Assembly: GCF_900109785.1 (NCBI RefSeq)
Contig: NZ_FOBH01000001.1
Coordinates: 310,001 to 374,000, forward strand
Length of the DNA stretch: 64,000 nt
Direction: 5' to 3'
Source: Nitrosovibrio tenuis
GTDB lineage: Bacteria > Pseudomonadota > Gammaproteobacteria > Burkholderiales > Nitrosomonadaceae
This document shows positions 1 through 64,000 of the stretch, piece by piece. Numbering within the stretch: position 1 is the first letter of the stretch; each line of letters begins with the position of its first letter. The translations under genes were made by a program, and so were the position numbers. The notes below the pieces were generated by a model. It saw only the letters and a list, made by a program, of their open reading frames with translations, was not told the DNA's origin and searched no databases.

Positions 1-269
1 CCGCTTTTCCAACTGGAAATATAAGTGAACTGTCCGTAGGCATTCCAGCGTTCGTTCTTCAGGTCGTGTAGCCCCTTTTTCGCCAGTACATTCATGAAAT
101 CGAATGCGTCCTGTGCTCGCGGGTCCGGTTCGGTAACGCCGGCTTGCGCTGGACCTAAGAAGAACACCATGTAGCAGAGAAGAAGTACTTCGAAGAGAAG
201 CTCCGCTGTTCCCGTTGTTCGCCGTTTCTGAAGCGGGGAGTGTGGCGCCGTTCCTTTATTGGCATTCAC
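1..269 (-). CDS. Partial CDS, probable carbohydrate-porin-like outer-membrane protein (N-terminus only)
   Basis: The minus-strand frame is open from position 269 through the window edge, so only the N-terminus is present. It encodes a hydrophobic stretch (LLFEVLLLCYMVFFLG) ending in a signal-peptidase-like AQA, then a mature start containing AFDFMNVL and WNAYGQFTYISSWKS. That last stretch resembles, from memory, the N-terminus of OprB-like or other large outer-membrane porins; the family call is an inference. An ATG at 170 would leave only ten residues before AQA, too short for a signal peptide, so the GTG at 269 is preferred although its ribosome-binding site is weak. The gene continues left of the window. 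Confidence 0.4.
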   Translation of the reverse strand, partial: MNANKGTAPHSPLQKRRTTGTAELLFEVLLLCYMVFFLGPAQAGVTEPDPRAQDAFDFMNVLAKKGLHDLKNERWNAYGQFTYISSWKS

Positions 270-544
270 TCGGCGGCTCTTACGAAAACTCTTGGCAGGA
301 TATCATCGGTTTCTGGCGCGTCCGACGCGGAATCGGAATCTGGTATTCTGGGAGAATGCAGCGACCAAACGGATCGATTCTGGACCGATTCTGGGTCGAT
401 TCGTCGATGAAACATCCCATGAGCGGGGCTCCTGAGAATCACTAGAAGCTGGGTACGAGATAGGAATTTGGCGGTACAAATTTTTCGATAAAGCCGCTGT
501 CATAAACTTTATCTCCGCTTTGCTGCTTCTGGCTTATTTTCAGC

Positions 545-1366
545 TTATTTTTGGCAATACGGGCAATAAAAACTCGAACGCTGCCCCTGCCTGATATGGG
601 AGACGGGTATGCCACATTTTCGGCAGGGCCGCCCGGTTCGCCCGTACACCCAGTATTGCTGCTGGAAATAGCCGGGATTACCCTCGCTGTTTACAAAATC
701 GCGCAGGCTGCTGCCGCCGGCTTCAATCGCGAGATTGAGTATTTCCTTTATCGCCTGCGCCAGGGTTTCATATCTCCTTGCGCCAATCCGCCCCGCTGCG
801 GTCACAGGATGAATGGCGGCGCGAAAGAGCGCTTCATTTGCATAAATATTGCCAACGCCCACAACGATACGGCTGTTCATCAGAACTTGTTTAATGCCAG
901 CGCTACGCCCCCGTGTTTGTTGATATAGCAGATCTCCATTGAAAGCTTCGGTAAGCGGCTCGGGCCCCAGTTGAGCCAACAGCGGATGGCGCATGACATC
1001 GCCTGTTTCCCAAAGCAGGGCGCCAAAACGGCGCGGATCCCTGAAGCGAAGGACCATACCGCTATCAAAGACCAAATCAACATGGTCATGCTTTTCCGGC
1101 GGTGCCAACGCTGCCGGAGACAATAGCCTCAGGCTGCCCGACATGCCGAGATGCAAGATGAGTGTGCCCTCGCTCGAGTCAAACAAGAGGTATTTAGCGC
1201 GTCGTGTCACCTTGCCAATAGTCAGGCCGCCAAGCTTCTGCCCCAGATCGAGCGGCACTGGCCAGCGCAGCGCAGGATTTCTTACCGTTGCGTCGATAAT
1301 GCGTTGCCCCTCGACATGCGGCCCGATACCACGGCGGATGACCTCGACCTCGGGCAGTTCAGGCAT
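545..1366 (-). CDS. mutM: Formamidopyrimidine-DNA glycosylase
   Basis: Bifunctional base-excision repair enzyme that removes 8-oxoguanine and formamidopyrimidines and nicks the resulting abasic site. At 273 aa it has normal family length. It begins MPELPEVE, giving the catalytic N-terminal proline (Pro2) and Glu3 once Met1 is removed, and has the conserved Lys58 in TRRAKYLLF. The helix-two-turn-helix region is followed by a C-terminal zinc finger, CRKC then CPYC, separated by 16 residues. The protein is complete with no missing catalytic residue. It lies 38 bp downstream of the ABC accessory gene on the same strand and may be cotranscribed with it. Confidence 0.97.
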
Positions 1367-1403
1367 GCGATTCAGGCATGAGGGCCCCCATTAATTGGAG
1401 AAT

Positions 1404-2759
1404 TCATCTGCTTTTTCGCTTCCACCATATGACGCAGCCGCTTGCGAAGAAGATCAGCGGCAAAATGATGAGGAAACCGGCAGTGATCACGATTTGCGAT
1501 CTTTCACTCAAGATCAGACTGCTATCGGGCGTGACGCGAGGTGGGATAGAAATAAGATTTTCATCGCCCGCCAGCCAATTGACGAGATTAATGCCGAAAT
1601 CCAGATTTTTTCCGTAGCCCAGGTAACTGTTAGCCAGAAAATAGCCGCTACCGATGACGGCCGCGCGCTGTTCCCGATCCTGCACGGTTCGGCTCAGCGC
1701 CACTGCGATACTTACAGGGCCCAACACATCATACATTTCATCGAAGGCAATTCCCGTATCGAGCTTGCCGGATTCAACCCATCCACCCTGTGCCGTTTCC
1801 ACGAGCGGCACGCTGCGCCATTCCTGATTTTCGTTGAACGTTAGCTGGCGGGCGAAAGGAAATACCGTAATATAGTCGAAGTCCTGCGTGACGGGATGAT
1901 GACCATAACTGGCGCCCAGCGCAAAGGTAATAGGCGCCTTTAACTGCTGGGCTTGAGGGTCAACCACCACCCCCGGGGTAAGCGTCAGGTCCAATTTTTC
2001 GGCCAGCGGTTGGAGCCCATGCAACGGCTCCTGATCCACTAGCCACAACAGGCTGCCGCCGCGTGCGATATACGCGAGCAGCTTTTCCATTTCTCCCTCT
2101 GTCAGATCAGCTTGTGGGGAGGAAATGATGAGCACACTGGTATCATGCGGTACACCCGGGGCCGTGGCGAGATTGAGAGAGCCGATTTTAAAACCCTTGG
2201 TCACCAGGTTTTTGCCAAACTCACCCAAATCGCGATTGGCGATGCCATCGAGCTTGCGTTCGCCGTGCCCCGCCAGAGCCATCACGCGCCTTTCGCCGGG
2301 CCGCGCCATTCGCATCAACAAATTGGTTAGCGCCTGCTCGTCGAATGTTCTAAGATGCTCGCGCCTACCCTTGAACTCGACGATCATTTCCCCATTAGCC
2401 TGGACATCCGCTTCCTGCGCAAGTTTGGGCTGTTCCGAGGGGTCGACGAACATGACCTCGAAATCGGGTTTCGCCCGCTGATAGCGAGATAGGAACTCCT
2501 CGATTATTTTGCGCACATTCCCCAGTTGGGCATCCTGAGCTGTGGCGTACACGGTGACCCTAAGCGGGCCATCAAGTTTTTTCAGCACTTCCACGCTTGC
2601 CTTGCTCAAACTGTTCCGTCCGCCTTGGCTGATGTCCCACGCAACCCGCGTTTGCAACGCCAGATAACCCAGCAGCCCGGCCAGCGAGATCAACAACGCC
2701 GTAAACAGGCCATTTTGCGCCAGCCGGCGCGTGCGCAGCCTATTATCTGCCGCAGCCAT
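1404..2759 (-). CDS. GldG-like ABC transporter auxiliary membrane protein
   Basis: A 451-aa protein with one N-terminal transmembrane segment (about residues 15-35), a long extracytoplasmic domain and a C-terminal transmembrane segment (about 425-445) ending in WWKRKSR. This layout and sequence style fit the ABC_transp_aux (GldG-like) family. It is the third gene of a minus-strand cassette after an ATPase and an ABC-2 permease. In Bacteroidetes the related GldA/F/G set supports gliding. In Proteobacteria the substrate is unknown, so no transport role is claimed. The start is an ATG 20 bp beyond the permease stop. Confidence 0.85.
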   Translation of the reverse strand: MAAADNRLRTRRLAQNGLFTALLISLAGLLGYLALQTRVAWDISQGGRNSLSKASVEVLKKLDGPLRVTVYATAQDAQLGNVRKIIEEFLSRYQRAKPDFEVMFVDPSEQPKLAQEADVQANGEMIVEFKGRREHLRTFDEQALTNLLMRMARPGERRVMALAGHGERKLDGIANRDLGEFGKNLVTKGFKIGSLNLATAPGVPHDTSVLIISSPQADLTEGEMEKLLAYIARGGSLLWLVDQEPLHGLQPLAEKLDLTLTPGVVVDPQAQQLKAPITFALGASYGHHPVTQDFDYITVFPFARQLTFNENQEWRSVPLVETAQGGWVESGKLDTGIAFDEMYDVLGPVSIAVALSRTVQDREQRAAVIGSGYFLANSYLGYGKNLDFGINLVNWLAGDENLISIPPRVTPDSSLILSERSQIVITAGFLIILPLIFFASGCVIWWKRKSR

Positions 2760-2779
2760 TATTCACCATTTGCACAGCT

Positions 2780-3547
2780 TCAACCGCTTATCCGCTCCCT
2801 ATCCAGTCGGCGAACGGATAGCGTGAGAAAAATAACGATAAATAAAGCAAAATATACGAGGTCAAACGTGTCGATCACGCCGCGATTGAAACCTTCGTAA
2901 TGGGCGAGCAAGGAAAAGTTGCGCATGATACTGTCCTTGTTATCATCTGCTACGTTGTCGATCACCCATAACCCCAGCAATATCCCGAGCGTGCCGGCGC
3001 CCGCGGTGGCGGGCTGAGCACTTAGCGTCGAAATATAAAGACCCAGAGCGGCGAAGCAAGCGCAGAGCAGGACCAGGCCCGCGACATTGCCCAGTAACAA
3101 GCCTACATCCATGGAACCGCCCGCCAGCAGGGAAATCGACAGCGCGACGACCAGAGCAATTATCACGGAGAAAAAAAACATCAGGCCGAGAAATTTTCCC
3201 AACACGATGTCCGCCATCGAAATGGGGGCGGAAACAAGGAAGGTCAGGGTATGGCTGCGGCGCTCACCGGCGATAAGCCGCGCGGTCAAGAGAGGAGAAA
3301 TCATCAGCAGTACTACCGCAGCCATGGCGAATAACGGCGCGATAATGAATTCGGTCGCTCCAGGCGGATTGGCGATTTTTACCAGTTGTGGCTGAATTTT
3401 CAGAAATATATCGAGATGAGCCAGAAAAATCCAGGTCAGCACGCATTGCATCAGCGCAAGGATTACCCAGGCAAGCGGCGAGCTAAACAATATTTTTAGT
3501 TCCTTTCGCGCAATCGCGATCATGGCGTCAAAGAGGTACCGGGACAT
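2780..3547 (-). CDS. ABC-2 type permease subunit (GldF-like)
   Basis: A 255-aa integral membrane protein with about six hydrophobic segments, for example AWVILALMQCVLTWIFLA, then LFAMAAVVLLMISPL, and a final segment VYFALFIVIFLTLSV. It is the membrane component of a three-gene export cassette. Its start overlaps the 3' end of the ATPase gene by 28 bp, implying translational coupling. The segment LLTARLIAGERRSHTLTFLVSAPIS is typical of GldF/NosY-like permeases. The substrate cannot be deduced from the sequence. Confidence 0.88.
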   Translation of the reverse strand: MSRYLFDAMIAIARKELKILFSSPLAWVILALMQCVLTWIFLAHLDIFLKIQPQLVKIANPPGATEFIIAPLFAMAAVVLLMISPLLTARLIAGERRSHTLTFLVSAPISMADIVLGKFLGLMFFFSVIIALVVALSISLLAGGSMDVGLLLGNVAGLVLLCACFAALGLYISTLSAQPATAGAGTLGILLGLWVIDNVADDNKDSIMRNFSLLAHYEGFNRGVIDTFDLVYFALFIVIFLTLSVRRLDRERISG

Positions 3548-4281
3548 TCAATGTTCATGGTATACCGCATAAATATCTCTTCCAGGCTCGCTCCCTTCTG
3601 TTTCAGCTCGTTTACTGAATCTGAGAATACCGTGCGACCCCCGTGCAAGATGTGCACCCGGTCGCATACCGCCTCAACCTCAGACAGGATATGGGTCGAT
3701 AAAATGACGCTGTGTTTCGCGCCAAGTTCGCGAATCAGAGATCGGATATCGCGCATCTGGTTAGGGTCGAGCCCCACCGTTGGCTCATCGAGGATGATAA
3801 CATCGGGACCATGGATAAGCGCCTGGGCAATCCCGACCCGCTGCTGATAGCCTTTCGAGAGCAAGCCGATCAAACGCTCCCTTGTGTTGCCAAGCCCACA
3901 GCGTTGCACAACCTCGTCCAATGCGGCCTCAATTTTTGCCTTTGCCACATGATGCAGCCTGGCGGCGAGCCTCAAGTATTCGCCCACTGTCAATTGGCGG
4001 TAGAGAGGGGGTATTTCAGGCAGATATCCGATATGTGACTTGGCTTCGCGCGGCTTATCCAGCAGATCGACCCCACAGATTTTGATTACGCCAGCGCTTG
4101 GGGCAAGGTTGCCGGTCAGCATGCGCATGATTGTGGTTTTGCCGGCGCCATTGGGGCCAAGGAGGCCCAGCACCTCGCCACGCCTCAGTTCGAGGTTGAC
4201 GTCGTGCGCGGCAGCGCGAGTGCCGAAATAGCGGCACAGGCCCTTAACTGATAAGGTCGGGGAAACAATTTGTTCGGTCAT
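3520..4281 (-). CDS. ABC transporter ATP-binding protein (GldA-like)
   Basis: A 253-aa nucleotide-binding subunit with Walker A GPNGAGKTT (residues 42-50), signature LSKGYQQRVGIAQAL, Walker B VIILDEP followed by the D-loop GLDP, and switch His in LSTHIL. It is the first gene of the minus-strand ATPase - permease - auxiliary cassette and presumably energises the GldF-like permease at the inner membrane. All catalytic motifs are intact. Substrate unknown. Confidence 0.92.
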   Translation of the reverse strand: MTEQIVSPTLSVKGLCRYFGTRAAAHDVNLELRRGEVLGLLGPNGAGKTTIMRMLTGNLAPSAGVIKICGVDLLDKPREAKSHIGYLPEIPPLYRQLTVGEYLRLAARLHHVAKAKIEAALDEVVQRCGLGNTRERLIGLLSKGYQQRVGIAQALIHGPDVIILDEPTVGLDPNQMRDIRSLIRELGAKHSVILSTHILSEVEAVCDRVHILHGGRTVFSDSVNELKQKGASLEEIFMRYTMNIECPGTSLTP

Positions 4282-4542
4282 TAAAACGGGAAAGCAATTT
4301 GGGCTGCATGAAAGCTTTTACGTAATTCTTGCCGGATGCCAAAAGCCCGGTACTCATTCGGAACCTTCGATTTGTCGCGGATCATCTGTTAACGCATTTG
4401 CAAATCCACTTCGCTGCTCTTGCATTCACTTGTTCAGCTGTCCACTTGTGATAAGCGCAAAATATACCTAATATGTGGCCTGTGCCGAAAGACTTAGCCC
4501 CCGCCTTTGCCTTATTTTCAAAATCTTGCCTGGACTTCCCAC

Positions 4543-6270
4543 ATGAGCCTAAAAATTCCCGGCGCATTGTTGCTGCTGACCTTTTTCGCCGCCTGTACGC
4601 AGATGCCAGCCAAGACGGATGTAAAGGCCAACGCTGGCAAGCCTGCAGAGAAGAGCCAAGCAGGACAGCAAAAATTACCCAGTCAGAATTTGACCGAGCC
4701 GATACTGTTCGACTTTTTGCTGGCAGAAACGGCTCTGCAGCGCGGCGATCAGGATCTGGCCATCCGTACTTATCTCAAACTCGCGAGAACCACCCGCGAT
4801 CCGCGCGTCGCGCAGCGCGCCACTGAAATTGCCCTTCATTCACGCCAAGCCATGCCCGCGCTCGAAGCAGCGCGGATATGGGTTGAGCTTGAGCCGGATT
4901 CGGTAAACGCCCGCCAGACAGTGGCGGCACTGCTGGTGAATATTGATCGGCTGGACGAAGCCCGGCCCCATCTGGAGAAATTGCTGGCCTCGGAAGGAGG
5001 AAATGTCGGAGAGGCTTTCATGCAACTCAACGGCGTGCTGATACGCAACTCGAACAAGAACGCCATATTTGAATTGGTGAAGCAGCTTGCTCAACCTTAT
5101 CCCGATCTGCCGGAAGCCCATTTTGCCGTCTCCCAGGCGGCATGGTTCGCCAATCAGTTCGATATCGCGGAGGCAGAGATGAAGAAGGCCCTTGCACTCC
5201 GGCCTGAATGGGAGATTGCGGCAATATATCAGGGGCGGATACTGGCGCGTACCTCCAATGCCAGCGCTATTGAATTTTTCGAAGATTATCTCAAGCGTTA
5301 TCCCAAAGCCAACGATACACGTATCACCTATGCACGGCTATTGTTGGCGGAAAAAAGTTATGTCAAGGCACGCGAACAGTTCCAGCAACTGCTGGCGGAA
5401 AATCCGGGCAATGCAGATGTCGCCGTCGCGGTCGGTTTGCTCTCCCTGGAATTGCGCGATTACGACGTGGCCGAGTTGAATTTCAAAAAAGCGCTGGAAC
5501 TCGATTACAGAGATCCCGGTATGGTGCGCTTCTATCTCGGAGGTATTTACGAAAAAACCCAGCATCCTGATAGAGCGATGGAAGCCTATCGCTCCGTGAC
5601 GAGCGGCAATCAATATATACCCGCGCAAGTCCGGTATGCGCTGCTGTTGAGCAAAACGGGAAAAATAAACGAGGCTCTTCAGCACTTGCAACAGGTGCCG
5701 GTTGCAAACGATCAGCAGCGCGCGCAGTTGGTTATCGCTGAGGCGCAATTATTGAGGGAATCGGGCGCCTATCAAAAAGCTTTCCGTTTACTCAGTAATG
5801 GTTTGGATAAGCTTCCAGACTCGCCGGAGCTTCTCTATGATCACGCCCTCGCAGCAGAAAAAATCGGTAAGACCGATATCATGGAAAAGGACTTACGCAA
5901 GCTGATCCAATTACGACCCGATCATGCCCACGCGTATAACGCTCTTGGGTACGGGCTTGCGGAACATAGCAATCGCCTTGGGGAAGCGCTTGAACTCATT
6001 GAGAAAGCGATTCAACTCTCTCCTAACGATCCCTATATCATGGATAGCCTGGGTTGGGTGCATTACCGTATGGGAAACATCAACCAAGGGCTCAGTTTCC
6101 TCAGGCAGGCGTTCGGAATGAACCCTGATCCTGAAATTGCAGCCCATCTGGGTGAGGTCCTCTGGGTGCAGGGAACAAAGGAAGAGGCAAAGGAAATCTG
6201 GCAATCGGCGCTCAAAAACCACCCCGGCAATGAGGCATTACTCAGTACCATGAAGAAATTCATGAAATAG
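4543..6270 (+). CDS. TPR-repeat lipoprotein
   Basis: A protein of about 575 aa made almost entirely of tetratricopeptide repeats, for example AHAYNALGYGLAEHSNRLGE and PYIMDSLGWVHYRMGNINQG near the C-terminus. The ATG at 4543 is chosen over the upstream in-frame ATG at 4507 because it begins a clean lipoprotein signal peptide, MSLKIPGALLLLTFFAAC, with a lipobox ending in Cys. It is therefore probably anchored to the outer membrane and acts as a protein-protein scaffold. It sits directly upstream of lolB and ispE on the same strand. TPR lipoproteins often precede lolB in betaproteobacteria, but no specific partner can be named from sequence. Confidence 0.85.
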   Translation: MSLKIPGALLLLTFFAACTQMPAKTDVKANAGKPAEKSQAGQQKLPSQNLTEPILFDFLLAETALQRGDQDLAIRTYLKLARTTRDPRVAQRATEIALHSRQAMPALEAARIWVELEPDSVNARQTVAALLVNIDRLDEARPHLEKLLASEGGNVGEAFMQLNGVLIRNSNKNAIFELVKQLAQPYPDLPEAHFAVSQAAWFANQFDIAEAEMKKALALRPEWEIAAIYQGRILARTSNASAIEFFEDYLKRYPKANDTRITYARLLLAEKSYVKAREQFQQLLAENPGNADVAVAVGLLSLELRDYDVAELNFKKALELDYRDPGMVRFYLGGIYEKTQHPDRAMEAYRSVTSGNQYIPAQVRYALLLSKTGKINEALQHLQQVPVANDQQRAQLVIAEAQLLRESGAYQKAFRLLSNGLDKLPDSPELLYDHALAAEKIGKTDIMEKDLRKLIQLRPDHAHAYNALGYGLAEHSNRLGEALELIEKAIQLSPNDPYIMDSLGWVHYRMGNINQGLSFLRQAFGMNPDPEIAAHLGEVLWVQGTKEEAKEIWQSALKNHPGNEALLSTMKKFMK

Positions 6271-6310
6271 CAGATAGCAGAGCGCGCCGTAAAGCTGTAG
6301 AGATGCCAAA

Positions 6311-6988
6311 ATGATAAATCGTGCCGGTGTAGCACCGGTTCAGTTCATGCGCTTTGTTCTTCCGTGGTGGAGCCTGTTTTTATGCGCGCCGCCTTTTTTT
6401 GCCGGTTGCGCGCTAACTCCTCCCACCCATAAAAATAACGTAGTCAGAACGATCTTCACCGAGCCGGTGGCCGGTACCGTGGACACGAAGTCCGCAAACT
6501 TCTTGCTAAGCGGCAGGGTAGCGGCGAAAGGAGGCAGGGAGAATTTTTCCGGCGGAGTGCAATGGCGTCATGCTGAAAGCGAGGATGAAATTCTTCTGCT
6601 TTCTCCGTTGGGGCAGGCCCTGGCACAGATCCAGCTCAATCCTGGCGGGGCATATCTGATCACGTCCGACCAGCAGAATTATTCTGCAGCCGATGTCGAA
6701 GGTCTGACTGAGCAAGTGCTGGGATGGCATTTGCCGCTCATGGGTTTGCAATATTGGGTTCAGGGTATAAATTCGCCCATCACGGCGTCTGAAATCGATC
6801 TGGATATTGAGGGTCGGGTCGTAGGTATCCGGCAGGACGGATGGAGCATTGACTATTCGAGTTATTTTCCCGTGTCAGCGGTACATATTGCCCAGACTCA
6901 GGCTGCGCGACCCAGATTACTGCTGCTCAAACGCGGCGATCTGCAGATAAAACTCATAATAGACACCTGGAATTCCGATGGCAACTAA
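6311..6988 (+). CDS. lolB: Outer-membrane lipoprotein LolB
   Basis: LolB receives lipoproteins from the periplasmic carrier LolA and inserts them into the outer membrane. The 225-aa product has an N-terminal signal with lipobox FFAGC, and a mature body containing LSGRVAAKGGRENFSGGVQW and LLLSPLGQALAQIQL, typical of the LolB beta-barrel fold. A second in-frame ATG at 6347 begins directly at the signal core (MRFVLPWWSLFL) and may be the true start. It is followed 54 bp later by ispE, the usual lolB-ispE-prs order of beta- and gammaproteobacteria. Confidence 0.9.
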   Translation: MINRAGVAPVQFMRFVLPWWSLFLCAPPFFAGCALTPPTHKNNVVRTIFTEPVAGTVDTKSANFLLSGRVAAKGGRENFSGGVQWRHAESEDEILLLSPLGQALAQIQLNPGGAYLITSDQQNYSAADVEGLTEQVLGWHLPLMGLQYWVQGINSPITASEIDLDIEGRVVGIRQDGWSIDYSSYFPVSAVHIAQTQAARPRLLLLKRGDLQIKLIIDTWNSDGN

Positions 6989-7042
6989 AGCATCCGTACA
7001 TACAGGGGTATATACAAGACCTCTTTCGAGGCTCTTTCGCGG

Positions 7043-7891
7043 ATGAATAAGCTCGTTTGCGCTGCCCCGGCAAAACTTAACCTGTTCCTTCACGTGGTGG
7101 GGCGCAGGGAGGATGGCTATCACCTCTTGCAAACAGTTTTTCGTTTACTGGATTTTTCGGATCAACTGCAATTCGCTTTGCGGGACGACGGAGTGATCAA
7201 ATTGCACACGCCCATCCCCGGCGTGCCGGAGGAAAAGGATTTATGCGTACGCGCCGCTAAGTTGCTGCAAGAGGAAAGCGGGATTTCGCTGGGCGCGGAT
7301 ATCTTCCTCGATAAACGTATTCCTATGGGCGGAGGCCTGGGCGGAGGCAGTTCCGATGCCGCCACAACATTGCTTGCGCTTAACCGCTTGTGGGGGTTAG
7401 GCTGGAAAAGAGACCCCTTGTTGAAGCTGGGGCTGAGTTTGGGTGCGGATGTGCCGGTGTTCATTTTCGGTGAAAATGCTTTTGCGCAAGGCGTAGGCGA
7501 AAAACTCTCGGCTATCGCGCTGCCGCCGGCCTGGTATCTCGTGCTGACGCCGCCCGTACACGTACCGACCGCGCAGGTTTTTGGCAGTAAGGAATTGACA
7601 CGAAACACGATTCCCATCAAAATACCGCCCTTTTCCGTCGAGCGCGGACATAATGACCTTGAGCCTGTGGTATGCCGCTCTTATCCGGAGGTGGCACGCC
7701 ATCTGGAATGGCTCAAACAGCTCGACAATGCCAGGATGACGGCAATGACCGGCTCCGGTGCATGCGTATTTTCCGAATTCGCCACGGAGGCAGCGGCAAG
7801 AACGGCGCTGGCGCAGGTCCCGGCCGATATGAAAGGTTTTGTGACCCAGGGATTGGATCGTCATCCTATGCATGATTTTGTGGAACAGTAA
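7043..7891 (+). CDS. ispE: 4-diphosphocytidyl-2-C-methyl-D-erythritol kinase
   Basis: GHMP-family kinase phosphorylating CDP-methylerythritol in the MEP isoprenoid pathway. At 282 aa it matches family length. It opens with CAAPAKLNLFLHVVGRRE, containing the conserved PAKLNL substrate motif, and has the ATP-binding loop PMGGGLGGGSSDAA near residue 95. A C-terminal GSGACVF motif is also present. The ATG at 7043 places PAKLNL about nine residues in, as in homologues. The gene ends 3 bp before tRNA-Gln, so the transcript probably runs through the tRNA. Confidence 0.96.
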   Translation: MNKLVCAAPAKLNLFLHVVGRREDGYHLLQTVFRLLDFSDQLQFALRDDGVIKLHTPIPGVPEEKDLCVRAAKLLQEESGISLGADIFLDKRIPMGGGLGGGSSDAATTLLALNRLWGLGWKRDPLLKLGLSLGADVPVFIFGENAFAQGVGEKLSAIALPPAWYLVLTPPVHVPTAQVFGSKELTRNTIPIKIPPFSVERGHNDLEPVVCRSYPEVARHLEWLKQLDNARMTAMTGSGACVFSEFATEAAARTALAQVPADMKGFVTQGLDRHPMHDFVEQ

Positions 7892-7894
7892 TTC

Positions 7895-7969
7895 TGGGGA
7901 GTCGCCAAGCGGTAAGGCACCGGATTTTGATTCCGGCATTCGTAGGTTCGATCCCTACCTCCCCAGCCA
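7895..7969 (+). tRNA. tRNA-Gln (anticodon TTG)
   Basis: A complete cloverleaf: acceptor stem TGGGGAG (7895-7901) pairs with CTCCCCA (7959-7965), discriminator G, and encoded CCA at 7967-7969. The anticodon stem CCGGA/TCCGG encloses a seven-base loop with anticodon TTG at 7927-7929. The T-arm contains GGTTCGATCC. Position between ispE and prs is the conserved location of this tRNA in many beta- and gammaproteobacteria. Confidence 0.97.
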
Positions 7970-8073
7970 GTTTTCAGTCTTATCTAGGATCAGCCAGACA
8001 AGCAGATGTTGAGGACAATCTCCTCAATTCCCCGTTTTCGAATCTTCAACCCTTCAACCCATAACTTTCGTTC

Positions 8074-9024
8074 ATGGCCTACGATAGCTTGATGGTCTTT
8101 ACCGGCAACGCCAATCCCAAGCTGGCGCAGGACGTGGTCCGCCACCTCAATATCCGCGTGGGCCGCGCAACCGTAGGCCGCTTCAGCGACGGCGAAATAA
8201 TGGTGGAAATACTGGAGAATGTCCGCGGCAAGGATGTCTTCGTGCTGCAATCTACCTGCATGCCGACCAACGACACTTTGATGGAGTTGCTGGTGCTCGT
8301 AGACGCGCTGAAGCGTGCTTCCGCCGGGCGGATTACAGCGGCGATGCCTTATTTCGGTTACGCTCGCCAGGACAGAAGGCCGCGCTCGGTGCGGGTGCCG
8401 ATCACCGCCAAAGTTGTGGCGAATATGCTGACGACGGTCGGGATAGACCGGTTGTTGACCATGGATCTGCATTCGGACCAGATTCAGGGGTTTTTCGATA
8501 TCCCCGTGGATAACATCTATAGCATGCCCATCCTGCTAGGCGATTTATGGAAAAACAATCACCAGAATCTGGTGGTGGTTTCACCGGATGTGGGCGGGGT
8601 GGTGCGGGCCAGGCAGATGGCCAAACGCCTGGAATGCGACCTGGCCATCATCGACAAGCGGCGGCCCAAAGCCAATGTTGCCAAGGTGATGAACATAATC
8701 GGGGAAGTGGAAGGTCGCACCTGCGTCATCATGGACGACATGGTGGATACCGCCAACACCTTGTGTGAAGCAGCCCGTGCCCTGAAAGAGCATGGGGCGG
8801 AGAACGTGCTGGCTTATTGCACCCATCCGGTATTGTCCGGCAATGCGGTGGAGCGAATCGAGAATTCCGCCCTCGACAAGCTGGTAGTTACCGATACCAT
8901 CCCCCTGCGCGAGGATGCCAAAGCCTGTGCTCGCATTCATCAGTTGAGCGTGGCAAGTTTGCTTGCAGAGACTGTGCTGAGGATCAGTAACGAGGATTCC
9001 GTAAGTTCGCTGTTCATGGAATAG
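8074..9024 (+). CDS. prs: Ribose-phosphate pyrophosphokinase
   Basis: Makes PRPP from ribose 5-phosphate and ATP for purine, pyrimidine, His, Trp and NAD synthesis. The 316-aa product is standard class I length. It contains the ATP/flexible-loop region [17 protein letters not shown], the signature [17 protein letters not shown], and the PRPP-binding loop [12 protein letters not shown]. It follows tRNA-Gln and precedes rplY in a conserved order. No unusual residues were seen. Confidence 0.97.
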
Positions 9025-9108
9025 CACACCGCTCCCCGAAGTTACGACAGTATTCGCTAACACACTGGTATCAGTAACATACATAGCAGTACTTAAGGTT
9101 TATTAATC

Positions 9109-9140
9109 GGATCATCTGGTCGCGGATGATCCATATTTTT
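9109..9140 (+). terminator. Hairpin with short T-rich tail in the prs-rplY gap
   Basis: An 8-bp perfect inverted repeat, GGATCATC (9109-9116) and GATGATCC (9125-9132), separated by 8 nt and followed by ATATTTTT. It lies just before the rplY ribosome-binding site. It could be a leaky terminator for prs or an attenuator-type leader of rplY; sequence alone does not decide. Confidence 0.5.
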
Positions 9141-9150
9141 GGAGAAAACG

Positions 9151-9852
9151 ATGCAGATTGAAATCAGCGCGCAAAAGCGCACGTTGCAGGGCAAAGGTGC
9201 GAGCCGCCGCCTGCGTGGCTCCGGCAAAGTGCCGGGAGTCGTTTACGGCGGAGAAAACCCGGCCCAGGCCATCGAGCTGGACCATAACAACCTATACCAT
9301 CAGCTCAAGCTGGAAGCCTTCCATGCGTCCATCCTGACTATGGATGTGGAAGGGCAGAAAGAACCTGTACTGCTGCGCGACATACAGATGCACCCCTTCA
9401 AATTGCAGGTGCTGCATATCGATTTTCAACGGGTCGATCCAAACAAGAAAATACACATGAAAGTGCCCCTGCACTTCATCAATGCGGAAATTTCGCCGGG
9501 GGTAAAACTTTCCGGTGGAATCGTCAGCCATGTGCTTACCGAGCTGGATGTTTCCTGTCTGCCTAAGGATCTGCCGGAATTCATTACGGTGGATCTGGCT
9601 GATCTGGCCGCTGGTCATACCCTACATTTGAGCGACCTTAAAATGCCGGAAGGGGTGGAAATTCCCGCGCTTCTGAAAGGCGAGAATTTACCCGTGGCGA
9701 CTATCGTCATCCCGCGCTCGGTGGCTGCCGAGGAAGCGGCTGCCGTCGTGTCCGCGGCGGAGATTCCGACAACTGTACAGAAGAAAGAGGGTGTCGCAAA
9801 AGAGGGCGAAAAGAAGGATGCCGGGAAGAAAGAAGCTGGGAAGAAGAAATAA
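9151..9852 (+). CDS. rplY: 50S ribosomal protein L25 (general stress protein Ctc type)
   Basis: Binds 5S rRNA in the large ribosomal subunit. The product is about 233 aa, the long L25/TL5 (Ctc) form with an N-terminal L25 beta-barrel and a C-terminal TL5 domain, ending in a low-complexity Lys/Glu/Ala tail. The ATG at 9151 is preferred because GGAG lies at 9141-9144 and homologues begin MQIE.S or similar; an upstream TTG at 9139 would add four residues but overlaps that ribosome-binding site. It is followed by an intrinsic terminator. Confidence 0.95.
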
Positions 9853-9873
9853 CACACCGTGCTTTTCCATATC

Positions 9874-9912
9874 GCCCGCTGGAGTCATGTCGGTTCCGGC
9901 GGGCTTTTCATT
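9874..9912 (+). terminator. Intrinsic terminator downstream of rplY
   Basis: GCCCGCTGGA and TCCGGCGGGC form a 10-bp stem (one G-T wobble) around an 11-nt loop, followed directly by TTTTCATTTT. A strong rho-independent terminator closing the prs-rplY transcript before pth. Confidence 0.85.
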
Positions 9913-9948
9913 TTGTAAGCTGGAACAGATTTTTATTTCTGATATTCG

Positions 9949-10518
9949 ATGAAGCTGGTCGTCGGTCTTGGCAATCCGGGTAAGCAATATGCGGCTACGC
10001 GCCACAATGCGGGCACATGGTGGATATCACGGCTGGCCGATGTGCTGCATATCACCTTAAAGGCCGAGCCCAGGTTTCATGGATTGTGCGCGCGCATAGG
10101 CCAAGGCGATTCAGAGGTGTGGTTCCTCAATCCGCAGACCTACATGAACGCCAGCGGCAAAGCGGTGGCGGCCTTGTGCCACTACTATAAAATCCAGCCT
10201 GAAAGCATTCTGGTGGTGCACGACGAGCTGGATTTGCCGCCGGGCACTTCCCGGCTGAAACTGGATGGCGGGCTGGGCGGACACAATGGGTTGAAGGACA
10301 TCGCCGCGCATCTCTCCACCAAGAATTTTTGGCGCCTGCGCATCGGCATCGGTCATCCCGGCGATAAAAATGCCGTGATAAATTATGTATTGCAGCCCCC
10401 CCGCAAGGAAGAAGCGGCGCTCATAGACGACTCGATTCAGCGTAGCCTCGAGGTCTGGCCGCTCATCGCGGAAGGCCATTATCAGGCAGCAATGATGAAG
10501 CTGCACACCACGGCCTAG
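9949..10518 (+). CDS. pth: Peptidyl-tRNA hydrolase
   Basis: Releases tRNA from dropped-off peptidyl-tRNAs. At 189 aa it is typical length. It starts KLVVGLGNPGKQY with the catalytic His19 in TRHNAG and conserved Asn9, and has VVHDELDLPPG with the catalytic-helper Asp, plus GHNGLKDI. It lies between rplY and ychF as in many Proteobacteria. Complete with no anomalies. Confidence 0.97.
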   Translation: MKLVVGLGNPGKQYAATRHNAGTWWISRLADVLHITLKAEPRFHGLCARIGQGDSEVWFLNPQTYMNASGKAVAALCHYYKIQPESILVVHDELDLPPGTSRLKLDGGLGGHNGLKDIAAHLSTKNFWRLRIGIGHPGDKNAVINYVLQPPRKEEAALIDDSIQRSLEVWPLIAEGHYQAAMMKLHTTA

Positions 10519-10618
10519 GCACTGAAAAATATGCAAGGCAAAGCCTGAACAGAGCGGTTATGGCCTATTTTCGATTTTCTATAACTCGGGCTCGCGCTTG
10601 ACACAGTATTAATAAACT

Positions 10619-11710
10619 ATGAGCCTGAAATGCGGTATCGTCGGGTTGCCCAATGTGGGCAAATCCACTTTATTTAATGCCCTGACAAAGGCGGGGATCG
10701 CGGCGGAGAACTACCCGTTCTGCACCATCGAGCCCAATATCGGCATCGTCGAGGTCCCCGACAAGCGGCTGGCCGAACTGACCGCTATCGTCAAGCCGCA
10801 AAAGGTGCAGCCCGCCATCGTCGAGTTTGTGGACATTGCCGGACTCGTTGCCGGGGCATCCAAAGGCGAAGGGTTGGGGAACAAGTTTCTCGCCACCATT
10901 CGCGAAACCGATGGCATCATCAATATGGTGCGCTGCTTCGTCAATGACAACGTCGTGCACGTTGCCGGCAATGTGGACCCGGTTTCGGACATCGAAACCA
11001 TACAGACCGAACTGGCGCTGGCCGATCTGGCAACGGTGGAAAAAGCGTCGCAACGCGAAACCAAGCTCGCCAAATCAGGCAATAAGGATGCGATCAAGTT
11101 TGTGGCATTGCTGGAGGCCGTGCGCGCGCACCTCGATCAGGGCAAACCTGTGAGGAGCCTGGGGCTGGACCAGGAGCAGCGACAACTGTTGAAGCCGCTT
11201 TGCCTGCTGACCGCCAAACCGGCGATCTATATTGCCAATGTCGACGAGAAAGGGTTTAACGATAATCCGCTGCTGACCCGTGTGCAGGAATATGCCGCGC
11301 GCGAGGACGCCCCGGTGGTGCCGATCTGCGCCGCGCTCGAATCTGAAATTGCCGAGATGCCGGACGAGGACAAGCAGATCTTTCTGGCCGATATGAACCT
11401 GGATGAGCCGGGGCTGAACCGGCTCATCCGTGCCGCCTACCAACTGCTCGGACTGCAAACCTACTTTACCGCGGGCGTGAAAGAGGTGCGCGCCTGGACC
11501 ATTTCAAAAGGCGATACCGCTCCTCAAGCCGCTGCCGTGATTCATACCGATTTCGAGAAAGGCTTCATCCGCGCCGAAGTTATCGGTTATGACGACTTCA
11601 TCGCCTGCAAAGGGGAGCAGGGCGCGAAGGAGGCGGGGAAAATGCGGCTGGAGGGGAAGGAATACGTAGTCAAGGATGGCGATGTGATGCACTTCCGGTT
11701 TAACGTCTAA
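10619..11710 (+). CDS. ychF: Redox-regulated ATPase YchF (Obg-like)
   Basis: A 363-aa TRAFAC-class P-loop ATPase that binds ribosomes and modulates stress responses. It shows the G1 motif [15 protein letters not shown] near the N-terminus, the G3 region DIAGLV, and the variant G4 motif NVDE that gives YchF ATP rather than GTP preference. The C-terminal TGS domain includes [28 protein letters not shown]. It is the last gene of the ispE-to-ychF housekeeping run. Confidence 0.97.
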
Positions 11711-11930
11711 TCCAGAACGGCGGTCAAGAAATGATACTTCATTCCGACGCTCGATATATTTTGGATTACAGTTTTATTGATAAAAGCTCATCGTTTAAGT
11801 TGACACATCTATAGCCTGCGCTGCACGAAGAAGCTGCTCGATCGTATCAATAAGCCAATAGCAGCACCGGTGTTACCACCAGCTACTGGGCTTGGCAACT
11901 GGTACGCCACGGCTCTGTTCTGGAGGTAAT

Positions 11931-12068
11931 CAGCAGTGGTGGGGCGCAATAAGCGGAGAGCGCATTGCGCCGTATGTTAATCTTGAGCCGTGTTTTCGTC
12001 AGCAGTGGTAGGGCGCAATAAGCGGAGAGTGCATTGCGCCGTATGTTAATCTTGAAGCGTGTTTTCGT
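11931..12068. repeat. Two tandem 69-bp REP-containing units
   Basis: Unit 1 (11931-11999) and unit 2 (12000-12068) are direct repeats of exactly 69 bp differing at only a few positions. Each contains the imperfect palindrome GGCGCAAT...ATTGCGCC around a GCG/CGC inner stem, followed by a CGTATGTTAATCTT flank. The same palindrome and flank occur, split apart, next to the REP transposase near 25.2-25.6 kb. The rest of the 11711-12205 gap shows no gene I can recognise. Confidence 0.85.
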
Positions 12069-12205
12069 CAGCCTGCCACCACCACCACCTTGCGAATCAG
12101 GTCTACCTAGCGAATCAGAAAGTCACTGGCCGGTCGTTGCAGCGGGTGGACGTGAAATAAACGCTGAGCAGAAACCAGGCTCCGTGGTGGATCGAGAATA
12201 TCGCC

Positions 12206-12480
12206 TCACCCCTTGATGAACGCAAGCAGCTCTTCGTTGACCTGGTCCTTAAGCCTCGTGCACATGCCGTGCGGGGCGCCTTGGTAGACTTTGAGCGTCG
12301 CGTTCTTGATGATCTTCGAGGAAAGCAGCGCAGAATCTGCAATCGGGACGATCTGGTCGTCGTCCCCATGAAGGACCAATGTCGGCACGTCAAATTTCTT
12401 GAGGTCCTCGGTGAGATCGGTTTCGGAAAAGGCCTTGATACAGAAATACGAGGCAGGAAAGCTCGCCATCATCCGTGGTA
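12206..12480 (-). pseudogene. Alpha/beta hydrolase (chloroperoxidase/esterase-like), C-terminal remnant
   Basis: A 104-aa frame ending at 12206 carries the last third of an alpha/beta hydrolase: [20 protein letters not shown], then [10 protein letters not shown] with the catalytic Asp region, and GAPHGMC with the catalytic His, ending LLAFIKG. The N-terminal two-thirds, including the nucleophile elbow G-x-S-x-G, is absent. Sequence upstream of about 12480 does not match the family, so homology stops there. It is probably the stump of a haloperoxidase/arylesterase-type gene cut by rearrangement. Confidence 0.75.
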
Positions 12481-12526
12481 TTCGCCTGCTCGGAAGATGC
12501 AATGGCTGGTGTCGGTGCATGTATTA

Positions 12527-13105
12527 TTAGTACTGAATCGCGCGTGGATGGCTGCCGTTCTTCAACGCTTGAATGGCCTCTTTCTCATTTCTTACAATAA
12601 TATTAGCCGGGCAGAAGAAATATCTGGAAAGCGCCCGTTGCGCGTAATGCTGGGATATATCTTCGACTTCTTCCCATTTTGATTCCCGTGCCCGCACCCA
12701 GGTCTTGTCGTCACGGTCAATGGCGTAGAGCCTTTTTTCGGTGACATAAAATTTAAGTATTAATATTTTCAGTCTTGCACGTTCTCTTTCGCCATCCGTC
12801 GCACACCGCATACCCTCATAGCGTATGTTCATCGCTCCGGCGGGTGATTTGATTACCAAAGTGTAGCGCACTATGCCATCCCCACCCACTACGATGGAGG
12901 GGGCATCAATATAATGAAGGTTATTGCTGGCAGGGCCGGGATCAAATGGCAGTAGATTCGCCGCTTTGGGGTAGGCGGGCAACTGTGCCTGCAGTTCAGC
13001 CCACGTTTTGTCGCCATCAAATTCGCTATCGAATCCTTTCAACGCCTTCGGGGTGCCGCACGCTGCGAGCGTTAGTAAGCATAGCAACAACAGAATTTTT
13101 TTCAT
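12527..13105 (-). CDS. CNP1-like family lipoprotein
   Basis: A protein of about 192 aa beginning MKKILLLLCLLTLAAC, a classic lipoprotein signal with lipobox LAAC, which fixes the start at 13105 rather than the longer in-frame start at 13177. The body (WAELQAQLPAYPKAANLLPF, VGGDGIVRYTLVIKSPAGA, then IRYEGMRC) fits the CNP1-like family of betaproteobacterial proteins. Function is unknown in the family. It stands alone between a hydrolase remnant and a mobile-element region. The 13106-13511 stretch beyond it shows no other convincing gene. Confidence 0.75.
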   Translation of the reverse strand: MKKILLLLCLLTLAACGTPKALKGFDSEFDGDKTWAELQAQLPAYPKAANLLPFDPGPASNNLHYIDAPSIVVGGDGIVRYTLVIKSPAGAMNIRYEGMRCATDGERERARLKILILKFYVTEKRLYAIDRDDKTWVRARESKWEEVEDISQHYAQRALSRYFFCPANIIVRNEKEAIQALKNGSHPRAIQY

Positions 13106-13511
13106 GATAAAAATCAGTTGTGTCCGGTTAACTTCCGGGTTCATGGGCGCAAAACTCAGCATTGACGCAGATTGCACAGCAATTTATTTTGATCCGACCT
13201 GAAGTGTGTTAGTCAGTTTATTCAAATTTGAAGTCAGTTTGTTCATATTCCGGTTCGAGTAACTTCCGGGGACCAATACCTCTGGAGAGGTACGCGATGG
13301 AGCGTTGTCCATTGTTTGCCGGATCAAATCCGAACTAATACGCGTCAAGGATGCTGATGCTGAAGGGTTGCTTCCGTTCTTCCTGCCCAATGTTTTGTTG
13401 ATCGATTGAAATGATGGAGGGATCTCCAGGCTTTCCGGCCTTCTATTTCTGTTCTATTCTTACTAAGGCCGGCAACAAATAGCATGACGTAATTATAAAA
13501 AGGAGGTCGCA

Positions 13512-13706
13512 GTGATTTACAAGGTTCTAATCGCACCGGTTGAGCCGTCAATAAATGATATGCCCAACTACAGTGGTGTTCTCGCAACTTACGATATCGA
13601 GGCCAGTTCGGAAGTTGTAGCTGGAGATCTGGCATTTACTCGTTTTTGCGAGGAAAATCCTTATCGCTCTCTCAACCGTGACGATTACATCATAAGTGTT
13701 CACTGA
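13512..13706 (+). CDS. Small hypothetical protein, 64 aa
   Basis: The GTG at 13512 follows an excellent ribosome-binding site (AAGGAGG at 13499-13505), which supports translation despite the small size. The product (IYKVLIAPVEPSINDMPN..., ending SLNRDDYIISVH) is soluble and slightly acidic with no family I recognise. It is a stand-alone gene flanked by non-coding and mobile-element sequence. Function unknown. Confidence 0.5.
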   Translation: MIYKVLIAPVEPSINDMPNYSGVLATYDIEASSEVVAGDLAFTRFCEENPYRSLNRDDYIISVH

Positions 13707-13912
13707 ATAATTTTTATATGTAGCGCACCAGCTCAACAGGCCGATCGATATTTCCAGATGAGCTGATTTCTTCTTTGGCAAATTTCAGGCTCCCCATATT
13801 TCAAATCACGAGTTCGGCAGAATCCATGTAATTCGCAACCACATTCTCTTGTAATCCTATGCTGCGCCCATATTTTCCGGTTAACCGAATGGAATCTGAA
13901 TGGAATCTTCGA

Positions 13913-14256
13913 GAACCTCTGAATAAGTTTGCGCGGCCGCGCCGGCGCTCCGCGGGATAGGATGCACAAAAGGTGAGGACGCGATGTCGACCGCGCAGGG
14001 CCAAGCGGAGCCTTCCACGCGAAGGTGCGATTCCGTGGAATGCAGACGTCCTGATAATCCATAAGCATGGTCGCGCTTATGGATTATCGTTTCAGACGCT
14101 GCCGGGTCCCGGCTTCGCGGAAACCTCCGACGACACCTTGAGCGCCACCGTGTCGCATTCCTTTGTCATCGGAGCCCAGCTACGATCTGCGTTGCGCGCC
14201 GCGTGATGATCCCAATTTTGCATCGACGCTTTCTGCGGAGACTTATTCAGAGGTTC
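13913..14256. mobile_element. MITE-like element with 16-bp perfect terminal inverted repeats
   Basis: GAACCTCTGAATAAGT at 13913-13928 recurs as its exact reverse complement at 14241-14256, bounding a 344-bp non-coding segment. Inside lies a 14-bp perfect hairpin (14053-14066 with 14075-14088, 8-nt loop). No open reading frame inside resembles a transposase and no clear target-site duplication is seen. Its interior, from about 13985 to 14125, aligns with the inner part of the two repeats at 25.2-25.6 kb. The right end sits 7 bp before a TATAAT box upstream of the FmdB-type gene. Confidence 0.75.
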
Positions 14257-14263
14257 GTTAAGG

Positions 14264-14269
14264 TATAAT
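14264..14269 (+). promoter_or_regulatory. Candidate -10 box for the fmdB-DUF502-aspS run
   Basis: A perfect TATAAT 36 bp upstream of the ATG at 14305. The candidate -35 (CTTATT, 14242-14247, 16-bp spacer) falls inside the right terminal repeat of the MITE-like element. A GGAGG ribosome-binding site follows before the ATG. Confidence 0.45.
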
Positions 14270-14304
14270 TTCTTTTTCAATTTCTGCTTAGCTGGAGGCT
14301 TGTT

Positions 14305-14589
14305 ATGCCAATTTACGAGTACCGTTGCGGGTCTTGTGGTTACGAAAAGGAATATCTGCAAAAGGTAAACGATGCACCGGTTGCAGTTTGTCCTGCATGC
14401 GGCAGCGATGCGTATGCCAAATTGATTTCAGCGGCCGGTTTTCAGCTGAAGGGCAGCGGTTGGTACGCTACCGACTTCAAGAATGGTTCCAAACCGAAAT
14501 CCAAACCTGAAACGGAAGCAGCGGGTGAGTCTGCTTGCGCAGCCGGATCGCCCACCGAGTCAGCCTGTCCCGCCTGCACCCCCGACTAA
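14305..14589 (+). CDS. FmdB-type zinc-ribbon protein
   Basis: A 94-aa putative regulatory protein starting MPIYEYRCGSCGYEKEYLQK, with a zinc ribbon formed by the CGSC and CPAC pairs. A conserved GFQLKGSGWYATDFK segment follows, then a low-complexity tail. GGAGG precedes the start. It heads a plus-strand run with the DUF502 gene and aspS, a conserved betaproteobacterial order. The family was named for a formamidase regulator, but the general role is unproven. Confidence 0.9.
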   Translation: MPIYEYRCGSCGYEKEYLQKVNDAPVAVCPACGSDAYAKLISAAGFQLKGSGWYATDFKNGSKPKSKPETEAAGESACAAGSPTESACPACTPD

Positions 14590-14617
14590 CAGCGATTAGC
14601 TGCCGGTACCGCTCAAT

Positions 14618-15289
14618 ATGAAACGTTATTTCATCACCGGCCTCCTGATCTGGGTGCCTCTGGGTATTACCGCCTGGGCATTGAAATTCCTGATCGGTAC
14701 CATGGACCAATCGCTGCTGCTGTTACCAGCGAGATTTCAACCCGAGACCCTGGTGGGCTTTTATATTCCCGGCATCGGTACCGTATTGATTGTGCTGGTG
14801 GTGTTCCTGACAGGGATACTGACGACCAATATCATCGGGCAGCGACTAGTCGTATTTTGGGAAGGGGTGTTATGGCGCATCCCGGTAGTAAAATCGATTT
14901 ACTACGGCGTCAAGCAGGTCAGCGATACCTTGTTTTCCAGTCAGGGCGAGGCTTTTCGCAAGGCGCTGCTGGTGCAATATCCGCGCGAGGGATCGTGGAC
15001 CATTGCGTTCATGACCGGCTATCCGGGTGGCGATGTGGTCAATCATCTCGAGGGAGAGTATGTGAGTGTCTATGTACCGACCACACCCAATCCCACCTCC
15101 GGATTTTTCCTGATGATGCCGAAAAGTGATGTGATCGAACTCGACATGAGCGTCGATGCCGCGCTGAAATACATTATTTCCATGGGGGTGGTCACGCCCG
15201 CTAACGGCAAAAAACATCCAGCCCCGCACGAAGCGGTATTGTTGAATACCACTCGCGCCGCCAGCTCCCCTTCGAGCGAAAAAACCTGA
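14618..15289 (+). CDS. DUF502 family membrane protein
   Basis: A 223-aa protein with two N-terminal transmembrane segments (about residues 5-27 and 50-75, the second IGTVLIVLVVFLTGIL) followed by a soluble domain. Family features include RIPVVKSIYYGVKQVSDT, FMTGYPGG and YVPTTPNPTSGFFLMMPK. Function unknown; it lies between the FmdB-type gene and aspS. Confidence 0.9.
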   Translation: MKRYFITGLLIWVPLGITAWALKFLIGTMDQSLLLLPARFQPETLVGFYIPGIGTVLIVLVVFLTGILTTNIIGQRLVVFWEGVLWRIPVVKSIYYGVKQVSDTLFSSQGEAFRKALLVQYPREGSWTIAFMTGYPGGDVVNHLEGEYVSVYVPTTPNPTSGFFLMMPKSDVIELDMSVDAALKYIISMGVVTPANGKKHPAPHEAVLLNTTRAASSPSSEKT

Positions 15290-15335
15290 CTTTGTCTTTT
15301 TCTAGTTCTTCCTTTCTCAGGATTCACTACTCTTC

Positions 15336-17117
15336 ATGCGCACTGACTACTGCGGCTTCATCGATGCCAAATATCTGAACCAGACGGTAACCCTTTACGG
15401 CTGGGTGCACCGTCGCCGCGATCATGGTGGCGTCATTTTCATCGATTTACGCGATCGCGAAGGTATAGTTCAGGTAGTATGCGACCCCGACAATGGGGTT
15501 GCTTTTGAAATCGCCGAGAGTATTCGCAATGAGTTTGTGCTTGAAGTTATCGGGCTGGTAAGGCACCGGCCGCCCGGCACAGTGAATCCCAATCTTGTCA
15601 GTGGTGAAGTCGAGGTGCTGGTACAGTCTATCGAAATTCTCAATAGTTCGTTGACCCCGCCGTTTCTGATGGATGACGAAAACTTGAGTGAGGCGGTGCG
15701 GCTGGAGCACCGCTATCTCGATCTGCGGCGTCCGGAAATGCAGGCAAACTTGCGGTTGCGCTACAGGGTGGCCATGGCGGTTCGCACCTTTCTCGATCAG
15801 CGTGGTTTCATCGATGTGGAGACGCCGACGCTGACCAAGTCCACGCCCGAGGGCGCGCGCGATTATCTCGTGCCGTCGCGGGTCAATATCGGCCATTTTT
15901 TCGCACTGCCGCAGTCACCGCAGTTGTTCAAGCAACTGCTGATGGTTGCCGGGTTCGACCGTTATTACCAGATTACCAAATGCTTTCGCGATGAGGATTT
16001 GCGTGCCGATCGCCAGCCCGAATTCACCCAAATCGATATCGAAACATCGTTCCTGAATGAAACCCAGATCATGGCGATGATGGAAGAGATGATTTGCCAG
16101 GTATTCAAGAGCGCTGTAAACGTTGATCTTCCTTGTCCTTTCCCGCGTTTGACGCATGCTGATGCAATGTCGCTATACGGCTCGGACAAGCCCGATTTGC
16201 GCGTTCCCCTGGTTTTGACCGAGCTTACCGATGTAATGAAGGACGTGGAATTCAAGGTTTTTCGTGAGGCCGCACATTGGCCGGGCGGACGGGTGGCAGC
16301 GCTCCGGGTGTCTGGAGGCGGGACGCTGTCACGCAAGGAAATTGACGATTACACCAGTTTTGTTGCGATATACGGCGCAAAAGGGCTTGCGTATATCAAG
16401 GTCAACGTCCTGGAAAAGGGACTTGAAGGTTTGCAGTCTCCGATACTGAAATTCCTGCCTGAGACGGCGGTGAAAGTTATTCTCGAGCGCACCGGCGCAA
16501 AAGATGGCGATCTCATATTCTTCGGCGCGGACAAGGCGCGGGTGGTGAACGAGGCCTTGGGTGCCCTGCGCGCTAAAGTCGGGCATGATCGCGGGCTTGC
16601 GGAGCCGGGTTGGAAGCCTCTGTGGGTTATCGACTTTCCCATGTTCGAGCGTGACGAGGAAGAAAATCGCTGGAAAGCCTTGCATCATCCATTTACTTCA
16701 CCCGCCGATGGCCATGAAGATTTACTGGAGACCGATCCTGAAAAAGCGTTATCCAAAGCCTATGACATGGTGCTGAATGGCTCCGAAATCGGCGGCGGTT
16801 CGGTGCGTATTCATCGCACGGAAGTCCAATCAAAAGTGTTTCGCGCCTTGAATATTGGACCCGATGAGGCACAGGAAAAATTTGGCTTTTTGCTCGAAGC
16901 GCTGCAATACGGCGCGCCGCCTCACGGCGGCATCGCGTTTGGCCTGGATCGCGTCGTGGCCATGATGGCCGGCACGGAATCGATTCGGGATGTCATTGCG
17001 TTTCCCAAGACCCAGCGCGCTCAATGTCTGCTGACCCATGCGCCCAGCGCCGTGGGCGAAAAACAGTTGCGGGAGCTGCACATCAGGCTCCGACACGCGC
17101 AAACGGCAAAAGCCTGA
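15336..17117 (+). CDS. aspS: Aspartyl-tRNA synthetase
   Basis: A 593-aa class II synthetase of bacterial type. An N-terminal OB-fold anticodon-binding domain ([21 protein letters not shown]) is followed by motif 2 ([18 protein letters not shown]), the bacterial GAD insertion domain, and motif 3 ([15 protein letters not shown]). It charges tRNA-Asp with aspartate. Whether it also charges tRNA-Asn cannot be judged here. The gene ends 8 bp before a strong hairpin. Confidence 0.97.
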
Positions 17118-17125
17118 TCCTGTTT

Positions 17126-17161
17126 GTCGGGCAAGAATGAGTTTAGTCATTCCTGCCCGAC
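17126..17161. terminator. Strong hairpin downstream of aspS
   Basis: GTCGGGCAAGAATGA (17126-17140) pairs with TCATTCCTGCCCGAC (17147-17161) with a single mismatch and a 6-nt loop. There is no T-tract, so it may stabilise the 3' end or pause transcription instead of terminating it intrinsically. Confidence 0.55.
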
Positions 17162-17315
17162 CCCGAATCTAGCCCAACCAACAATATGGGTATGGCCTCG
17201 CGCGTACACTTGGTAATGACTTCCGCCAGTCTGGTATTTGTATTGTATGCGCGCCGGTTTAATAGGAAACTCTGAGCAGAACAGGTTCTCCGTGACACGT
17301 TTCTCGGGCGGGAAG

Positions 17316-17795
17316 ATGTATAAAATTCCGGTTTCGGTTCTGGTTGTCATCCATACACCCGATATGCAAGTTCTGTTGCTGGAACGGGCCGATCATCCCG
17401 GCTATTGGCAGTCGGTAACGGGGAGCCAGAATGAGGGCGAAACACTGGTGCAAACCGCCGTCCGTGAAGTGGCTGAAGAGACGGGGCTGGATGCCAGCGG
17501 TTATCCGTTGATCGATTGCGGGATTCAGAACGAATACGAGATTTACGAAGAATGGCGCTGGCGCTACGCGCCGGAAGTAACGCACAACACCGAGCATGTC
17601 TTCGGCCTGCTCGTGCCTGAGCCGGTTCCGGTCAAGCTTGCCGCGCGGGAGCATCTCGACTTTGTCTGGCTGCCATGGCGGGAAGCAATGGAAAAAGTAT
17701 TTTCCCCGAGTAACGCGGAAGCAATACGACGGCTGGCCTTGAGTAGCGAATGCTCTCCAACGAATCAACCTGAACCTGGAACACAGGAGAACTGA
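17316..17795 (+). CDS. nudB: Dihydroneopterin triphosphate diphosphatase (Nudix)
   Basis: Nudix hydrolase removing pyrophosphate from dihydroneopterin triphosphate in folate synthesis. The Nudix box is intact: GSQNEGETLVQTAVREVAEE with the following TGL. It also has the NudB-type IDCGIQNEYEIYEEWRWRYAP segment and a C-terminal EHLDFVWLPWREA motif. The ATG at 17316 (MYKIPVSVLVVIHT) is chosen from homology and a GGGCGGGA upstream; the longer frame from 17238 adds 26 residues unlike the family. The aspS-nudB order is common in betaproteobacteria. Confidence 0.92.
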   Translation: MYKIPVSVLVVIHTPDMQVLLLERADHPGYWQSVTGSQNEGETLVQTAVREVAEETGLDASGYPLIDCGIQNEYEIYEEWRWRYAPEVTHNTEHVFGLLVPEPVPVKLAAREHLDFVWLPWREAMEKVFSPSNAEAIRRLALSSECSPTNQPEPGTQEN

Positions 17796-17966
17796 TAATT
17801 CATATTTTTGTCCTATATGTTTGAGCTCAATCCGACTTAGCAAACTCACCATGAAGGTAAAAGCTCAAGTTTTACCGGAAGTCTTTGTGGATCACAGCAG
17901 TAAACTGAGAATGAGCGGTCGACTCCGGATTTAAGTTTAATTTTCTGACGGAATAATGGAGCAGCC

Positions 17967-19067
17967 ATGCAAGCAGAAGCTATTGCATTTGAACGTTTCG
18001 ATACTTTGCAGGATGAGGATTGCGAACGGCGCATCATCGCGGCCAAAGCCGCGCTGGGAAAGCGCGCAGTCATACTCGCACACCATTACCAGCGGGCGGA
18101 CGTATACAAACATGCCGACCTTACCGGCGATTCGTTGAAGCTCTCGCGTCTTGCCTCTGCGACAGATGCGGAGTATCTGGTGTTTTGCGGCGTACATTTC
18201 ATGGCTGAGGTCGCGGATATACTCTCCAAGCCGGAGCAGATCGCTATCCTGCCGGACCTCGCAGCGGGCTGCTCGATGGCGGATATGGCGAACCTGTCCA
18301 AGGTGGAACGGGCCTGGCGCGAGTTGGCGGAGGTGCTGGACCCCGATGAAATGGTCACACCTGTAACCTATATCAACTCCGCCGCCGACCTGAAAGCCTT
18401 CTGCGGCGAGCACGGCGGCATCGTCTGCACCTCCAGCAATGCCGTAAAAATCTTGCAATGCGCTTTTTCCCGCCGCGAAAAAGCGTTATTTTTTCCGGAT
18501 CAGCATCTGGGACGCTGGAGCGGCTACAAGCTTGGGCTTTCCCCGGATGAAATGCCAGTATGGGATTTTGATGAGCCCATGGGCGGATTGACCCCGGAAC
18601 AGATCAGGAAAGCAAAAATTCTGTTATGGAAAGGACACTGTTCCGTCCACCAGATGTTCCAGCCGCAGCACATATTGCGCTTTCGCAACCAGTATCCCGA
18701 AGGGAAGGTGATTTCGCATCCCGAATGCAATTTCGAAGTTTGCAAGAATTCGGATTACGTGGGCTCCACCGAGTACATCATCAAAACCATCCGCGAGGCC
18801 GAGCCGGGGACTCGCTGGCTGGTGGGCACGGAGCTGAATCTGGTCAGCCGGATCGCGGAAGAATTCAAACCCGAAGGGAAAATAATACAGTTCATGGCGT
18901 CGACAATATGCATGTGCTCCACCATGGCCCGCATCGATCCTCAGCATTTGGCCTGGACGCTGGAAAACCTGGTGGCAGGCAAAGTGGTGAACCGGATCAC
19001 GGTGCCGGAAGCGGAGGCCCAACTGGCAAAGCTTGCGCTGGAGCGAATGCTGGAGGTTTCAATTTGA
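17967..19067 (+). CDS. nadA: Quinolinate synthase
   Basis: A 366-aa [4Fe-4S] enzyme condensing iminoaspartate with dihydroxyacetone phosphate in de novo NAD synthesis. It contains ILAHHYQRADVYKHADLTGD, the three cluster-cysteine contexts GGIVCTSSNA, FEVCKNSDYVGSTEY and ASTICMCSTMARI, and SHPECNFEV. GGAG precedes the ATG at a good distance. Complete; no nadB or nadC is visible in the window. Confidence 0.96.
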   Translation: MQAEAIAFERFDTLQDEDCERRIIAAKAALGKRAVILAHHYQRADVYKHADLTGDSLKLSRLASATDAEYLVFCGVHFMAEVADILSKPEQIAILPDLAAGCSMADMANLSKVERAWRELAEVLDPDEMVTPVTYINSAADLKAFCGEHGGIVCTSSNAVKILQCAFSRREKALFFPDQHLGRWSGYKLGLSPDEMPVWDFDEPMGGLTPEQIRKAKILLWKGHCSVHQMFQPQHILRFRNQYPEGKVISHPECNFEVCKNSDYVGSTEYIIKTIREAEPGTRWLVGTELNLVSRIAEEFKPEGKIIQFMASTICMCSTMARIDPQHLAWTLENLVAGKVVNRITVPEAEAQLAKLALERMLEVSI

Positions 19068-19202
19068 TGAAAACGTGCTTCAGCGCAAAGCAATGGCGTA
19101 ACCGGACCTTTCGGGCGGATATGGGGGTGGCGGACGCGAGAGTGGTTCTCTCAAGTGAATTTTTGCCTCGGCCGTTGGTCCTTGCGTGTGGTTTTTCGCT
19201 AT

Positions 19203-19955
19203 ATGCTTAACACGCTCCATATCGCGACCTATAACATCCACAAGGGTTTTTCTCATTTCAAGCGGCGCATGGTGGTGCATCAGTTACGCGACAATTTGCG
19301 GACACTTAATGCTGACATTATTTTTTTGCAGGAGGTGGTCGGGCATCATAAAGGACATGCCGCCCGATTCGAAAACTGGCCAGGCCGTCCTCAGCACGAG
19401 TTTTTAGCCGATTCGGTCTGGACCGATTTTGCCTATGGAAAAAATGCGGTCTATGACGAAGGGCATCACGGCAATGCAATCCTGAGCCGTTATCCCATTA
19501 CACGCTGGGACAATGTGGATGTTTCAGCGCATCGCTTCGAGAGCCGGGGGATGCTCCATTGCGAAATGGCTATCCCGGGGTGGAAGGAAAAGCTGCATTG
19601 CATATGTGTTCACCTGGGGTTGTTCAAGCGCGGGCAATCGCAGCAATTGCAAGCGCTTGAACAGCATATCGAGCGGCTGGTGCCGCAACATGCGCCGCTC
19701 GTCATTGCCGGAGATTTTAACGATTGGCGCGAAATGGCGAGCCGCATACTGGTTGAACAGCTTAAGCTGATGGAAGTTTTCGAGTTGACCGAGGGTAGGG
19801 CCGCGCGCAGCTTCCCCGCGGCATTGCCGCTGTTCCGTCTCGATCGTATTTACATGCGCGGCTTTCAGGTGGAAAAGACGCAGGTGCACCAAGGCAAGCC
19901 CTGGTCGACAATTTCCGATCACGCCGCGTTGTCGGCCAGGATGGTCCGTTCATGA
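19203..19955 (+). CDS. Endonuclease/exonuclease/phosphatase (EEP) family hydrolase
   Basis: A protein of about 250 aa with EEP-fold motifs: ATYNIHKGFSH near the start, IIFLQEV (metal-binding Glu), GNAILSRYPI, HLGLFKRGQ, AGDFNDW and the C-terminal ISDHAAL. The ATG at 19203 starts just before the first beta strand; the frame from 19155 adds 16 residues unlike the family. Relatives of this type (YbhP-like) often sit beside cardiolipin synthase genes, but here it overlaps the Sua5-type gene by an ATGA. Substrate unknown: nucleic acid, phosphoinositide or lipid are all possible. Confidence 0.85.
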   Translation: MLNTLHIATYNIHKGFSHFKRRMVVHQLRDNLRTLNADIIFLQEVVGHHKGHAARFENWPGRPQHEFLADSVWTDFAYGKNAVYDEGHHGNAILSRYPITRWDNVDVSAHRFESRGMLHCEMAIPGWKEKLHCICVHLGLFKRGQSQQLQALEQHIERLVPQHAPLVIAGDFNDWREMASRILVEQLKLMEVFELTEGRAARSFPAALPLFRLDRIYMRGFQVEKTQVHQGKPWSTISDHAALSARMVRS

Positions 19956-21007
19956 TCCCGCCGGCAAGGCATAGCGAGATCGCTGCGGCTGCAGGCCTGC
20001 TAAAGAAGGGCGGAGTAGTGGCCTTTCCGACGGAAACGGTTTATGGGCTTGGGGCGGAGGTCTCCAACCCGTATGCTATTCAGCGCATATTTGAAATCAA
20101 GCGACGCCCCTTCGATCATCCGCTCATTATTCATATCGCGGATTCATCGAAGCTGCAATACTGGGCCGAAGACGTACCGGAACAAGCCTGGCAGTTAGCC
20201 GAGCATTTCTGGCCGGGTCCGCTCACATTGATATTGCCGCGTAACCGCCGCATCCCAACAAACGTAACAGGAGGGCAGGATACGGTTGGCCTGCGGGTAC
20301 CGGCTCATCCAGTCGCGCTCGCCTTGCTGGGCGCGCTCGGCCCGGAAGGAGCGCTTGCTGCTCCATCGGCCAACCGGTTCGGCCATGTGAGTCCCACAAC
20401 GGCGGATCATGTACGCGATGAGCTGGGCGATAGCGTGGACATGATCCTGGATGGAGGGCCATGCGAGGTCGGACTGGAAAGCACGATTGTAGGTTTTGAA
20501 GGTCGGGGCAGCAGCAAGGACGGGACTGCTATGATATTGAGGCCGGGTGGTATACCGCTGGCAGCGCTGGCTGAAGTGCTGCATGGGAATATTTCCTTGG
20601 CTGAAAGGTCGGATCGCACGCCGCGCGTGCCGGGCGCCCTTGCTTCCCATTACGCCCCGGCGACGCCGCTGGAGCTCTGGCCTTCGGCAGATCTGCCGCG
20701 CCGCGCTCTCGAACTGGAGGCGAAGGGATTGCATTTGGTAATCGTAACGTGGTCGCCCCACTATCCAAAACACATGAATTATCGGAAAAACAAAAACACA
20801 GCATTTTTTTCGATGCCATCCGAAGCTGAAAATTACGGTCGAATGTTGTACGCGACCTTGCGCCGGTTCGATAATGAGGACTTTGATTGTCTATTGGTGG
20901 AGGCGCCCCCTGATGCGCCGGAATGGATGGCCGTTGTAGACCGGCTGCGGCGTGCGAGCTGCGCCGATGCTCTGAAGAATCCTAACATTGAGGCCGTACA
21001 TGGGTAA
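19952..21007 (+). CDS. tsaC: L-threonylcarbamoyladenylate synthase, Sua5 type
   Basis: Makes threonylcarbamoyl-AMP, the precursor of the t6A modification of tRNAs. At 351 aa it is the longer Sua5 form: an N-terminal YrdC domain (GGVVAFPTETVYGLGAE, KRRPFDHPLIIHI, AAPSANRFGHVSPT) plus a C-terminal Sua5 domain after the linker RTPRVPGALASHYAPATPLE. It overlaps the preceding EEP gene by 4 bp and the following HAD gene by a few bases, implying one transcript. Confidence 0.93.
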   Translation: MIPPARHSEIAAAAGLLKKGGVVAFPTETVYGLGAEVSNPYAIQRIFEIKRRPFDHPLIIHIADSSKLQYWAEDVPEQAWQLAEHFWPGPLTLILPRNRRIPTNVTGGQDTVGLRVPAHPVALALLGALGPEGALAAPSANRFGHVSPTTADHVRDELGDSVDMILDGGPCEVGLESTIVGFEGRGSSKDGTAMILRPGGIPLAALAEVLHGNISLAERSDRTPRVPGALASHYAPATPLELWPSADLPRRALELEAKGLHLVIVTWSPHYPKHMNYRKNKNTAFFSMPSEAENYGRMLYATLRRFDNEDFDCLLVEAPPDAPEWMAVVDRLRRASCADALKNPNIEAVHG

Positions 21008-21779
21008 TGGAAATAAATCGCTTCGTGCCGTGCTGTTCGACGTTGATGGCACGTTGGCTGATACGGAACGCGACGGTCATCGTGTGGCCTTCAATGCCGC
21101 GTTCGGGGAACTCGGCCTTGACTGGAATTGGGATATTGACTTATATGGGGAGCTGCTGAAGATCACTGGCGGAAAGGAGCGTATCCATTACTACATGAAA
21201 AACTATGCTCCACCCGGAACGGACCGCTTGGACCGGGATGGCCTGGATAGCTGGATTGCCAGCCTGCATAAAGTTAAAACGAAGCATTATGTAAGCCTGC
21301 TCGAACAAGGGGGGATTCCGTTACGTCCCGGTGTGGCGCGCGTCATTCAGGACTTGCGCGATGCAAATATAAAAATTGCCATCGCAACCACGACGACGGA
21401 GGAAAATGTAACCGCTTTGTTGAAGTCCACATTAGGGGAAGACTCTCTCGGCTGGTTTGATGTTATCGGAGCTGGCGATATCGTGCCCGGAAAGAAACCC
21501 GAACCGGATATCTACCACTGGGCGCTCGAACAGCTGGGGTTGTCGGCACAACAATGCATCGCGGTGGAAGATTCTGAAAATGGGCTGAGGTCATCGCTCG
21601 CCGCGGGGCTTGACACCGTGGTGACGGTCAACGATTACACGCGGGTGCAAAACTTTAATGGCGCGGCACTCGTGCTGTCTGATCTGGGTGAACCCACCCA
21701 ACCATTCGCTGTGCTTGAGGGTCATGCATTTGATAACGGATGGGTGGACGCGGAACTGCTGTTAAAATTGAAAGGTTGA
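21000..21779 (+). CDS. HAD-superfamily hydrolase, CbbY-like
   Basis: A protein of about 259 aa with the haloacid dehalogenase motifs: FDVDGTLADTE (nucleophile Asp and acid/base Asp), ATTTTEENV (motif II Thr), Lys in GKKPEPDIY (motif III) and VEDSENGLRSS (motif IV). The pattern and cap insertion resemble CbbY/Gph phosphatases; CbbY removes xylulose-1,5-bisphosphate in autotrophs using RuBisCO. Its overlap with tsaC (start ATG 21000, tsaC stop 21005-21007) suggests cotranscription rather than placement in a cbb operon, so the substrate is uncertain. Confidence 0.87.
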   Translation: MGNGNKSLRAVLFDVDGTLADTERDGHRVAFNAAFGELGLDWNWDIDLYGELLKITGGKERIHYYMKNYAPPGTDRLDRDGLDSWIASLHKVKTKHYVSLLEQGGIPLRPGVARVIQDLRDANIKIAIATTTTEENVTALLKSTLGEDSLGWFDVIGAGDIVPGKKPEPDIYHWALEQLGLSAQQCIAVEDSENGLRSSLAAGLDTVVTVNDYTRVQNFNGAALVLSDLGEPTQPFAVLEGHAFDNGWVDAELLLKLKG

Positions 21780-21930
21780 GGATTGGAAATTTACAAGGAA
21801 ATTCCGAGGAACTCTTTAACAGGATTGTCAGGTTTCAGTGTACTTGCTGCCGAACCTCAACCGAAATCAAGCTGTAATACGGAAGAAGTGAAGCTGTCAT
21901 GCGGAAGAACTAAAATAGGATTAGTTAATC

Positions 21931-22392
21931 ATTTCTGACAAGAAAAACAAAGTGCTGCATCCCCTTGCCGCAAATTACTCCCGTCGTATCCTGTATGTCT
22001 TTGAAGGCGCCGGGCTTATCGTTATTGCCATTGCGACGATATTTGCCGGATACCAGGAAACCATGTCCATGATCAACGCGGCCAGAGTCACATTGGCGGA
22101 CTTGCTGCTGATGTTTCTCTACCTGGAGATTCTGACCATGGTTGGACTCTATTTCGAGTCTGGCAAACTCCCCGTACGGTTCCCTCTTTACATCGCAATG
22201 GTGGCCATGGCGCGCTACGTGATTGTGGATATCAAGGAAATGGATAATCTCCGGTTGCTCGGCGTATCCGCCTCGATCGTGCTTATTGCAGTGGCCGTAT
22301 TGGTCATCCGCTATGGACACGTGCGTTATCCTTATCTGGAAGATCTGGAGGAACTGGAGGAAGCCGCACCTCATAAGAATCATTCTCCGTGA
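21931..22392 (+). CDS. psiE: PsiE-like phosphate-starvation-inducible membrane protein
   Basis: A protein of about 150 aa with four hydrophobic segments and PsiE-family features: ANYSRRILYVFEGAGLIVIA at the start, then LLMFLYLEILTMVGLYFE, and VAMARYVIVDIKEMD. The first conventional start is GTG 21952. An in-frame ATT at 21931 gives the N-terminus I/M-SDKKNKVLHPLA and has AGGA at 21917-21920, so a rare ATT start is plausible; this start is used here. The C-terminus is acidic (DLEELEEAAP). Inner membrane, molecular role unknown. Confidence 0.8.
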   Translation: MSDKKNKVLHPLAANYSRRILYVFEGAGLIVIAIATIFAGYQETMSMINAARVTLADLLLMFLYLEILTMVGLYFESGKLPVRFPLYIAMVAMARYVIVDIKEMDNLRLLGVSASIVLIAVAVLVIRYGHVRYPYLEDLEELEEAAPHKNHSP

Positions 22393-22577
22393 TTGCAGCG
22401 CTTTCGCTACTGAGGCTGGAGGTCTTTAGAGATATCGGTTCATTGAAGGACAGCTCCAGGCGAAACAAGGTATGGAGAAATTTCTGTACCATTGTATACA
22501 GTGCATAATATGCGATGGCTTCCGGAGTAGTATTCAGAACCATGTATTACGGCGAAACATTGGAATAGAGGTGGGGA

Positions 22578-23069
22578 ATGGAAAAACCCGTGGTTGGCGT
22601 TGTGATGGGTAGCAGCAGCGACTGGGAAATAATGAAGCATGCAGCGGTTGTATTAAAGGATTTTAATGTGCCCTATGAAGCCGAGGTGATTTCCGCCCAC
22701 CGCACGCCTGACCACATGTTTGAATATGCCGAAACCGCCGTCGAGCGCGGACTCAAATGTATTATCGCCGGCGCGGGTGGGGCGGCGCATCTCCCCGGAA
22801 TGATCGCCGCAAAAACTATCCTGCCGGTGCTGGGCGTGCCAGTTACCTCCCGGCAGCTTCAAGGTCTTGATTCGCTTCTTTCCATTGTTCAAATGCCCAA
22901 GGGCGTCCCCGTCGCTACGTTTGCCATAGGCGAAGCGGGCGCATCCAACGCCGGACTGTTTGCGATCGCCTTGCTGGCGTTGGAGAATGCCGGGCTCGCC
23001 CGGCGTATTGCCGAATTTCGCAACACCCAGCGGGCAAAGGTTGCGGCAATGACACTGCCTGAATTATGA
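22578..23069 (+). CDS. purE: N5-carboxyaminoimidazole ribonucleotide mutase
   Basis: Class I PurE, 163 aa, converting N5-CAIR to CAIR in purine synthesis. Motifs include [21 protein letters not shown] (catalytic His), and [12 protein letters not shown] strong GAGGTGGGGA ribosome-binding site precedes the ATG. It overlaps purK by 4 bp (ATGA) and is followed by purC, giving purE-purK-purC. In purE-purK organisms PurK makes the N5-CAIR that PurE uses. Confidence 0.97.
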
Positions 23070-24226
23070 GCATCGCACCGGGAGCAATGCTGGGGCTCCT
23101 TGGTGGGGGCCAGCTTGGCCGCATGTTCACAATGGCAGCGCAAAGCATGGGTTACCGCGTTACGGTGTTGGACCCGGCGGACAACAGCCCGTCAAGCAGC
23201 ATAGCCGACCGGCATTTGCGTGCCGATTACCTCGATAGGGATGCATTGCGTGAGCTTGGGCTCAGCTGCGCCGGTGTGACCACCGAATTCGAAAATGTAC
23301 CGGCCGAAGCCCTCAGGACACTGGCGGAATACTGCGTAGTGAGCCCTGCCTCAAGCAGCGTCGCGGTCGCCCAAAACCGCATTCAGGAAAAAAAATTCTT
23401 GACGGCCAACGGGTTCGAGGTCGCGCCCTACATAGTGATTCACAATCCGGGTAACTCTCATAGCGTAAATGGTTCAGCGCTACAAGCGCATCCAGAAACA
23501 TATTCACACTTGTTTCCGGGGATTCTCAAGCTGAGCCATCTTGGCTATGACGGCAGGGGTCAAGTGCCTGTGAACAATGCGGCGGAGCTGGAGAGTGCGT
23601 TCGCCGGCATGAACCGGGAGCCCTGCGTTCTGGAAAAGCTGATGCCATTGGAGAGTGAAATATCGGTCATTGTTGGGCGTGGCTTCGATGGCGAGGCCGT
23701 CACGTTTCCTGTACCAGAGAATCAGCATCGGCGCGGTATTCTCGACGTCAGCATCGTCCCGGCCAGAGTATCACCTGACATTATTCGGAAAGCGCAGGAA
23801 ATTGCCTCGGATATCGCCGGGAAGCTGGGTTACCATGGCGTATTATGCGTCGAGTTTTTTGTGCTCGCCGCCGGCAAGCTAGTTGTCAATGAGGTTGCAC
23901 CTCGTCCTCATAACAGCGGTCATTACACGATTGATGCCTGTATCACTTCTCAATTCGAACAGCAGGTACGCATACTCTGCGGCATGCCGCTCGGAAGTAT
24001 CGAAATGCGCGGCGCGGCCGTGATGGTAAACCTGTTAGGCGATCTGTGGCGTCAAGAAGAGCCGGATTGGAAACGGGTTCTGCGGTATCCCAACGTCAAA
24101 CTGCATCTGTACGGCAAGGTCGCCGCGCGTCCGGGACGTAAAATGGGACACTATACTGTGCTCGACGAAACCGCTGAAGCTGCGTTGCAGCTTGCGCTGG
24201 AAATCAAGCAGTCGCTTGAGCGCTAG
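23066..24226 (+). CDS. purK: N5-carboxyaminoimidazole ribonucleotide synthase
   Basis: A 386-aa ATP-grasp enzyme carboxylating AIR with bicarbonate and ATP. It begins [18 protein letters not shown], has the ATP-grasp region [15 protein letters not shown], and active-site features VCVEFFV-like ([10 protein letters not shown]) and [18 protein letters not shown]. It overlaps purE by 4 bp, indicating translational coupling, and lies 27 bp before purC. Confidence 0.96.
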
Positions 24227-24253
24227 CGCAGTACCATACATACAAACACGACA

Positions 24254-25144
24254 ATGAGAGACGAGGCTGCATTGTTTGAAACGACCCTGCAAAGCTTGCC
24301 GCTTCTGCATCGGGGCAAGGTGCGCGATATCTACGAAGTAGATGCCGGCAAGTTGCTGATCGTCCAGACGGACCGGCTTTCCGCATTCGACGTCATTCTG
24401 CCGACGCCGGTGCCGGGCAAGGGCAAATTGCTGACGTCCCTGTCCAGTTTCTGGTTCGAAAAACTCGCGCACATTGTTCCCAATCACCTCACCGGCATAC
24501 CTCCCGAATCGGTCGTGGCGGAGAGCGAGCGCGAACAAGTGGCTGGCCGCGCATTCGTGGTAAAGCGGTTGAAGCCGTTGCCAATAGAAGCCATCGTGCG
24601 TGGTTATGTCGTGGGGTCCGGATGGAAAGACTACGAGAGCACTGGCACGATCTGCGGCATTACGCTTCCGAGGGGCTTGCGCGAAGCCGCGAAACTGCCG
24701 GGCGGGGCGATTTTCACACCTTCAACCAAAGCTGCGCAGGGCGCGCACGACGAGAATATCCCGTTCTCGGAAGTGGACCGTCTGCTCGGCAAGGATCTGG
24801 CCATGCAAGTACGGGACAAGGCAATCGCCCTGTATACGGAAGCAGCCGATTACGCCATCACCAAGGGCATTATCATTGCGGACACCAAGTTTGAATTCGG
24901 GCAGGATAATGCCGGGAGGCTTTATCTCATCGACGAGGCCCTTACACCGGATTCATCCCGCTTTTGGCCAGCCGACCGGTATGCGCCGGGAAAAAACCCT
25001 CCGAGTTACGACAAGCAGTTCGTACGCGACTGGTTGGAAACCCAGGATTGGAATAAAAAAGCACCCGCTCCCGAATTGCCACCCTATGTGCTCGCCGAGA
25101 CCACGGCAAAGTATCAGGAAGCCCTGCGGCGCCTGGTAGGGTAG
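24254..25144 (+). CDS. purC: SAICAR synthetase
   Basis: Joins CAIR and aspartate to give SAICAR. At 296 aa it is the longer proteobacterial/yeast-like form. Features: [57 protein letters not shown]-like [12 protein letters not shown], and [10 protein letters not shown]. Third gene of the purEKC run. Directly downstream begins a REP-derived repeat block, probably the end of the operon. Confidence 0.96.
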
Positions 25145-25175
25145 CGTGGCAGGTAGCGTCAGATTATGCACCAGC

Positions 25176-25369
25176 GGTAGGGCGGTAGGCGCCACCAAGC
25201 GAAGCGCGACCGCGGAGGGCGGAGCAGTGTCTTTCGAAGGAAGATGCGACCCCGTAGCGGGATGCAGACGCCCCGCGGTACATCATGATGCGGTCGGGGC
25301 ATCCCCTTCGCGCCCGTTCCCCGCTTCGCGAGGCCCCTCTTGCAACGCTTCGGGGCGCATTGCACCGAA
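25176..25369. repeat. Large REP-derived composite repeat, copy A
   Basis: About 194 bp. Its left end (TAGGGCGG...AAGCGAAGCGC) and right end (GGGGCGCATTGCACCG) match the two halves of the REP palindrome seen at 11.9 kb. Between them lies about 150 bp of core sequence, from GACCGCGGAGGGC through GCAGACGCCCCGCGG to CGCTTCGCGAGGCCCC. The core can fold: GCCCCG pairs with CGGGGC around a 19-nt loop, flanked by GGAT/ATCC. It is close to copy B 230 bp away. Confidence 0.8.
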
Positions 25370-25405
25370 CGGATGGTGCCATAACGAAGTGATGCGTCGA
25401 TAAGT

Positions 25406-25603
25406 GGGGGTAGGGCGCCAATAAGCGAAGCGCGACCGCGGAGGGCGGAGCAGTAACTTCCGGAGGGAGATGCGACCCCGTAGCGGGATGCAGGCGCCCC
25501 GCGGTACATCATGATGCGGTCGGGGCATCCCTTCGCTGCCCGATCCCCGCTTCGCGAGGCCCCTCTTGCAACGCTTCGGGGCGCATTGCACCGTATCAAT
25601 CTT
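25406..25603. repeat. Large REP-derived composite repeat, copy B
   Basis: About 198 bp, highly similar to copy A and better preserved at the ends: left TAGGGCGCCAATAAGCGAAGCGC, read as two adjoining blocks, and right GCGCATTGCACCG followed by TATCAATCTT. The right end overlaps the stop codon of the RAYT gene at 25596-25598. Together with copy A it fills the gap between purC and the transposase. Confidence 0.8.
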
Positions 25604-26141
25604 CATATTCAAGCTTACCTTCCTCGCTTCCTGCCCAATCCGCCGGATAGACACCTTTTTCTACCAATCGGTGAAAAGTCGAATACGGCCATTCGCTCAC
25701 CTGTTTAACCAACCCATGCTTGAGCGGATTAATATGAACATAATCCATATGAGCATGAAAATCTGCCTCATCTCGAACCAAGTGCTCCCAATAGCGGCGC
25801 TGCCATATCCCACGTTCACCACGCGCTATTCGAACCTCTGAGCGTCGCTCAGTCATGGCTAGCCCCTTCGAAAATACACTTTTAATTAGTCGCCATCGGA
25901 CCGCGAAATCAGCTTCATCTTTTGGCAATTCGATAACGCAATGAAGGTGATCTGGCAACACCACCCAGCCATCGATCAGGAAAGGATGACGTTGTCGCAC
26001 CGAGCGCACGGCATTTCTCAGCAAAGCTATGTGCCGAGTTAGTAGATCGTTACCCTGCCGTTGCAGCAGGTTAATAGTGAAGAAATAGGTGCCGCCTGAA
26101 TGCCAGGCACGGCGATAATCAGGCATGGCGCCGTAAAACAT
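25596..26141 (-). CDS. REP-associated tyrosine transposase (RAYT, IS200/IS605-like)
   Basis: A 181-aa Y1 transposase. It contains [19 protein letters not shown], the HUH motif in [11 protein letters not shown], the segment [22 protein letters not shown], and the probable catalytic Tyr in [14 protein letters not shown]. Such proteins bind and process REP hairpins as single strands. Its 3' end overlaps REP-derived copy B and a second copy follows, the usual RAYT-with-flanking-REP layout. Catalytic motifs look intact, so it may be active. Confidence 0.92.
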
Positions 26142-26150
26142 TATCAGTCA

Positions 26151-26954
26151 TCAGCCCGAAAACAGCCCGATCAGCATCTTCGTTCCCAGCAAATAAAGCA
26201 GCACCACGAAAATTTTCTTCAGTGTGGCGGTCGGCATGATATGGGTAGTTCTCGCGCCCAATGGTGCTGTCAGCATACTCCCCAGCACTACCCATGCTAA
26301 CGCCGGTAAATAAACATAACCCAGACTATATTTCGGCAGTGGTTGGGATTGCGCCATTCCATTGGCAATATAGCCAATGGCTCCTGCCACGGCGATGGGA
26401 AAACCGACCGCGGCGGCGGTGCCGATCGCATGCTGCAATCTGACGTTGCAAAAGGAGAGAAACGGAACTGTCAGCAAACCCCCACCAATGGCCACGAAGC
26501 TGGAAATCAAGCCGATGGCGCTCCCGGCCTCAAACATGCCTATTTTGCCGGGTAGCTTGCGGCTGGGCTTGGGAGTGATCCTGAGCAGCATCTGAGTCGC
26601 TGCATAATAAATGAACACAACAAAAATAATGCTGAGAAACCGGCTGGGCAGCCTGCTTGCCAGCGTGGCGCCTCCTAGAGTACCCACCACAATTCCTGGC
26701 GTAATATATTTCACCACCTGCCAGTTGACTGCACCATGAGCGTGATGAGCACGCAGGCTGGCTGCGGAAGAAAATATGATAGCCGCCATGGTGGTGCCCA
26801 AGGCGAGGTGCAGGATGCGATCGGGGGGGAAATCCTGCGCAGAAAAAATAAAAGTGAGAACCGGCACCAGGATCAAGCCGCCGCCGATACCCAACAGACC
26901 AGCAAAGAACCCCACGACCACGCCGAGTAGCAGATAAGCCGGCCACCACTCCAC
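26151..26954 (-). CDS. TauE/SafE family sulfite/anion exporter-like membrane protein
   Basis: A 267-aa inner-membrane protein with seven or eight hydrophobic segments. Paired family motifs are GFFAGLLGIGGGLILVPVL near the N-terminus and GLISSFVAIGGGLLTVPFL in the second half, an internal duplication typical of TauE/SafE (DUF81). It presumably moves an organosulfur or other anion; substrate unknown. It lies 30 bp downstream of the EVE-domain gene on the same strand. Confidence 0.92.
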   Translation of the reverse strand: MEWWPAYLLLGVVVGFFAGLLGIGGGLILVPVLTFIFSAQDFPPDRILHLALGTTMAAIIFSSAASLRAHHAHGAVNWQVVKYITPGIVVGTLGGATLASRLPSRFLSIIFVVFIYYAATQMLLRITPKPSRKLPGKIGMFEAGSAIGLISSFVAIGGGLLTVPFLSFCNVRLQHAIGTAAAVGFPIAVAGAIGYIANGMAQSQPLPKYSLGYVYLPALAWVVLGSMLTAPLGARTTHIMPTATLKKIFVVLLYLLGTKMLIGLFSG

Positions 26955-26984
26955 GTCAAGCTTTGCGGTAAGTTGACCAGCAGA

Positions 26985-27443
26985 TCACTTCAGAATCCCA
27001 ACGACGAAGTTCCACTCCGCCGGATCCACCGGCGTGATGGACAAGCGGTTGCCTGTTTGCAGGGTGCGCATGCTCGCCAGCTCGGGGTGGCCGCGCAATT
27101 CCTTGATGCCAACCAGGCGGGTTTTCTTGACCAGCCGCACATCCACGTTAAACCAGCGCGGATTCTCAGGCGTGGCCTTCGGATCGAAATACTTGCTGCC
27201 AGGATCGAATTGGGTAGCGTCTGGGTAGGCGAGCTTGCTAACCTCGGCAATCCCCACGATTCCCGGCTGTTCACAACTTGAGTGGTAGAAGAAAACCTGG
27301 TCCCCGACTCGCATCTGGTCGCGCATGAAGTTGCGTGCCTGATAGTTCCGGATGCCATACCATGCGACCGTTTGATCAGGCATTGATGCAAGGTCGTCGA
27401 TACTTACATCGGAAGGTTCCGATTTCATCAGCCAGTAACGCAT
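26985..27443 (-). CDS. EVE-domain protein
   Basis: A 152-aa single-domain protein with MRYWLMKSEPSDVSIDDL, WYGIRNYQARNFMRDQM, GDQVFFYHSSCEQPGIVGIAEV and the C-terminal LSITPVDPAEWNFV, all EVE-family (PUA-like fold) landmarks. EVE domains bind modified bases, such as methylated cytosine in DNA, or RNA; which applies to this lone form is not known. Oriented away from the CRISPR-Cas locus and probably unrelated to it. The 27444-27736 gap up to cas1 shows no supported gene. Confidence 0.93.
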   Translation of the reverse strand: MRYWLMKSEPSDVSIDDLASMPDQTVAWYGIRNYQARNFMRDQMRVGDQVFFYHSSCEQPGIVGIAEVSKLAYPDATQFDPGSKYFDPKATPENPRWFNVDVRLVKKTRLVGIKELRGHPELASMRTLQTGNRLSITPVDPAEWNFVVGILK

Positions 27444-27736
27444 CTCTGTTCCTTGTTTTTCCCAGTAATTCCAAGACGTTGTTTCCAGAGAGTATACCCG
27501 AATCTATCGGCTTGATTGTTCCTAAGAAGGGCTGCAAAAATCTCGCTTGCCCAGCCTGAGGCGCCGGACGCAAAGAAGGGGAGGTCATCTTTTTTTGTAA
27601 TAACCACACTGATTCCCCGGTGTACCTCAGTACAGTGGCAAATACTGCTGAGTTCGCTAAAATTCAGTCGCAGGCTTTGTGTGCCTAATGTGATCATTGC
27701 CAGCGCTTGACACACTCACATCTATAACATGTTCTT

Positions 27737-28735
27737 GTGACAGACATAACTGCAAAAAATCTGAAATCAATCTTGCACTCCAAGCGTGCCAACATCTACT
27801 ACTTGGAGCACTGCCGGGTACTCGTCAACGGTGGACGGGTCGAGTACGTAACCGACGAAGGCAAGCGGTCCCTTTACTGGAACATACCTATCGCCAACAC
27901 CACAACTGTTCTTTTGGGAACGGGCACGTCGATCACCCAGGCTGCCATGCGTGAACTGGCTAAAGCTGGCGTACTGGTCGGATTTTGTGGGGGTGGTGGA
28001 ACGCCGTTGTTCAGTGCGAACGAAATTGACATCGAGATTGCCTGGTTTTCCCCCCAGAGCGAATACCGTCCCACGGAATATTTGCAGCATTGGGTCCAGT
28101 TCTGGTTTGACGATGGCTTACGCCTAGCCGCGGCCCGGGAGTTCCAGCAAATCCGCTTGGAGCGAATCAGCCAGAGCTGGATCAAATTGAGCCGGTTAAA
28201 GAATAATCCAAGCCCGGTTGATATACGCATGCTGGAGCAGTTGTTGAAGCAATCGGCGCAAGGCATCAAGTTAGCCTCGAATCAAACGGAATTGTTGACC
28301 GAGGAGGGACGGCTCACCAAGCAGCTTTATCGCCTGATGGCGGAGGCAACGCGGCACGGAGATTTTGTTCGTAGCCAACGAGGCGACAGCGCCGATACCG
28401 CGAACCAGTTTCTCGATCACGGCAATTACCTCGCATATGGCCTGGCGGCCACGGCCACCTGGGTGCTCGGTCTGCCACACGGTTTGGCGGTGCTGCACGG
28501 AAAAACCCGCCGCGGCGGACTCGTGTTCGACGTGGCCGACCTGGTGAAGGATGCGGTCATCCTGCCCCAGGCGTTCATTTCGACGATGCGGGGCGATGCC
28601 GAGCAGGAGTTCCGGCAGGCATGCATAGAAAGCCTGACGAGCAGCGAGTCGCTGGACTTCATGATCGACACCCTCAAGGCGATAGCGCTCAAGATTGGCA
28701 GGCTCGTCCAAGTCCAGCCCCACGTGCGCGTATGA
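27737..28735 (+). CDS. cas1: CRISPR-associated endonuclease Cas1, type I-F
   Basis: Integrase that, with Cas2-3, inserts new spacers at the leader end of the array. The 332-aa product has the I-F Cas1 start KSILHSKRANIYYLEHCRV, the catalytic Glu region LTEEGRLTKQLYRLMA, and the metal-binding His and Asp in HGLAVLHGKTRRGGLVFDVADL. Start is GTG 27737. Its stop overlaps the cas3 start by an ATGA, so adaptation and interference nuclease genes are translationally coupled. No separate cas2 exists, as expected for I-F. Confidence 0.96.
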   Translation: MTDITAKNLKSILHSKRANIYYLEHCRVLVNGGRVEYVTDEGKRSLYWNIPIANTTTVLLGTGTSITQAAMRELAKAGVLVGFCGGGGTPLFSANEIDIEIAWFSPQSEYRPTEYLQHWVQFWFDDGLRLAAAREFQQIRLERISQSWIKLSRLKNNPSPVDIRMLEQLLKQSAQGIKLASNQTELLTEEGRLTKQLYRLMAEATRHGDFVRSQRGDSADTANQFLDHGNYLAYGLAATATWVLGLPHGLAVLHGKTRRGGLVFDVADLVKDAVILPQAFISTMRGDAEQEFRQACIESLTSSESLDFMIDTLKAIALKIGRLVQVQPHVRV

Positions 28736-31700
28736 ACATCCTGCTCATCTCGCAGTGCGACAAGCGGGCGCTGACGGAAACCCGGCGCATCCTCGACCAG
28801 TTCGGCGAGAGGCGCGGTGAGCGAACCTGGCAGACGCCGATTACCCAGGATGGACTCGACACGCTACGCCAGTTGCTGCGCAAAACCGCGCGCAAGAACA
28901 CCGCTGTTGCCTGTCACTGGATACGTGGGCTCGACCATAGCGAACTGTTGTGGATAGTGGGGGACGCCAGCCGTTTCAACAGCCAGGGGGCAGTACCCAC
29001 CAACACTACCACGCGCAACATCCTGCGCCGTGAGGACGAAAACGATTGGCACACCGGCGAAGATATTCACCTGTTGACCGCGCTGGCAGCGCTGCTGCAC
29101 GATCTCGGCAAAGCCTGCCGCGCCTTCCAGATGCGACTGGAAGGAAAACTCGAGGAGCGCAACCAGTACCGGCATGAGTGGGTGTCGCTACGCTTGTTCG
29201 AAGCATTCGTCGGCGCCGACGACGACGCCAGGTGGCTGGCGCGGCTCGCGGCCCCCACCCCGCGGGATGACGATACCTGGCTGGATCCAAACCGGTTGCA
29301 GCGCGATGGATTGGATGAGGGCGTATCAAGCCCGTTTGCCCGTCTATCGCACGCACCCCTGGCTCAGGCCATTGGTTGGCTCGTGATCACGCACCATCGC
29401 CTTCCAACCTTGCCATGCAACAGCGATGGCAGCCGCGGCACATTTCAGCTCGGGTTGCTGAATAAGATACTGGAACGTATCGACGCCGGCTGGAATGAGC
29501 GGATAGATGAGGGCAATCGCCGCACCCTGCCGTACTATTGGCAATTTCCCCATGGCTTGCCCGTCGCCACGGACCTGTGGCGCAAGCTTGCAGCCCGGCT
29601 CGCACAACGCCTTCTCGCCCTTTGCGCCAAGCCCGGCAAGGGCAACTGGCTGAGCAATCCATATGTGATGCACATATCCAGGCTGAGCTTGATGCTGGCA
29701 GACCATCATTATTCCAGCCTGAAGGGGAAGGACCCAGGACGCGTGGAGGTGCCAAAGGGCTACCCGCTGTATGCCAACACCAATGACGGCGATTTCAATC
29801 AGACGCTGGATGAGCACCTGCTTGGCGTCGCTCAGCACAGTGCGGAAGTAACCCATGCGCTGCCGCGATTCGACGAGCAACTGCCGCGTCTCGCCCGCCA
29901 CAAAGGACTGCGCAGACGATCGCTGGACGAGCGGTTCCGCTGGCAGGACAAAGCCGTGGAAACAGCGGCGGCGATGCGCGCGCGCTCCAGCCACCATGGC
30001 GCCTTCATCGTTAACATGGCGTCCACTGGCTGCGGCAAGACGCTGGCCAATGCGCGCATTATGTACGCCTTGGCCGATGCCGAGCACGGCATGCGCTGCG
30101 CTTTCGCCATGGGATTGCGAACACTGACGCTGCAGACGGGCCGGGCGTTCCGGGATTTGCTGGGCCTGGGCGACGATGAACTGGCCATTCATGTCGGAGG
30201 CTCGGCCAGCCGTGCACTGTTCGAGCACTACGAGCAACGAGAGGAAGCCACGGGCTCGGCGTCGCGGCAGGATCTCCTCGATGAAGGTTCTTATGTCACG
30301 TTTGAAGGCAACCAGGATGCGCATCCGTTGTTGCGCCGTGTCATGCATGATTCGCAGGTGCATTCGCTTCTGGCGGCACCGCTGCTGGTGTGCACCATCG
30401 ATCACCTGACGCCAGCCACCGAGAGCGAGCGCGGCGGCCGCCAGATCGCCCCGATGCTGCGGTTGTTGAGCGGCGATCTAGTGCTCGACGAACCGGACGA
30501 TTTCGATATCGACGATCTCCCCGCGCTTACCCGCCTGGTCCACTGGGCAGGCCTGCTGAGCGCCCGCGTCCTGTTGTCATCGGCCACCTTGCCGCCAGCA
30601 CTGGTGCAGGGGCTGTTCGAGGCTTACCGCAACGGGCGCCAGCACTTCCAGCACAATCGGGGCGGACGGCCGGGCGCTACCAGCTCCGCGCCGGAAATCT
30701 GCTGCGCCTGGTTCGATGAGTTCAACCAATCGCAGGCGGATTGCGCGGACGCATCGGTGTTCGCCATGGCCCACCAATCCTTTGCCGCCAAGCGCCATGA
30801 TCGGCTGTCCAAGGCGGAGGTGCGCCGGCGCTGCCATCTGTTACCGCTAGACCTTGGCGCACTGAAACAGGATCATCATGCCGCGCATTTTGCCGAGCTG
30901 GTGCAAGCTGCTGCAATGAACTTGCATACGCGGCACCACAGTGTCGATCCCCGCAGCGGCAAGCGCGTCAGCTTCGGGCTGGTGCGCATGGCCAACATCG
31001 AGCCACTGGTGGAAGTTGCCCTGGCGCTGTACCGGCTGGGTGCGCCGGAAGGGGCGCGCATTCACCTGTGCACCTACCATTCGCAGTTTCCGCTGTTGAT
31101 TCGCTCGCACATCGAGCGCCAGCTCGACCAGGCGCTGAATCGCCGCCAACCTGAGGCGGTATTCGGCCTGCTGGATATCCGCCAGCGGCTGGATGCAAAC
31201 GACGAACCCGATCATCTTTTTATCGTGCTCGGATCACCCGTCACCGAGGTCGGGCGTGACCACGACTACGATTGGGCCGTGGTCGAGCCTTCGTCCATGC
31301 GGTCGCTGATTCAACTGGCGGGGCGTATTCGCCGCCACCGCGATGGCGAGTGCAAAACGCCGAACCTGCGTGTCTTCGATACCAATTTGCGGCACTTCCG
31401 GGAGCCGGGCAAAGAGGCGTTTTGCAAGCCGGGCTTTGAAACCGCGGTGTTTCGGTTGACGACCCACTCCATGACCGAACTGCTGTCCACCGCTGAGCGG
31501 GAAGTGATCGACGCCCGGCCCCGGATCATGTCAAGTCCACCAGAGGAATTGCAGCCAAAGATGCGGCTGGCCGACCTGGAGCACGCCAGGATGCACCGGA
31601 CCATGCTGGTCCAAATTGCCAGCACGGTTCCCGCTCCTTCCGGCCTGCGTCAGCGCGGGTCGGCCAGAACGGGTCTGCCCTCAGAGCTCAACGCCACGTG

Positions 31701-32112
31701 CTGGTGGCAAATGCCACCAGCCGATGCGCTGCTCACCGCCGTATTGCCGCAGCAGCAGCGTTTCCGCCGGGATGACATCAAGCGCGTGGATTTATTGTTG
31801 CGTCCAACGGGCGATGGGGATGACTACGAGCTGGTTCAACTGATGGACAAGTCGAATGGCCGGTGTGGTGAAAAAGAGTTTGCAGTGGTGGAAACATCGC
31901 ACAACCATCGAATTTCAGACATGGATGTGCAGGGTGCTGGCATCGAGCCCTGGGGCCAGACCGATTATTTGCAGGCATTGATCGAGCTGGCGGACGAGAT
32001 GGACATGCCGCTGGTCAATTGTGCTGAGCGCTTTGGCATTTTGGCTTTGCCGCACAGCGACAACGGTTGGCGCTTTCATCCGGTGCTGGGATTTGCGAAA
32101 GCAAGGGTATAA
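28732..32112 (+). CDS. cas3: Cas2-3 fusion nuclease-helicase, type I-F
   Basis: A 1126-aa protein, the right length for the I-F Cas2-Cas3 fusion. The N-terminal about 100 residues (MNILLISQCDKRALTETRRI) form the Cas2-like domain. An HD nuclease follows (LLTALAALLHDLGKACRAF), then the helicase with Walker A STGCGKTLANARIM and Walker B/DExx variant LVLDEPDDFD, motif VLLSSATLPP, and SLIQLAGRIRRHRDG (motif VI). The ATG at 28732 overlaps the cas1 stop; the longer upstream frame is discarded. It degrades target DNA after recruitment by the Csy complex and joins Cas1 for adaptation. Its stop codon abuts the terminator of an antisense mini-CRISPR. Confidence 0.96.
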   Translation: MNILLISQCDKRALTETRRILDQFGERRGERTWQTPITQDGLDTLRQLLRKTARKNTAVACHWIRGLDHSELLWIVGDASRFNSQGAVPTNTTTRNILRREDENDWHTGEDIHLLTALAALLHDLGKACRAFQMRLEGKLEERNQYRHEWVSLRLFEAFVGADDDARWLARLAAPTPRDDDTWLDPNRLQRDGLDEGVSSPFARLSHAPLAQAIGWLVITHHRLPTLPCNSDGSRGTFQLGLLNKILERIDAGWNERIDEGNRRTLPYYWQFPHGLPVATDLWRKLAARLAQRLLALCAKPGKGNWLSNPYVMHISRLSLMLADHHYSSLKGKDPGRVEVPKGYPLYANTNDGDFNQTLDEHLLGVAQHSAEVTHALPRFDEQLPRLARHKGLRRRSLDERFRWQDKAVETAAAMRARSSHHGAFIVNMASTGCGKTLANARIMYALADAEHGMRCAFAMGLRTLTLQTGRAFRDLLGLGDDELAIHVGGSASRALFEHYEQREEATGSASRQDLLDEGSYVTFEGNQDAHPLLRRVMHDSQVHSLLAAPLLVCTIDHLTPATESERGGRQIAPMLRLLSGDLVLDEPDDFDIDDLPALTRLVHWAGLLSARVLLSSATLPPALVQGLFEAYRNGRQHFQHNRGGRPGATSSAPEICCAWFDEFNQSQADCADASVFAMAHQSFAAKRHDRLSKAEVRRRCHLLPLDLGALKQDHHAAHFAELVQAAAMNLHTRHHSVDPRSGKRVSFGLVRMANIEPLVEVALALYRLGAPEGARIHLCTYHSQFPLLIRSHIERQLDQALNRRQPEAVFGLLDIRQRLDANDEPDHLFIVLGSPVTEVGRDHDYDWAVVEPSSMRSLIQLAGRIRRHRDGECKTPNLRVFDTNLRHFREPGKEAFCKPGFETAVFRLTTHSMTELLSTAEREVIDARPRIMSSPPEELQPKMRLADLEHARMHRTMLVQIASTVPAPSGLRQRGSARTGLPSELNATCWWQMPPADALLTAVLPQQQRFRRDDIKRVDLLLRPTGDGDDYELVQLMDKSNGRCGEKEFAVVETSHNHRISDMDVQGAGIEPWGQTDYLQALIELADEMDMPLVNCAERFGILALPHSDNGWRFHPVLGFAKARV

Positions 32113-32138
32113 AAAACCGGCCGACTTGTAAATCGGCC
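32111..32138 (-). terminator. Intrinsic terminator of the antisense mini-CRISPR
   Basis: On the minus strand GGCCGA (32138-32133) pairs with TCGGCC (32124-32119) around an 8-nt loop, followed by GG and TTTTTT (32116-32111). The T-run exists only in the minus direction, so the terminator serves leftward transcripts, not cas3. Confidence 0.75.
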
Positions 32139-32158
32139 CTGCCTATGCGGCAGTAAAA
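32139..32158 (-). repeat. Degenerate CRISPR repeat psiR2
   Basis: A 20-nt truncated repeat on the minus strand matching 17 of the first 20 positions of the array repeat: stem CTGCC/GGCAG identical, loop GCATA instead of GCGTA, 5' flank TTTTA instead of GTTCA. The 3' handle is replaced by the terminator stem. Confidence 0.8.
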
Positions 32159-32185
32159 AACGAATTGAAAAATAGAATACACAGT
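32159..32185 (-). other. Spacer-like segment (psiS) of the mini-CRISPR
   Basis: 27 nt between the two degenerate repeats (array spacers are 32-33 nt). Starting ACTGTGTATTC, it matches the minus strand at 32275-32259 at positions 1-5, 7 and 9-17. Positions 6 and 18, which are flipped out of type I guide duplexes, are among the mismatches. Pairing is largely lost after position 17. Confidence 0.7.
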
Positions 32186-32212
32186 TTTCTAAGCTGCTTT
32201 TCAGCAGTTTGG
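32186..32212 (-). repeat. Degenerate CRISPR repeat psiR1
   Basis: 27 nt on the minus strand with stem CTGCT/AGCAG and loop GAAA. Relative to the array stem CTGCC/GGCAG the loop-closing C-G pair is changed to T-A on both sides, preserving the 5-bp stem. The handle CTTAGAAA matches 7 of 8 bases of the array handle. Confidence 0.75.
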
Positions 32213-32258
32213 AGAGTTTACATTAAATAAGAGCCTGTAATTTCCTTTTAATAGAATG

Positions 32259-32277
32259 AAAATAGAAAATACAGTGG
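32259..32277 (-). promoter_or_regulatory. Predicted self-target of the mini-CRISPR guide in the csy1 upstream region
   Basis: Minus-strand protospacer-like site 32275-32259 with the type I-F PAM CC at 32277-32276 immediately 5' of it. It lies 46-62 nt upstream of the csy1 ATG. It overlaps the weak -35 (ATACAG, 32269-32274) of a candidate -10 (TACTAT, 32292-32297), so bound Csy complex could block csy transcription. Confidence 0.65.
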
Positions 32278-32320
32278 TTAACAGACAGTGCTACTATTGC
32301 CCATCATAAAGGAGAATAAA

Positions 32321-33625
32321 ATGGACAATATCGATGCGCAACGCGTCGGCGAATTACGGGTACTCATTGCCGGGTTTCTTAAGAAGCGGCTCGATGACAA
32401 GCTCGACAAACTCAAGGACGACGACCCCAAGCGCGGCGAACTCCATGCGCAGTTCACCCCTGCAAACTGGCTCGAAAATGCGGCTTGCCGTGTCAGCCAG
32501 ATTCAGGCAGTGACACATTCGCTCAAGCCAATTCATCCCGACGCGAAAGGCACCAGCTTATACAGCCCGCCGCATGTTCAGCCAATACTGACGGTTGTAG
32601 GTAGCCACTGCCTGGGGGATGGGTTTACAAGCGATGTGGTCGGCAACGCCGCCGCGCTCGATGTGTACAAATTCCTCAAACTGGAACATAGAGGGCGCAG
32701 CCTGCTGGCCTTTTCCCTGGCGCGCGATGCCGATCTGGCGGCGGCGTTGAGTAGCGACCCAGCACAAGCGCAAGCATGGATGGCCGCATTTGCCGGCTTG
32801 ACCGAACGACGCGGCCGGGTGGTCTCGCACACACTTGCCAAGCAACTTTATTGGCTGACAGGCGAAGATCCGCATGACGACGCCAACTTTCACCTGCTCG
32901 CGCCGCTGTATGCCACCTCATTGGCGCATCACGTCTATCAGGCGGTGCAGGACGATCGCTTCAGCGAAGAAGCCATGGCGGCACGCAAAGCCAAAAAAGA
33001 AGGCGAATACAGCGCGCGCCCGGTGCGGCAATATCCTGATCTGGTCATTCAAAAACTTGGCGGAACCAAACCACAGAATATCAGCCAGCTCAACAGCGAG
33101 CGGCGCGGCGATAACCTTTTGTTGGCCTCCCTGCCGCCTGCCTGGCGCTCAATTGACGTGAAGCCACTGCTGGTCTCCAATTCGATGTTCCCGCGCTTCA
33201 GCCGACGCGCGGAGGTGCGGCAATTGGTCAAGGCTCTGCTTGCGTTCCTGAAAGCCGATCCGATACAAAACCTCAAGACCCGGAAACGCCGCATGGAATT
33301 AGTCAACGGCATCATCGATGAGTTCTTGCAATTTTCCGCCGAGCTGCGCTTCCTCCCGTCGGGCTGGAGCCAAACACCGGCGTGCCGTCTCTCCAGCCCG
33401 GAAAAATACTGGCTAGACCGCGATGGCGTCGAATGGGCTCTGACGTCGGAGGGTATGCCGCTGCCCACCGATAATGCCGAGCGCGTCAGCGCGCTGTTTG
33501 CCAACTGGCTTAACGCGCAACTGCGTGACCCGCTGCCCATGGGTGATCCAGAATTTCTGGAATGGCGCAACCGGATGTGCGAAGAGATCAAAGCCGAAGA
33601 ACGGGAGAGCCGTCATGACAACTGA
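32321..33625 (+). CDS. csy1: Csy1 (Cas8f), type I-F large subunit
   Basis: Large subunit of the Csy surveillance complex; with Csy2 it binds the crRNA 5' handle and recognises the CC PAM. The product is about 434 aa. The ATG at 32321 is chosen for its AGGAG at 32310-32314; the frame opens further upstream but without a better signal. Family-like regions include PANWLENAACRVSQIQAVTHS, HIKALL-type Lys-rich stretch YPDLVIQKLGGTKPQNISQL, and NSERRGDNLLLASLPPAW. It is the first gene of the csy1-csy2-csy3-cas6f operon, separated from cas3 by 208 bp holding the mini-CRISPR. Confidence 0.95.
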   Translation: MDNIDAQRVGELRVLIAGFLKKRLDDKLDKLKDDDPKRGELHAQFTPANWLENAACRVSQIQAVTHSLKPIHPDAKGTSLYSPPHVQPILTVVGSHCLGDGFTSDVVGNAAALDVYKFLKLEHRGRSLLAFSLARDADLAAALSSDPAQAQAWMAAFAGLTERRGRVVSHTLAKQLYWLTGEDPHDDANFHLLAPLYATSLAHHVYQAVQDDRFSEEAMAARKAKKEGEYSARPVRQYPDLVIQKLGGTKPQNISQLNSERRGDNLLLASLPPAWRSIDVKPLLVSNSMFPRFSRRAEVRQLVKALLAFLKADPIQNLKTRKRRMELVNGIIDEFLQFSAELRFLPSGWSQTPACRLSSPEKYWLDRDGVEWALTSEGMPLPTDNAERVSALFANWLNAQLRDPLPMGDPEFLEWRNRMCEEIKAEERESRHDN

Positions 33626-34625
33626 GCAAACACGGAACAAAGCGCTGCTGGTGCTGCCGCGCCTGCGCGTGCAAAATGCCAACGCCATTTCCAGCCCCAT
33701 GACCTGGGGATTTCCGGCCATCACGGCATTCACCGGCTTGATGACCGCCCTGACAAGGCTCTTGGGACCTGATGCGGGGATCGCGTTCTACAGTGTCGGT
33801 ATAGTCTGCCACAGCTTTGAGCCCCAGGTGACCCAAGGCGGCTATACCCGAAGTTTTCACCTGACGCGCAACCCGGTGCTGCAAGACGGCAGCACCGCCG
33901 CCATCGTTGAAGAAGGCCGAGCCCATCTCGACATCACCCTGGTATTCGAGGTTGAACTGGCGGCGGCACTGCTGAGCGAGGCCGAACGCGCGCAACTGGC
34001 CGCGCACATCGGCGACGTGCTTGCAGGCATGCGTATCGCGGGCGGCAGCGTCGTGCCGCCACTGCCGGGAAAGTTTCGCAATCCTCCTCGGCCGTCATTA
34101 AAATTGGTGTCTGACGACCCTGAGGAACGCCGCAAAGAATTCCGCAAGCTCAGCCGCCGCTTGCTTCCCGGCTTTGCGTTGGTATCGCGCGACGACCTGC
34201 TGCAAACACGGCTGGCCGAACTGCAAAAGACGACCCTTGGTGCGACCTTGCTGGATGCCTGGCTTGACCTCTCGCGCCTGAACCACCGTGCCGTTCGCCA
34301 GAAAACGGTGGATGAGAAAACCGGGGACACCATTGAGACCGTTGAATGGGTGACCGACAGCCGCCCCGGCTGGATCGTGCCCATGCCGGTAGGATTTGCG
34401 GCGCTCTCTGAGCTGCACGATCCCGGCACCGTGGCTGGCGCGCGCGACCCCAATTTGCCGTTCCAGTTTGTTGAAAGTGTCTATTCGATGGGGCAGTGGA
34501 TCAACCCCCTGCGCCTCACCGATATCAGCGATCTGCTTTGGGAACCCTTCCATGACAGCGGTCTCTACCGTTGCTTCAATGCGTACCAGGCCCCGTCGCC
34601 CTTACCTGTTTCCCCAACCACTTAA
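33615..34625 (+). CDS. csy2: Csy2 (Cas5f)
   Basis: A 336-aa Cas5-family subunit that pairs with Csy1 to cap the crRNA 5' handle. The ATG at 33615 overlaps the csy1 stop by 11 bp, indicating coupled translation; the open frame from 33474 is an upstream extension. Features include [36 protein letters not shown], a central [15 protein letters not shown], and the C-terminal [17 protein letters not shown]. Complete. Confidence 0.95.
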
Positions 34626-34642
34626 ATCAAGGAGTTTTCAGC

Positions 34643-35677
34643 ATGGCAACTACCGCTCTCAAAACCGCGTCTGTGCTTGCATTCGAGCGCAAACTGGACC
34701 CTTCCGATGCCTTGTTTTTCTCCGGATCTTGGGGTCAACGCACCGCCAGCCAGGAATGGCCCGCCGTGAGCGTGCGGGAAAAATCAGTGCGGGGCACCAT
34801 CTCCAACCGGCTGAAGACCAAAGACCAGGATCCCGCCAAACTCGATGCCGCGATTGAGAACCCCAATCTGCAAACCGTGGACGTGGCCGCCCTCCCCGCC
34901 GATGCCGATACCCTCAAGGTTGGCTTCACGCTGCGCGTACTGGGCGGTGCGGGCACGCCCTCGGCCTGCAACAACGCTGACTACCAGCGCAAACTGCAAA
35001 GCACGGTAAAAGGCTACGTCGATACGCACGGCTTTGCCGAGCTGGCCCGGCGCTACGCCTGCAACCTGGCCAATGGCCGCTTCCTCTGGCGCAACCGCCT
35101 GGGCGCTGAGCAAATTTCGGTGCGGGTAGCTCAACTGGTCAATGGCCAGCCCGCGCAGGCTTGGACTTTTGACGCCCTGGCGTTGTCGCTGCGACACTTC
35201 GATGCGCCATCTGAAGCTGCGGCGGCATTGGCACAATTGAGCGCGCTTATTGCCGAGGGCTTGGCCGGCAACCGCCATGTTCTGCTGCAAGTCACCGCTT
35301 TTGTAGGCATGGGTGCAGGACAGGAAGTGTTTCCTTCGCAAGAACTCATTCTCGATAAGGCAAAGACCACCAAAAGTAAAACGCTATACACCGTCAGCGG
35401 TATCGCCGGCATTCACTCGCAGAAGATAGGCAATGCCCTGCGCTCCATTGACGACTGGTATGCCGGGGCGGAGGAGAATGGCCCTATTCCGGTGGAACCT
35501 TACGGTTCGGTCACCACGCAGGGCAAGGCTTACCGCAAGCCCACCGACAAAGCGGACTTCTATTCGCTTTTTGACAACTGGCTGCTCAAAGACCGGACCC
35601 CTGCGGCGGAGCAACAGCATTTTGTGTTGGCCACGCTGATTCGCGGCGGGGTATTCGGCGATGCGGACAAGGAATGA
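34643..35677 (+). CDS. csy3: Csy3 (Cas7f), backbone subunit
   Basis: A 344-aa backbone protein, six copies of which wrap the crRNA spacer in I-F complexes. The ATG at 34643 has AAGGAG at 34629-34634. It contains [58 protein letters not shown] and [20 protein letters not shown], characteristic of Csy3. It lies 17 bp after csy2 and 3 bp before cas6f. Confidence 0.96.
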
Positions 35678-35680
35678 GCC

Positions 35681-36244
35681 ATGGATCACCACATAGATAT
35701 CGATGTACGGCCGGATCCGGAGTTTCCAGCCCATCAACTCATGGGTGCGCTTTACGCCAAGCTGCACCGGGCCTTGGTAGCAAGAAACAGCAACTGCATC
35801 GGCGTGAGTTTTCCGGGTTTTAATTCACGAGCGCCGCATTTGGGCACGCGGCTGCGCCTGCATGGGAATCTTGCGACGCTTTCGGCTTTGATGGCGAGCG
35901 ACTGGATAACCGGAATGCGTGATCACGTTACACTGATACCGCCAACCCGCGCGCCTGAAAATGCCAAGCATTGCGTCGTGAGACGCGTCCAGGTCAAAAG
36001 CAGCCCGGAACGGTTGCGCCGGAGGTTGATGCGACGCCACGACCTGGACGTCGAGGAGGCCCATCGGCGTATTTCGGACGAGGTTGCCCGGCTGGCGGAC
36101 CTGCCTTACGTGCAATTGCGCAGCACCAGCAGCGGCCAGTCCTTCAGGCTGTTTATCGAGCATGGTCCAGCCCAGTCCCACGCTGTTGCAGGCAACTTCA
36201 ATGCCTATGGGTTGAGCCAGGTGGCCACAATTCCATGGTTTTGA
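35681..36244 (+). CDS. cas6f: Cas6f (Csy4) crRNA-processing endoribonuclease
   Basis: A 187-aa endonuclease that recognises the 5-bp repeat hairpin and cleaves at its 3' base, leaving an 8-nt handle. The catalytic His is probably that of LYAKLHRALVA near residue 30. The arginine-rich helix RVQVKSSPERLRRRLMRRHD binds the hairpin groove. The C-terminus FNAYGLSQVATIPWF is a Csy4 hallmark. It immediately precedes the leader and array. The same enzyme would be expected to cut the mini-CRISPR hairpins at 32.1-32.2 kb. Confidence 0.95.
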   Translation: MDHHIDIDVRPDPEFPAHQLMGALYAKLHRALVARNSNCIGVSFPGFNSRAPHLGTRLRLHGNLATLSALMASDWITGMRDHVTLIPPTRAPENAKHCVVRRVQVKSSPERLRRRLMRRHDLDVEEAHRRISDEVARLADLPYVQLRSTSSGQSFRLFIEHGPAQSHAVAGNFNAYGLSQVATIPWF

Positions 36245-36374
36245 CCATTTTTTAATGGGTCTGAATTTGTTCTTTAAAAATCTATAACTTATGTTCTGCC
36301 TGAATTTTTAAGTGGGTACGCTATTTTCTGTTTAATCTTGTTAGGGAATAGGCATTTGCATGATTTTTGATCCA
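36245..36374 (+). promoter_or_regulatory. AT-rich CRISPR leader
   Basis: 130 bp of AT-rich sequence between cas6f and the first repeat, with T-rich blocks and a small palindrome GACCATT/AATGGGTC at its start. Weak promoter-like boxes TTGTTC (36267-36272) and TATGTT (36290-36295) have a 17-bp spacer. The only degenerate repeat lies near the far end of the array, agreeing with the leader being here. Confidence 0.75.
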
Positions 36375-39300
36375 GTTCACTGCCGCGTAGGCAGCTCAGA
36401 AAAGACCCCGACCCCGGCCCCGCCGAGTTGTTGAGTTCACTGCCGCGTAGGCAGCTCAGAAACGCTACAGACAAAGCAGCGATACCGCCAAATCGTTCAC
36501 TGCCGCGTAGGCAGCTCAGAAATTTTGGGGGTCCGCTGGCAGTGCCTTTTAACAGTTCACTGCCGCGTAGGCAGCTCAGAAATGTTGACATTGGCGTTGA
36601 TTTGCGCTTGCGACGTTCACTGCCGCGTAGGCAGCTCAGAAACCAAGGCGCGAACCATAACCCCCCGATTTAAGGTTCACTGCCGCGTAGGCAGCTCAGA
36701 AATTATCGAGAATAGAGTTTGCATAGGAGCTACCGTTCACTGCCGCGTAGGCAGCTCAGAAAGTTGATGGGCTTTGAACCTCGCCCGTTACCGAGTTCAC
36801 TGCCGCGTAGGCAGCTCAGAAAATTGATCCTCGGGGTCATATGCAATAATCCGGGTTCACTGCCGCGTAGGCAGCTCAGAAACGAGTGAAGCGGCTAAGC
36901 TAACGGACGGAATGAGTTCACTGCCGCGTAGGCAGCTCAGAAACTCAAGCAAACCCTCCTCGCCCTCTTCCATTCTGTTCACTGCCGCGTAGGCAGCTCA
37001 GAAATTAAAGCGGAGTTCGATTTTTGGTCCGGCTGCGTTCACTGCCGCGTAGGCAGCTCAGAAAGTCCGGGAGTTGCACATCGCGCACATCATTTGGTTC
37101 ACTGCCGCGTAGGCAGCTCAGAAATTTAAGCCGATACAGAGACTTTCCCGCTTTTCGTTCACTGCCGCGTAGGCAGCTCAGAAAAACCCAGCCGACCATC
37201 TGCCGCATTCTGAGCGGTTCACTGCCGCGTAGGCAGCTCAGAAAACCCGGTGACCGTATCCATCCAATTATCAGGCGTTCACTGCCGCGTAGGCAGCTCA
37301 GAAATATCACTGAGGCGGCTTTATGCCGTTGGGGAAGTTCACTGCCGCGTAGGCAGCTCAGAAATCTTTCGGCTTGGTTTTTATCAACGGCATTACGTTC
37401 ACTGCCGCGTAGGCAGCTCAGAAATTGACGCGATAAAGAAAGCCCGGCACGTTTCCGTTCACTGCCGCGTAGGCAGCTCAGAAAATTTTAAAAAGCCGAG
37501 TTCACCTTTAAGCGATGTTCACTGCCGCGTAGGCAGCTCAGAAATCTGTGCTTGCTGGGTCAAAGATCACTATTGAGTTCACTGCCGCGTAGGCAGCTCA
37601 GAAACTACAGCATTGTTATCAAGTGGCTTTATGGAAAGTTCACTGCCGCGTAGGCAGCTCAGAAACGGAACTTGTTTAGGTTGTTAATCTCGGTGCCGTT
37701 CACTGCCGCGTAGGCAGCTCAGAAAGTCTCAGCCCGGCTATGCGTGGCGCTATTTCAGTTCACTGCCGCGTAGGCAGCTCAGAAATACTGAAACCTTTAT
37801 TACGAACAATAAAGGGGGTTCACTGCCGCGTAGGCAGCTCAGAAAGGTCGGAAAGCTCGGTAGCTACAACGTCAGAAGTTCACTGCCGCGTAGGCAGCTC
37901 AGAAACATGCGCCGCAGTTCCAGCGTGACCGCATAAGGTTCACTGCCGCGTAGGCAGCTCAGAAATTTAAAAATGTTTGAGAAGTTTGAGAAAAATTGTT
38001 CACTGCCGCGTAGGCAGCTCAGAAATAATCCGGGGTAGCTCATTTCTCGTTCGCCAAGTTCACTGCCGCGTAGGCAGCTCAGAAAATCCAGGTCCGCATA
38101 GATGCAAGATGCGCCACGTTCACTGCCGCGTAGGCAGCTCAGAAAAGCTCAAGCGGGACCGAGTATCACTATCTGGCGTTCACTGCCGCGTAGGCAGCTC
38201 AGAAAAATCCAAATTCGTGCCGTAGTGATAGCGGAAAGTTCACTGCCGCGTAGGCAGCTCAGAAAATCACGACTACCAGGACACACCAGAGCAACCCGTT
38301 CACTGCCGCGTAGGCAGCTCAGAAAAGCCAGAATAAAATAAGCGCAGCGCCCCATTTGTTCACTGCCGCGTAGGCAGCTCAGAAACTGTTGCCGGACGCG
38401 GTTTAAACGCACTCACAGTTCACTGCCGCGTAGGCAGCTCAGAAATCTGGCATTTTTCCCCCGCTTGCAACCGACAAGTTCACTGCCGCGTAGGCAGCTC
38501 AGAAAGTTTGGAACATGCTGAAAAGTCTGCCGAAGAGGTTCACTGCCGCGTAGGCAGCTCAGAAAATTAATAACGGAAATTTCGGATACATACCCGAGTT
38601 CACTGCCGCGTAGGCAGCTCAGAAATTGCCCATGATCGTCACAGGTCCGTACGGCAGGTTCACTGCCGCGTAGGCAGCTCAGAAAATGTTTTGACCGCCG
38701 AACATAGGGAAACCAAAGTTCACTGCCGCGTAGGCAGCTCAGAAATCGATAACTACAATAGGGCGAATGGCGCGGTCGTTCACTGCCGCGTAGGCAGCTC
38801 AGAAATGAGGTTAATTTTCAAAAGTTCTTCAGTAATAGTTCACTGCCGCGTAGGCAGCTCAGAAACATAGGAATCGCTGAAAGCAGCATGATATAAAGTT
38901 CACTGCCGCGTAGGCAGCTCAGAAATGAGACCGCGTGCTGTTCCACGTGCGCGACTGGTTCACTGCCGCGTAGGCAGCTCAGAAAATTGCGCGTACCTCG
39001 ACGCGCCGCTTGAAACGGTTCACTGCCGCGTAGGCAGCTCAGAAATGGTTGAGTCGGCTGCGCAAAAAGAATCCGCTGTTCACTGCCGCGTAGGCAGCTC
39101 AGAAATAGTATGAGACTTGAGGTGTACTAATAGTGTAGTTCACTGCCGCGTAGGCAGCTCAGAAATCAGATCACCCCCGTGACCATGCGAAGCATTTGTT
39201 CACTGCCGCGTAGGCAGCTCAGAAAGTCAGGCAGTTGCACATCGCGCACATCATTTGGTTCACTGCCGCGTAGGCAGCTCAGAAAGATTGAAAGGGACCG

Positions 39301-39947
39301 CAAACCCTTCACGTAGTGTTCACTGCCGCGTAGGCAGCTCAGAAAAATATAGAAAACCAGCGCACACAAGCGGCGGCGTTCACTGCCGCGTAGGCAGCTC
39401 AGAAAGATAGGCGGCGCTCTGTTGCTGGCGTTCGTGCGTTCACTGCCGCGTAGGCAGCTCAGAAAACGTAGTACCGATACAGGAGGGCGGGTCAAATGGT
39501 TCACTGCCGCGTAGGCAGCTCAGAAATATTCCGGGCGGGTTGAGGCGCTCGCTTGGCAGTTCACTGCCGCGTAGGCAGCTCAGAAATTGCCATCATTGGA
39601 GAGCCTTTATTCGTATCGAGTTCACTGCCGCGTAGGCAGCTCAGAAATTTCCCGCCGCGCCGAATCTTTCAGGGATTTTGTTCACTGCCGCGTAGGCAGC
39701 TCAGAAACCGATCAGCCCCCGCCAACCTTGCGAAGCATTGTTCACTGCCGCGTAGGCAGCTCAGAAAAAGACAACGGCAGGAGTTGTAGCCTCGGGATAG
39801 TTCACTGCCGCGTAGGCAGCTCAGAAAAAGTGCTGCGGCTGTGATCAGCGCCATACTTGGTTCACTGCCGTGTAGGCAGCTCAGAAAATCAGGCCCCAAC
39901 ACAGACCGATTGAGCGATCGTTCACTGCCGCGTAGGCAGCTCAGAAA
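36375..39947 (+). CRISPR. Type I-F CRISPR array, 60 repeats and 59 spacers
   Basis: 28-bp repeats start GTTCA, form the Cas6f hairpin CTGCC/GGCAG around loop GCGTA, and end with handle CTCAGAAA. The first repeat is at 36375-36402 and the last at 39920-39947. Spacing is 60 bp except for five 33-nt spacers (starting at 36883, 36944, 37605, 39466 and 39587); the other 54 are 32 nt. All repeats I compared are identical except the penultimate (39860-39887), with C12 changed to T, marking the trailer end. Spacers 12 (37065-37096) and 48 (39226-39257) are near duplicates. Confidence 0.99.
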
Positions 39948-40096
39948 AAGTAGTGTGGAGGATAGGAAACCCCGATCCGAAGCGCGACCGCCTTTTGCGT
40001 TGAGGAAGGTATGTATTCTGCAAATTCGACCGAACGGAGCGAAACATGGGTTACAGAATATGAGTTGCAGCGAGCCTCACATTATCTTCACCCAGC

Positions 40097-41413
40097 CTAA
40101 AGCGAACGATGCTTAGCCTCGACAGTGCGCCTCAGGTTGAACGCCAGAAGTTTTCCTAGCCGCTCGTTCCCCACTGGGCCGCTACCGATCCGCTGAATCA
40201 TGTCGAAATCCGGTGCTTTGTTAATTGCGATCATGCACGGTCCACTGTCGAGCAGGGCGACGTCCCAGCCGATCACCACCTGGTCGGAGAACGCGCTGCC
40301 ATGGGCATAGCGGACCAGATCGATCAGCTCAGGCCAGCATGGGAGCTTGCGGTGCAGAATCTGCGCACCGTTTTCGTAATACTGCTCATACCATCCATCC
40401 ACGGTCGACCCCCAAGCCCCACAGGTGGCCCTCCCTAACTCGCCGGTATGAATATCGACGTTGGCGGCGATTCCCCCTGTGTGAAAGTTGTCGACAACGA
40501 CGGTACCGTTTTGCGCCATGCGAAAAACCGCATTGGTCACTTCGAATTCGCCTTGCTCATCACGGCAGCTCATCACCCGAATCGTTGCAAGAGTGCCATT
40601 GCCTAGGTCGGCGATCTCCCTGTGATTCACGAGTCGTGGCTGCACCAGGAAAGCCCTGCGCTGTGACGCTTGGCGCAAGTCTTCCAACACCTCGTCTGCA
40701 GTCGCACGTTTACCGTCGTTGCGTCGATATTGCCCCGAACCCAGATAATCCCAGCGCGTGGCATTTTTTCCATTCTGGCCATGCAACGGCTTTACGAAGA
40801 GATCGATCTCGGGGAGGCCCGGTCCGCTCCAATCAAGCGCCTTAACCTCCCCCTTCGCGACGCTCAGAAGGGCAGGCGCAGTGGCAATGCCAAATTTACG
40901 GCAGCGGGACATGAAGCACAATTTGTCCTTGATGCACGCCGTGCTGCGCTCCGCAGGAATGGGAAGTCCGCCATTGTGGTCGCGCAGGATGCGGTAGAGT
41001 CCGCTTTTCATCTCAAACCGGTTCACATATTCGCAGGCGCGCTGGCGCTTGTCGTCGTCATGCAGCTCGAAAATGTAGTACCAGGGAGGCAAGATCGCGT
41101 GCCGCAGCGAGACTCCGAGCTGCTCGCGGACTTGCCGGATTATCCCCTTCCCGGTCCGTTTCTTTATCGCCTGCCCGTTGATCGAGGTGAAAATTGCTGC
41201 CAGCACCACAACTACCAATGGGACGAGCGGCAGAGCCGCCCAAATTGCGATCCGCTCGCGGAGCTTGACCTCGTGCCAAATCTCGCGTTGGAAGCACCGG
41301 TGGACAAAAGTTGCTGCCGAGCTGTCATCAGGCAAGCGGGAAAACGTCCACATTGCACCGCTCAATTCCCTCGTGATTCTGTCAAAGCTCCAGTCACTCA
41401 CGATCTTCAGCAC
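40097..41413 (-). CDS. Sugar-transfer-associated ATP-grasp protein
   Basis: A 438-aa protein with an ATP-grasp domain of the type found beside polysaccharide genes. Features include KDKLCFMSRCRKFGIATAP, LFVKPLHGQNGKNATRWDYL (nucleotide-binding Lys and Gly-rich loop), FLVQPRLVNHREIADL, TIRVMSCRDE and VIGWDVALLDSGPCMIAIN (metal-binding region). One possible transmembrane segment lies near residues 57-75. Start is GTG 41413. It lies next to kdoO on the same strand, which suggests an envelope-glycan job; substrate unknown. The first 150 bp after the CRISPR array (39948-40096) holds no other gene. Confidence 0.8.
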   Translation of the reverse strand: MLKIVSDWSFDRITRELSGAMWTFSRLPDDSSAATFVHRCFQREIWHEVKLRERIAIWAALPLVPLVVVVLAAIFTSINGQAIKKRTGKGIIRQVREQLGVSLRHAILPPWYYIFELHDDDKRQRACEYVNRFEMKSGLYRILRDHNGGLPIPAERSTACIKDKLCFMSRCRKFGIATAPALLSVAKGEVKALDWSGPGLPEIDLFVKPLHGQNGKNATRWDYLGSGQYRRNDGKRATADEVLEDLRQASQRRAFLVQPRLVNHREIADLGNGTLATIRVMSCRDEQGEFEVTNAVFRMAQNGTVVVDNFHTGGIAANVDIHTGELGRATCGAWGSTVDGWYEQYYENGAQILHRKLPCWPELIDLVRYAHGSAFSDQVVIGWDVALLDSGPCMIAINKAPDFDMIQRIGSGPVGNERLGKLLAFNLRRTVEAKHRSL

Positions 41414-41660
41414 CGCTCTTTAAAATTTGCGACGTAAGTGTATTCCTCTATCAATTTAATACTTATTTCTGCCGCAATAATCCATGCTTGAGTAAATGAG
41501 CGAGGGCTTGGGTTAGCTGGGTTCACTTCCAGCATTACCCCGGAGGGAAGGCAGGCAAAGCTCAGCCGCCGAGGTAATCGAGGGCCCGGGCGCGAGCCGG
41601 GCATCTTCATCTTGCCCGCCAGACAGGACGACTCTGACGTCCTGCGATTACCGCCCGCGC

Positions 41661-42614
41661 TCAAACCAGGGCTTCGCCGGTCATCCTCTCCAGGATACGC
41701 AATGAAGAGCGCGACGGATCGCTCATTGCCTCCACCGGCAGGTAAAACGTCCGATCGAGGCTGTGCTGCCCCGATATCGCGCCGTGCAGCACCAGATCCG
41801 TGATTGCGATCCAGCTTGCGCCAACCGGAAATTCCATGATCTTGCGAGGTGCCGTCCGCTGGTACTCCTTGTCGCGTATGCCCAGGGCGCGCACCGCCGC
41901 CACGTACTGATCGTATTTGGTCTTGGCTCCGTCGACGATGCCGAGGCGCGCCAGAATGGCGGAAATCCAGGATGGTTTGCTGAGGCGCACAGAAGGCAGG
42001 AAACGGCTCACGAAGGGTTCAAACGGTTCGCCGAGCTGCCAGATACGCAATCGATTGACGGGATTGATGTTGGTGAAAATGCGCAGCATGCCGCGCCCCT
42101 GAGTAGGGTACCCATAGCTCGAGTCGATGTGCAGCGACTGGGTGCTGTTGCGGGCAAAAGGCCGATAGGTGACCCGTTTTCGGTCCAGTGCTTCCTGGTA
42201 GATGGGGAACAATTGGTTGATCACATCCTCGGACCACTTGCCGTAGCGCACCATGATCGCCTCGATATCGGGGCGCGCCGTGTCTCTGACCTGGGCTCGC
42301 ATCAACTTCCCGCGCACTTGCGCGTAGTGGTACTTCTTGATGCGGCCGTGCGCCGGATCGAAGATGATCGTCGGGCGGCCATCCTGGACATCGGGCTCCC
42401 GAGTCAGGATCTTCGCCGTGTCCGAGATCAGCTCTCGCTCCCGTTCGGACAGCTCAAAGCCGCTTTTTGGCAGGTAGATTAACCCTCCCCCTTCCAGTGT
42501 CTCGATGGCCGTACGTCGCACCTCCGGCGCCGATAGGTCGGCTCCCGGCTCGATCGTCAGCATCTTCACGGTTCCTGCTTCTTCGCTCACAGAAATACAA
42601 CCTTGATCTACCAT
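41661..42614 (-). CDS. kdoO: Kdo hydroxylase family protein
   Basis: Fe(II)/2-oxoglutarate-dependent oxygenase family that converts Kdo to Ko in the lipid A inner core. The HxD iron motif is in QSLHIDSSYGYPTQG, with the distal His in DLVLHGAISGQH, and also FARNSTQ and RIFTNINP segments typical of KdoO. About 317 aa from ATG 42614, which has AAGGA 5 nt upstream. An internal ATG at 42563 (MLTIEPGADL) also has AGGA and may be the true start. The frame reaches 42668, but that part abuts an IS3 remnant. The function name rests on family resemblance. Confidence 0.85.
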   Translation of the reverse strand: MVDQGCISVSEEAGTVKMLTIEPGADLSAPEVRRTAIETLEGGGLIYLPKSGFELSERERELISDTAKILTREPDVQDGRPTIIFDPAHGRIKKYHYAQVRGKLMRAQVRDTARPDIEAIMVRYGKWSEDVINQLFPIYQEALDRKRVTYRPFARNSTQSLHIDSSYGYPTQGRGMLRIFTNINPVNRLRIWQLGEPFEPFVSRFLPSVRLSKPSWISAILARLGIVDGAKTKYDQYVAAVRALGIRDKEYQRTAPRKIMEFPVGASWIAITDLVLHGAISGQHSLDRTFYLPVEAMSDPSRSSLRILERMTGEALV

Positions 42615-42669
42615 GATATTCCTTGATTTGTGTAAGAAGTCCATATTCGCCGGAGTTGCACTAGCCATG

Positions 42670-42905
42670 CGAAGTGAGGACGCACTCTTTTTAGTACTGC
42701 CGCCAATTCATCAATTTTGCGCCTGGCATTCTCTAAAGACAAGACCCAAATAAGCCTAAGGCGCTCCAAGCTGCAAACGCATTGAGGCTTTTCCCGCTGG
42801 CATTATCGGTTGGGTGTCCGCAATGGCTGAAGTCCATTTCGATGCCATGCTCATAGGCCCATTTATCCTGTCTCGCCAATGAATGGTCTCGGAAGGAATT
42901 TGTCT
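42670..42905 (-). mobile_element. IS3-family transposase (orfB integrase core) remnant
   Basis: Minus-strand translation gives KWAYEHGIEMDFSHCGHPTDNA, the conserved end of the IS3 DDE integrase, then after a frameshift LIWVLSLENARRKIDELAAV and KRVRPHF, the usual C-terminal segment ending in the N-x-x-RPH motif. The glutamate-containing part after PTDNA is degraded (SGKSLN instead of IESFN). Only the last about 80 codons remain, with at least one frameshift. It directly abuts the upstream end of kdoO. Confidence 0.8.
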
Positions 42906-42942
42906 TGGAAGCCTGCCGCTGATGGAGACAAGTTGACTCCGG

Positions 42943-43434
42943 TCACCCTCTTGAACGACGCTCAAGAGGGTGGCTGCCGGGCGCTGGGGATTTCACTTTT
43001 TCCCACTCTCTGATGCTGCCGGGGACAATACGAAATAATGGATGAGGCTCGGGAATAATGATGCTTCGAAACTGCCGATGAAGATCTGGCGTCCGCCTGT
43101 GCAGTTTTGCCCTGAGATGAGCCCACTCGTACAATAGCTGCCCTTCTGTTTCCTCGATTTGCTCAGTAGCCCCTTGATCCATAGCCCCGTGCTCCAGGAT
43201 CTTGTTTATATCGAAGTTATAGCCGCGTCGTGCGGCCTCCTTCGCAAGGTCTGCCAGAAACGCTCCGATTGCTTGAATTGGGGCGGGATGCGCGCGAAAC
43301 CGGATAAGCTGGGGATGATGTCGGTAGCCGCAGGTTACCGCGGCCAGCACTTTTTGGGCCAATAATGCCTCTCGCCACGTTGCGACGAGACCTTTGGCAT
43401 CGAGATAACGCGGATGAACAGTCCAGAGACGCAT
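42943..43434 (-). CDS. Pyrimidine dimer DNA glycosylase family protein
   Basis: A protein of about 163 aa beginning MRLWTVHPRYLDAKGLVATW, the highly conserved start of the Pyr_excise (T4 DenV-like/DUF-type) family, followed by REALLAQKVLAAVT and HPQLIRFRAHP. T4 endonuclease V uses a free N-terminal residue after Met removal and a conserved Glu, whereas bacterial members are less characterised. The start at 43434 is preferred over GTG/ATG 43449 because homologues start at this Met. Likely a UV-repair glycosylase; activity not proven. Confidence 0.78.
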   Translation of the reverse strand: MRLWTVHPRYLDAKGLVATWREALLAQKVLAAVTCGYRHHPQLIRFRAHPAPIQAIGAFLADLAKEAARRGYNFDINKILEHGAMDQGATEQIEETEGQLLYEWAHLRAKLHRRTPDLHRQFRSIIIPEPHPLFRIVPGSIREWEKVKSPAPGSHPLERRSRG

Positions 43435-43469
43435 AGTAAGCTGCACCATTCCTGTCGATATGGTCTAGG

Positions 43470-44801
43470 ATGAAAGCATACCGGCCCTCGAGTGCTATTT
43501 TAATGAAGAATCTCGAGAATGCAAAACATGTGAATCACCAACCGAAACGGCGCAGATTCATTGTGTCCACGCTTTCGGCGGGGTTTGCCGTGGCGGTTTA
43601 CCCGCTTTATGCGCAGTCCATTACAAACAGTGACAAGGCTGGGGGCATAAAAAGCGAACAGGGCAATTCGGAATCGCTATTGCACGACTCGGGTATCAGC
43701 GTCATCAAATTGTTCCTCTGTGGTGACGTCATGACGGGCAGGGGAATCGACCAGATATTGCCGCATCCCGGCAACCCCACTCTCTACGAGGGGTATATGA
43801 AAAGCGCGGCGGGATATGTGGAGCTTGCCGAACAGGCGAACGGCCCCATTCCGAGACCAGTGGATTTTTCATACATCTGGGGAGATGCTCTTGCTGAACT
43901 CAAGCTTCGGAAGCCCGATCTGCGAATCATCAATTTGGAAACCGCCGTTACCGGCAGCAACGACGTGCAGGAAAAGGCGGTCAACTATCGGATGAATCCG
44001 GATAATATTCCCTGCATTACGGCGGCGAATATCCATTGTTGCGCCCTGGCGAACAATCATATCCTGGATTGGGGTTATTCCGGTCTTGCTGAGACGCTGG
44101 ATACCTTGAAAAAAGCCGGTATCAAAACGACGGGCGCAGGCATGAATATCCAGGAGGCTCAGGCGCCGGCGATAATGCCTGTCTCTGGAAAGGGGCGCGT
44201 GCTTGTTTTTTCTTTCGGTTCTGAAACAAGCGGCGTGCCCTGGAGCTGGGCTGCCACAGCGGGCAAGCCCGGCGTAAACTTTTTGCCCGACTTCTCCGTG
44301 AAAACCATACGGGATATTCGGCATTACATCAGTGGACTAAAACGCACAGGTGATGTTGTTATTGCCTCGATTCATTGGGGGGGCAACTGGGGATATGAGG
44401 TGCCACGCGAGCAGCAGGAATTTGCCTATTGGCTGATCGATGACGCAGGCGTCGATATCATTCATGGCCACTCCTCCCACCATGCAAAAGGGATCGAGGT
44501 TTATCAAGGAAAGCTCATTCTTTACGGCTGCGGTGACTTTCTGAATGACTATGAAGGGATTTCCGGGCATGAGGCCTATCGAGGTGATCTTTCGCTGATG
44601 TATTTTGCAAGCGTGGAGCCAGCAGACGGGAAGCTGATCAAACTGGATATGGTCCCCATGCAGACGAGACGCTTCAGGCTGAATCATGCGTCCAGGAGCG
44701 ATGCGCTCTGGCTGAAGGACGTTCTGAACAGGGAAGGTAGAAAGTTCAAAACCGAGGTGGAGCTGGTTGCCGATACATTGATACTGCGTTGGACAGATTA
44801 A
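43470..44801 (+). CDS. CapA family protein (poly-gamma-glutamate biosynthesis/metallophosphatase-like)
   Basis: A 443-aa exported protein. Near residue 28 is KRRRFIVSTLSAGFAVAVY, a possible Tat or Sec signal; an internal ATG at 43503 may be the start. The CapA domain shows LCGDVMTGRGIDQIL, LRIINLETAVTGS, ANNHILDWG, IASIHWGGNWGYEVP and IIHGHSSHHAKGIEVYQGKLILYGCGDFLNDY, the metal-site pattern of the calcineurin-like fold. Family members occur in capsule loci but also widely elsewhere; no capB/capC neighbours are seen, so poly-glutamate synthesis is not implied. Confidence 0.88.
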   Translation: MKAYRPSSAILMKNLENAKHVNHQPKRRRFIVSTLSAGFAVAVYPLYAQSITNSDKAGGIKSEQGNSESLLHDSGISVIKLFLCGDVMTGRGIDQILPHPGNPTLYEGYMKSAAGYVELAEQANGPIPRPVDFSYIWGDALAELKLRKPDLRIINLETAVTGSNDVQEKAVNYRMNPDNIPCITAANIHCCALANNHILDWGYSGLAETLDTLKKAGIKTTGAGMNIQEAQAPAIMPVSGKGRVLVFSFGSETSGVPWSWAATAGKPGVNFLPDFSVKTIRDIRHYISGLKRTGDVVIASIHWGGNWGYEVPREQQEFAYWLIDDAGVDIIHGHSSHHAKGIEVYQGKLILYGCGDFLNDYEGISGHEAYRGDLSLMYFASVEPADGKLIKLDMVPMQTRRFRLNHASRSDALWLKDVLNREGRKFKTEVELVADTLILRWTD

Positions 44802-44832
44802 TCTGCTGAGTAGCTAAAGGGGCAAAGGCTTG

Positions 44833-44880
44833 AGCAGGGCCTGAGGAAAGGCCCTGCTGGTCCGTTGTCGGTCTTTTTTA
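44833..44880 (+). terminator. Hairpin downstream of the CapA-like gene
   Basis: AGCAGGGCCT (44833-44842) pairs perfectly with AGGCCCTGCT (44849-44858) around a 6-nt loop. The T-run (TTTTTT, near 44874) is about 15 nt further on, so termination efficiency is uncertain. It separates the convergent CapA-like and VOC genes. Confidence 0.55.
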
Positions 44881-44896
44881 TCAAACCGATTTTGTC

Positions 44897-45342
44897 TCAT
44901 GTTTGGATTCCTTTCTCACGCAGTTCCGCTTGCGCCTGTTCGCTCTTGTCCAGCTCCAGCCCCATGAATTTCAGCACGGCATCGGTCTTCATAAATTGAA
45001 GATCGCGATATTCGACTACCTGAATCCGGTTGCCCCACGGGTCGAGAAAGTCGAGGAAGGTCCCCTTTAACAGGGTTGCCCCTGCCGCTTCGGCAAGTTC
45101 GCGCACGTGCGAACGGTCGTCAACGACCAACCAAAATGCCTGTGGTCGTCGGCGGCCTGAGATCGCCCTTCCATCAGCGCGATGAATTGATCGCCCATAT
45201 CGATGAAGGCGGCGCCTCGGCCGCGGCCCCGCAACTCAAAAGTAAAGATGCGAGCGTAGAAGGCCACCGCTTCATCGATATTCCCAACCTCGAGCGCGAT
45301 GTGATTGATGCCTACCAGATGCGGTTTCGCTTTCTCATCCAT
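44897..45342 (-). pseudogene. VOC (glyoxalase/dioxygenase) family gene with a frameshift
   Basis: The N-terminal half (MDEKAKPHLVGINHIALEVGN..., GDQFIALMEG, DDHRHFGW) and the C-terminal half (VVDDRSHVRELAEAAGATL, FLDPWGNRIQVVEYRDLQF) of one vicinal-oxygen-chelate protein lie in different frames. They join at about 45128-45135, where a single missing base would turn HFGW back into HFGLVVDD. Without the shift the protein would be about 147 aa, normal for the family. It could be a genuine pseudogene or a sequencing error. Metal-ligand His and Glu positions are present across the two halves. Confidence 0.85.
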
Positions 45343-45461
45343 ATACTTACCTTGAGGTATTTAGCCCAATATGTGATGGCTTGCATATGTGCCTTTGTAC
45401 TTTTTTGTTTACTTAATGATAGGCCAGTCAGGCTACGAATTCCGTTCAGAGATGTGGGTGA

Positions 45462-46943
45462 TCAAAATTGCCCGGCCGCGGCTAATCGAAGAAACTCCCT
45501 TCGGGTTTTCGGGCCATAGGTGAGGAAATGCGGTTCAGGATGTTCGAGATAAGCCTGCCGCTCGCGGGCGATACGGTCGCGTCCCGTGTATTTTTTCACC
45601 TCGTCCGCGCTGATAGAGTACACCTTCGCCGCATTGAGGCCAAAAATTCTGGCGCGGAGCTGTGGCGTGATCTCAGGGTATCCGTATCTCGCCCGCAATT
45701 CGGGGGCAATCTGAAACGTGCGAAACGCCTGGATCTGATCCTGCGGCGACCCGTACCAGAGGGAATCGGTGCCCCAGAGGACGTTGTTCTCACCGCAATA
45801 TTTCAAGAGCTTTCCCAACGCATGGGCGGCGGCTTCAGGATCGCGCATCAGGAAGCGCCAGGTGCTGCCCAGCTCGGCGTACACGTTACTGTTCGGCTCT
45901 ACGCCGTTTTCGATGACCGAACGGATCAGGGTATCGATGCCGTCGCCCGCGCCCCTTCCTTCGAACGGACGTTCGGGAACCGTGGTGACAAAGCCCGAGT
46001 GATACACGAGGAAGTTAACATCGGGAAAGCGTTTGGCAACAACCCCGATGTCGCTACACTGGCTGTGCTCGTAGGATTGTTTGCCGAAAGGCAGACCCTT
46101 GTGTATGCAGATAACCTTGACGTCGAGCCCGCGCGCCTTCTCGATGAACTGGGTGCCGATGTCGTCCGATAGAAAATAGCCTTTGCCGCCAGGACCGAAC
46201 TGCGTGTAAGTTTTCCACGCGGATACACCCCAGCGCTCCTTTAGCTCATCCATTGATTCTAGATCCCTCTTCTGGTTGGGATTGACCCGTCCATGCACCA
46301 GCAGACGGTGCGTGCCTTCCATGCGATCGACAATCCTGCGAACCGCATCCGCCGTCTGGATGGTAAGCGGCTCGGCATCGGGCGCGGAAGGAACGAAGGA
46401 GAGCACCATCATATCGGTATCAGAGTCGAGGAATACGTCCTTGATGAACTCGTCAGGTCCGAGGCAGCGCAAATAACTGCGCGAGCCGGGTTCGGAGGCG
46501 AGCGCGCAGCCTGCCTTGGGCATTTGACTTAGGGGATTGGAGCCGGGGGGAAGCTTTTTGACCCACGCACCATTCGGATCGACAAAGTGCCCCTGTACGT
46601 CGAAGATGAATTCACCCTGGCCGCCAACCGTCGCTTGCGCAAGCTCCGGCTCGAGCGCGGCCTCCTTCGGTAAATCGAAGAAGCCGCCAGTCTTGCCGGC
46701 TGCCGCGTTTGCAGTGTTGAATGCGAGAAGCGTGGAGGCCGCGCCGCAAGCGGAGATGAGGAAATCTCTTCGGGAAACGGCCAGACGCTCTGCATTTTCA
46801 TCGGCCGCTTCATGCGCGAGGTGATTCGCCGCGCGGTTGACGGGCGTTAACGGAACCGGCTCAAACTCTCCGTTCGACGTCGTATCGAGCTTGATCGGGA
46901 GGCGAGCGCCACCGGAGTCGATGGGATGGGTCTTGGAAATCAT
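45462..46943 (-). CDS. Tat-exported amidohydrolase family protein
   Basis: A 493-aa metal-dependent TIM-barrel hydrolase. Near residue 57 is the twin-arginine motif VSRRDFLISACGAAST followed by a hydrophobic stretch and AAA, so export by the Tat pathway is likely. The N-terminal DVQGHFVDPNG and later VICIHKGLPFG, FLVYHSGFV and LWGTDSLWYGSP fit the amidohydrolase-2 (ACMSD-like) family, the last giving the catalytic Asp. The last residues (TRREFLRLAAAG) resemble a second Tat-like motif at the C-terminus, which is odd. Substrate unknown. Confidence 0.82.
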   Translation of the reverse strand: MISKTHPIDSGGARLPIKLDTTSNGEFEPVPLTPVNRAANHLAHEAADENAERLAVSRRDFLISACGAASTLLAFNTANAAAGKTGGFFDLPKEAALEPELAQATVGGQGEFIFDVQGHFVDPNGAWVKKLPPGSNPLSQMPKAGCALASEPGSRSYLRCLGPDEFIKDVFLDSDTDMMVLSFVPSAPDAEPLTIQTADAVRRIVDRMEGTHRLLVHGRVNPNQKRDLESMDELKERWGVSAWKTYTQFGPGGKGYFLSDDIGTQFIEKARGLDVKVICIHKGLPFGKQSYEHSQCSDIGVVAKRFPDVNFLVYHSGFVTTVPERPFEGRGAGDGIDTLIRSVIENGVEPNSNVYAELGSTWRFLMRDPEAAAHALGKLLKYCGENNVLWGTDSLWYGSPQDQIQAFRTFQIAPELRARYGYPEITPQLRARIFGLNAAKVYSISADEVKKYTGRDRIARERQAYLEHPEPHFLTYGPKTRREFLRLAAAGQF

Positions 46944-47118
46944 GCCGGCACATCCTCTTAAAACGAAGATAAATGCGGAGCTCGGGAAGAGCTATTTGTT
47001 CGGCGAGCCGCTCATACTGGCACGGTACACCGGCCTGGGGCCATTGACTGAAGCAATCCGGTTGTCCAAAAAGCTAGGCTATCCAAAAAGTTACTTCACT
47101 GCTTTTTGGGCTTGAAAC

Positions 47119-47298
47119 AAAGTCCCCGCAAATGCCGTCAGGCCATTATCTTGAACCTTAAGGTCCAAGGCGGTCACTTACCGGATGCATCAGGCGCTTC
47201 CGTATAGGACGCGCACAACAGCATCGCTATGGTTCGTAACCAGTTCTCAAAAAGTTGGTTCAAAGAATATAGGCCTAAAACGAACACCGCAGGGAACA
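47119..47298 (-). ncRNA. ssrS: 6S RNA
   Basis: On the minus strand, CCCTGCGGTGTTCG near the 5' end and GGCATTTGCGGGGA near the 3' end form the closing stem. Before the 3' arm lies CCTTGGACC-TTAAGGTTCAAG then ATAATGGCCTGACGGC, closely following the E. coli 6S region around CTTGAACCAAGGGTTCAAGG and the GCCTGCGGCGGCAT that follows it. The length (about 180 nt) and the location immediately downstream of zapA match the conserved zapA-ssrS arrangement. 6S RNA binds sigma-70 RNA polymerase in stationary phase. Ends are approximate. Confidence 0.88.
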
Positions 47299-47385
47299 AC
47301 TTTTATCCATTTTCGCCGCCTTCCGGATCTGATGGCACGCGCAAAGGGGAAATTGTTGGGGCAACTTGAAATTACGTGAGCCGGA

Positions 47386-47694
47386 TCAGAACAGCTTGTC
47401 TTGTTCCGGCAATACCGCATCAAGGGCTGCCTGCATGCGATCGATTCTACGCCTAAATTCTTCGGTGTCAAACCCTTCCCTATGCCTCTCGGTCAGTAAC
47501 TCATGCGTAATGTTGAGCGCAGCCATAACCGCGATACGCTCGGATCCGATCACTTTTCCGCTGTCCCTGATTTCGCGCATCTTTTTATCGAGATAAATCA
47601 CCGCTCTCTGTAATTCTTCACGTTCGTCGTCAGGACACGTGATGCGGAAGTCACGTCCCATAATGCTGACATCCATGGCGTTACTGTTTTTCAT
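47386..47694 (-). CDS. zapA: Cell division protein ZapA
   Basis: A 102-aa protein that bundles FtsZ filaments at midcell. It has the ZapA pattern VSIMGRDFRITCPDDEREEL followed by a coiled-coil (LDKKMREIRDSGKVIG, ERIAVMAALNITHELL). The ZapB-like gene lies 6 bp upstream and 6S RNA about 90 bp downstream, the conserved zapB-zapA-ssrS order. Confidence 0.94.
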   Translation of the reverse strand: MKNSNAMDVSIMGRDFRITCPDDEREELQRAVIYLDKKMREIRDSGKVIGSERIAVMAALNITHELLTERHREGFDTEEFRRRIDRMQAALDAVLPEQDKLF

Positions 47695-47700
47695 TCTTGG

Positions 47701-47901
47701 CTATTCATTACCTTTGGGGAACTGTGCAAGGAGCGCTTCCAGGCGGCCAGTTGCGGCGTTTATCTTTTCCGCAAGATGCTTATTTTCGCTGGTGGCAGTT
47801 GCCAGTTGCTGACGCAAATGAATATTTTCTGATCGCAGTTGTTGACACAACCGTACGAATTGATGAATTTTATCTTCAAGCGCCTTCAGTTCTGATTCCA
47901 T
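47701..47901 (-). CDS. ZapB-like/TIGR02449 family coiled-coil protein
   Basis: A 66-aa, almost entirely coiled-coil protein (LEDKIHQFVRLCQQLRSEN, HLRQQLATATSENKHLAEK) located directly upstream of zapA on the same strand. Small coiled-coil proteins at this position act with ZapA in organising FtsZ. Assigned by position and coiled-coil character. Confidence 0.85.
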   Translation of the reverse strand: MESELKALEDKIHQFVRLCQQLRSENIHLRQQLATATSENKHLAEKINAATGRLEALLAQFPKGNE

Positions 47902-48207
47902 TGTTTTATATTTATATGGATCTTGTCAGCTCACTATAGTGCGGAAATCCTTGGTGAGTCAACTGCTAAGGTAATTATCTAAAAGTAGTTTCCAGCATTC
48001 GTGTCGATCCGTAGCGCGTATTCAGTCCGCCGGGGCCACGACTGTCCCTGGTTTCATCCCTTTGGCAGAGGCGGGGGCCGGCCGCTCCCACTCTGCTGTC
48101 GTGGAGCCGGAATAAAAACGCTTTCATTTTTACAACTAGCTTCTGAAATAATATTCTCAACCGATACCATGACAATGCATTTCCATGGGAGCAAAGCATG
48201 GCGCGAC

Positions 48208-48330
48208 TGAATCGGCATTACCCGGCAACCCGGCGTGATGGGCGGCAGCGCTTCCATTCGTGGGATTCGAGTCACCGTCGGCATGGTTGTCCGCCAGGGC
48301 AGGGCTGAGGCTGCAGGCGATCCACCGCCA
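48208..48330 (+). pseudogene. DUF433-like (antitoxin-type) gene fragment
   Basis: Between a stop at 48208 and about 48330 the frame reads IGITRQPGVMGGSASIRGIR, then VTVGMVVRQG. This closely follows the conserved DUF433 core (I-x-P-x-V-M-G-G-K-P-x-I-R-G-x-R-V-T-V). The rest of the domain is lost in a Pro/Ala-rich, apparently frameshifted tail. DUF433 proteins are often antitoxin-like partners of DUF5615 toxins; no partner is visible. The remainder of 47902-48450 shows no gene. Confidence 0.5.
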
Positions 48331-48454
48331 GCAGGCGACCCAACCGCCCAGTCCATCACTCCTCTTGGCACAACTTGCTCCACCCGCTGCGCTATTTCCG
48401 TTGCGTTATCCTCTTAAACCATTATTGCCCGGTTCTGGTAGAATTGCGGCCACG

Positions 48455-48694
48455 TTTGAGGTGCCCGGCTGCGTATCAGCCGGGTTAAACGGGAACCAGG
48501 TTGGTAAGCTCTGAACGTATCTCCTCCATGGAGATTGGTTTTGAATTTCCTAAAGATGCCTGGGCTGCCCCCGCAACGGTAAGCAGGTGTGGACGTATCA
48601 ACAATGCCATTTCTTATGGCATGAAGCCACTGTGAATTCTTCAATTCATGGGAAGGCGTTACGTCAAGTCCTGCGAGCCCGGATACCGGCCTTG
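48455..48694 (+). promoter_or_regulatory. Cobalamin (adenosylcobalamin) riboswitch
   Basis: Hallmarks appear in order: GGTGCCCGGCT...AGCCGGG and TTAAACGGGAA, then GCCTGGGCTGCCCCCGCAAC with GGTAAGCAGG, AAGCCACTG, GGGAAGGCG, and finally GCGAGCCCGGATACCGGCC. The B12-box-like GAGCCCGGATACC near 48675-48687 is diagnostic. It lies about 350 nt upstream of a BtuB-like receptor on the same strand and should lower its expression when B12 is abundant. Confidence 0.95.
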
Positions 48695-49042
48695 AATGCG
48701 TTTGGAAATACCGCGTGGGGCGGTCTCTGATCGATATCCTTTCGATATCTCTGCGCTCGTCGATTCCTCAGAGGCTCCTTAACGAGCTCCTTAGCGCTCC
48801 TTGGCGCCACTTAGCGGCGTTGCCGGGTGCCACGTATTTCCTTTGTCATCGTGCTGGACCGCGGGTCCGCCGGATAAAACAATCCTGTATGCCTGTTTCT
48901 TGGAATAAGCCGGCAGCTTACTGTCGTCTTCTGCATATCTGAGACTTTTATCCATCGGTAAAGATCTATGGCGATCCATGGCGGGTAACCCATGCATCTC
49001 GCGCCGACGCCGAGATGAAGCTCAACTGTGAAGGAATTACGA
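48695..49042 (+). promoter_or_regulatory. Long leader between the cobalamin riboswitch and the receptor gene
   Basis: 348 nt without a gene. It holds three copies of CTCCTT (48775-48780, 48787-48792, 48797-48802), which are complementary to Shine-Dalgarno-type sequence and could pair with AAGGA at 49031-49035 just before the receptor start. Whether this is the riboswitch expression platform is a guess. Confidence 0.4.
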
Positions 49043-50839
49043 ATGAGATTAGGCAAAATGCTGGCTTTGGGGTTGATATTGAACCCGTTGGGATTGGCTC
49101 TCGCAAACGATGTGCCTGAAACAGCGCTACCGGAACTGACTATTTACGGCGGGAACCGTATCCCTCAAGGCAAGGAGTTGACTAATCTTCGAATTAATTC
49201 CATCAAGCTGAAGGTCGAGGATAATGACTGGAAGACTGTGTTGCAGGAGCAGGTGCAGATCAATGAACTCGGGCCGGGCGGGCCGGTATCACTTTTTATG
49301 CGGGGCTCCAACTCAAACCAGACGGTGTTCCTGATAGACGGCGTGAAAATGTCATCCGCGACAGTCGGTTCGCCGAATTTCGCCGCTATCGCGCCGGGCC
49401 TCCTGTCATCGGTCGATGTAATTCAAGGCGGGACGTCGGCAGCTTTCGGTTCTAATGCGGTCGGGGGGGTTATACGCGGAAACATCGATATCCCGAAAGG
49501 GATGCTGGTCTCGGCCGGCGGCGGCTCAAGATTTTCGGAGCGCGCCGCGGGAAGTGTTGGGATACGGGGAGAATCCTATTACGCGGGAGTCCGGATCGTG
49601 CAGGACATTATCCAGCAGGGGTCGGCAACCAACAGAAATAACATCTTCGCCTTCAATCCGGACAAGGACCCCAGAAGCCGCTTGGGGATCGTAGCCAAGG
49701 CGGGAGGATGGATAACACCGGATTTCCAGGTGGAGGCGACTGCATTAGGCTCGCAAGTCAGGACATCGTTTGATGCGTCGCTAACTACCGACGATGTGAA
49801 TCTGCAATCGATTTCCATGGCGAACCTCAGGGCAATCTATTCTCTGCCCCGCGATATCAGCATTATGGCGACATATGGCGGTTCCCTTGATCGATCCAAT
49901 GTGCGAGGAGCTTTCCCGGCGATTTTCAATAGCCATTCCCTGCAGGGATCGCTCCAGCTGGAAAAGAAGCTGAATTCGGGCCGTATTTTTGCGGGGATGG
50001 ATCATGAGATCCAGGGAGTAGAGAGCACGACAGTTTTTACCAAGGCAAGCAGGACTAACGTTGCAGGGTTTATCGGAACGCAACTGGGTTCAGAGCATCT
50101 CGTGGCGGAAGGCATGTTTCGCCACGACGAGAACAGTCAGTTCGGAGGGTTTAATACCTACTCCCTTTCCCTGGCGCGTAAGCTGGGTGAGTCCTGGCGG
50201 GTGGGAGCGCTGACTTCATTGTCATTCAAGGCGCCGACTTTCAATGACCTCTATTTCCCTCCCACCTTCGGCTTCGCGGGGAATCCGAACCTTAAGCCCG
50301 AACGCGGCCGCATGCATGAAGCCTTTGTATCGTACGATGGTGCGGATGGTGCAAGCTATCGCCTGGGGTATTTCATCAATACCATCAGTGATGCAATCGT
50401 CATTAACAATGTGTTTTCCCAGGTGGAGAACATATCGCGGGCCCGAATTGACGGGTTTGAGCTGACGGGAATCCAGCCGATAGGTAAAGGATGGTCAACA
50501 CGAGCCAACTTGACTATACAGGACCCGCGCAATGTGCAGCTCGACACTATCCTGCCGCGCAGATCCAGGATCTTCGGAACGGCGGTCCTGAGATATGCCG
50601 TCGGCAACTTTTCAGCAGAGGGCATAGCGCGGGGTGAAGGAGAACGGTACGACGACGGCGAAAACCTTCACAAACTGCCTTCCATGATAATCGTCGGGTT
50701 CAGCGCGTCATACAGGATCCGGCAGGGCTCCACTCTTCGTATTCAGATCGACAATCTTCTCGATAAAAAATATCAGCCCGCCATCGGGTTTAACGGAATT
50801 CCGCGGACTGTGTGGGCGAGTATTTCCCATACGTTCTGA
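49043..50839 (+). CDS. btuB: TonB-dependent cobalamin receptor, BtuB-like
   Basis: An outer-membrane receptor of about 598 aa. The ATG at 49043 has AAGGAA just upstream and starts a signal peptide (MRLGKMLALGLILNPLGLALA); the GTG at 49028 would destroy it. A plug domain follows: LPELTIYGGNR (TonB-box-like), GGPVSLFMRGSNSNQTVFLIDG, VIQGGTSAAFGSNAVGGVI. The rest is a beta barrel containing NPNLKPERGRMHEAF and ending RTVWASISHTF with terminal Phe. The upstream B12 riboswitch supports the substrate. Imports vitamin B12 or another corrinoid using TonB energy. Confidence 0.9.
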   Translation: MRLGKMLALGLILNPLGLALANDVPETALPELTIYGGNRIPQGKELTNLRINSIKLKVEDNDWKTVLQEQVQINELGPGGPVSLFMRGSNSNQTVFLIDGVKMSSATVGSPNFAAIAPGLLSSVDVIQGGTSAAFGSNAVGGVIRGNIDIPKGMLVSAGGGSRFSERAAGSVGIRGESYYAGVRIVQDIIQQGSATNRNNIFAFNPDKDPRSRLGIVAKAGGWITPDFQVEATALGSQVRTSFDASLTTDDVNLQSISMANLRAIYSLPRDISIMATYGGSLDRSNVRGAFPAIFNSHSLQGSLQLEKKLNSGRIFAGMDHEIQGVESTTVFTKASRTNVAGFIGTQLGSEHLVAEGMFRHDENSQFGGFNTYSLSLARKLGESWRVGALTSLSFKAPTFNDLYFPPTFGFAGNPNLKPERGRMHEAFVSYDGADGASYRLGYFINTISDAIVINNVFSQVENISRARIDGFELTGIQPIGKGWSTRANLTIQDPRNVQLDTILPRRSRIFGTAVLRYAVGNFSAEGIARGEGERYDDGENLHKLPSMIIVGFSASYRIRQGSTLRIQIDNLLDKKYQPAIGFNGIPRTVWASISHTF

Positions 50840-51362
50840 TTGACTTTGAGCCTGATAAGTCTCGTGTGGCTGCGTATTCGGGCGGTATTTCAGGAAAATG
50901 CACGCTCGGCGTGGGATGCACGATAATCGCAACAGCTACAGTCCGCGTAATATTTTGTCGCCGTAGTGCTGCAACAGTATAGTATCCGCATCCTTCTCTT
51001 CGACCTGTTGAGTCGCCAACGGGATCAGCAGTACATCACACGCTTTGACGTCGTGTTACTCAGGCAGCATCCGCTAGCTGCCACTGCTTGATTGCAGACT
51101 TGATTGCAGACCTCGCCAAAACGTGGATTCTGAGCTCAGGGCTGTTTCGACACGGACATATAAGCATTTTGGCATGCCACAGCCTGGCTTTACACCGATC
51201 AATGACCATAGTCCGTCCAGCCCCATTTGACGGATCATCAAGATAGCATATATGCAATATTGAAACGCTATGTTGATCGTCGACATGCAGGTTAAAGCTT
51301 TGCACGTTAACTTCGAATATGTCTTGCAATATCGCCCATCCCAACTTTTTGAGAGGTAATCA

Positions 51363-52988
51363 ATGTTACGCATGACGCAGATCACTTTGGCGGTTGCGGC
51401 CGCCCTCACCGCCGAAGCCGGACTCGCCTCGGCTGCCCAAGGCCCCAGCAGTTCCGCAGACGCATACCTGCAAGCAGTTGCTCCTGGGGTCAGCTTTAAA
51501 TCCATATTGACCACTGGCGACAGCGTCGGTGGTTATCGGATGGCGGGCATTCCGGATGGTCTGGGGGCGTACGACAATGATAACGGCACCTTCACGGTGC
51601 TGATGAACCATGAACTCGGCAATACTGCTGGGGTTGCCCATGGCCCCTTGTCCAAGGGTGCCTTCGTTTCTGATTGGGTCATCGACAAAAGCACGCTACA
51701 AGTTGTTTCCGGCGGCGATCTGATCCAGAACGTCTACGGCTGGAATACCAGCACCCAATCTTCCGACGCCAGCGCCACGACCGGCTGGTCGTTCAATCGC
51801 TTCTGTTCCGCGGACATGGCTCAGGTAAGCGCATTCTATAATCCTGCTAGTGGCTTGGGTACACAGTCCCGCCTGTTCCTGAACGGTGAGGAAGGGGGCG
51901 CCACCGGTTATGCTGTCGCTACCGTCGCTACCGGGGCCAATACCGGCAACGCCTATATTCTTGGCAAAATGAATCCCTCCACCAACGGCTCCGGCGGCAG
52001 TGCGGTCGGTGCCTGGGAAAACCTCCTGGCCAATCCTTACACCCAGGACAAGACCATAGTCATCGGCAACAACGATGGTGGTACCGGCGTACTGAATAAC
52101 GCGCTGGCCGTATATGTGGGAACCAAGACCAACACGGGTTCTGAAATCGACCGCGCCGGCCTGACCAATGGCGTGACCAAATTCGTCAATGTCGCTGGTC
52201 ATGCCGACGGTACCACTGCCAATGATGAGCTGAACAACACTACCAGCCGCACTACCGGCATAGCCAACGGCACTCACTTCACGTTGAGCGACACCGCTTC
52301 CACCACCTTCTCCCGGCCGGAAGACGGTGCCTGGAGCGCTGACGGCACAAAGTTTTACTTTGTGACCACCGATCAGCTTGACACAACAGATACCGCAGGC
52401 GGCACCCAGCATGGCGGCACGCGTCTGTGGAGTCTTACGTTCGACGACATCACCCACCCGGAAGCCGGTGGCAGGATCGACGTGGTGTTCGACAGCACTA
52501 CTATCGCTAACGGTCTTGGCAACGCTCGTCCCAACATGTTCGATAATATTTCCGTGAACAAAGACGGCACGATCACCTTGCTGGAAGATGTCGGCAATGC
52601 AAATCACAACGGCAAAGTATGGCAATTCGATCCGGAGAGCAACACGATGACCATGCTGGGCAAGTTCGATCCGGCGCTGTTCGGCGATGTTTCCTCGACC
52701 GGGGTGTTTACCGCCGGCTCGCATACCAAGGATGAAGAAACGTCCGGCGTGATCGACATCACTTCCATTCTCGGCAAGCATGATGACCACACTTATCATC
52801 TGCTTGTGGCTCAAGATCATGCCTCGGCATCATCCCTCGGTCTGGTCGACCCGACCGCCATGGTTGAAGGCGGCCAACTGATGTTGATGGCCACGCCGGT
52901 ACCGGAACCCGAAACTTACGCAATGTTCATGGCGGGTTTAGGCTTGATGGGTTTCTTGGCGCGTCGTCGCAAGAACGGACACGCCTGA
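51363..52988 (+). CDS. PEP-CTERM protein with PhoX-like (DUF839) domain
   Basis: A 541-aa exported protein. A signal peptide (LRMTQITLAVAAALTAEAGLA) precedes a beta-propeller-type PhoX/DUF839 domain (FTVLMNHELGNTAGV, FSRPEDGAWSADGTKFYFVT, GGTRLWSLTFDD). The C-terminus is a perfect PEP-CTERM sorting signal: VPEPETYAMFMAGLGLMGFLARRRK. Sorting signals of this kind are processed by exosortase, which is not in the window. GAGAGG lies upstream of the ATG, and an intrinsic terminator follows. Whether it has phosphatase activity is unknown. The 50840-51362 gap before it contains no supported gene. Confidence 0.9.
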   Translation: MLRMTQITLAVAAALTAEAGLASAAQGPSSSADAYLQAVAPGVSFKSILTTGDSVGGYRMAGIPDGLGAYDNDNGTFTVLMNHELGNTAGVAHGPLSKGAFVSDWVIDKSTLQVVSGGDLIQNVYGWNTSTQSSDASATTGWSFNRFCSADMAQVSAFYNPASGLGTQSRLFLNGEEGGATGYAVATVATGANTGNAYILGKMNPSTNGSGGSAVGAWENLLANPYTQDKTIVIGNNDGGTGVLNNALAVYVGTKTNTGSEIDRAGLTNGVTKFVNVAGHADGTTANDELNNTTSRTTGIANGTHFTLSDTASTTFSRPEDGAWSADGTKFYFVTTDQLDTTDTAGGTQHGGTRLWSLTFDDITHPEAGGRIDVVFDSTTIANGLGNARPNMFDNISVNKDGTITLLEDVGNANHNGKVWQFDPESNTMTMLGKFDPALFGDVSSTGVFTAGSHTKDEETSGVIDITSILGKHDDHTYHLLVAQDHASASSLGLVDPTAMVEGGQLMLMATPVPEPETYAMFMAGLGLMGFLARRRKNGHA

Positions 52989-53012
52989 TTAAGGTAATAA
53001 CTCCGAACTATT

Positions 53013-53039
53013 AACGGGGGCTTGGCCCCCGTTTTTTTT
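53013..53039 (+). terminator. Intrinsic terminator after the PEP-CTERM gene
   Basis: AACGGGGGC (53013-53021) pairs with GCCCCCGTT (53025-53033) around a 3-nt loop, followed by TTTTTT. Strong rho-independent terminator. Confidence 0.92.
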
Positions 53040-53062
53040 GAGGGGGATTTTTGCAACATGAG

Positions 53063-53443
53063 TCATTTAAGCGCAAATTCTTTAATATCCGCTAATTCCT
53101 GATTTGCGTTTTTAGGCCGGTCAAAGTCCGGGATATACTCGCTTATAAGCGTATCAATTTGGATAAGATGACAAAAGGTCCCAATAGGTGCTAATAAGGG
53201 ATGCCACTGGTGCCAATAACGAAAGACACCGTCAGCTGTGCGCGGATCAAGTAATCCGAATTCGTTCTGGCTAAGCTTGACATGTTCAAACGAAGGCAAT
53301 TCTGCAGCGCGGTTATTATTGGTAACATATTTTATCAACGGTAAATACCAAAACCAAATCATCACTGCGCATTGCCTGGTCGCGTTCGCACTGCTAAAGT
53401 CCGATGATTTTCGGATATCCAACTCAGCCAACCCAATGTGCAA
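53063..53443 (-). CDS. Hypothetical protein, 126 aa
   Basis: A minus-strand frame (RYWHQWHPLLAPIGTFCHLI, ISEYIPDFDRPKNANQELAD) whose second half looks like ordered protein, with no family recognised. Its start overlaps the ABC gene by 6 bp in divergent orientation, and no good ribosome-binding site was seen. A real small gene or a chance frame are both possible. Confidence 0.35.
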   Translation of the reverse strand: MHIGLAELDIRKSSDFSSANATRQCAVMIWFWYLPLIKYVTNNNRAAELPSFEHVKLSQNEFGLLDPRTADGVFRYWHQWHPLLAPIGTFCHLIQIDTLISEYIPDFDRPKNANQELADIKEFALK

Positions 53444-55204
53444 ATCATGAGCAGCCGCCAGTTATGCCGGCGTCTGATGAGATATATCGCGCCCAATTGG
53501 GAAGTGCTTGCGTTTGCGCTGGCAGGCATGATCGTGATGGCGGCGACGGTGCCGATGCTGGCTGCGTTGCTGCGGCCGCTGCTGGACGAGGCTATTACGG
53601 GCAAGAACCGGGAACTGATGCAATTAGTGCTGATGGGAATCATCGCGCTCTTCGCAGTCCGGGGCGCGGCGGGACATATCAGTACCTATGCCATCAATTG
53701 GCTAGGCAGCAAACTGACTGCAGACTTGCGGGTGGACATGTTCGAGAAATTATTGAGCTTGCCGGGTCGCTATTATGCCAGCCATTCTGCGGGCAGCCTC
53801 ATCTCCAGGATCACATCCGATAGTGACCAGGTCGCTCGAACCTTTATCGCCGTGGCCACCATTTTGGTGAAGGATACATTTACGATTATTGGCCTGTTGG
53901 GATGGGCGTTTTATCTCGATTGGCAGCTCTCGCTGCTGGCATTATCCATGACATGCCTGATCCTGCTGATCGTGCGCTTGATCGCTGTCAAGCTGCAACG
54001 AATGGAGTCCGATGTGGGGCAATCAGTGGACGGCATCACTTCGGTGGTGCAGGAATCCATTGAAAACTACGCGGCGGTCAAGCTTTACGGCGGTCAGCAG
54101 TATGAAAGCCGCCGTGTGCGCGAGCAGACAGCCGGAATGCACCGTTTCATCATGAAACGGACAGCCGTCGCGGCCCTTGGTATTCCAGTGATACAAATGG
54201 CCACTGCTGCTGCACTGGCCGCCACTATCTATTTTGCTGTTCAGCAATCCTTTGTCGATGAGATCACGGCGGGGGGATTTGCTTCACTTATAGCGGCTCT
54301 GGCAATGCTGGTCGTTCCTGTAAAGCGCATCGCCGGCATAAAGGCAACTTTACAGCCGGGGCTGATCGCGGGCGACAGCATATTCTCGTTATTGGACGAG
54401 CCGCCTGAACCGGAGACCGGAACAGTTGCCATTGAGCGCACACGCGGAGAGCTGCGTTTCGAACAAGTCAGCTTCTGCCCTGCAGTAGGAGATGGTTTTG
54501 AAGCGGGTCCCGAATCAGGTTTCGAAGCATGCTCAGTGCTGCGGGACATTAATCTGATGGTGCATCCAGGCGAGATGGTAGCCCTGGTCAGTTTTCAGAC
54601 AAGCAGTGCGGCCGCGCTTGCGAATCTCGTGCCGCTTTTTTTTCGTCCTGTAAGCGGAAGAATTTTGCTTGACGGCAGGGATCTGCAAAGCATCAGTTTA
54701 GCCAGCCTGCGCGCCAATATAGCGCTGATATCCGCGGACGCGGAGCTGTTCAACGACACCATTGCGGCCAACATCGCCTATGGTGACATGAGTTGTGCAA
54801 CCGAAGCCAGGATCATGTCGGCGGCGTATGCCGCCCGTGTGTCGGAGTTTGTGCGGGAGCTGCCGGAGGGATTGCAAACGCCAGTCGGAACACAGGGTTT
54901 AAAACTGTCTGCAGGACAGCGGTTCCGTATCGCTATTGCGCGGGCATTATTGAAAAATTCCCCTGTCCTTATCGTGAACGAGATAAGTAAAGCGCTCGAC
55001 GCCGAAACCACGCATCATATGGATGCGTTGGAAGCCGTAACGCGGGGACGCACTACGCTGGTCATCACGCACCGTTTAGCCACTCTGAGTAAAACCGATC
55101 GCGTTGTCCTGCTGCATAAAGGCAGCATTACGGCAATTGGCAGCCACAGCGAACTGTTGGCGAAGCATGGAACTTACGCCAGACTTGCACGGACATTTAT
55201 CTGA
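53438..55204 (+). CDS. MsbA-like ABC exporter with degenerate ATP-binding motifs
   Basis: A 588-aa half-transporter fused to a nucleotide-binding domain, organised like the lipid A flippase MsbA: six transmembrane segments (to about residue 310) then an NBD. The NBD is abnormal. Where Walker A should read G-x-x-G-x-G-K-T it has ALVSFQTSSAAALANL, with no P-loop lysine. Walker B is VLIVNE, with Asp replaced by Asn, and the signature is LSAGQRFRIAIARALL, with the second residue Ala rather than Gly. The switch His (VITHRLATL) is retained. The membrane half and the frame are intact over 588 codons, arguing against simple decay. It may be non-ATPase or work with a partner. Confidence 0.85.
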   Translation: MQIMSSRQLCRRLMRYIAPNWEVLAFALAGMIVMAATVPMLAALLRPLLDEAITGKNRELMQLVLMGIIALFAVRGAAGHISTYAINWLGSKLTADLRVDMFEKLLSLPGRYYASHSAGSLISRITSDSDQVARTFIAVATILVKDTFTIIGLLGWAFYLDWQLSLLALSMTCLILLIVRLIAVKLQRMESDVGQSVDGITSVVQESIENYAAVKLYGGQQYESRRVREQTAGMHRFIMKRTAVAALGIPVIQMATAAALAATIYFAVQQSFVDEITAGGFASLIAALAMLVVPVKRIAGIKATLQPGLIAGDSIFSLLDEPPEPETGTVAIERTRGELRFEQVSFCPAVGDGFEAGPESGFEACSVLRDINLMVHPGEMVALVSFQTSSAAALANLVPLFFRPVSGRILLDGRDLQSISLASLRANIALISADAELFNDTIAANIAYGDMSCATEARIMSAAYAARVSEFVRELPEGLQTPVGTQGLKLSAGQRFRIAIARALLKNSPVLIVNEISKALDAETTHHMDALEAVTRGRTTLVITHRLATLSKTDRVVLLHKGSITAIGSHSELLAKHGTYARLARTFI

Positions 55205-55258
55205 ACCGGGATATGCTGACTGGCCCTGTCGCCATCCAATGCCTATCCGTACTTATGC

Positions 55259-57286
55259 TTATCCGTATGGCACACTCAGAACATCACTACGAAGATCGCC
55301 GTCGATCCTTTCAGTGAACTCGTGCGTCGCCCGCCGTTCCTGTTGGCTTGATTCCCCGGACGAATATCCGGGTACCCATTTTGCCAATTCATGTTTGGCT
55401 TCGGCATCACTGAGTACCGGATGCCCGTTTAGCCATGCCAACAGCTCTGCCAGCCATTTTTCGTCCACCCGGCGTGCCTGGGCAATGCGTAATTTGGGGT
55501 GAGGTGTCGGCAATGTGTTTTCGTCATCCGCCAACAATTCTTCGTAGAGTTTCTCTCCAGGCCGCAATCCGTTGTAGACAATCTTTATGTCGTCCTCGCT
55601 CAGACCCGAGAGACGGATCATGTCTCTCGCAAGATCAACGATTTTTACCGGCTCACCCATATCCAGTACAAAGATTTCACCGCTGTCCCTCCTCCCGCCC
55701 ATCAATCCCGCTTGCAGAACCAGTTGCGCGGCCTCGGGTATGGACATGAAATAACGAGTGATTTCGGCATGTGTAACGGTAATTGGGCCGCCCCTTGCAA
55801 TCTGTTCGCGGAATTTTGGAATGACGCTCCCTGCGCTCCCCAGTACGTTACCGAAACGTACGATCACAAAGCCCGCCTCTCGCGTCGCATTTACCGAATT
55901 CTCCCTGCCAGGGAGAGGAACGGGCTGTTGTAATGCCTGGCATATCATTTCCGCCAGACGCTTGCTCGCGCCCATTACGTTCGTGGGATTGACCGCTTTA
56001 TCGGTCGAGATCAATACGAACTTCTCCGCCCCATGCTCAATGGCAGTTTGTGCCAGGACGTAAGTGCCAAGGACATTGTTCAACACCGCCTGCCAGGCAT
56101 TATCCTGTTCCATGAGCGGCACATGCTTATAGGCGGCGGCGTGAAATACAACTGTCGGACTATATTGTGAAAAAACCTGAGCCAGACGCGGCTTATCCTT
56201 GACATCGCCTATAGCAAAGGCCATTGATATTTCGGGGAAACTGGCCTGGAATTCCTGTTCAACGCTGTATAGCGCGAATTCATTCAGTTCGAACAGCACC
56301 AGGCGGCCCGGTCTGAACCTGGCGATCTGCCGACATAATTCCGATCCGATTGAGCCGCCGGCGCCGGTGACCAGCACGGTTTTTCCTGCCAGGAGGTGAT
56401 GCAACCCTTCGTTATCCAATACCACAGGATCTCTGCCCAGCAGGTCTTCGGGCTCGACGCTGCGGATTTGCGATACCGTGATTTTGCCGCTGATCAAATC
56501 GTCATATGAAGGGACGGTCAGCGCCTTCACCCCGGCGGCAGCACACATCTCCAGCGCTCGGCGGCGGTCACGGTGAAGACGATTTGACCTGCGCCGGTCG
56601 GGCTCGGCGCGGTAGGATTGGCGGCGGTCGTATCCGGATGAGGTCATGGCGATAATGGCATGGCCGACCCCGAGTTTTTTAGCTATCCTCGGCAAATCAC
56701 TGATGCGGCCCAGGATCTTGAAATCGTGCAGTGTCAAGCCGCGCTTTGCAGGATCGTCATCAAGTAATCCCGCTACTCTCCATTGCGTGCTGCGAGAGAG
56801 TTCCTTCACCAGGCTGACAGAAGCATCTCCAGCGCCGAGAACCAGTACAAGGGTTCCCTCCAGTTTCTTCTGCCCGTAGAGCCGGTGTTCCTTCCAAAAC
56901 CGGTAGGAGATTCGGCTGCTTCCCATAATGAACAGAAGCAGAATGGGAGCAAGCAGCAGCACTGAGCGCGGTACCCCTGAGTGAACTTGCAACATGAACA
57001 AGGCCAGAGGCACCGCGAACGCCGACATCAATACGGCAAACAGGATACGCCGCAAATCGGGCAAGCTGGCGTAGTGCCAGAGCCCGCGATACAGGCCGAA
57101 TCCCACGAACGCTGCCGCATGTATTGGTATCACCCAGGGCAGGATGTGTTTCAATGATGAAAAATAAAGAGGAGGTATTTCAAAATTGAAACGAAAAGAA
57201 TAAGCCAGCCACCACGCGATGACCGCCGCCACAACGTCATGAATGAACGCGATTAGAGACCGTATGTTAGGTTTGTGCAAGAGCAT
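55259..57286 (-). CDS. Nucleotide-sugar 4,6-dehydratase/epimerase, CapD/WbpM type
   Basis: A 675-aa membrane-anchored dehydratase. Four transmembrane segments occupy about residues 10-125; a linker with a first Rossmann-like region (LVLVLGAGDASVSLVKEL) precedes the catalytic SDR domain with VTGAGGSIGSELCRQI. The active-site strand is STDKAVNPTNVMGASKR, in which the usual Tyr is replaced by Met as in the WbpM/FlaA1 family. These act on UDP-GlcNAc to give UDP-4-keto sugars for O-antigen or glycoprotein glycans. It pairs with the WecA-like gene 24 bp upstream. Confidence 0.92.
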   Translation of the reverse strand: MLLHKPNIRSLIAFIHDVVAAVIAWWLAYSFRFNFEIPPLYFSSLKHILPWVIPIHAAAFVGFGLYRGLWHYASLPDLRRILFAVLMSAFAVPLALFMLQVHSGVPRSVLLLAPILLLFIMGSSRISYRFWKEHRLYGQKKLEGTLVLVLGAGDASVSLVKELSRSTQWRVAGLLDDDPAKRGLTLHDFKILGRISDLPRIAKKLGVGHAIIAMTSSGYDRRQSYRAEPDRRRSNRLHRDRRRALEMCAAAGVKALTVPSYDDLISGKITVSQIRSVEPEDLLGRDPVVLDNEGLHHLLAGKTVLVTGAGGSIGSELCRQIARFRPGRLVLFELNEFALYSVEQEFQASFPEISMAFAIGDVKDKPRLAQVFSQYSPTVVFHAAAYKHVPLMEQDNAWQAVLNNVLGTYVLAQTAIEHGAEKFVLISTDKAVNPTNVMGASKRLAEMICQALQQPVPLPGRENSVNATREAGFVIVRFGNVLGSAGSVIPKFREQIARGGPITVTHAEITRYFMSIPEAAQLVLQAGLMGGRRDSGEIFVLDMGEPVKIVDLARDMIRLSGLSEDDIKIVYNGLRPGEKLYEELLADDENTLPTPHPKLRIAQARRVDEKWLAELLAWLNGHPVLSDAEAKHELAKWVPGYSSGESSQQERRATHEFTERIDGDLRSDVLSVPYG

Positions 57287-57310
57287 GATATTGGCATGTT
57301 ATCGGGCATG

Positions 57311-58303
57311 CTAGGAGCCGCTGGGGCGGCGTTTCCAGTAGCGATCGGAGACAAGCATCATCACTGCATAAATTCCGCTCCAGGCGATGCAGACTCCCAG
57401 TTGAACAGAAGTATTCTGTGTCATTGCCCACATTGCGCTGGCGCCCGTTGCCAGCATAAGAACATAAGCGAGCAGCGCCGTATTACGGTGGCCTAACCCG
57501 CTTTGCACCATGCGCTGATAGTAATGCTCACGATGCGCCTGCCAAACCTTCGCGCCGCGGAGACCGCGTTTTACAAGCGTGATGGAAGCGTCCGCAATGA
57601 AAGGTGAAAATACCAGCGCAGGCAACCATAACGGCCAATCACCGTTTATCCAGCCCGTCAATCCCAGCGCTGCGGCCAAAAATCCCAACGGGATCGATCC
57701 CGCGTCTCCCATGAAAATACGCGCCGGATGGAAATTGAACAGGAGGAAAGCTCCGGCAGCGGCGGCAATGCAGAAATTTATCATTGCAAACGGCTCGTTT
57801 CCGGCCGACCATGCAACCATGCCATAAGAACTGAAACCAATTAGTGCCATGCCACCTGCCAGGCCATCCGAACCATCCATAAAATTATAAAGATTGAGCA
57901 TCCAGGTGATTGCGACGGCGGCCATGATTGCGGCGACCCAGCCATGCGTATCGGATAGCATCGAAATCGATAGCGAGGCTGCAACGGCGCCGTGCAGCAG
58001 TAACCTTACCCAGACGGGCAAGCCGAAAACATCGTCGGCAAAAGATATCGCTACCAGCAGCATAACGCTCGTCCACAAGAGCAAAGGTAGTGCGTCAGGA
58101 ACGAGCGCCCACGAGACAAGGATCCCCGACATCAACCCAAGCCCCCCGGTTCGCGGAACAGCCCTGCTATGGAGCGACCGGGAGTTGGGATAATCGAGTA
58201 TCCTGAGGAAGCTGCCATTGGCCAGATACCGAACCAGCGCGAGCGTCACCGTAAATGCTGCCAGCGGAGCCAAAACCATCGAAAGCGAAGGACCGGCAAT
58301 CAC
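57311..58303 (-). CDS. WecA/WbpL-like undecaprenyl-phosphate sugar-phosphate transferase
   Basis: A 330-aa multi-pass enzyme of the MraY/WecA family that starts lipid-linked glycans by transferring a sugar phosphate to undecaprenyl phosphate. Signatures are SLHSRAVPRTGGLGLMSG, NFMDGSDGLAGGMAL, RIFMGDAGSIPLGFL, and the His motif WQAHREHYYQRMVQSGLGHR. GTG 58303 is first in frame, but a TATAAT box at 58312-58317 (minus strand) lies only 8 bp upstream, so the ATG at 58279 may be the true start. It forms a two-gene unit with the CapD/WbpM-type dehydratase. Confidence 0.9.
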   Translation of the reverse strand: MIAGPSLSMVLAPLAAFTVTLALVRYLANGSFLRILDYPNSRSLHSRAVPRTGGLGLMSGILVSWALVPDALPLLLWTSVMLLVAISFADDVFGLPVWVRLLLHGAVAASLSISMLSDTHGWVAAIMAAVAITWMLNLYNFMDGSDGLAGGMALIGFSSYGMVAWSAGNEPFAMINFCIAAAAGAFLLFNFHPARIFMGDAGSIPLGFLAAALGLTGWINGDWPLWLPALVFSPFIADASITLVKRGLRGAKVWQAHREHYYQRMVQSGLGHRNTALLAYVLMLATGASAMWAMTQNTSVQLGVCIAWSGIYAVMMLVSDRYWKRRPSGS

Positions 58304-58718
58304 AATAGTCGATTATAACTCTTGAGAATTTCGCGCTCGATCCGGCAAAAACAAGCCCGAGGTCATGCAGCCGATTATGCGTCTTATACTGGCGCGGAGC
58401 AATGGATTAACTGGCCCCTGGCGTAAAAGAGCAATTACATCTTCGTCAGCGGGATGCTTGCTTCCGGTTGGCGTCCAGCCAACTTCTAAGAATTCAGGAG
58501 GGATTGATAAATTTACAATCCCATGAGGGTGGTCCGGAGGCTCCTCAGGAAATTGCATCGCTGCTGGATATCGTTATTGGGGAGTAGCAGGTAATCTGTT
58601 TTTTCACTTTCATTTGAGGGACCGGGCAAGCTTTGCCGGTTCCCCGTGGAATTTGAATTTCGCGAATGAGGATGTTTTACTCCACTATATCGATTGTATT
58701 TCATATCCGAAACTACTG

Positions 58719-59951
58719 ATGAAAAAGACATCGCTTAACGCACAAATTCTGTTCGGGGTGGCCGCGGGTATCGTCCTCGGTCTGGCGCTGGCCGCGCTTG
58801 GAAAGGAATCGGCAGTCGCACAAACGGGACTCTATGTTTCCGAACTGATCGGGACCCTGTTTATCGACTTGTTGAAGATGGTGCTCATCCCTCTGGTATT
58901 TACATCCATCGCGGTAGGGGTTGCCAATTTACGCGCGCACCGGCAGATGCACAAGGTATGGAAGGCAACGCTAGGCTTCTTCGTATTTTCCATGGCGCTG
59001 GCAATCATACTGGGAATGACCGCCACCAACCTTGTCCGTCCGGGCGAGGGGTTGCAACTTGCGATGTTTCAGGATGCCATGCACGGTTTTCAGGCGAGGC
59101 ATATGTCGTTATCCGATTTTTTCGCCCATCTACTCCATACCCTGTTTCAGAATCCGATAGCGGCTCTGGCTCAGTCGAATGTACTGGCAGTTGTGGTTTT
59201 TGCGCTTTTGCTCGGCATTGCGCTGGTAATCGGGGGTGAGCGCTATGCCAATATTCTGATTCTGTTACAGGAATTTCTCGAGCTGATGCTGATGCTGGTA
59301 GGCTGGATCATGCGTTTGGCGCCGCTGGGTATTATGGCACTGCTGCTAAAGCTTGCCGCGACACAGGACACTGCCTTGCTTGTGACGTTGATGGAATTTG
59401 TCGCTGTAGTCATCACCACCACGTTATTGCATGGGGTAATCGTACTGCCGTTGATCCTTTACCTGGTCACCGGCATGAGTCCGCTCAAATTCTGGCGCGG
59501 CGCGCGTGAGGCATTGATAACCGCTTTTGCCACCAGTTCCAGTTCCGCCACGCTACCCGTCACGCTGCGCTGCGTGGAACAGCATCTGCACGTCAAGCGC
59601 GATATTGCCGGTTTCGTGGTGCCTCTGGGAGCGACGCTCAACATGGACGGAACCGCGCTATATGAGGCTGCGGCGGCTCTATTTATTGCCAACCTTGCGG
59701 GCATTGACCTTAACCTCATGCAACAGATGGTTGTGTTTATCACATCCATGCTTGCCGCGATGGGTGCGCCTGGCATTCCCAGCGCGGGAATGGTAACGAT
59801 GGTAATGGTGCTGCAATCGGTTGGCCTGCCGGCCGAAGCGATTGCAATCCTGCTTCCGATTGATCGTCTGCTGGACACTTTCCGCACGGCCGTCAATGTC
59901 GAAGGGGATATGGTGGGAAGTCTTGTGGTCCAGAAGTGGGTTAATAGGTGA
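58719..59951 (+). CDS. Dicarboxylate/amino acid:cation symporter (DAACS family)
   Basis: A protein of about 410 aa with eight transmembrane helices. It contains the serine-rich re-entrant loop FATSSSSATLPVTLRC, the NMDGTALYEAAAALFIA motif for cation and substrate binding, and the second re-entrant loop AAMGAPGIPSAGMVTM. These define the GltP/DctA family. The ATG at 58719 (MKKTSLNAQILFGVAAG) matches homologues; the frame opened at 58614 adds a non-family extension. It likely imports C4-dicarboxylates or Asp/Glu with protons or sodium. Monocistronic. Confidence 0.92.
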   Translation: MKKTSLNAQILFGVAAGIVLGLALAALGKESAVAQTGLYVSELIGTLFIDLLKMVLIPLVFTSIAVGVANLRAHRQMHKVWKATLGFFVFSMALAIILGMTATNLVRPGEGLQLAMFQDAMHGFQARHMSLSDFFAHLLHTLFQNPIAALAQSNVLAVVVFALLLGIALVIGGERYANILILLQEFLELMLMLVGWIMRLAPLGIMALLLKLAATQDTALLVTLMEFVAVVITTTLLHGVIVLPLILYLVTGMSPLKFWRGAREALITAFATSSSSATLPVTLRCVEQHLHVKRDIAGFVVPLGATLNMDGTALYEAAAALFIANLAGIDLNLMQQMVVFITSMLAAMGAPGIPSAGMVTMVMVLQSVGLPAEAIAILLPIDRLLDTFRTAVNVEGDMVGSLVVQKWVNR

Positions 59952-60099
59952 ACGGATAACAGGCGACAGCACCCCCGCATTACGCAGTTAATCCCCCGTT
60001 GTTTCCTTTGGCAATTGCCTGCGGCAATTTGCCACATTCCCAAGCTGATTTTCCCTCCTTACAATTGGTACAGGCCGTTATCAAGAGAGAGGGATTGCC

Positions 60100-60966
60100 G
60101 TGAAGACACCTGAAAGGATTCGACCGTTGATAGAAGAGGGACTGATCGACGAGGTTATCTGTCAGCTTATGGGTGGCAAGGAAGCTATGGTCTACGTGGT
60201 CCGCTGCGGCGAAAACGTTCGCTGTGCAAAAGTATATAAAGAGGTCAACAGGCGCAGTTTTCATCACAGTATTGATTACACGGAAGGCCGCAGAGAAAAA
60301 AATAGCCGCCATGCTCGTGCCATATGTAACGGGACGCGCTTTGGGCGTAAAGCGCGGCACGATGCATGGCAGAGCGTTGAAGTGGATACGCTGTATCGAC
60401 TTGCCGCCATCGGCGTGCCCGTTCCCCAACCCTACAATTTATTCGAGGGCGTGCTGCTGATGGAATTGATAACCGGCGGCAATGGGGGTGTCGCACCACG
60501 GCTCAACGATCTGAAGCTGACAGCGGAACAGTCCCGTGACTACTACTGCTTACTGGTGAGGCAGATCGTCCGTATGCTCTGTATCGGGGTCATCCACGGC
60601 GATTTGTCTCCATTCAATGTGCTTGCTGGCAGCCGCGGCCTGGTCATCATTGATCTGCCCCAGGCTATCAACGCAGCGCACAACAACAACGCTCGTAGCA
60701 TGCTCCTGCGAGACGTCGATAATCTTGCGGCGTATTTCGGCCGTTTTGCTCCGGATTTGCTGGCAATGGATTATGGCAGTGAGATATGGTCGCTTTACCA
60801 GGGCGGAAAGTTACACCCGGACGTCGACCTGACCGGGTACATCGAGCGCAACAGAAAGCCAGCCAATGTGTCCGGTGTCCTGCGAGCCGTCGATATTGTG
60901 CTTAAGAAAGAGGCGGCATGGCAGCGTTACAAGTTTGAAATGGGGCGACATGCGCGTCGTCGCTGA
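60100..60966 (+). CDS. RIO1-family serine protein kinase
   Basis: A 288-aa atypical kinase. It shows GGKEAMVYVVRCG (nucleotide loop), CAKVYKE (catalytic Lys), the hinge LLMELITG, the catalytic loop VIHGDLSPFNVL and the metal loop VIIDLPQAI. RIO kinases act in ribosome maturation in archaea and eukaryotes; proteobacterial versions like this are poorly understood. GTG start preceded by GAGAGGG. It stands alone between a transporter and an Asp-box gene. Confidence 0.9.
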   Translation: MKTPERIRPLIEEGLIDEVICQLMGGKEAMVYVVRCGENVRCAKVYKEVNRRSFHHSIDYTEGRREKNSRHARAICNGTRFGRKARHDAWQSVEVDTLYRLAAIGVPVPQPYNLFEGVLLMELITGGNGGVAPRLNDLKLTAEQSRDYYCLLVRQIVRMLCIGVIHGDLSPFNVLAGSRGLVIIDLPQAINAAHNNNARSMLLRDVDNLAAYFGRFAPDLLAMDYGSEIWSLYQGGKLHPDVDLTGYIERNRKPANVSGVLRAVDIVLKKEAAWQRYKFEMGRHARRR

Positions 60967-61092
60967 TTCAAAAAAATTTGAATCACAAAGACTTACCGGA
61001 GATAACTGACGAGGTGCGACAATTTGTCGCATTCTCAAGCTTCGAAAGATGGATTATTCTCCTTGCCCTGATACCAGAATGAAAACTTAAAG

Positions 61093-62307
61093 ATGCACAG
61101 GATCTTTCATATTGGTGCTGCTTTTTGGATGGCGGCTTCAGCAGATGCATTTGCGGACCATGATAGTTCAGCCGGGGGAGGAGAAGGCCAATCCATGACT
61201 CGCCCGGCGAAGACGACGCTGGCAGTCGGTGCGGCGCTGGATGATCGTGGGCGATTGTGGTTAGCGAAGGTTGAGAACCAGCGACTGTTGGTTTCCTGGT
61301 CGGATGACGGCGGCAAGAACTTTTCCAGCCCGGTTCCAGCCACACCTGAGCCGGAGAACATCCTGGCTGATGGGGAGAATCGCCCCAAGATTGCCGTTGC
61401 ACGCGACGGTACGGTGCTCTTGACCTGGGTACAGTCGCTGCCGCAGAAATATTCAGGAAATGTTCGTTTTGCGCGGTCGTCGGATTCAGGTCAGACTTTT
61501 TCTCAGCCTGTCACCCTGAACGATGACGGCCGTATCACCAGCCATCGTTTTGATTCGATGGCAATAGATGGCACGGGCAGGGTGGTGGTTGCCTGGCTGG
61601 ATGCCCGCGATCGGGACGCGGCGAAGGAGAGGGGGGAAGCGTTTTCCGGGACATCCATTTATACCGCGCAGTCGTTCGATAACGGCGCAAATTTTCATCC
61701 TAACCGCAGATTTCAGGCGCACACCTGCGAATGTTGCCGCATCGCGCTAACCTGGACAGCAGAAGGTCCAGTAGCGTTCTGGCGAAATATTTTTGGTTCC
61801 AACACACGCGATTTCGCGATCGCAAACCTAGATAAGGGTGGCGTACGCCGCGCCACGGATGACGAATGGCAAATTGATGCATGCCCGCATAACGGAGGCA
61901 GTATCGCGACTGGCTACCGGGACCAGCTCCATCTGACATGGTTTACCGATGGCTCCACGCGCCGCGGCTTGTTCTATAAGCATATCGACGGCAATTGGCA
62001 ATCGCCGCCCTTGCCCATCGGAAATCCCTCAGCTCAGGCTAGTCATGCTTCCGTGGCGGCAGCGGGAAAAACCGTTCTGCTCACCTGGCGGGAATTCGAC
62101 GGAAACTCGTATTCAGTGGAGCTGATGTACTCGAATGATGCCGGCTCGTCCTGGAGCAAACCCATGCGCCTGATGGAGTCTGCCGGCGCGACCGATTATC
62201 CCATTCCGTTGATCGATGGAAGAAGAGTACTCATCGTATGGAATACGGCAAAAGACGGCTTACGTATTGTGCCTATCGAACGGGTCGCCGCAATACGCTC
62301 CAGCTGA
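61093..62307 (+). CDS. Secreted Asp-box (BNR-repeat, sialidase-like fold) protein with a CxCC motif
   Basis: A 404-aa exported protein (signal peptide near MHRIFHIGAAFWMAASADAF). At least four Asp-box repeats are seen: SWSDDGGKNFSSP, SSDSGQTFSQP, SFDNGANFHP and SNDAGSSWSK, a six-bladed-propeller layout. Two cysteine motifs, HTCECCRIAL and DACPHNGGS, could bind a metal or form disulfides; they are not part of the sialidase active site. The catalytic Arg triad of true sialidases could not be confirmed. It lies 14 bp upstream of a TonB-dependent receptor, suggesting a linked uptake role, possibly metal. Confidence 0.8.
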   Translation: MHRIFHIGAAFWMAASADAFADHDSSAGGGEGQSMTRPAKTTLAVGAALDDRGRLWLAKVENQRLLVSWSDDGGKNFSSPVPATPEPENILADGENRPKIAVARDGTVLLTWVQSLPQKYSGNVRFARSSDSGQTFSQPVTLNDDGRITSHRFDSMAIDGTGRVVVAWLDARDRDAAKERGEAFSGTSIYTAQSFDNGANFHPNRRFQAHTCECCRIALTWTAEGPVAFWRNIFGSNTRDFAIANLDKGGVRRATDDEWQIDACPHNGGSIATGYRDQLHLTWFTDGSTRRGLFYKHIDGNWQSPPLPIGNPSAQASHASVAAAGKTVLLTWREFDGNSYSVELMYSNDAGSSWSKPMRLMESAGATDYPIPLIDGRRVLIVWNTAKDGLRIVPIERVAAIRSS

Positions 62308-62321
62308 TTTCAAAAATAAAT

Positions 62322-64000
62322 ATGAAAACTCTTTCTCTCGCCCTTGCGGGTCTGCTCGGGATATCTTCAGTCTGGGCGGCCGATAACACCGAACAGCCAG
62401 CAAAGCTTCTTCAGAAAAAAAGCGCCACGGCTACATCCAAACCGGGGACACTTATCGAAGCATCGTCGAACGACGATACATTGGATGGGCACAGCGCTCA
62501 ACCGGACACATCCCCGCTACCTGGGCAAGAAAAAAGGCTTATGGCATCAAATACAACTCAACCGTCTACGGATGAGAAAAAAAAGGATGAGGCGACCGCC
62601 CAGAGCGGTGAAAAGGCACCCGGCCGGAATAAGCCTGTGCCGGTCGCTGAAAAGGAAACGGTCTTCAAGGAAATGGTTGTCACGGGCGAGGTTGAACCCG
62701 ATACGCATTACACCTCACCTTCGACCCGGGTGACGCGCGAGCAGATAGAGCGTCAAAACGCGCAAACCACTGAAGAGGTACTGAAATATCAACCCAGTTT
62801 GCAAATCCGCCAACGTTATGTGGGCGATCCCAACGGTGTCCTCGGTATTCGGGGGGCGGACATGTTCTCGACGGCGCGCAATATGGTGTATGCCGACGGC
62901 TTGCCGCTGCACAATTTTTTACAGGCAACGTTTAACGGCGCTCCGCGCTGGTCGCTGGTCGGTCCCAACGAAATTGATGCCGTGGACATTGTTTATGGAC
63001 CGTTCTCTGCGGAATATAGCGGCAATTCCATTGGGGGTGTCATCAATATAAAGACGCGGATGCCGCGCAAGCAGGAATTCTACGTCGAGAGCAGCGTCTT
63101 TATTCAGCCGTTCAAAATTTATGGCCCGGATAGTGGAACCTTCATAGGCGACCGTCAATATGTGGCGTATGGTAACCGGTTTCAGGACAAACTGACCGTA
63201 TACTTGGCCTACAATCGCCTGGAGGCTCAGAGTCATCCCATGAGCTATTTTATCGACAATAGCGGTTTGCATGATGCGCCTGGGGGCACACCGGTTAACG
63301 GTGGTATCCGCACACCCGATACCCGTGGCACCCCGAGCATTATTTACGGTGATACCGGGCCGGAAAAAGTGAACACCAACTTATTCAAGGTCAAGCTGGG
63401 TTACGACATTAACTCTGAGCTCCAGACCATCTTTACCGCGGCGTACGAGGATCGTACGCGCAACGGTAATAGCGTACAAAATTTCTTGACCAATGCATCC
63501 GGGCAGCCATTTTGGGGCGGTCCTACGCCCACGTGCAACTCTCCCTCGACCTGTGCGGTTCCCGGCAACGCTTCCCTGAACGGAACGCGATTTGACGTTG
63601 TACAGAGCGGTTTTGGCGGCAATCAGGACAAGCGCGAAACACTGAATCTTGGGTTGCAGCTTCGCGGCGCGCTCAACCCGAACTGGAATATCGATTCGAC
63701 GATCAGTTATTTCGACGTGCTGAAAGACACACGAGCCACTGCTTTTTTCAATGCAAACGACCCGACGAATAACGGCTCCGGGCAGATCCAGGATTTCAAG
63801 AAATTCAACTGGCTCAATTACGATCTCAAGCTGAGCACTCCAGCGCTGTTCGGCAATGAAAAAATATCACTTCTGGGCGGATATCACTTTGATCTATATA
63901 CGTTGAGCTTTCGACAATACGCACTCACCGATTACAACACGCTTACTCGTGGCGCATTGCAGGCGAACCGCAACAATGATGGGCAGACCTCAACCCATGC
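62322..64000 (+). CDS. TonB-dependent outer-membrane receptor, truncated by the window end
   Basis: At least 559 codons are open to the window edge with no stop. It starts with signal peptide MKTLSLALAGLLGISSVWAA. A long Lys/Ser/Thr-rich segment (about residues 22-105) precedes the plug domain. The plug has VFKEMVVTGEV (TonB-box-like), LGIRGADMFSTARNMVYADG and VDIVYGPFSAEYSGNSIGGVI. Barrel strands follow. Ligand unknown; the neighbouring CxCC protein suggests a metal. The unusual linker before the plug may be an N-terminal periplasmic extension. Confidence 0.9.
   Translation, partial: MKTLSLALAGLLGISSVWAADNTEQPAKLLQKKSATATSKPGTLIEASSNDDTLDGHSAQPDTSPLPGQEKRLMASNTTQPSTDEKKKDEATAQSGEKAPGRNKPVPVAEKETVFKEMVVTGEVEPDTHYTSPSTRVTREQIERQNAQTTEEVLKYQPSLQIRQRYVGDPNGVLGIRGADMFSTARNMVYADGLPLHNFLQATFNGAPRWSLVGPNEIDAVDIVYGPFSAEYSGNSIGGVINIKTRMPRKQEFYVESSVFIQPFKIYGPDSGTFIGDRQYVAYGNRFQDKLTVYLAYNRLEAQSHPMSYFIDNSGLHDAPGGTPVNGGIRTPDTRGTPSIIYGDTGPEKVNTNLFKVKLGYDINSELQTIFTAAYEDRTRNGNSVQNFLTNASGQPFWGGPTPTCNSPSTCAVPGNASLNGTRFDVVQSGFGGNQDKRETLNLGLQLRGALNPNWNIDSTISYFDVLKDTRATAFFNANDPTNNGSGQIQDFKKFNWLNYDLKLSTPALFGNEKISLLGGYHFDLYTLSFRQYALTDYNTLTRGALQANRNNDGQTSTH

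Follow-up and report, generated by a model that had tools for sequence, protein, structure and literature searches.

A toxin-free antisense mini-CRISPR between cas3 and csy1 of a Nitrosovibrio tenuis type I-F locus is a likely autorepressor of the csy operon

Introduction

What could be the function of two repeat-like hairpins that lie between cas3 and csy1 of a type I-F CRISPR-Cas locus, on the strand opposite to the cas genes, and enclose a single spacer-like segment? The window analyzed here is the whole stretch of 64,000 nucleotides from Nitrosovibrio tenuis (contig NZ_FOBH01000001.1, positions 310,001 to 374,000). The original prediction, made without database searches, interpreted the element as an autorepressor of the csy operon. 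Guide RNAs that repress cas genes, CreR, have been named for subtypes I-B, I-E and V-A (PMC13131331), or for type I and V-A (PMC12737573), and their primary description is reported to be that of Liu et al. 2023 (Cell Host Microbe). We suggest that the window element is a type I-F CreR, i.e. a toxin-free two-repeat mini-CRISPR, antisense to the cas genes, that autorepresses the csy operon; we consider this reading likely (probability about 0.85), with its transcription, processing, repression and feedback being inferred.

Methods

The csy1 loci were gathered by a related-locus search (19 loci) and by genome searches, and 88 loci were scanned up to 1400 nt upstream of csy1 on both strands. The scan rule consisted of the hairpin and handle of the first degenerate repeat (psiR1) and of the second degenerate repeat (psiR2), and had been shaped on elements previously seen by eye. 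Since the rule asked for the psiR1 handle, the conservation of this handle does not count as independent evidence. Neither the target nor the PAM nor the loss of the psiR2 handle was required by the rule. The count of 27 distinct loci excludes L084, which has the spacer of L029, and L031, from the same genome as L003. The 27 loci are not all independent, as L003/L004 and L025/L028 share seeds and some loci are kin.

Guide-target pairing was scored at CC-flanked sites of both strands, only in the stretch from psiR1 to the csy1 start, over 15 positions (1-17 without 6 and 12). The choice of the best site inflates the matches at these 15 positions, not at 6, 12 and 18, and the inflation is bounded by the control with swapped spacers. 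For L028 the downstream ATG with the Shine-Dalgarno (SD) sequence GGAG in front was taken as the start (score 13/15); use of the ATG 15 nt further upstream cuts the target off (score 5). No in-frame ATG was found for L057, L074 and L078, and the distance was taken to the first aligned codon. The array-spacer control consisted of the spacers after the first 58 of the 59 exact repeats of the window array, and the sigma70 scan used a hexamer matrix.

Results

The window holds an intact type I-F locus, with six cas genes scoring above the NCBIfam cut-offs and followed by a CRISPR array (Table 1). The array repeat is GTTCACTGCCGCGTAGGCAGCTCAGAAA, and the array spacers are mostly 32 nt long. The assigned csy1 start is supported by the related Nitrosospira loci L003 and L004, in which a stop codon lies directly 5' of the homologous ATG. 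The cas3-csy1 gap of 208 nt contains the mini-CRISPR, antisense to the cas genes. Rfam additionally detected a riboswitch, a 6S RNA and a tRNA in the window, all of them ordinary.

Table 1. Features of the window discussed in the text (positions are those of the window)
Feature	Position	Strand	Remarks
cas1	27737-28735	+	TIGR03637
cas3 (I-F helicase/nuclease)	28735-32112	+	TIGR02562, 1257 bits
Intrinsic terminator of the antisense RNA	32111-32138	-	stem 32138-32119, then GGTTTTTT
psiR2, degenerate repeat	32139-32158	-	TTTTA-CTGCC(GCATA)GGCAG; repeat stem retained, 3' handle lost (3/8)
Spacer-like guide segment, 27 nt	32159-32185	-	pairs with 32275-32259 at 15/17
psiR1, degenerate repeat	32186-32207	-	hairpin CTGCT-GAAA-AGCAG and 5' handle CTTAGAAA
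Candidate -10 of the antisense RNA	32217-32222	-	TGTAAA (TATAAA in L031 and L004); alignment by eye, inferred
Guide target (protospacer), 17-nt paired part	32259-32275	-	sole perfect site in the genome
CC, type I-F PAM	32276-32277	-
Candidate extended -10 of csy1	32289-32297	+	TGCTACTAT; not significant against shuffles in the sigma70 scan
csy1 (Cas8f)	32321-33625	+	TIGR02564, 326 bits
csy2 (Cas5f)	33612-34625	+	TIGR02565
csy3 (Cas7f)	34643-35677	+	TIGR02566
csy4 (Cas6f)	35681-36244	+	TIGR02563; presumed processing nuclease for the guide
CRISPR array	36375-39947	+	60 repeats by Rfam (59 exact and 1 variant)
tRNA	7895-7966	+	Rfam
6S RNA	47119-47298	-	Rfam
Cobalamin riboswitch	48442-48708	+	Rfam

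The psiR1 handle, CTTAGAAA at 32193-32186, is identical in 7 of 8 letters to the array handle CTCAGAAA. The element does not qualify as an ordinary array, because psiR1 has a 4-nt loop and a diverged flank, psiR2 keeps 3 of 8 handle letters and the spacer has 27 nt instead of 32; as a CreR should, it has one spacer between two degenerate repeats and adjoins the cognate cas genes. The search for terminators found one, with 0.4 expected from shuffles, and the terminator is also present in two other Nitrosospira loci. The fold of the antisense RNA (z = -3.35) beats all 200 shuffles, and both hairpins and the terminator form in it. In the predicted fold the U-run that precedes psiR2 also pairs with the handle end and the first bases of the spacer, and this pairing, if real, could hinder the guide. 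No good -35 for the antisense RNA was seen by eye in the window.

The guide segment matches its target at positions 1-5, 7 and 9-17, and the target is located 45 nt upstream of the csy1 start, with 43 nt between the PAM and the ATG. When 32220-32320 was shuffled 20000 times with dinucleotides preserved, a CC-flanked match of at least 15/17 never arose, and 6 shuffles gave such a match without the CC; the best of the 58 array spacers tested as controls reached 10/17 with CC and 11/17 without it. The target pattern has one perfect site in the 3.1-Mb genome, and the reversed control pattern also has one site. With up to 2 mismatches allowed, the genome has one further site, namely the guide's own gene; it is preceded by AA, not CC, and therefore should not be targeted. 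Apart from it, no second target (e.g. upstream of cas1) was detected at this tolerance. A 13/17 site near 36310, in the array leader region, was rejected; it has no CC and was taken as a chance match in AT-rich DNA. The guide thus has the PAM-flanked partial complementarity to the region in front of its own cas operon that is expected from CreR. Anatomy and PAM are directly visible in the sequence, and the original prediction held for the antisense mini-CRISPR (hairpin with handle, 27-nt spacer, second hairpin and terminator) and for the 15/17 match with the I-F PAM. It was corrected for the hairpin loop, which in psiR1 is a 4-nt GAAA, unlike the 5-nt loop of the array repeat.

Comparison with other type I-F loci

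The scan matched 28 of the 88 loci, always antisense to csy1 and never in the sense direction. No element was found by this rule in the other 60 csy1 loci, among which some have little or no cas3-csy1 gap and others come from split hits or carry only a distantly related csy1. In all 27 distinct loci the best site between the element and csy1 was CC-flanked and on the guide's strand, and it was unchanged when all 17 positions were scored or no PAM was required. The own guides scored 11-15 of 15, and swapped spacers scored 7.3 on average (702 pairs); seven swapped pairs reached at least 11, four of them between kin (L003/L004 and L025/L028). Of 8100 shuffled regions, 4 equaled the score of the locus's own guide.

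The numbers of loci matching at positions 1 to 12 were 27, 27, 27, 27, 27, 5, 25, 22, 25, 26, 24 and 5, and at positions 13 to 24 they were 24, 22, 21, 22, 20, 5, 12, 10, 13, 9, 8 and 8. Positions 6, 12 and 18 match in 5 of 27 loci each, near the 25% chance level, with nearly fixed neighbours (mismatch excess at 6 and 12 compared to 7-11 and 13-17, Fisher p = 8e-22). Pairing fades after position 17, with 4-13 matches of 27 beyond position 18. In type I complexes the Csy3 backbone flips out every sixth nucleotide. The mismatches at 6, 12 and 18 are the signature of such flipped-out nucleotides, as expected from this general knowledge. There are 20 different 5-nt seeds among the 27 loci, so that what the loci have in common is the pairing rather than a single sequence; the comparison shows selection on the guide-target pairing.

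In the 12 loci with a known array repeat, psiR2 keeps 0-5 of the 8 handle letters and psiR1, with its handle fixed by the search rule, 7-8. Guide lengths vary from 14 to 34 nt in the 27 loci. As a side observation, lengths around 14, 20, 26 and 32 seem favoured, as would result from the loss of whole Csy3 subunits, but this is statistically weak (Rayleigh p = 0.01 for period 6, but 0.018 for period 7, with kin not removed).

The closest relatives permit a finer comparison. Hairpins, terminator and candidate antisense -10 are conserved between the window, L004 and L031, the latter with a Csy1 81% identical to that of the window; the seed varies (ACTGT vs GTTAT), and the target varies with it. 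The exact hairpin pattern occurs once each in 3 of the 61 genomes searched. These are also the only 3 of 23 Nitrosospira genomes that have it, namely those with csy1 81-100% identical (the window's own and two at 81%), and it is absent from 4 further genomes of the genus with csy1 39-43% identical. The expectation stated from the window alone, that hairpins, seed and target would co-vary in related loci, was therefore met (27/27 CC-flanked targets, with seed and target shifting together in Nitrosospira), and the fading of pairing after position 17 and the flip-out of position 6, both noted for the window, fit the data of the other loci.

Near and far targets

The elements fall into two classes by the distance from the target to the csy1 start, 13-74 nt in the near class (13 loci, including the window) and 121-553 nt in the far class (14 loci). 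No recurring SD with a mini-ORF was found between the target and csy1 in the near class; there was none in 12 loci, L038 being outside that scan. When the SD rule was loosened and the target included, L018, L022, L024 and L029 yielded unrelated candidates, and the remaining 9 near-class loci yielded none. In the 43 nt between the PAM and the ATG of the window the sole SD is that of csy1, without any creT-like SD and mini-ORF. In this respect the window fits a toxin-free CreR, where only recognizable toxins of the SD plus mini-ORF kind are excluded. CreTA, a related module in which the guide (creA) represses a toxic RNA (creT), is matched in part: a CRISPR-like creA with a partially matching, PAM-flanked target is present, but a creT with strong SD and mini-ORF between the target and the next gene is not.

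In the far class, a strong SD with a mini-ORF was detected between the target and csy1 in 9 of 14 loci (L005, L019, L020, L021, L030, L041, L055, L057 and L063). Tandem AGA codons were seen by eye in six of the nine mini-ORFs (L005, L019, L020, L021, L057 and L063), for instance in those encoding VTIHHMIRR, VIGYHMIRRA and MLCVHRIRRA. The AGA mini-ORFs resemble CreT and suggest apparent type I-F CreTA modules, with creT as candidate genes only; among these loci, L019 is from a Burkholderiales MAG and L020 from a Hydrogenophaga MAG. The other five far-class loci are L056, L066, L069, L078 and L083. Small ORFs with similar starts (MNKKYVKEETFTLKR... and MAKRYVRKETLTVSR...) occupy the toxin position in L066 and L083, without any Pfam family at or above the cut-off, and L066 also has a weak SD with a TTG candidate. 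It is possible that these ORFs are a small-protein output of the switch; the L083 ORF continues in frame into csy1, so that L083 may belong to the near class.

Other genes were observed in these gaps. A 74-aa DUF2188 protein is encoded beside the creT-like mini-ORF in the 553-nt stretch of L057. Genes resembling protein toxin-antitoxin systems lie on the minus strand of three cas3-csy1 gaps. That of L018 has a RelE gene (positions 4405-4719, matching the first half of its profile), and that of L019 encodes a nucleotidyltransferase domain (4275-4562). PIN and Phd-like genes are located in that of L023 (4038-4702, minus strand), with the Phd match below the Pfam cut-off and no mini-CRISPR found.

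Candidate csy1 promoters

The candidate extended -10 of csy1 has counterparts at the same distance in L003 (TGTTAGTAT) and L004 (TGCTAGTAT), so that all three Nitrosospira loci have a TGnTA(C/G)TAT box of extended -10 shape 23-24 nt ahead of csy1. With a spacing of 17 nt from this box, a -35 would fall inside the target. The box is present in only 4 of the 13 near-class loci and, outside Nitrosospira, by the pattern used, only in L082 of 10. In the window, the sigma70 scan placed its best site away from the target, and 96 of 200 shuffles equaled that site. Among the 13 near-class loci only L024 and L082 reached at most 2/200, with the -35 adjoining the target in both. With another candidate, TTAACA-18-CATCAT, transcription would begin at or past the csy1 ribosome site. 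A csy1 promoter overlapping the target is thus without statistical support in the window, and read-through from cas1-cas3 is a possible further source of csy1 transcripts.

Discussion

We propose the following mechanism for the window element. An RNA transcribed opposite to the cas genes would carry both repeats, and Csy4 would cut behind the psiR1 and psiR2 hairpins to release one guide RNA with a crRNA handle, the 27-nt guide and a 3' hairpin. Csy1-4 would assemble on this guide and bind the CC-flanked site in front of csy1. With pairing ending at about position 17 the R-loop would be too short for Cas2/3 cleavage, so that the complex is proposed to stay on the site and block csy1-csy4 transcription. 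Binding without cutting is likewise inferred from the guides of 14-34 nt with pairing that ends near position 17. The block would be relieved, and more Csy protein made, once the complex is taken up by anti-CRISPRs or by a large number of crRNAs from the array (60 repeats).

Feedback through crRNA competition and anti-CRISPRs has been described for CreR (PMC13131331, PMC12948488, PMC12737573). A type I-F CreA of the same slot represses its target by a guide with 17 of 20 pairs; changes at positions 2-5, 7-9 and 13-17 abolish the repression, position 1 has a partial effect, positions 10, 12, 19 and 20 are not needed, and repression returned with compensatory changes at the three positions where these were tried (PMC10097628). 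Type I-F1 complexes with spacers of 14-176 nt bind, and Cas2/3 is triggered only by R-loops of full length or more (PMC7296934). The original reading of the element as a csy autorepressor is supported, and transcription, Cas6f processing and repression remain inferred. That reading had missed that CreTA was already known in the same slot of Acinetobacter I-F loci (PMC10097628), and that in about half of the related loci the target is far from csy1, in most cases with a creT-like gene in the interval.

The best surviving alternative, which we consider unlikely, is that the element is the antitoxin (creA) of a CreTA module, its guide repressing an unrecognized toxic RNA between the target and csy1 and thereby addicting the cell to the Csy complex. 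In favour of it, the slot is that of CreTA in Acinetobacter I-F loci (PMC10097628), and the far class has its nine loci with strong SD and mini-ORF, six of them with tandem AGA. An unrecognized start is also possible by eye at window position 32288 (GTG CTA CTA TTG), with ATG TTA GTA TTG in L003 and GTG CTA GTA TTG in L004. However, CreTA is disfavoured because only 43 nt separate the PAM from the csy1 ATG and there is no SD but that of csy1. No SD precedes the GTG/ATG start, and the frames that open there end differently: in the window the frame runs into csy1 in frame, in L003 it ends out of frame beyond the csy1 start, and in L004 it stops after ten codons (by eye). A further ORF of 17 codons, seen by eye at 32256-32309, also lacks an SD, and no equivalent start was seen in L003 and L004.

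We regard as very unlikely that the antisense RNA is self-acting or a sponge, with csy1 as a bystander. In the self-acting variant the target lies between two divergent transcripts, and the complex is therefore proposed to repress the antisense promoter; in the sponge variant the hairpins would occupy Csy4 and Csy3, as the phage RacrIF1 does (PMC10651486). The conserved terminator and hairpins, and a possible antisense -35 that overlaps the target in L004 (by eye), agree with this explanation. Against it, 9 of 14 far-class loci have a creT-like gene behind the target, as in published CreTA, and a PAM-flanked target is not needed by a sponge. A decayed CRISPR remnant with a chance match to the csy1 upstream region, suggested by the degeneration of both repeats, is practically ruled out by the shuffles (0/20000) and by the retention of a CC-flanked match with the 6-nt pattern in 27/27 loci.

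Returning to the CreR reading, a bolder hypothesis would place it in a wider frame, and we lean towards it with reservation. The cas3-csy1 slot of many Beta- and Gammaproteobacteria I-F loci would be an antisense, Csy-guided OFF switch with an exchangeable output (the csy operon, the RNA toxin CreT, possibly small proteins). CreR and CreTA would be interconvertible states that gain or lose the toxin, the guide and target co-evolving under the 6-nt pairing rule. The near and far classes in one slot make the step from a brake (CreR) to an addiction module (CreTA) directly testable.

If the CreR reading is true, type I-F, to which the Csy complex belongs, also has RNA-guided CRISPR autorepression, and this would suggest how I-F loci balance the supply of Csy protein against that of crRNA and respond to anti-CRISPRs. 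The natural guide-target pairs of the 27 loci record the base pairs that the I-F complex seems to need for binding without cutting (1-5, 7-11 and 13-17).

A toxin-free I-F CreR was not found in the literature searched, including the relevant passages of PMC8616872, PMC10651486 and PMC10013973, where no I-F CreR is described; an I-F case in Liu et al. 2023 cannot be excluded. Like CreR, the window element is a mini-CRISPR for its own cas genes without a recognizable toxin gene, and its guide has partial complementarity to the region in front of the cas operon, which in the named CreR is the cas promoter region. It differs from the named CreR by its type I-F locus and its position in the cas3-csy1 gap, and its class by guides of 14-34 nt with a 6-nt mismatch period across loci. 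The haloarchaeal I-B CreTA likewise has degenerate repeats, psiR1 having diverged further than psiR2 (PMC9458426), and its toxin uses rare AGA codons (PMC12737573), which recur in the mini-ORFs of six far-class loci here. It differs by its subtype, and the earlier CreTA modules are located around cas6 (PMC10097628). The I-F CreTA of Acinetobacter sp. WCHA45 and the window element have in common the cas3-csy1 slot, the divergent guide, psiR1 and psiR2, and the CC PAM. The WCHA45 guide forms 17 pairs with positions 6, 11 and 18 unpaired (11 instead of 12), its target is downstream of the promoter, and the gap of about 400 bp between target and csy1 holds a toxic RNA gene (all PMC10097628). In the window the corresponding distance is 45 nt, with nothing toxin-like recognized. 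Taken together, and within the literature searched, CreR of subtypes I-B, I-E and V-A and an I-F CreTA in the same slot are known, with no toxin-free I-F version among them.
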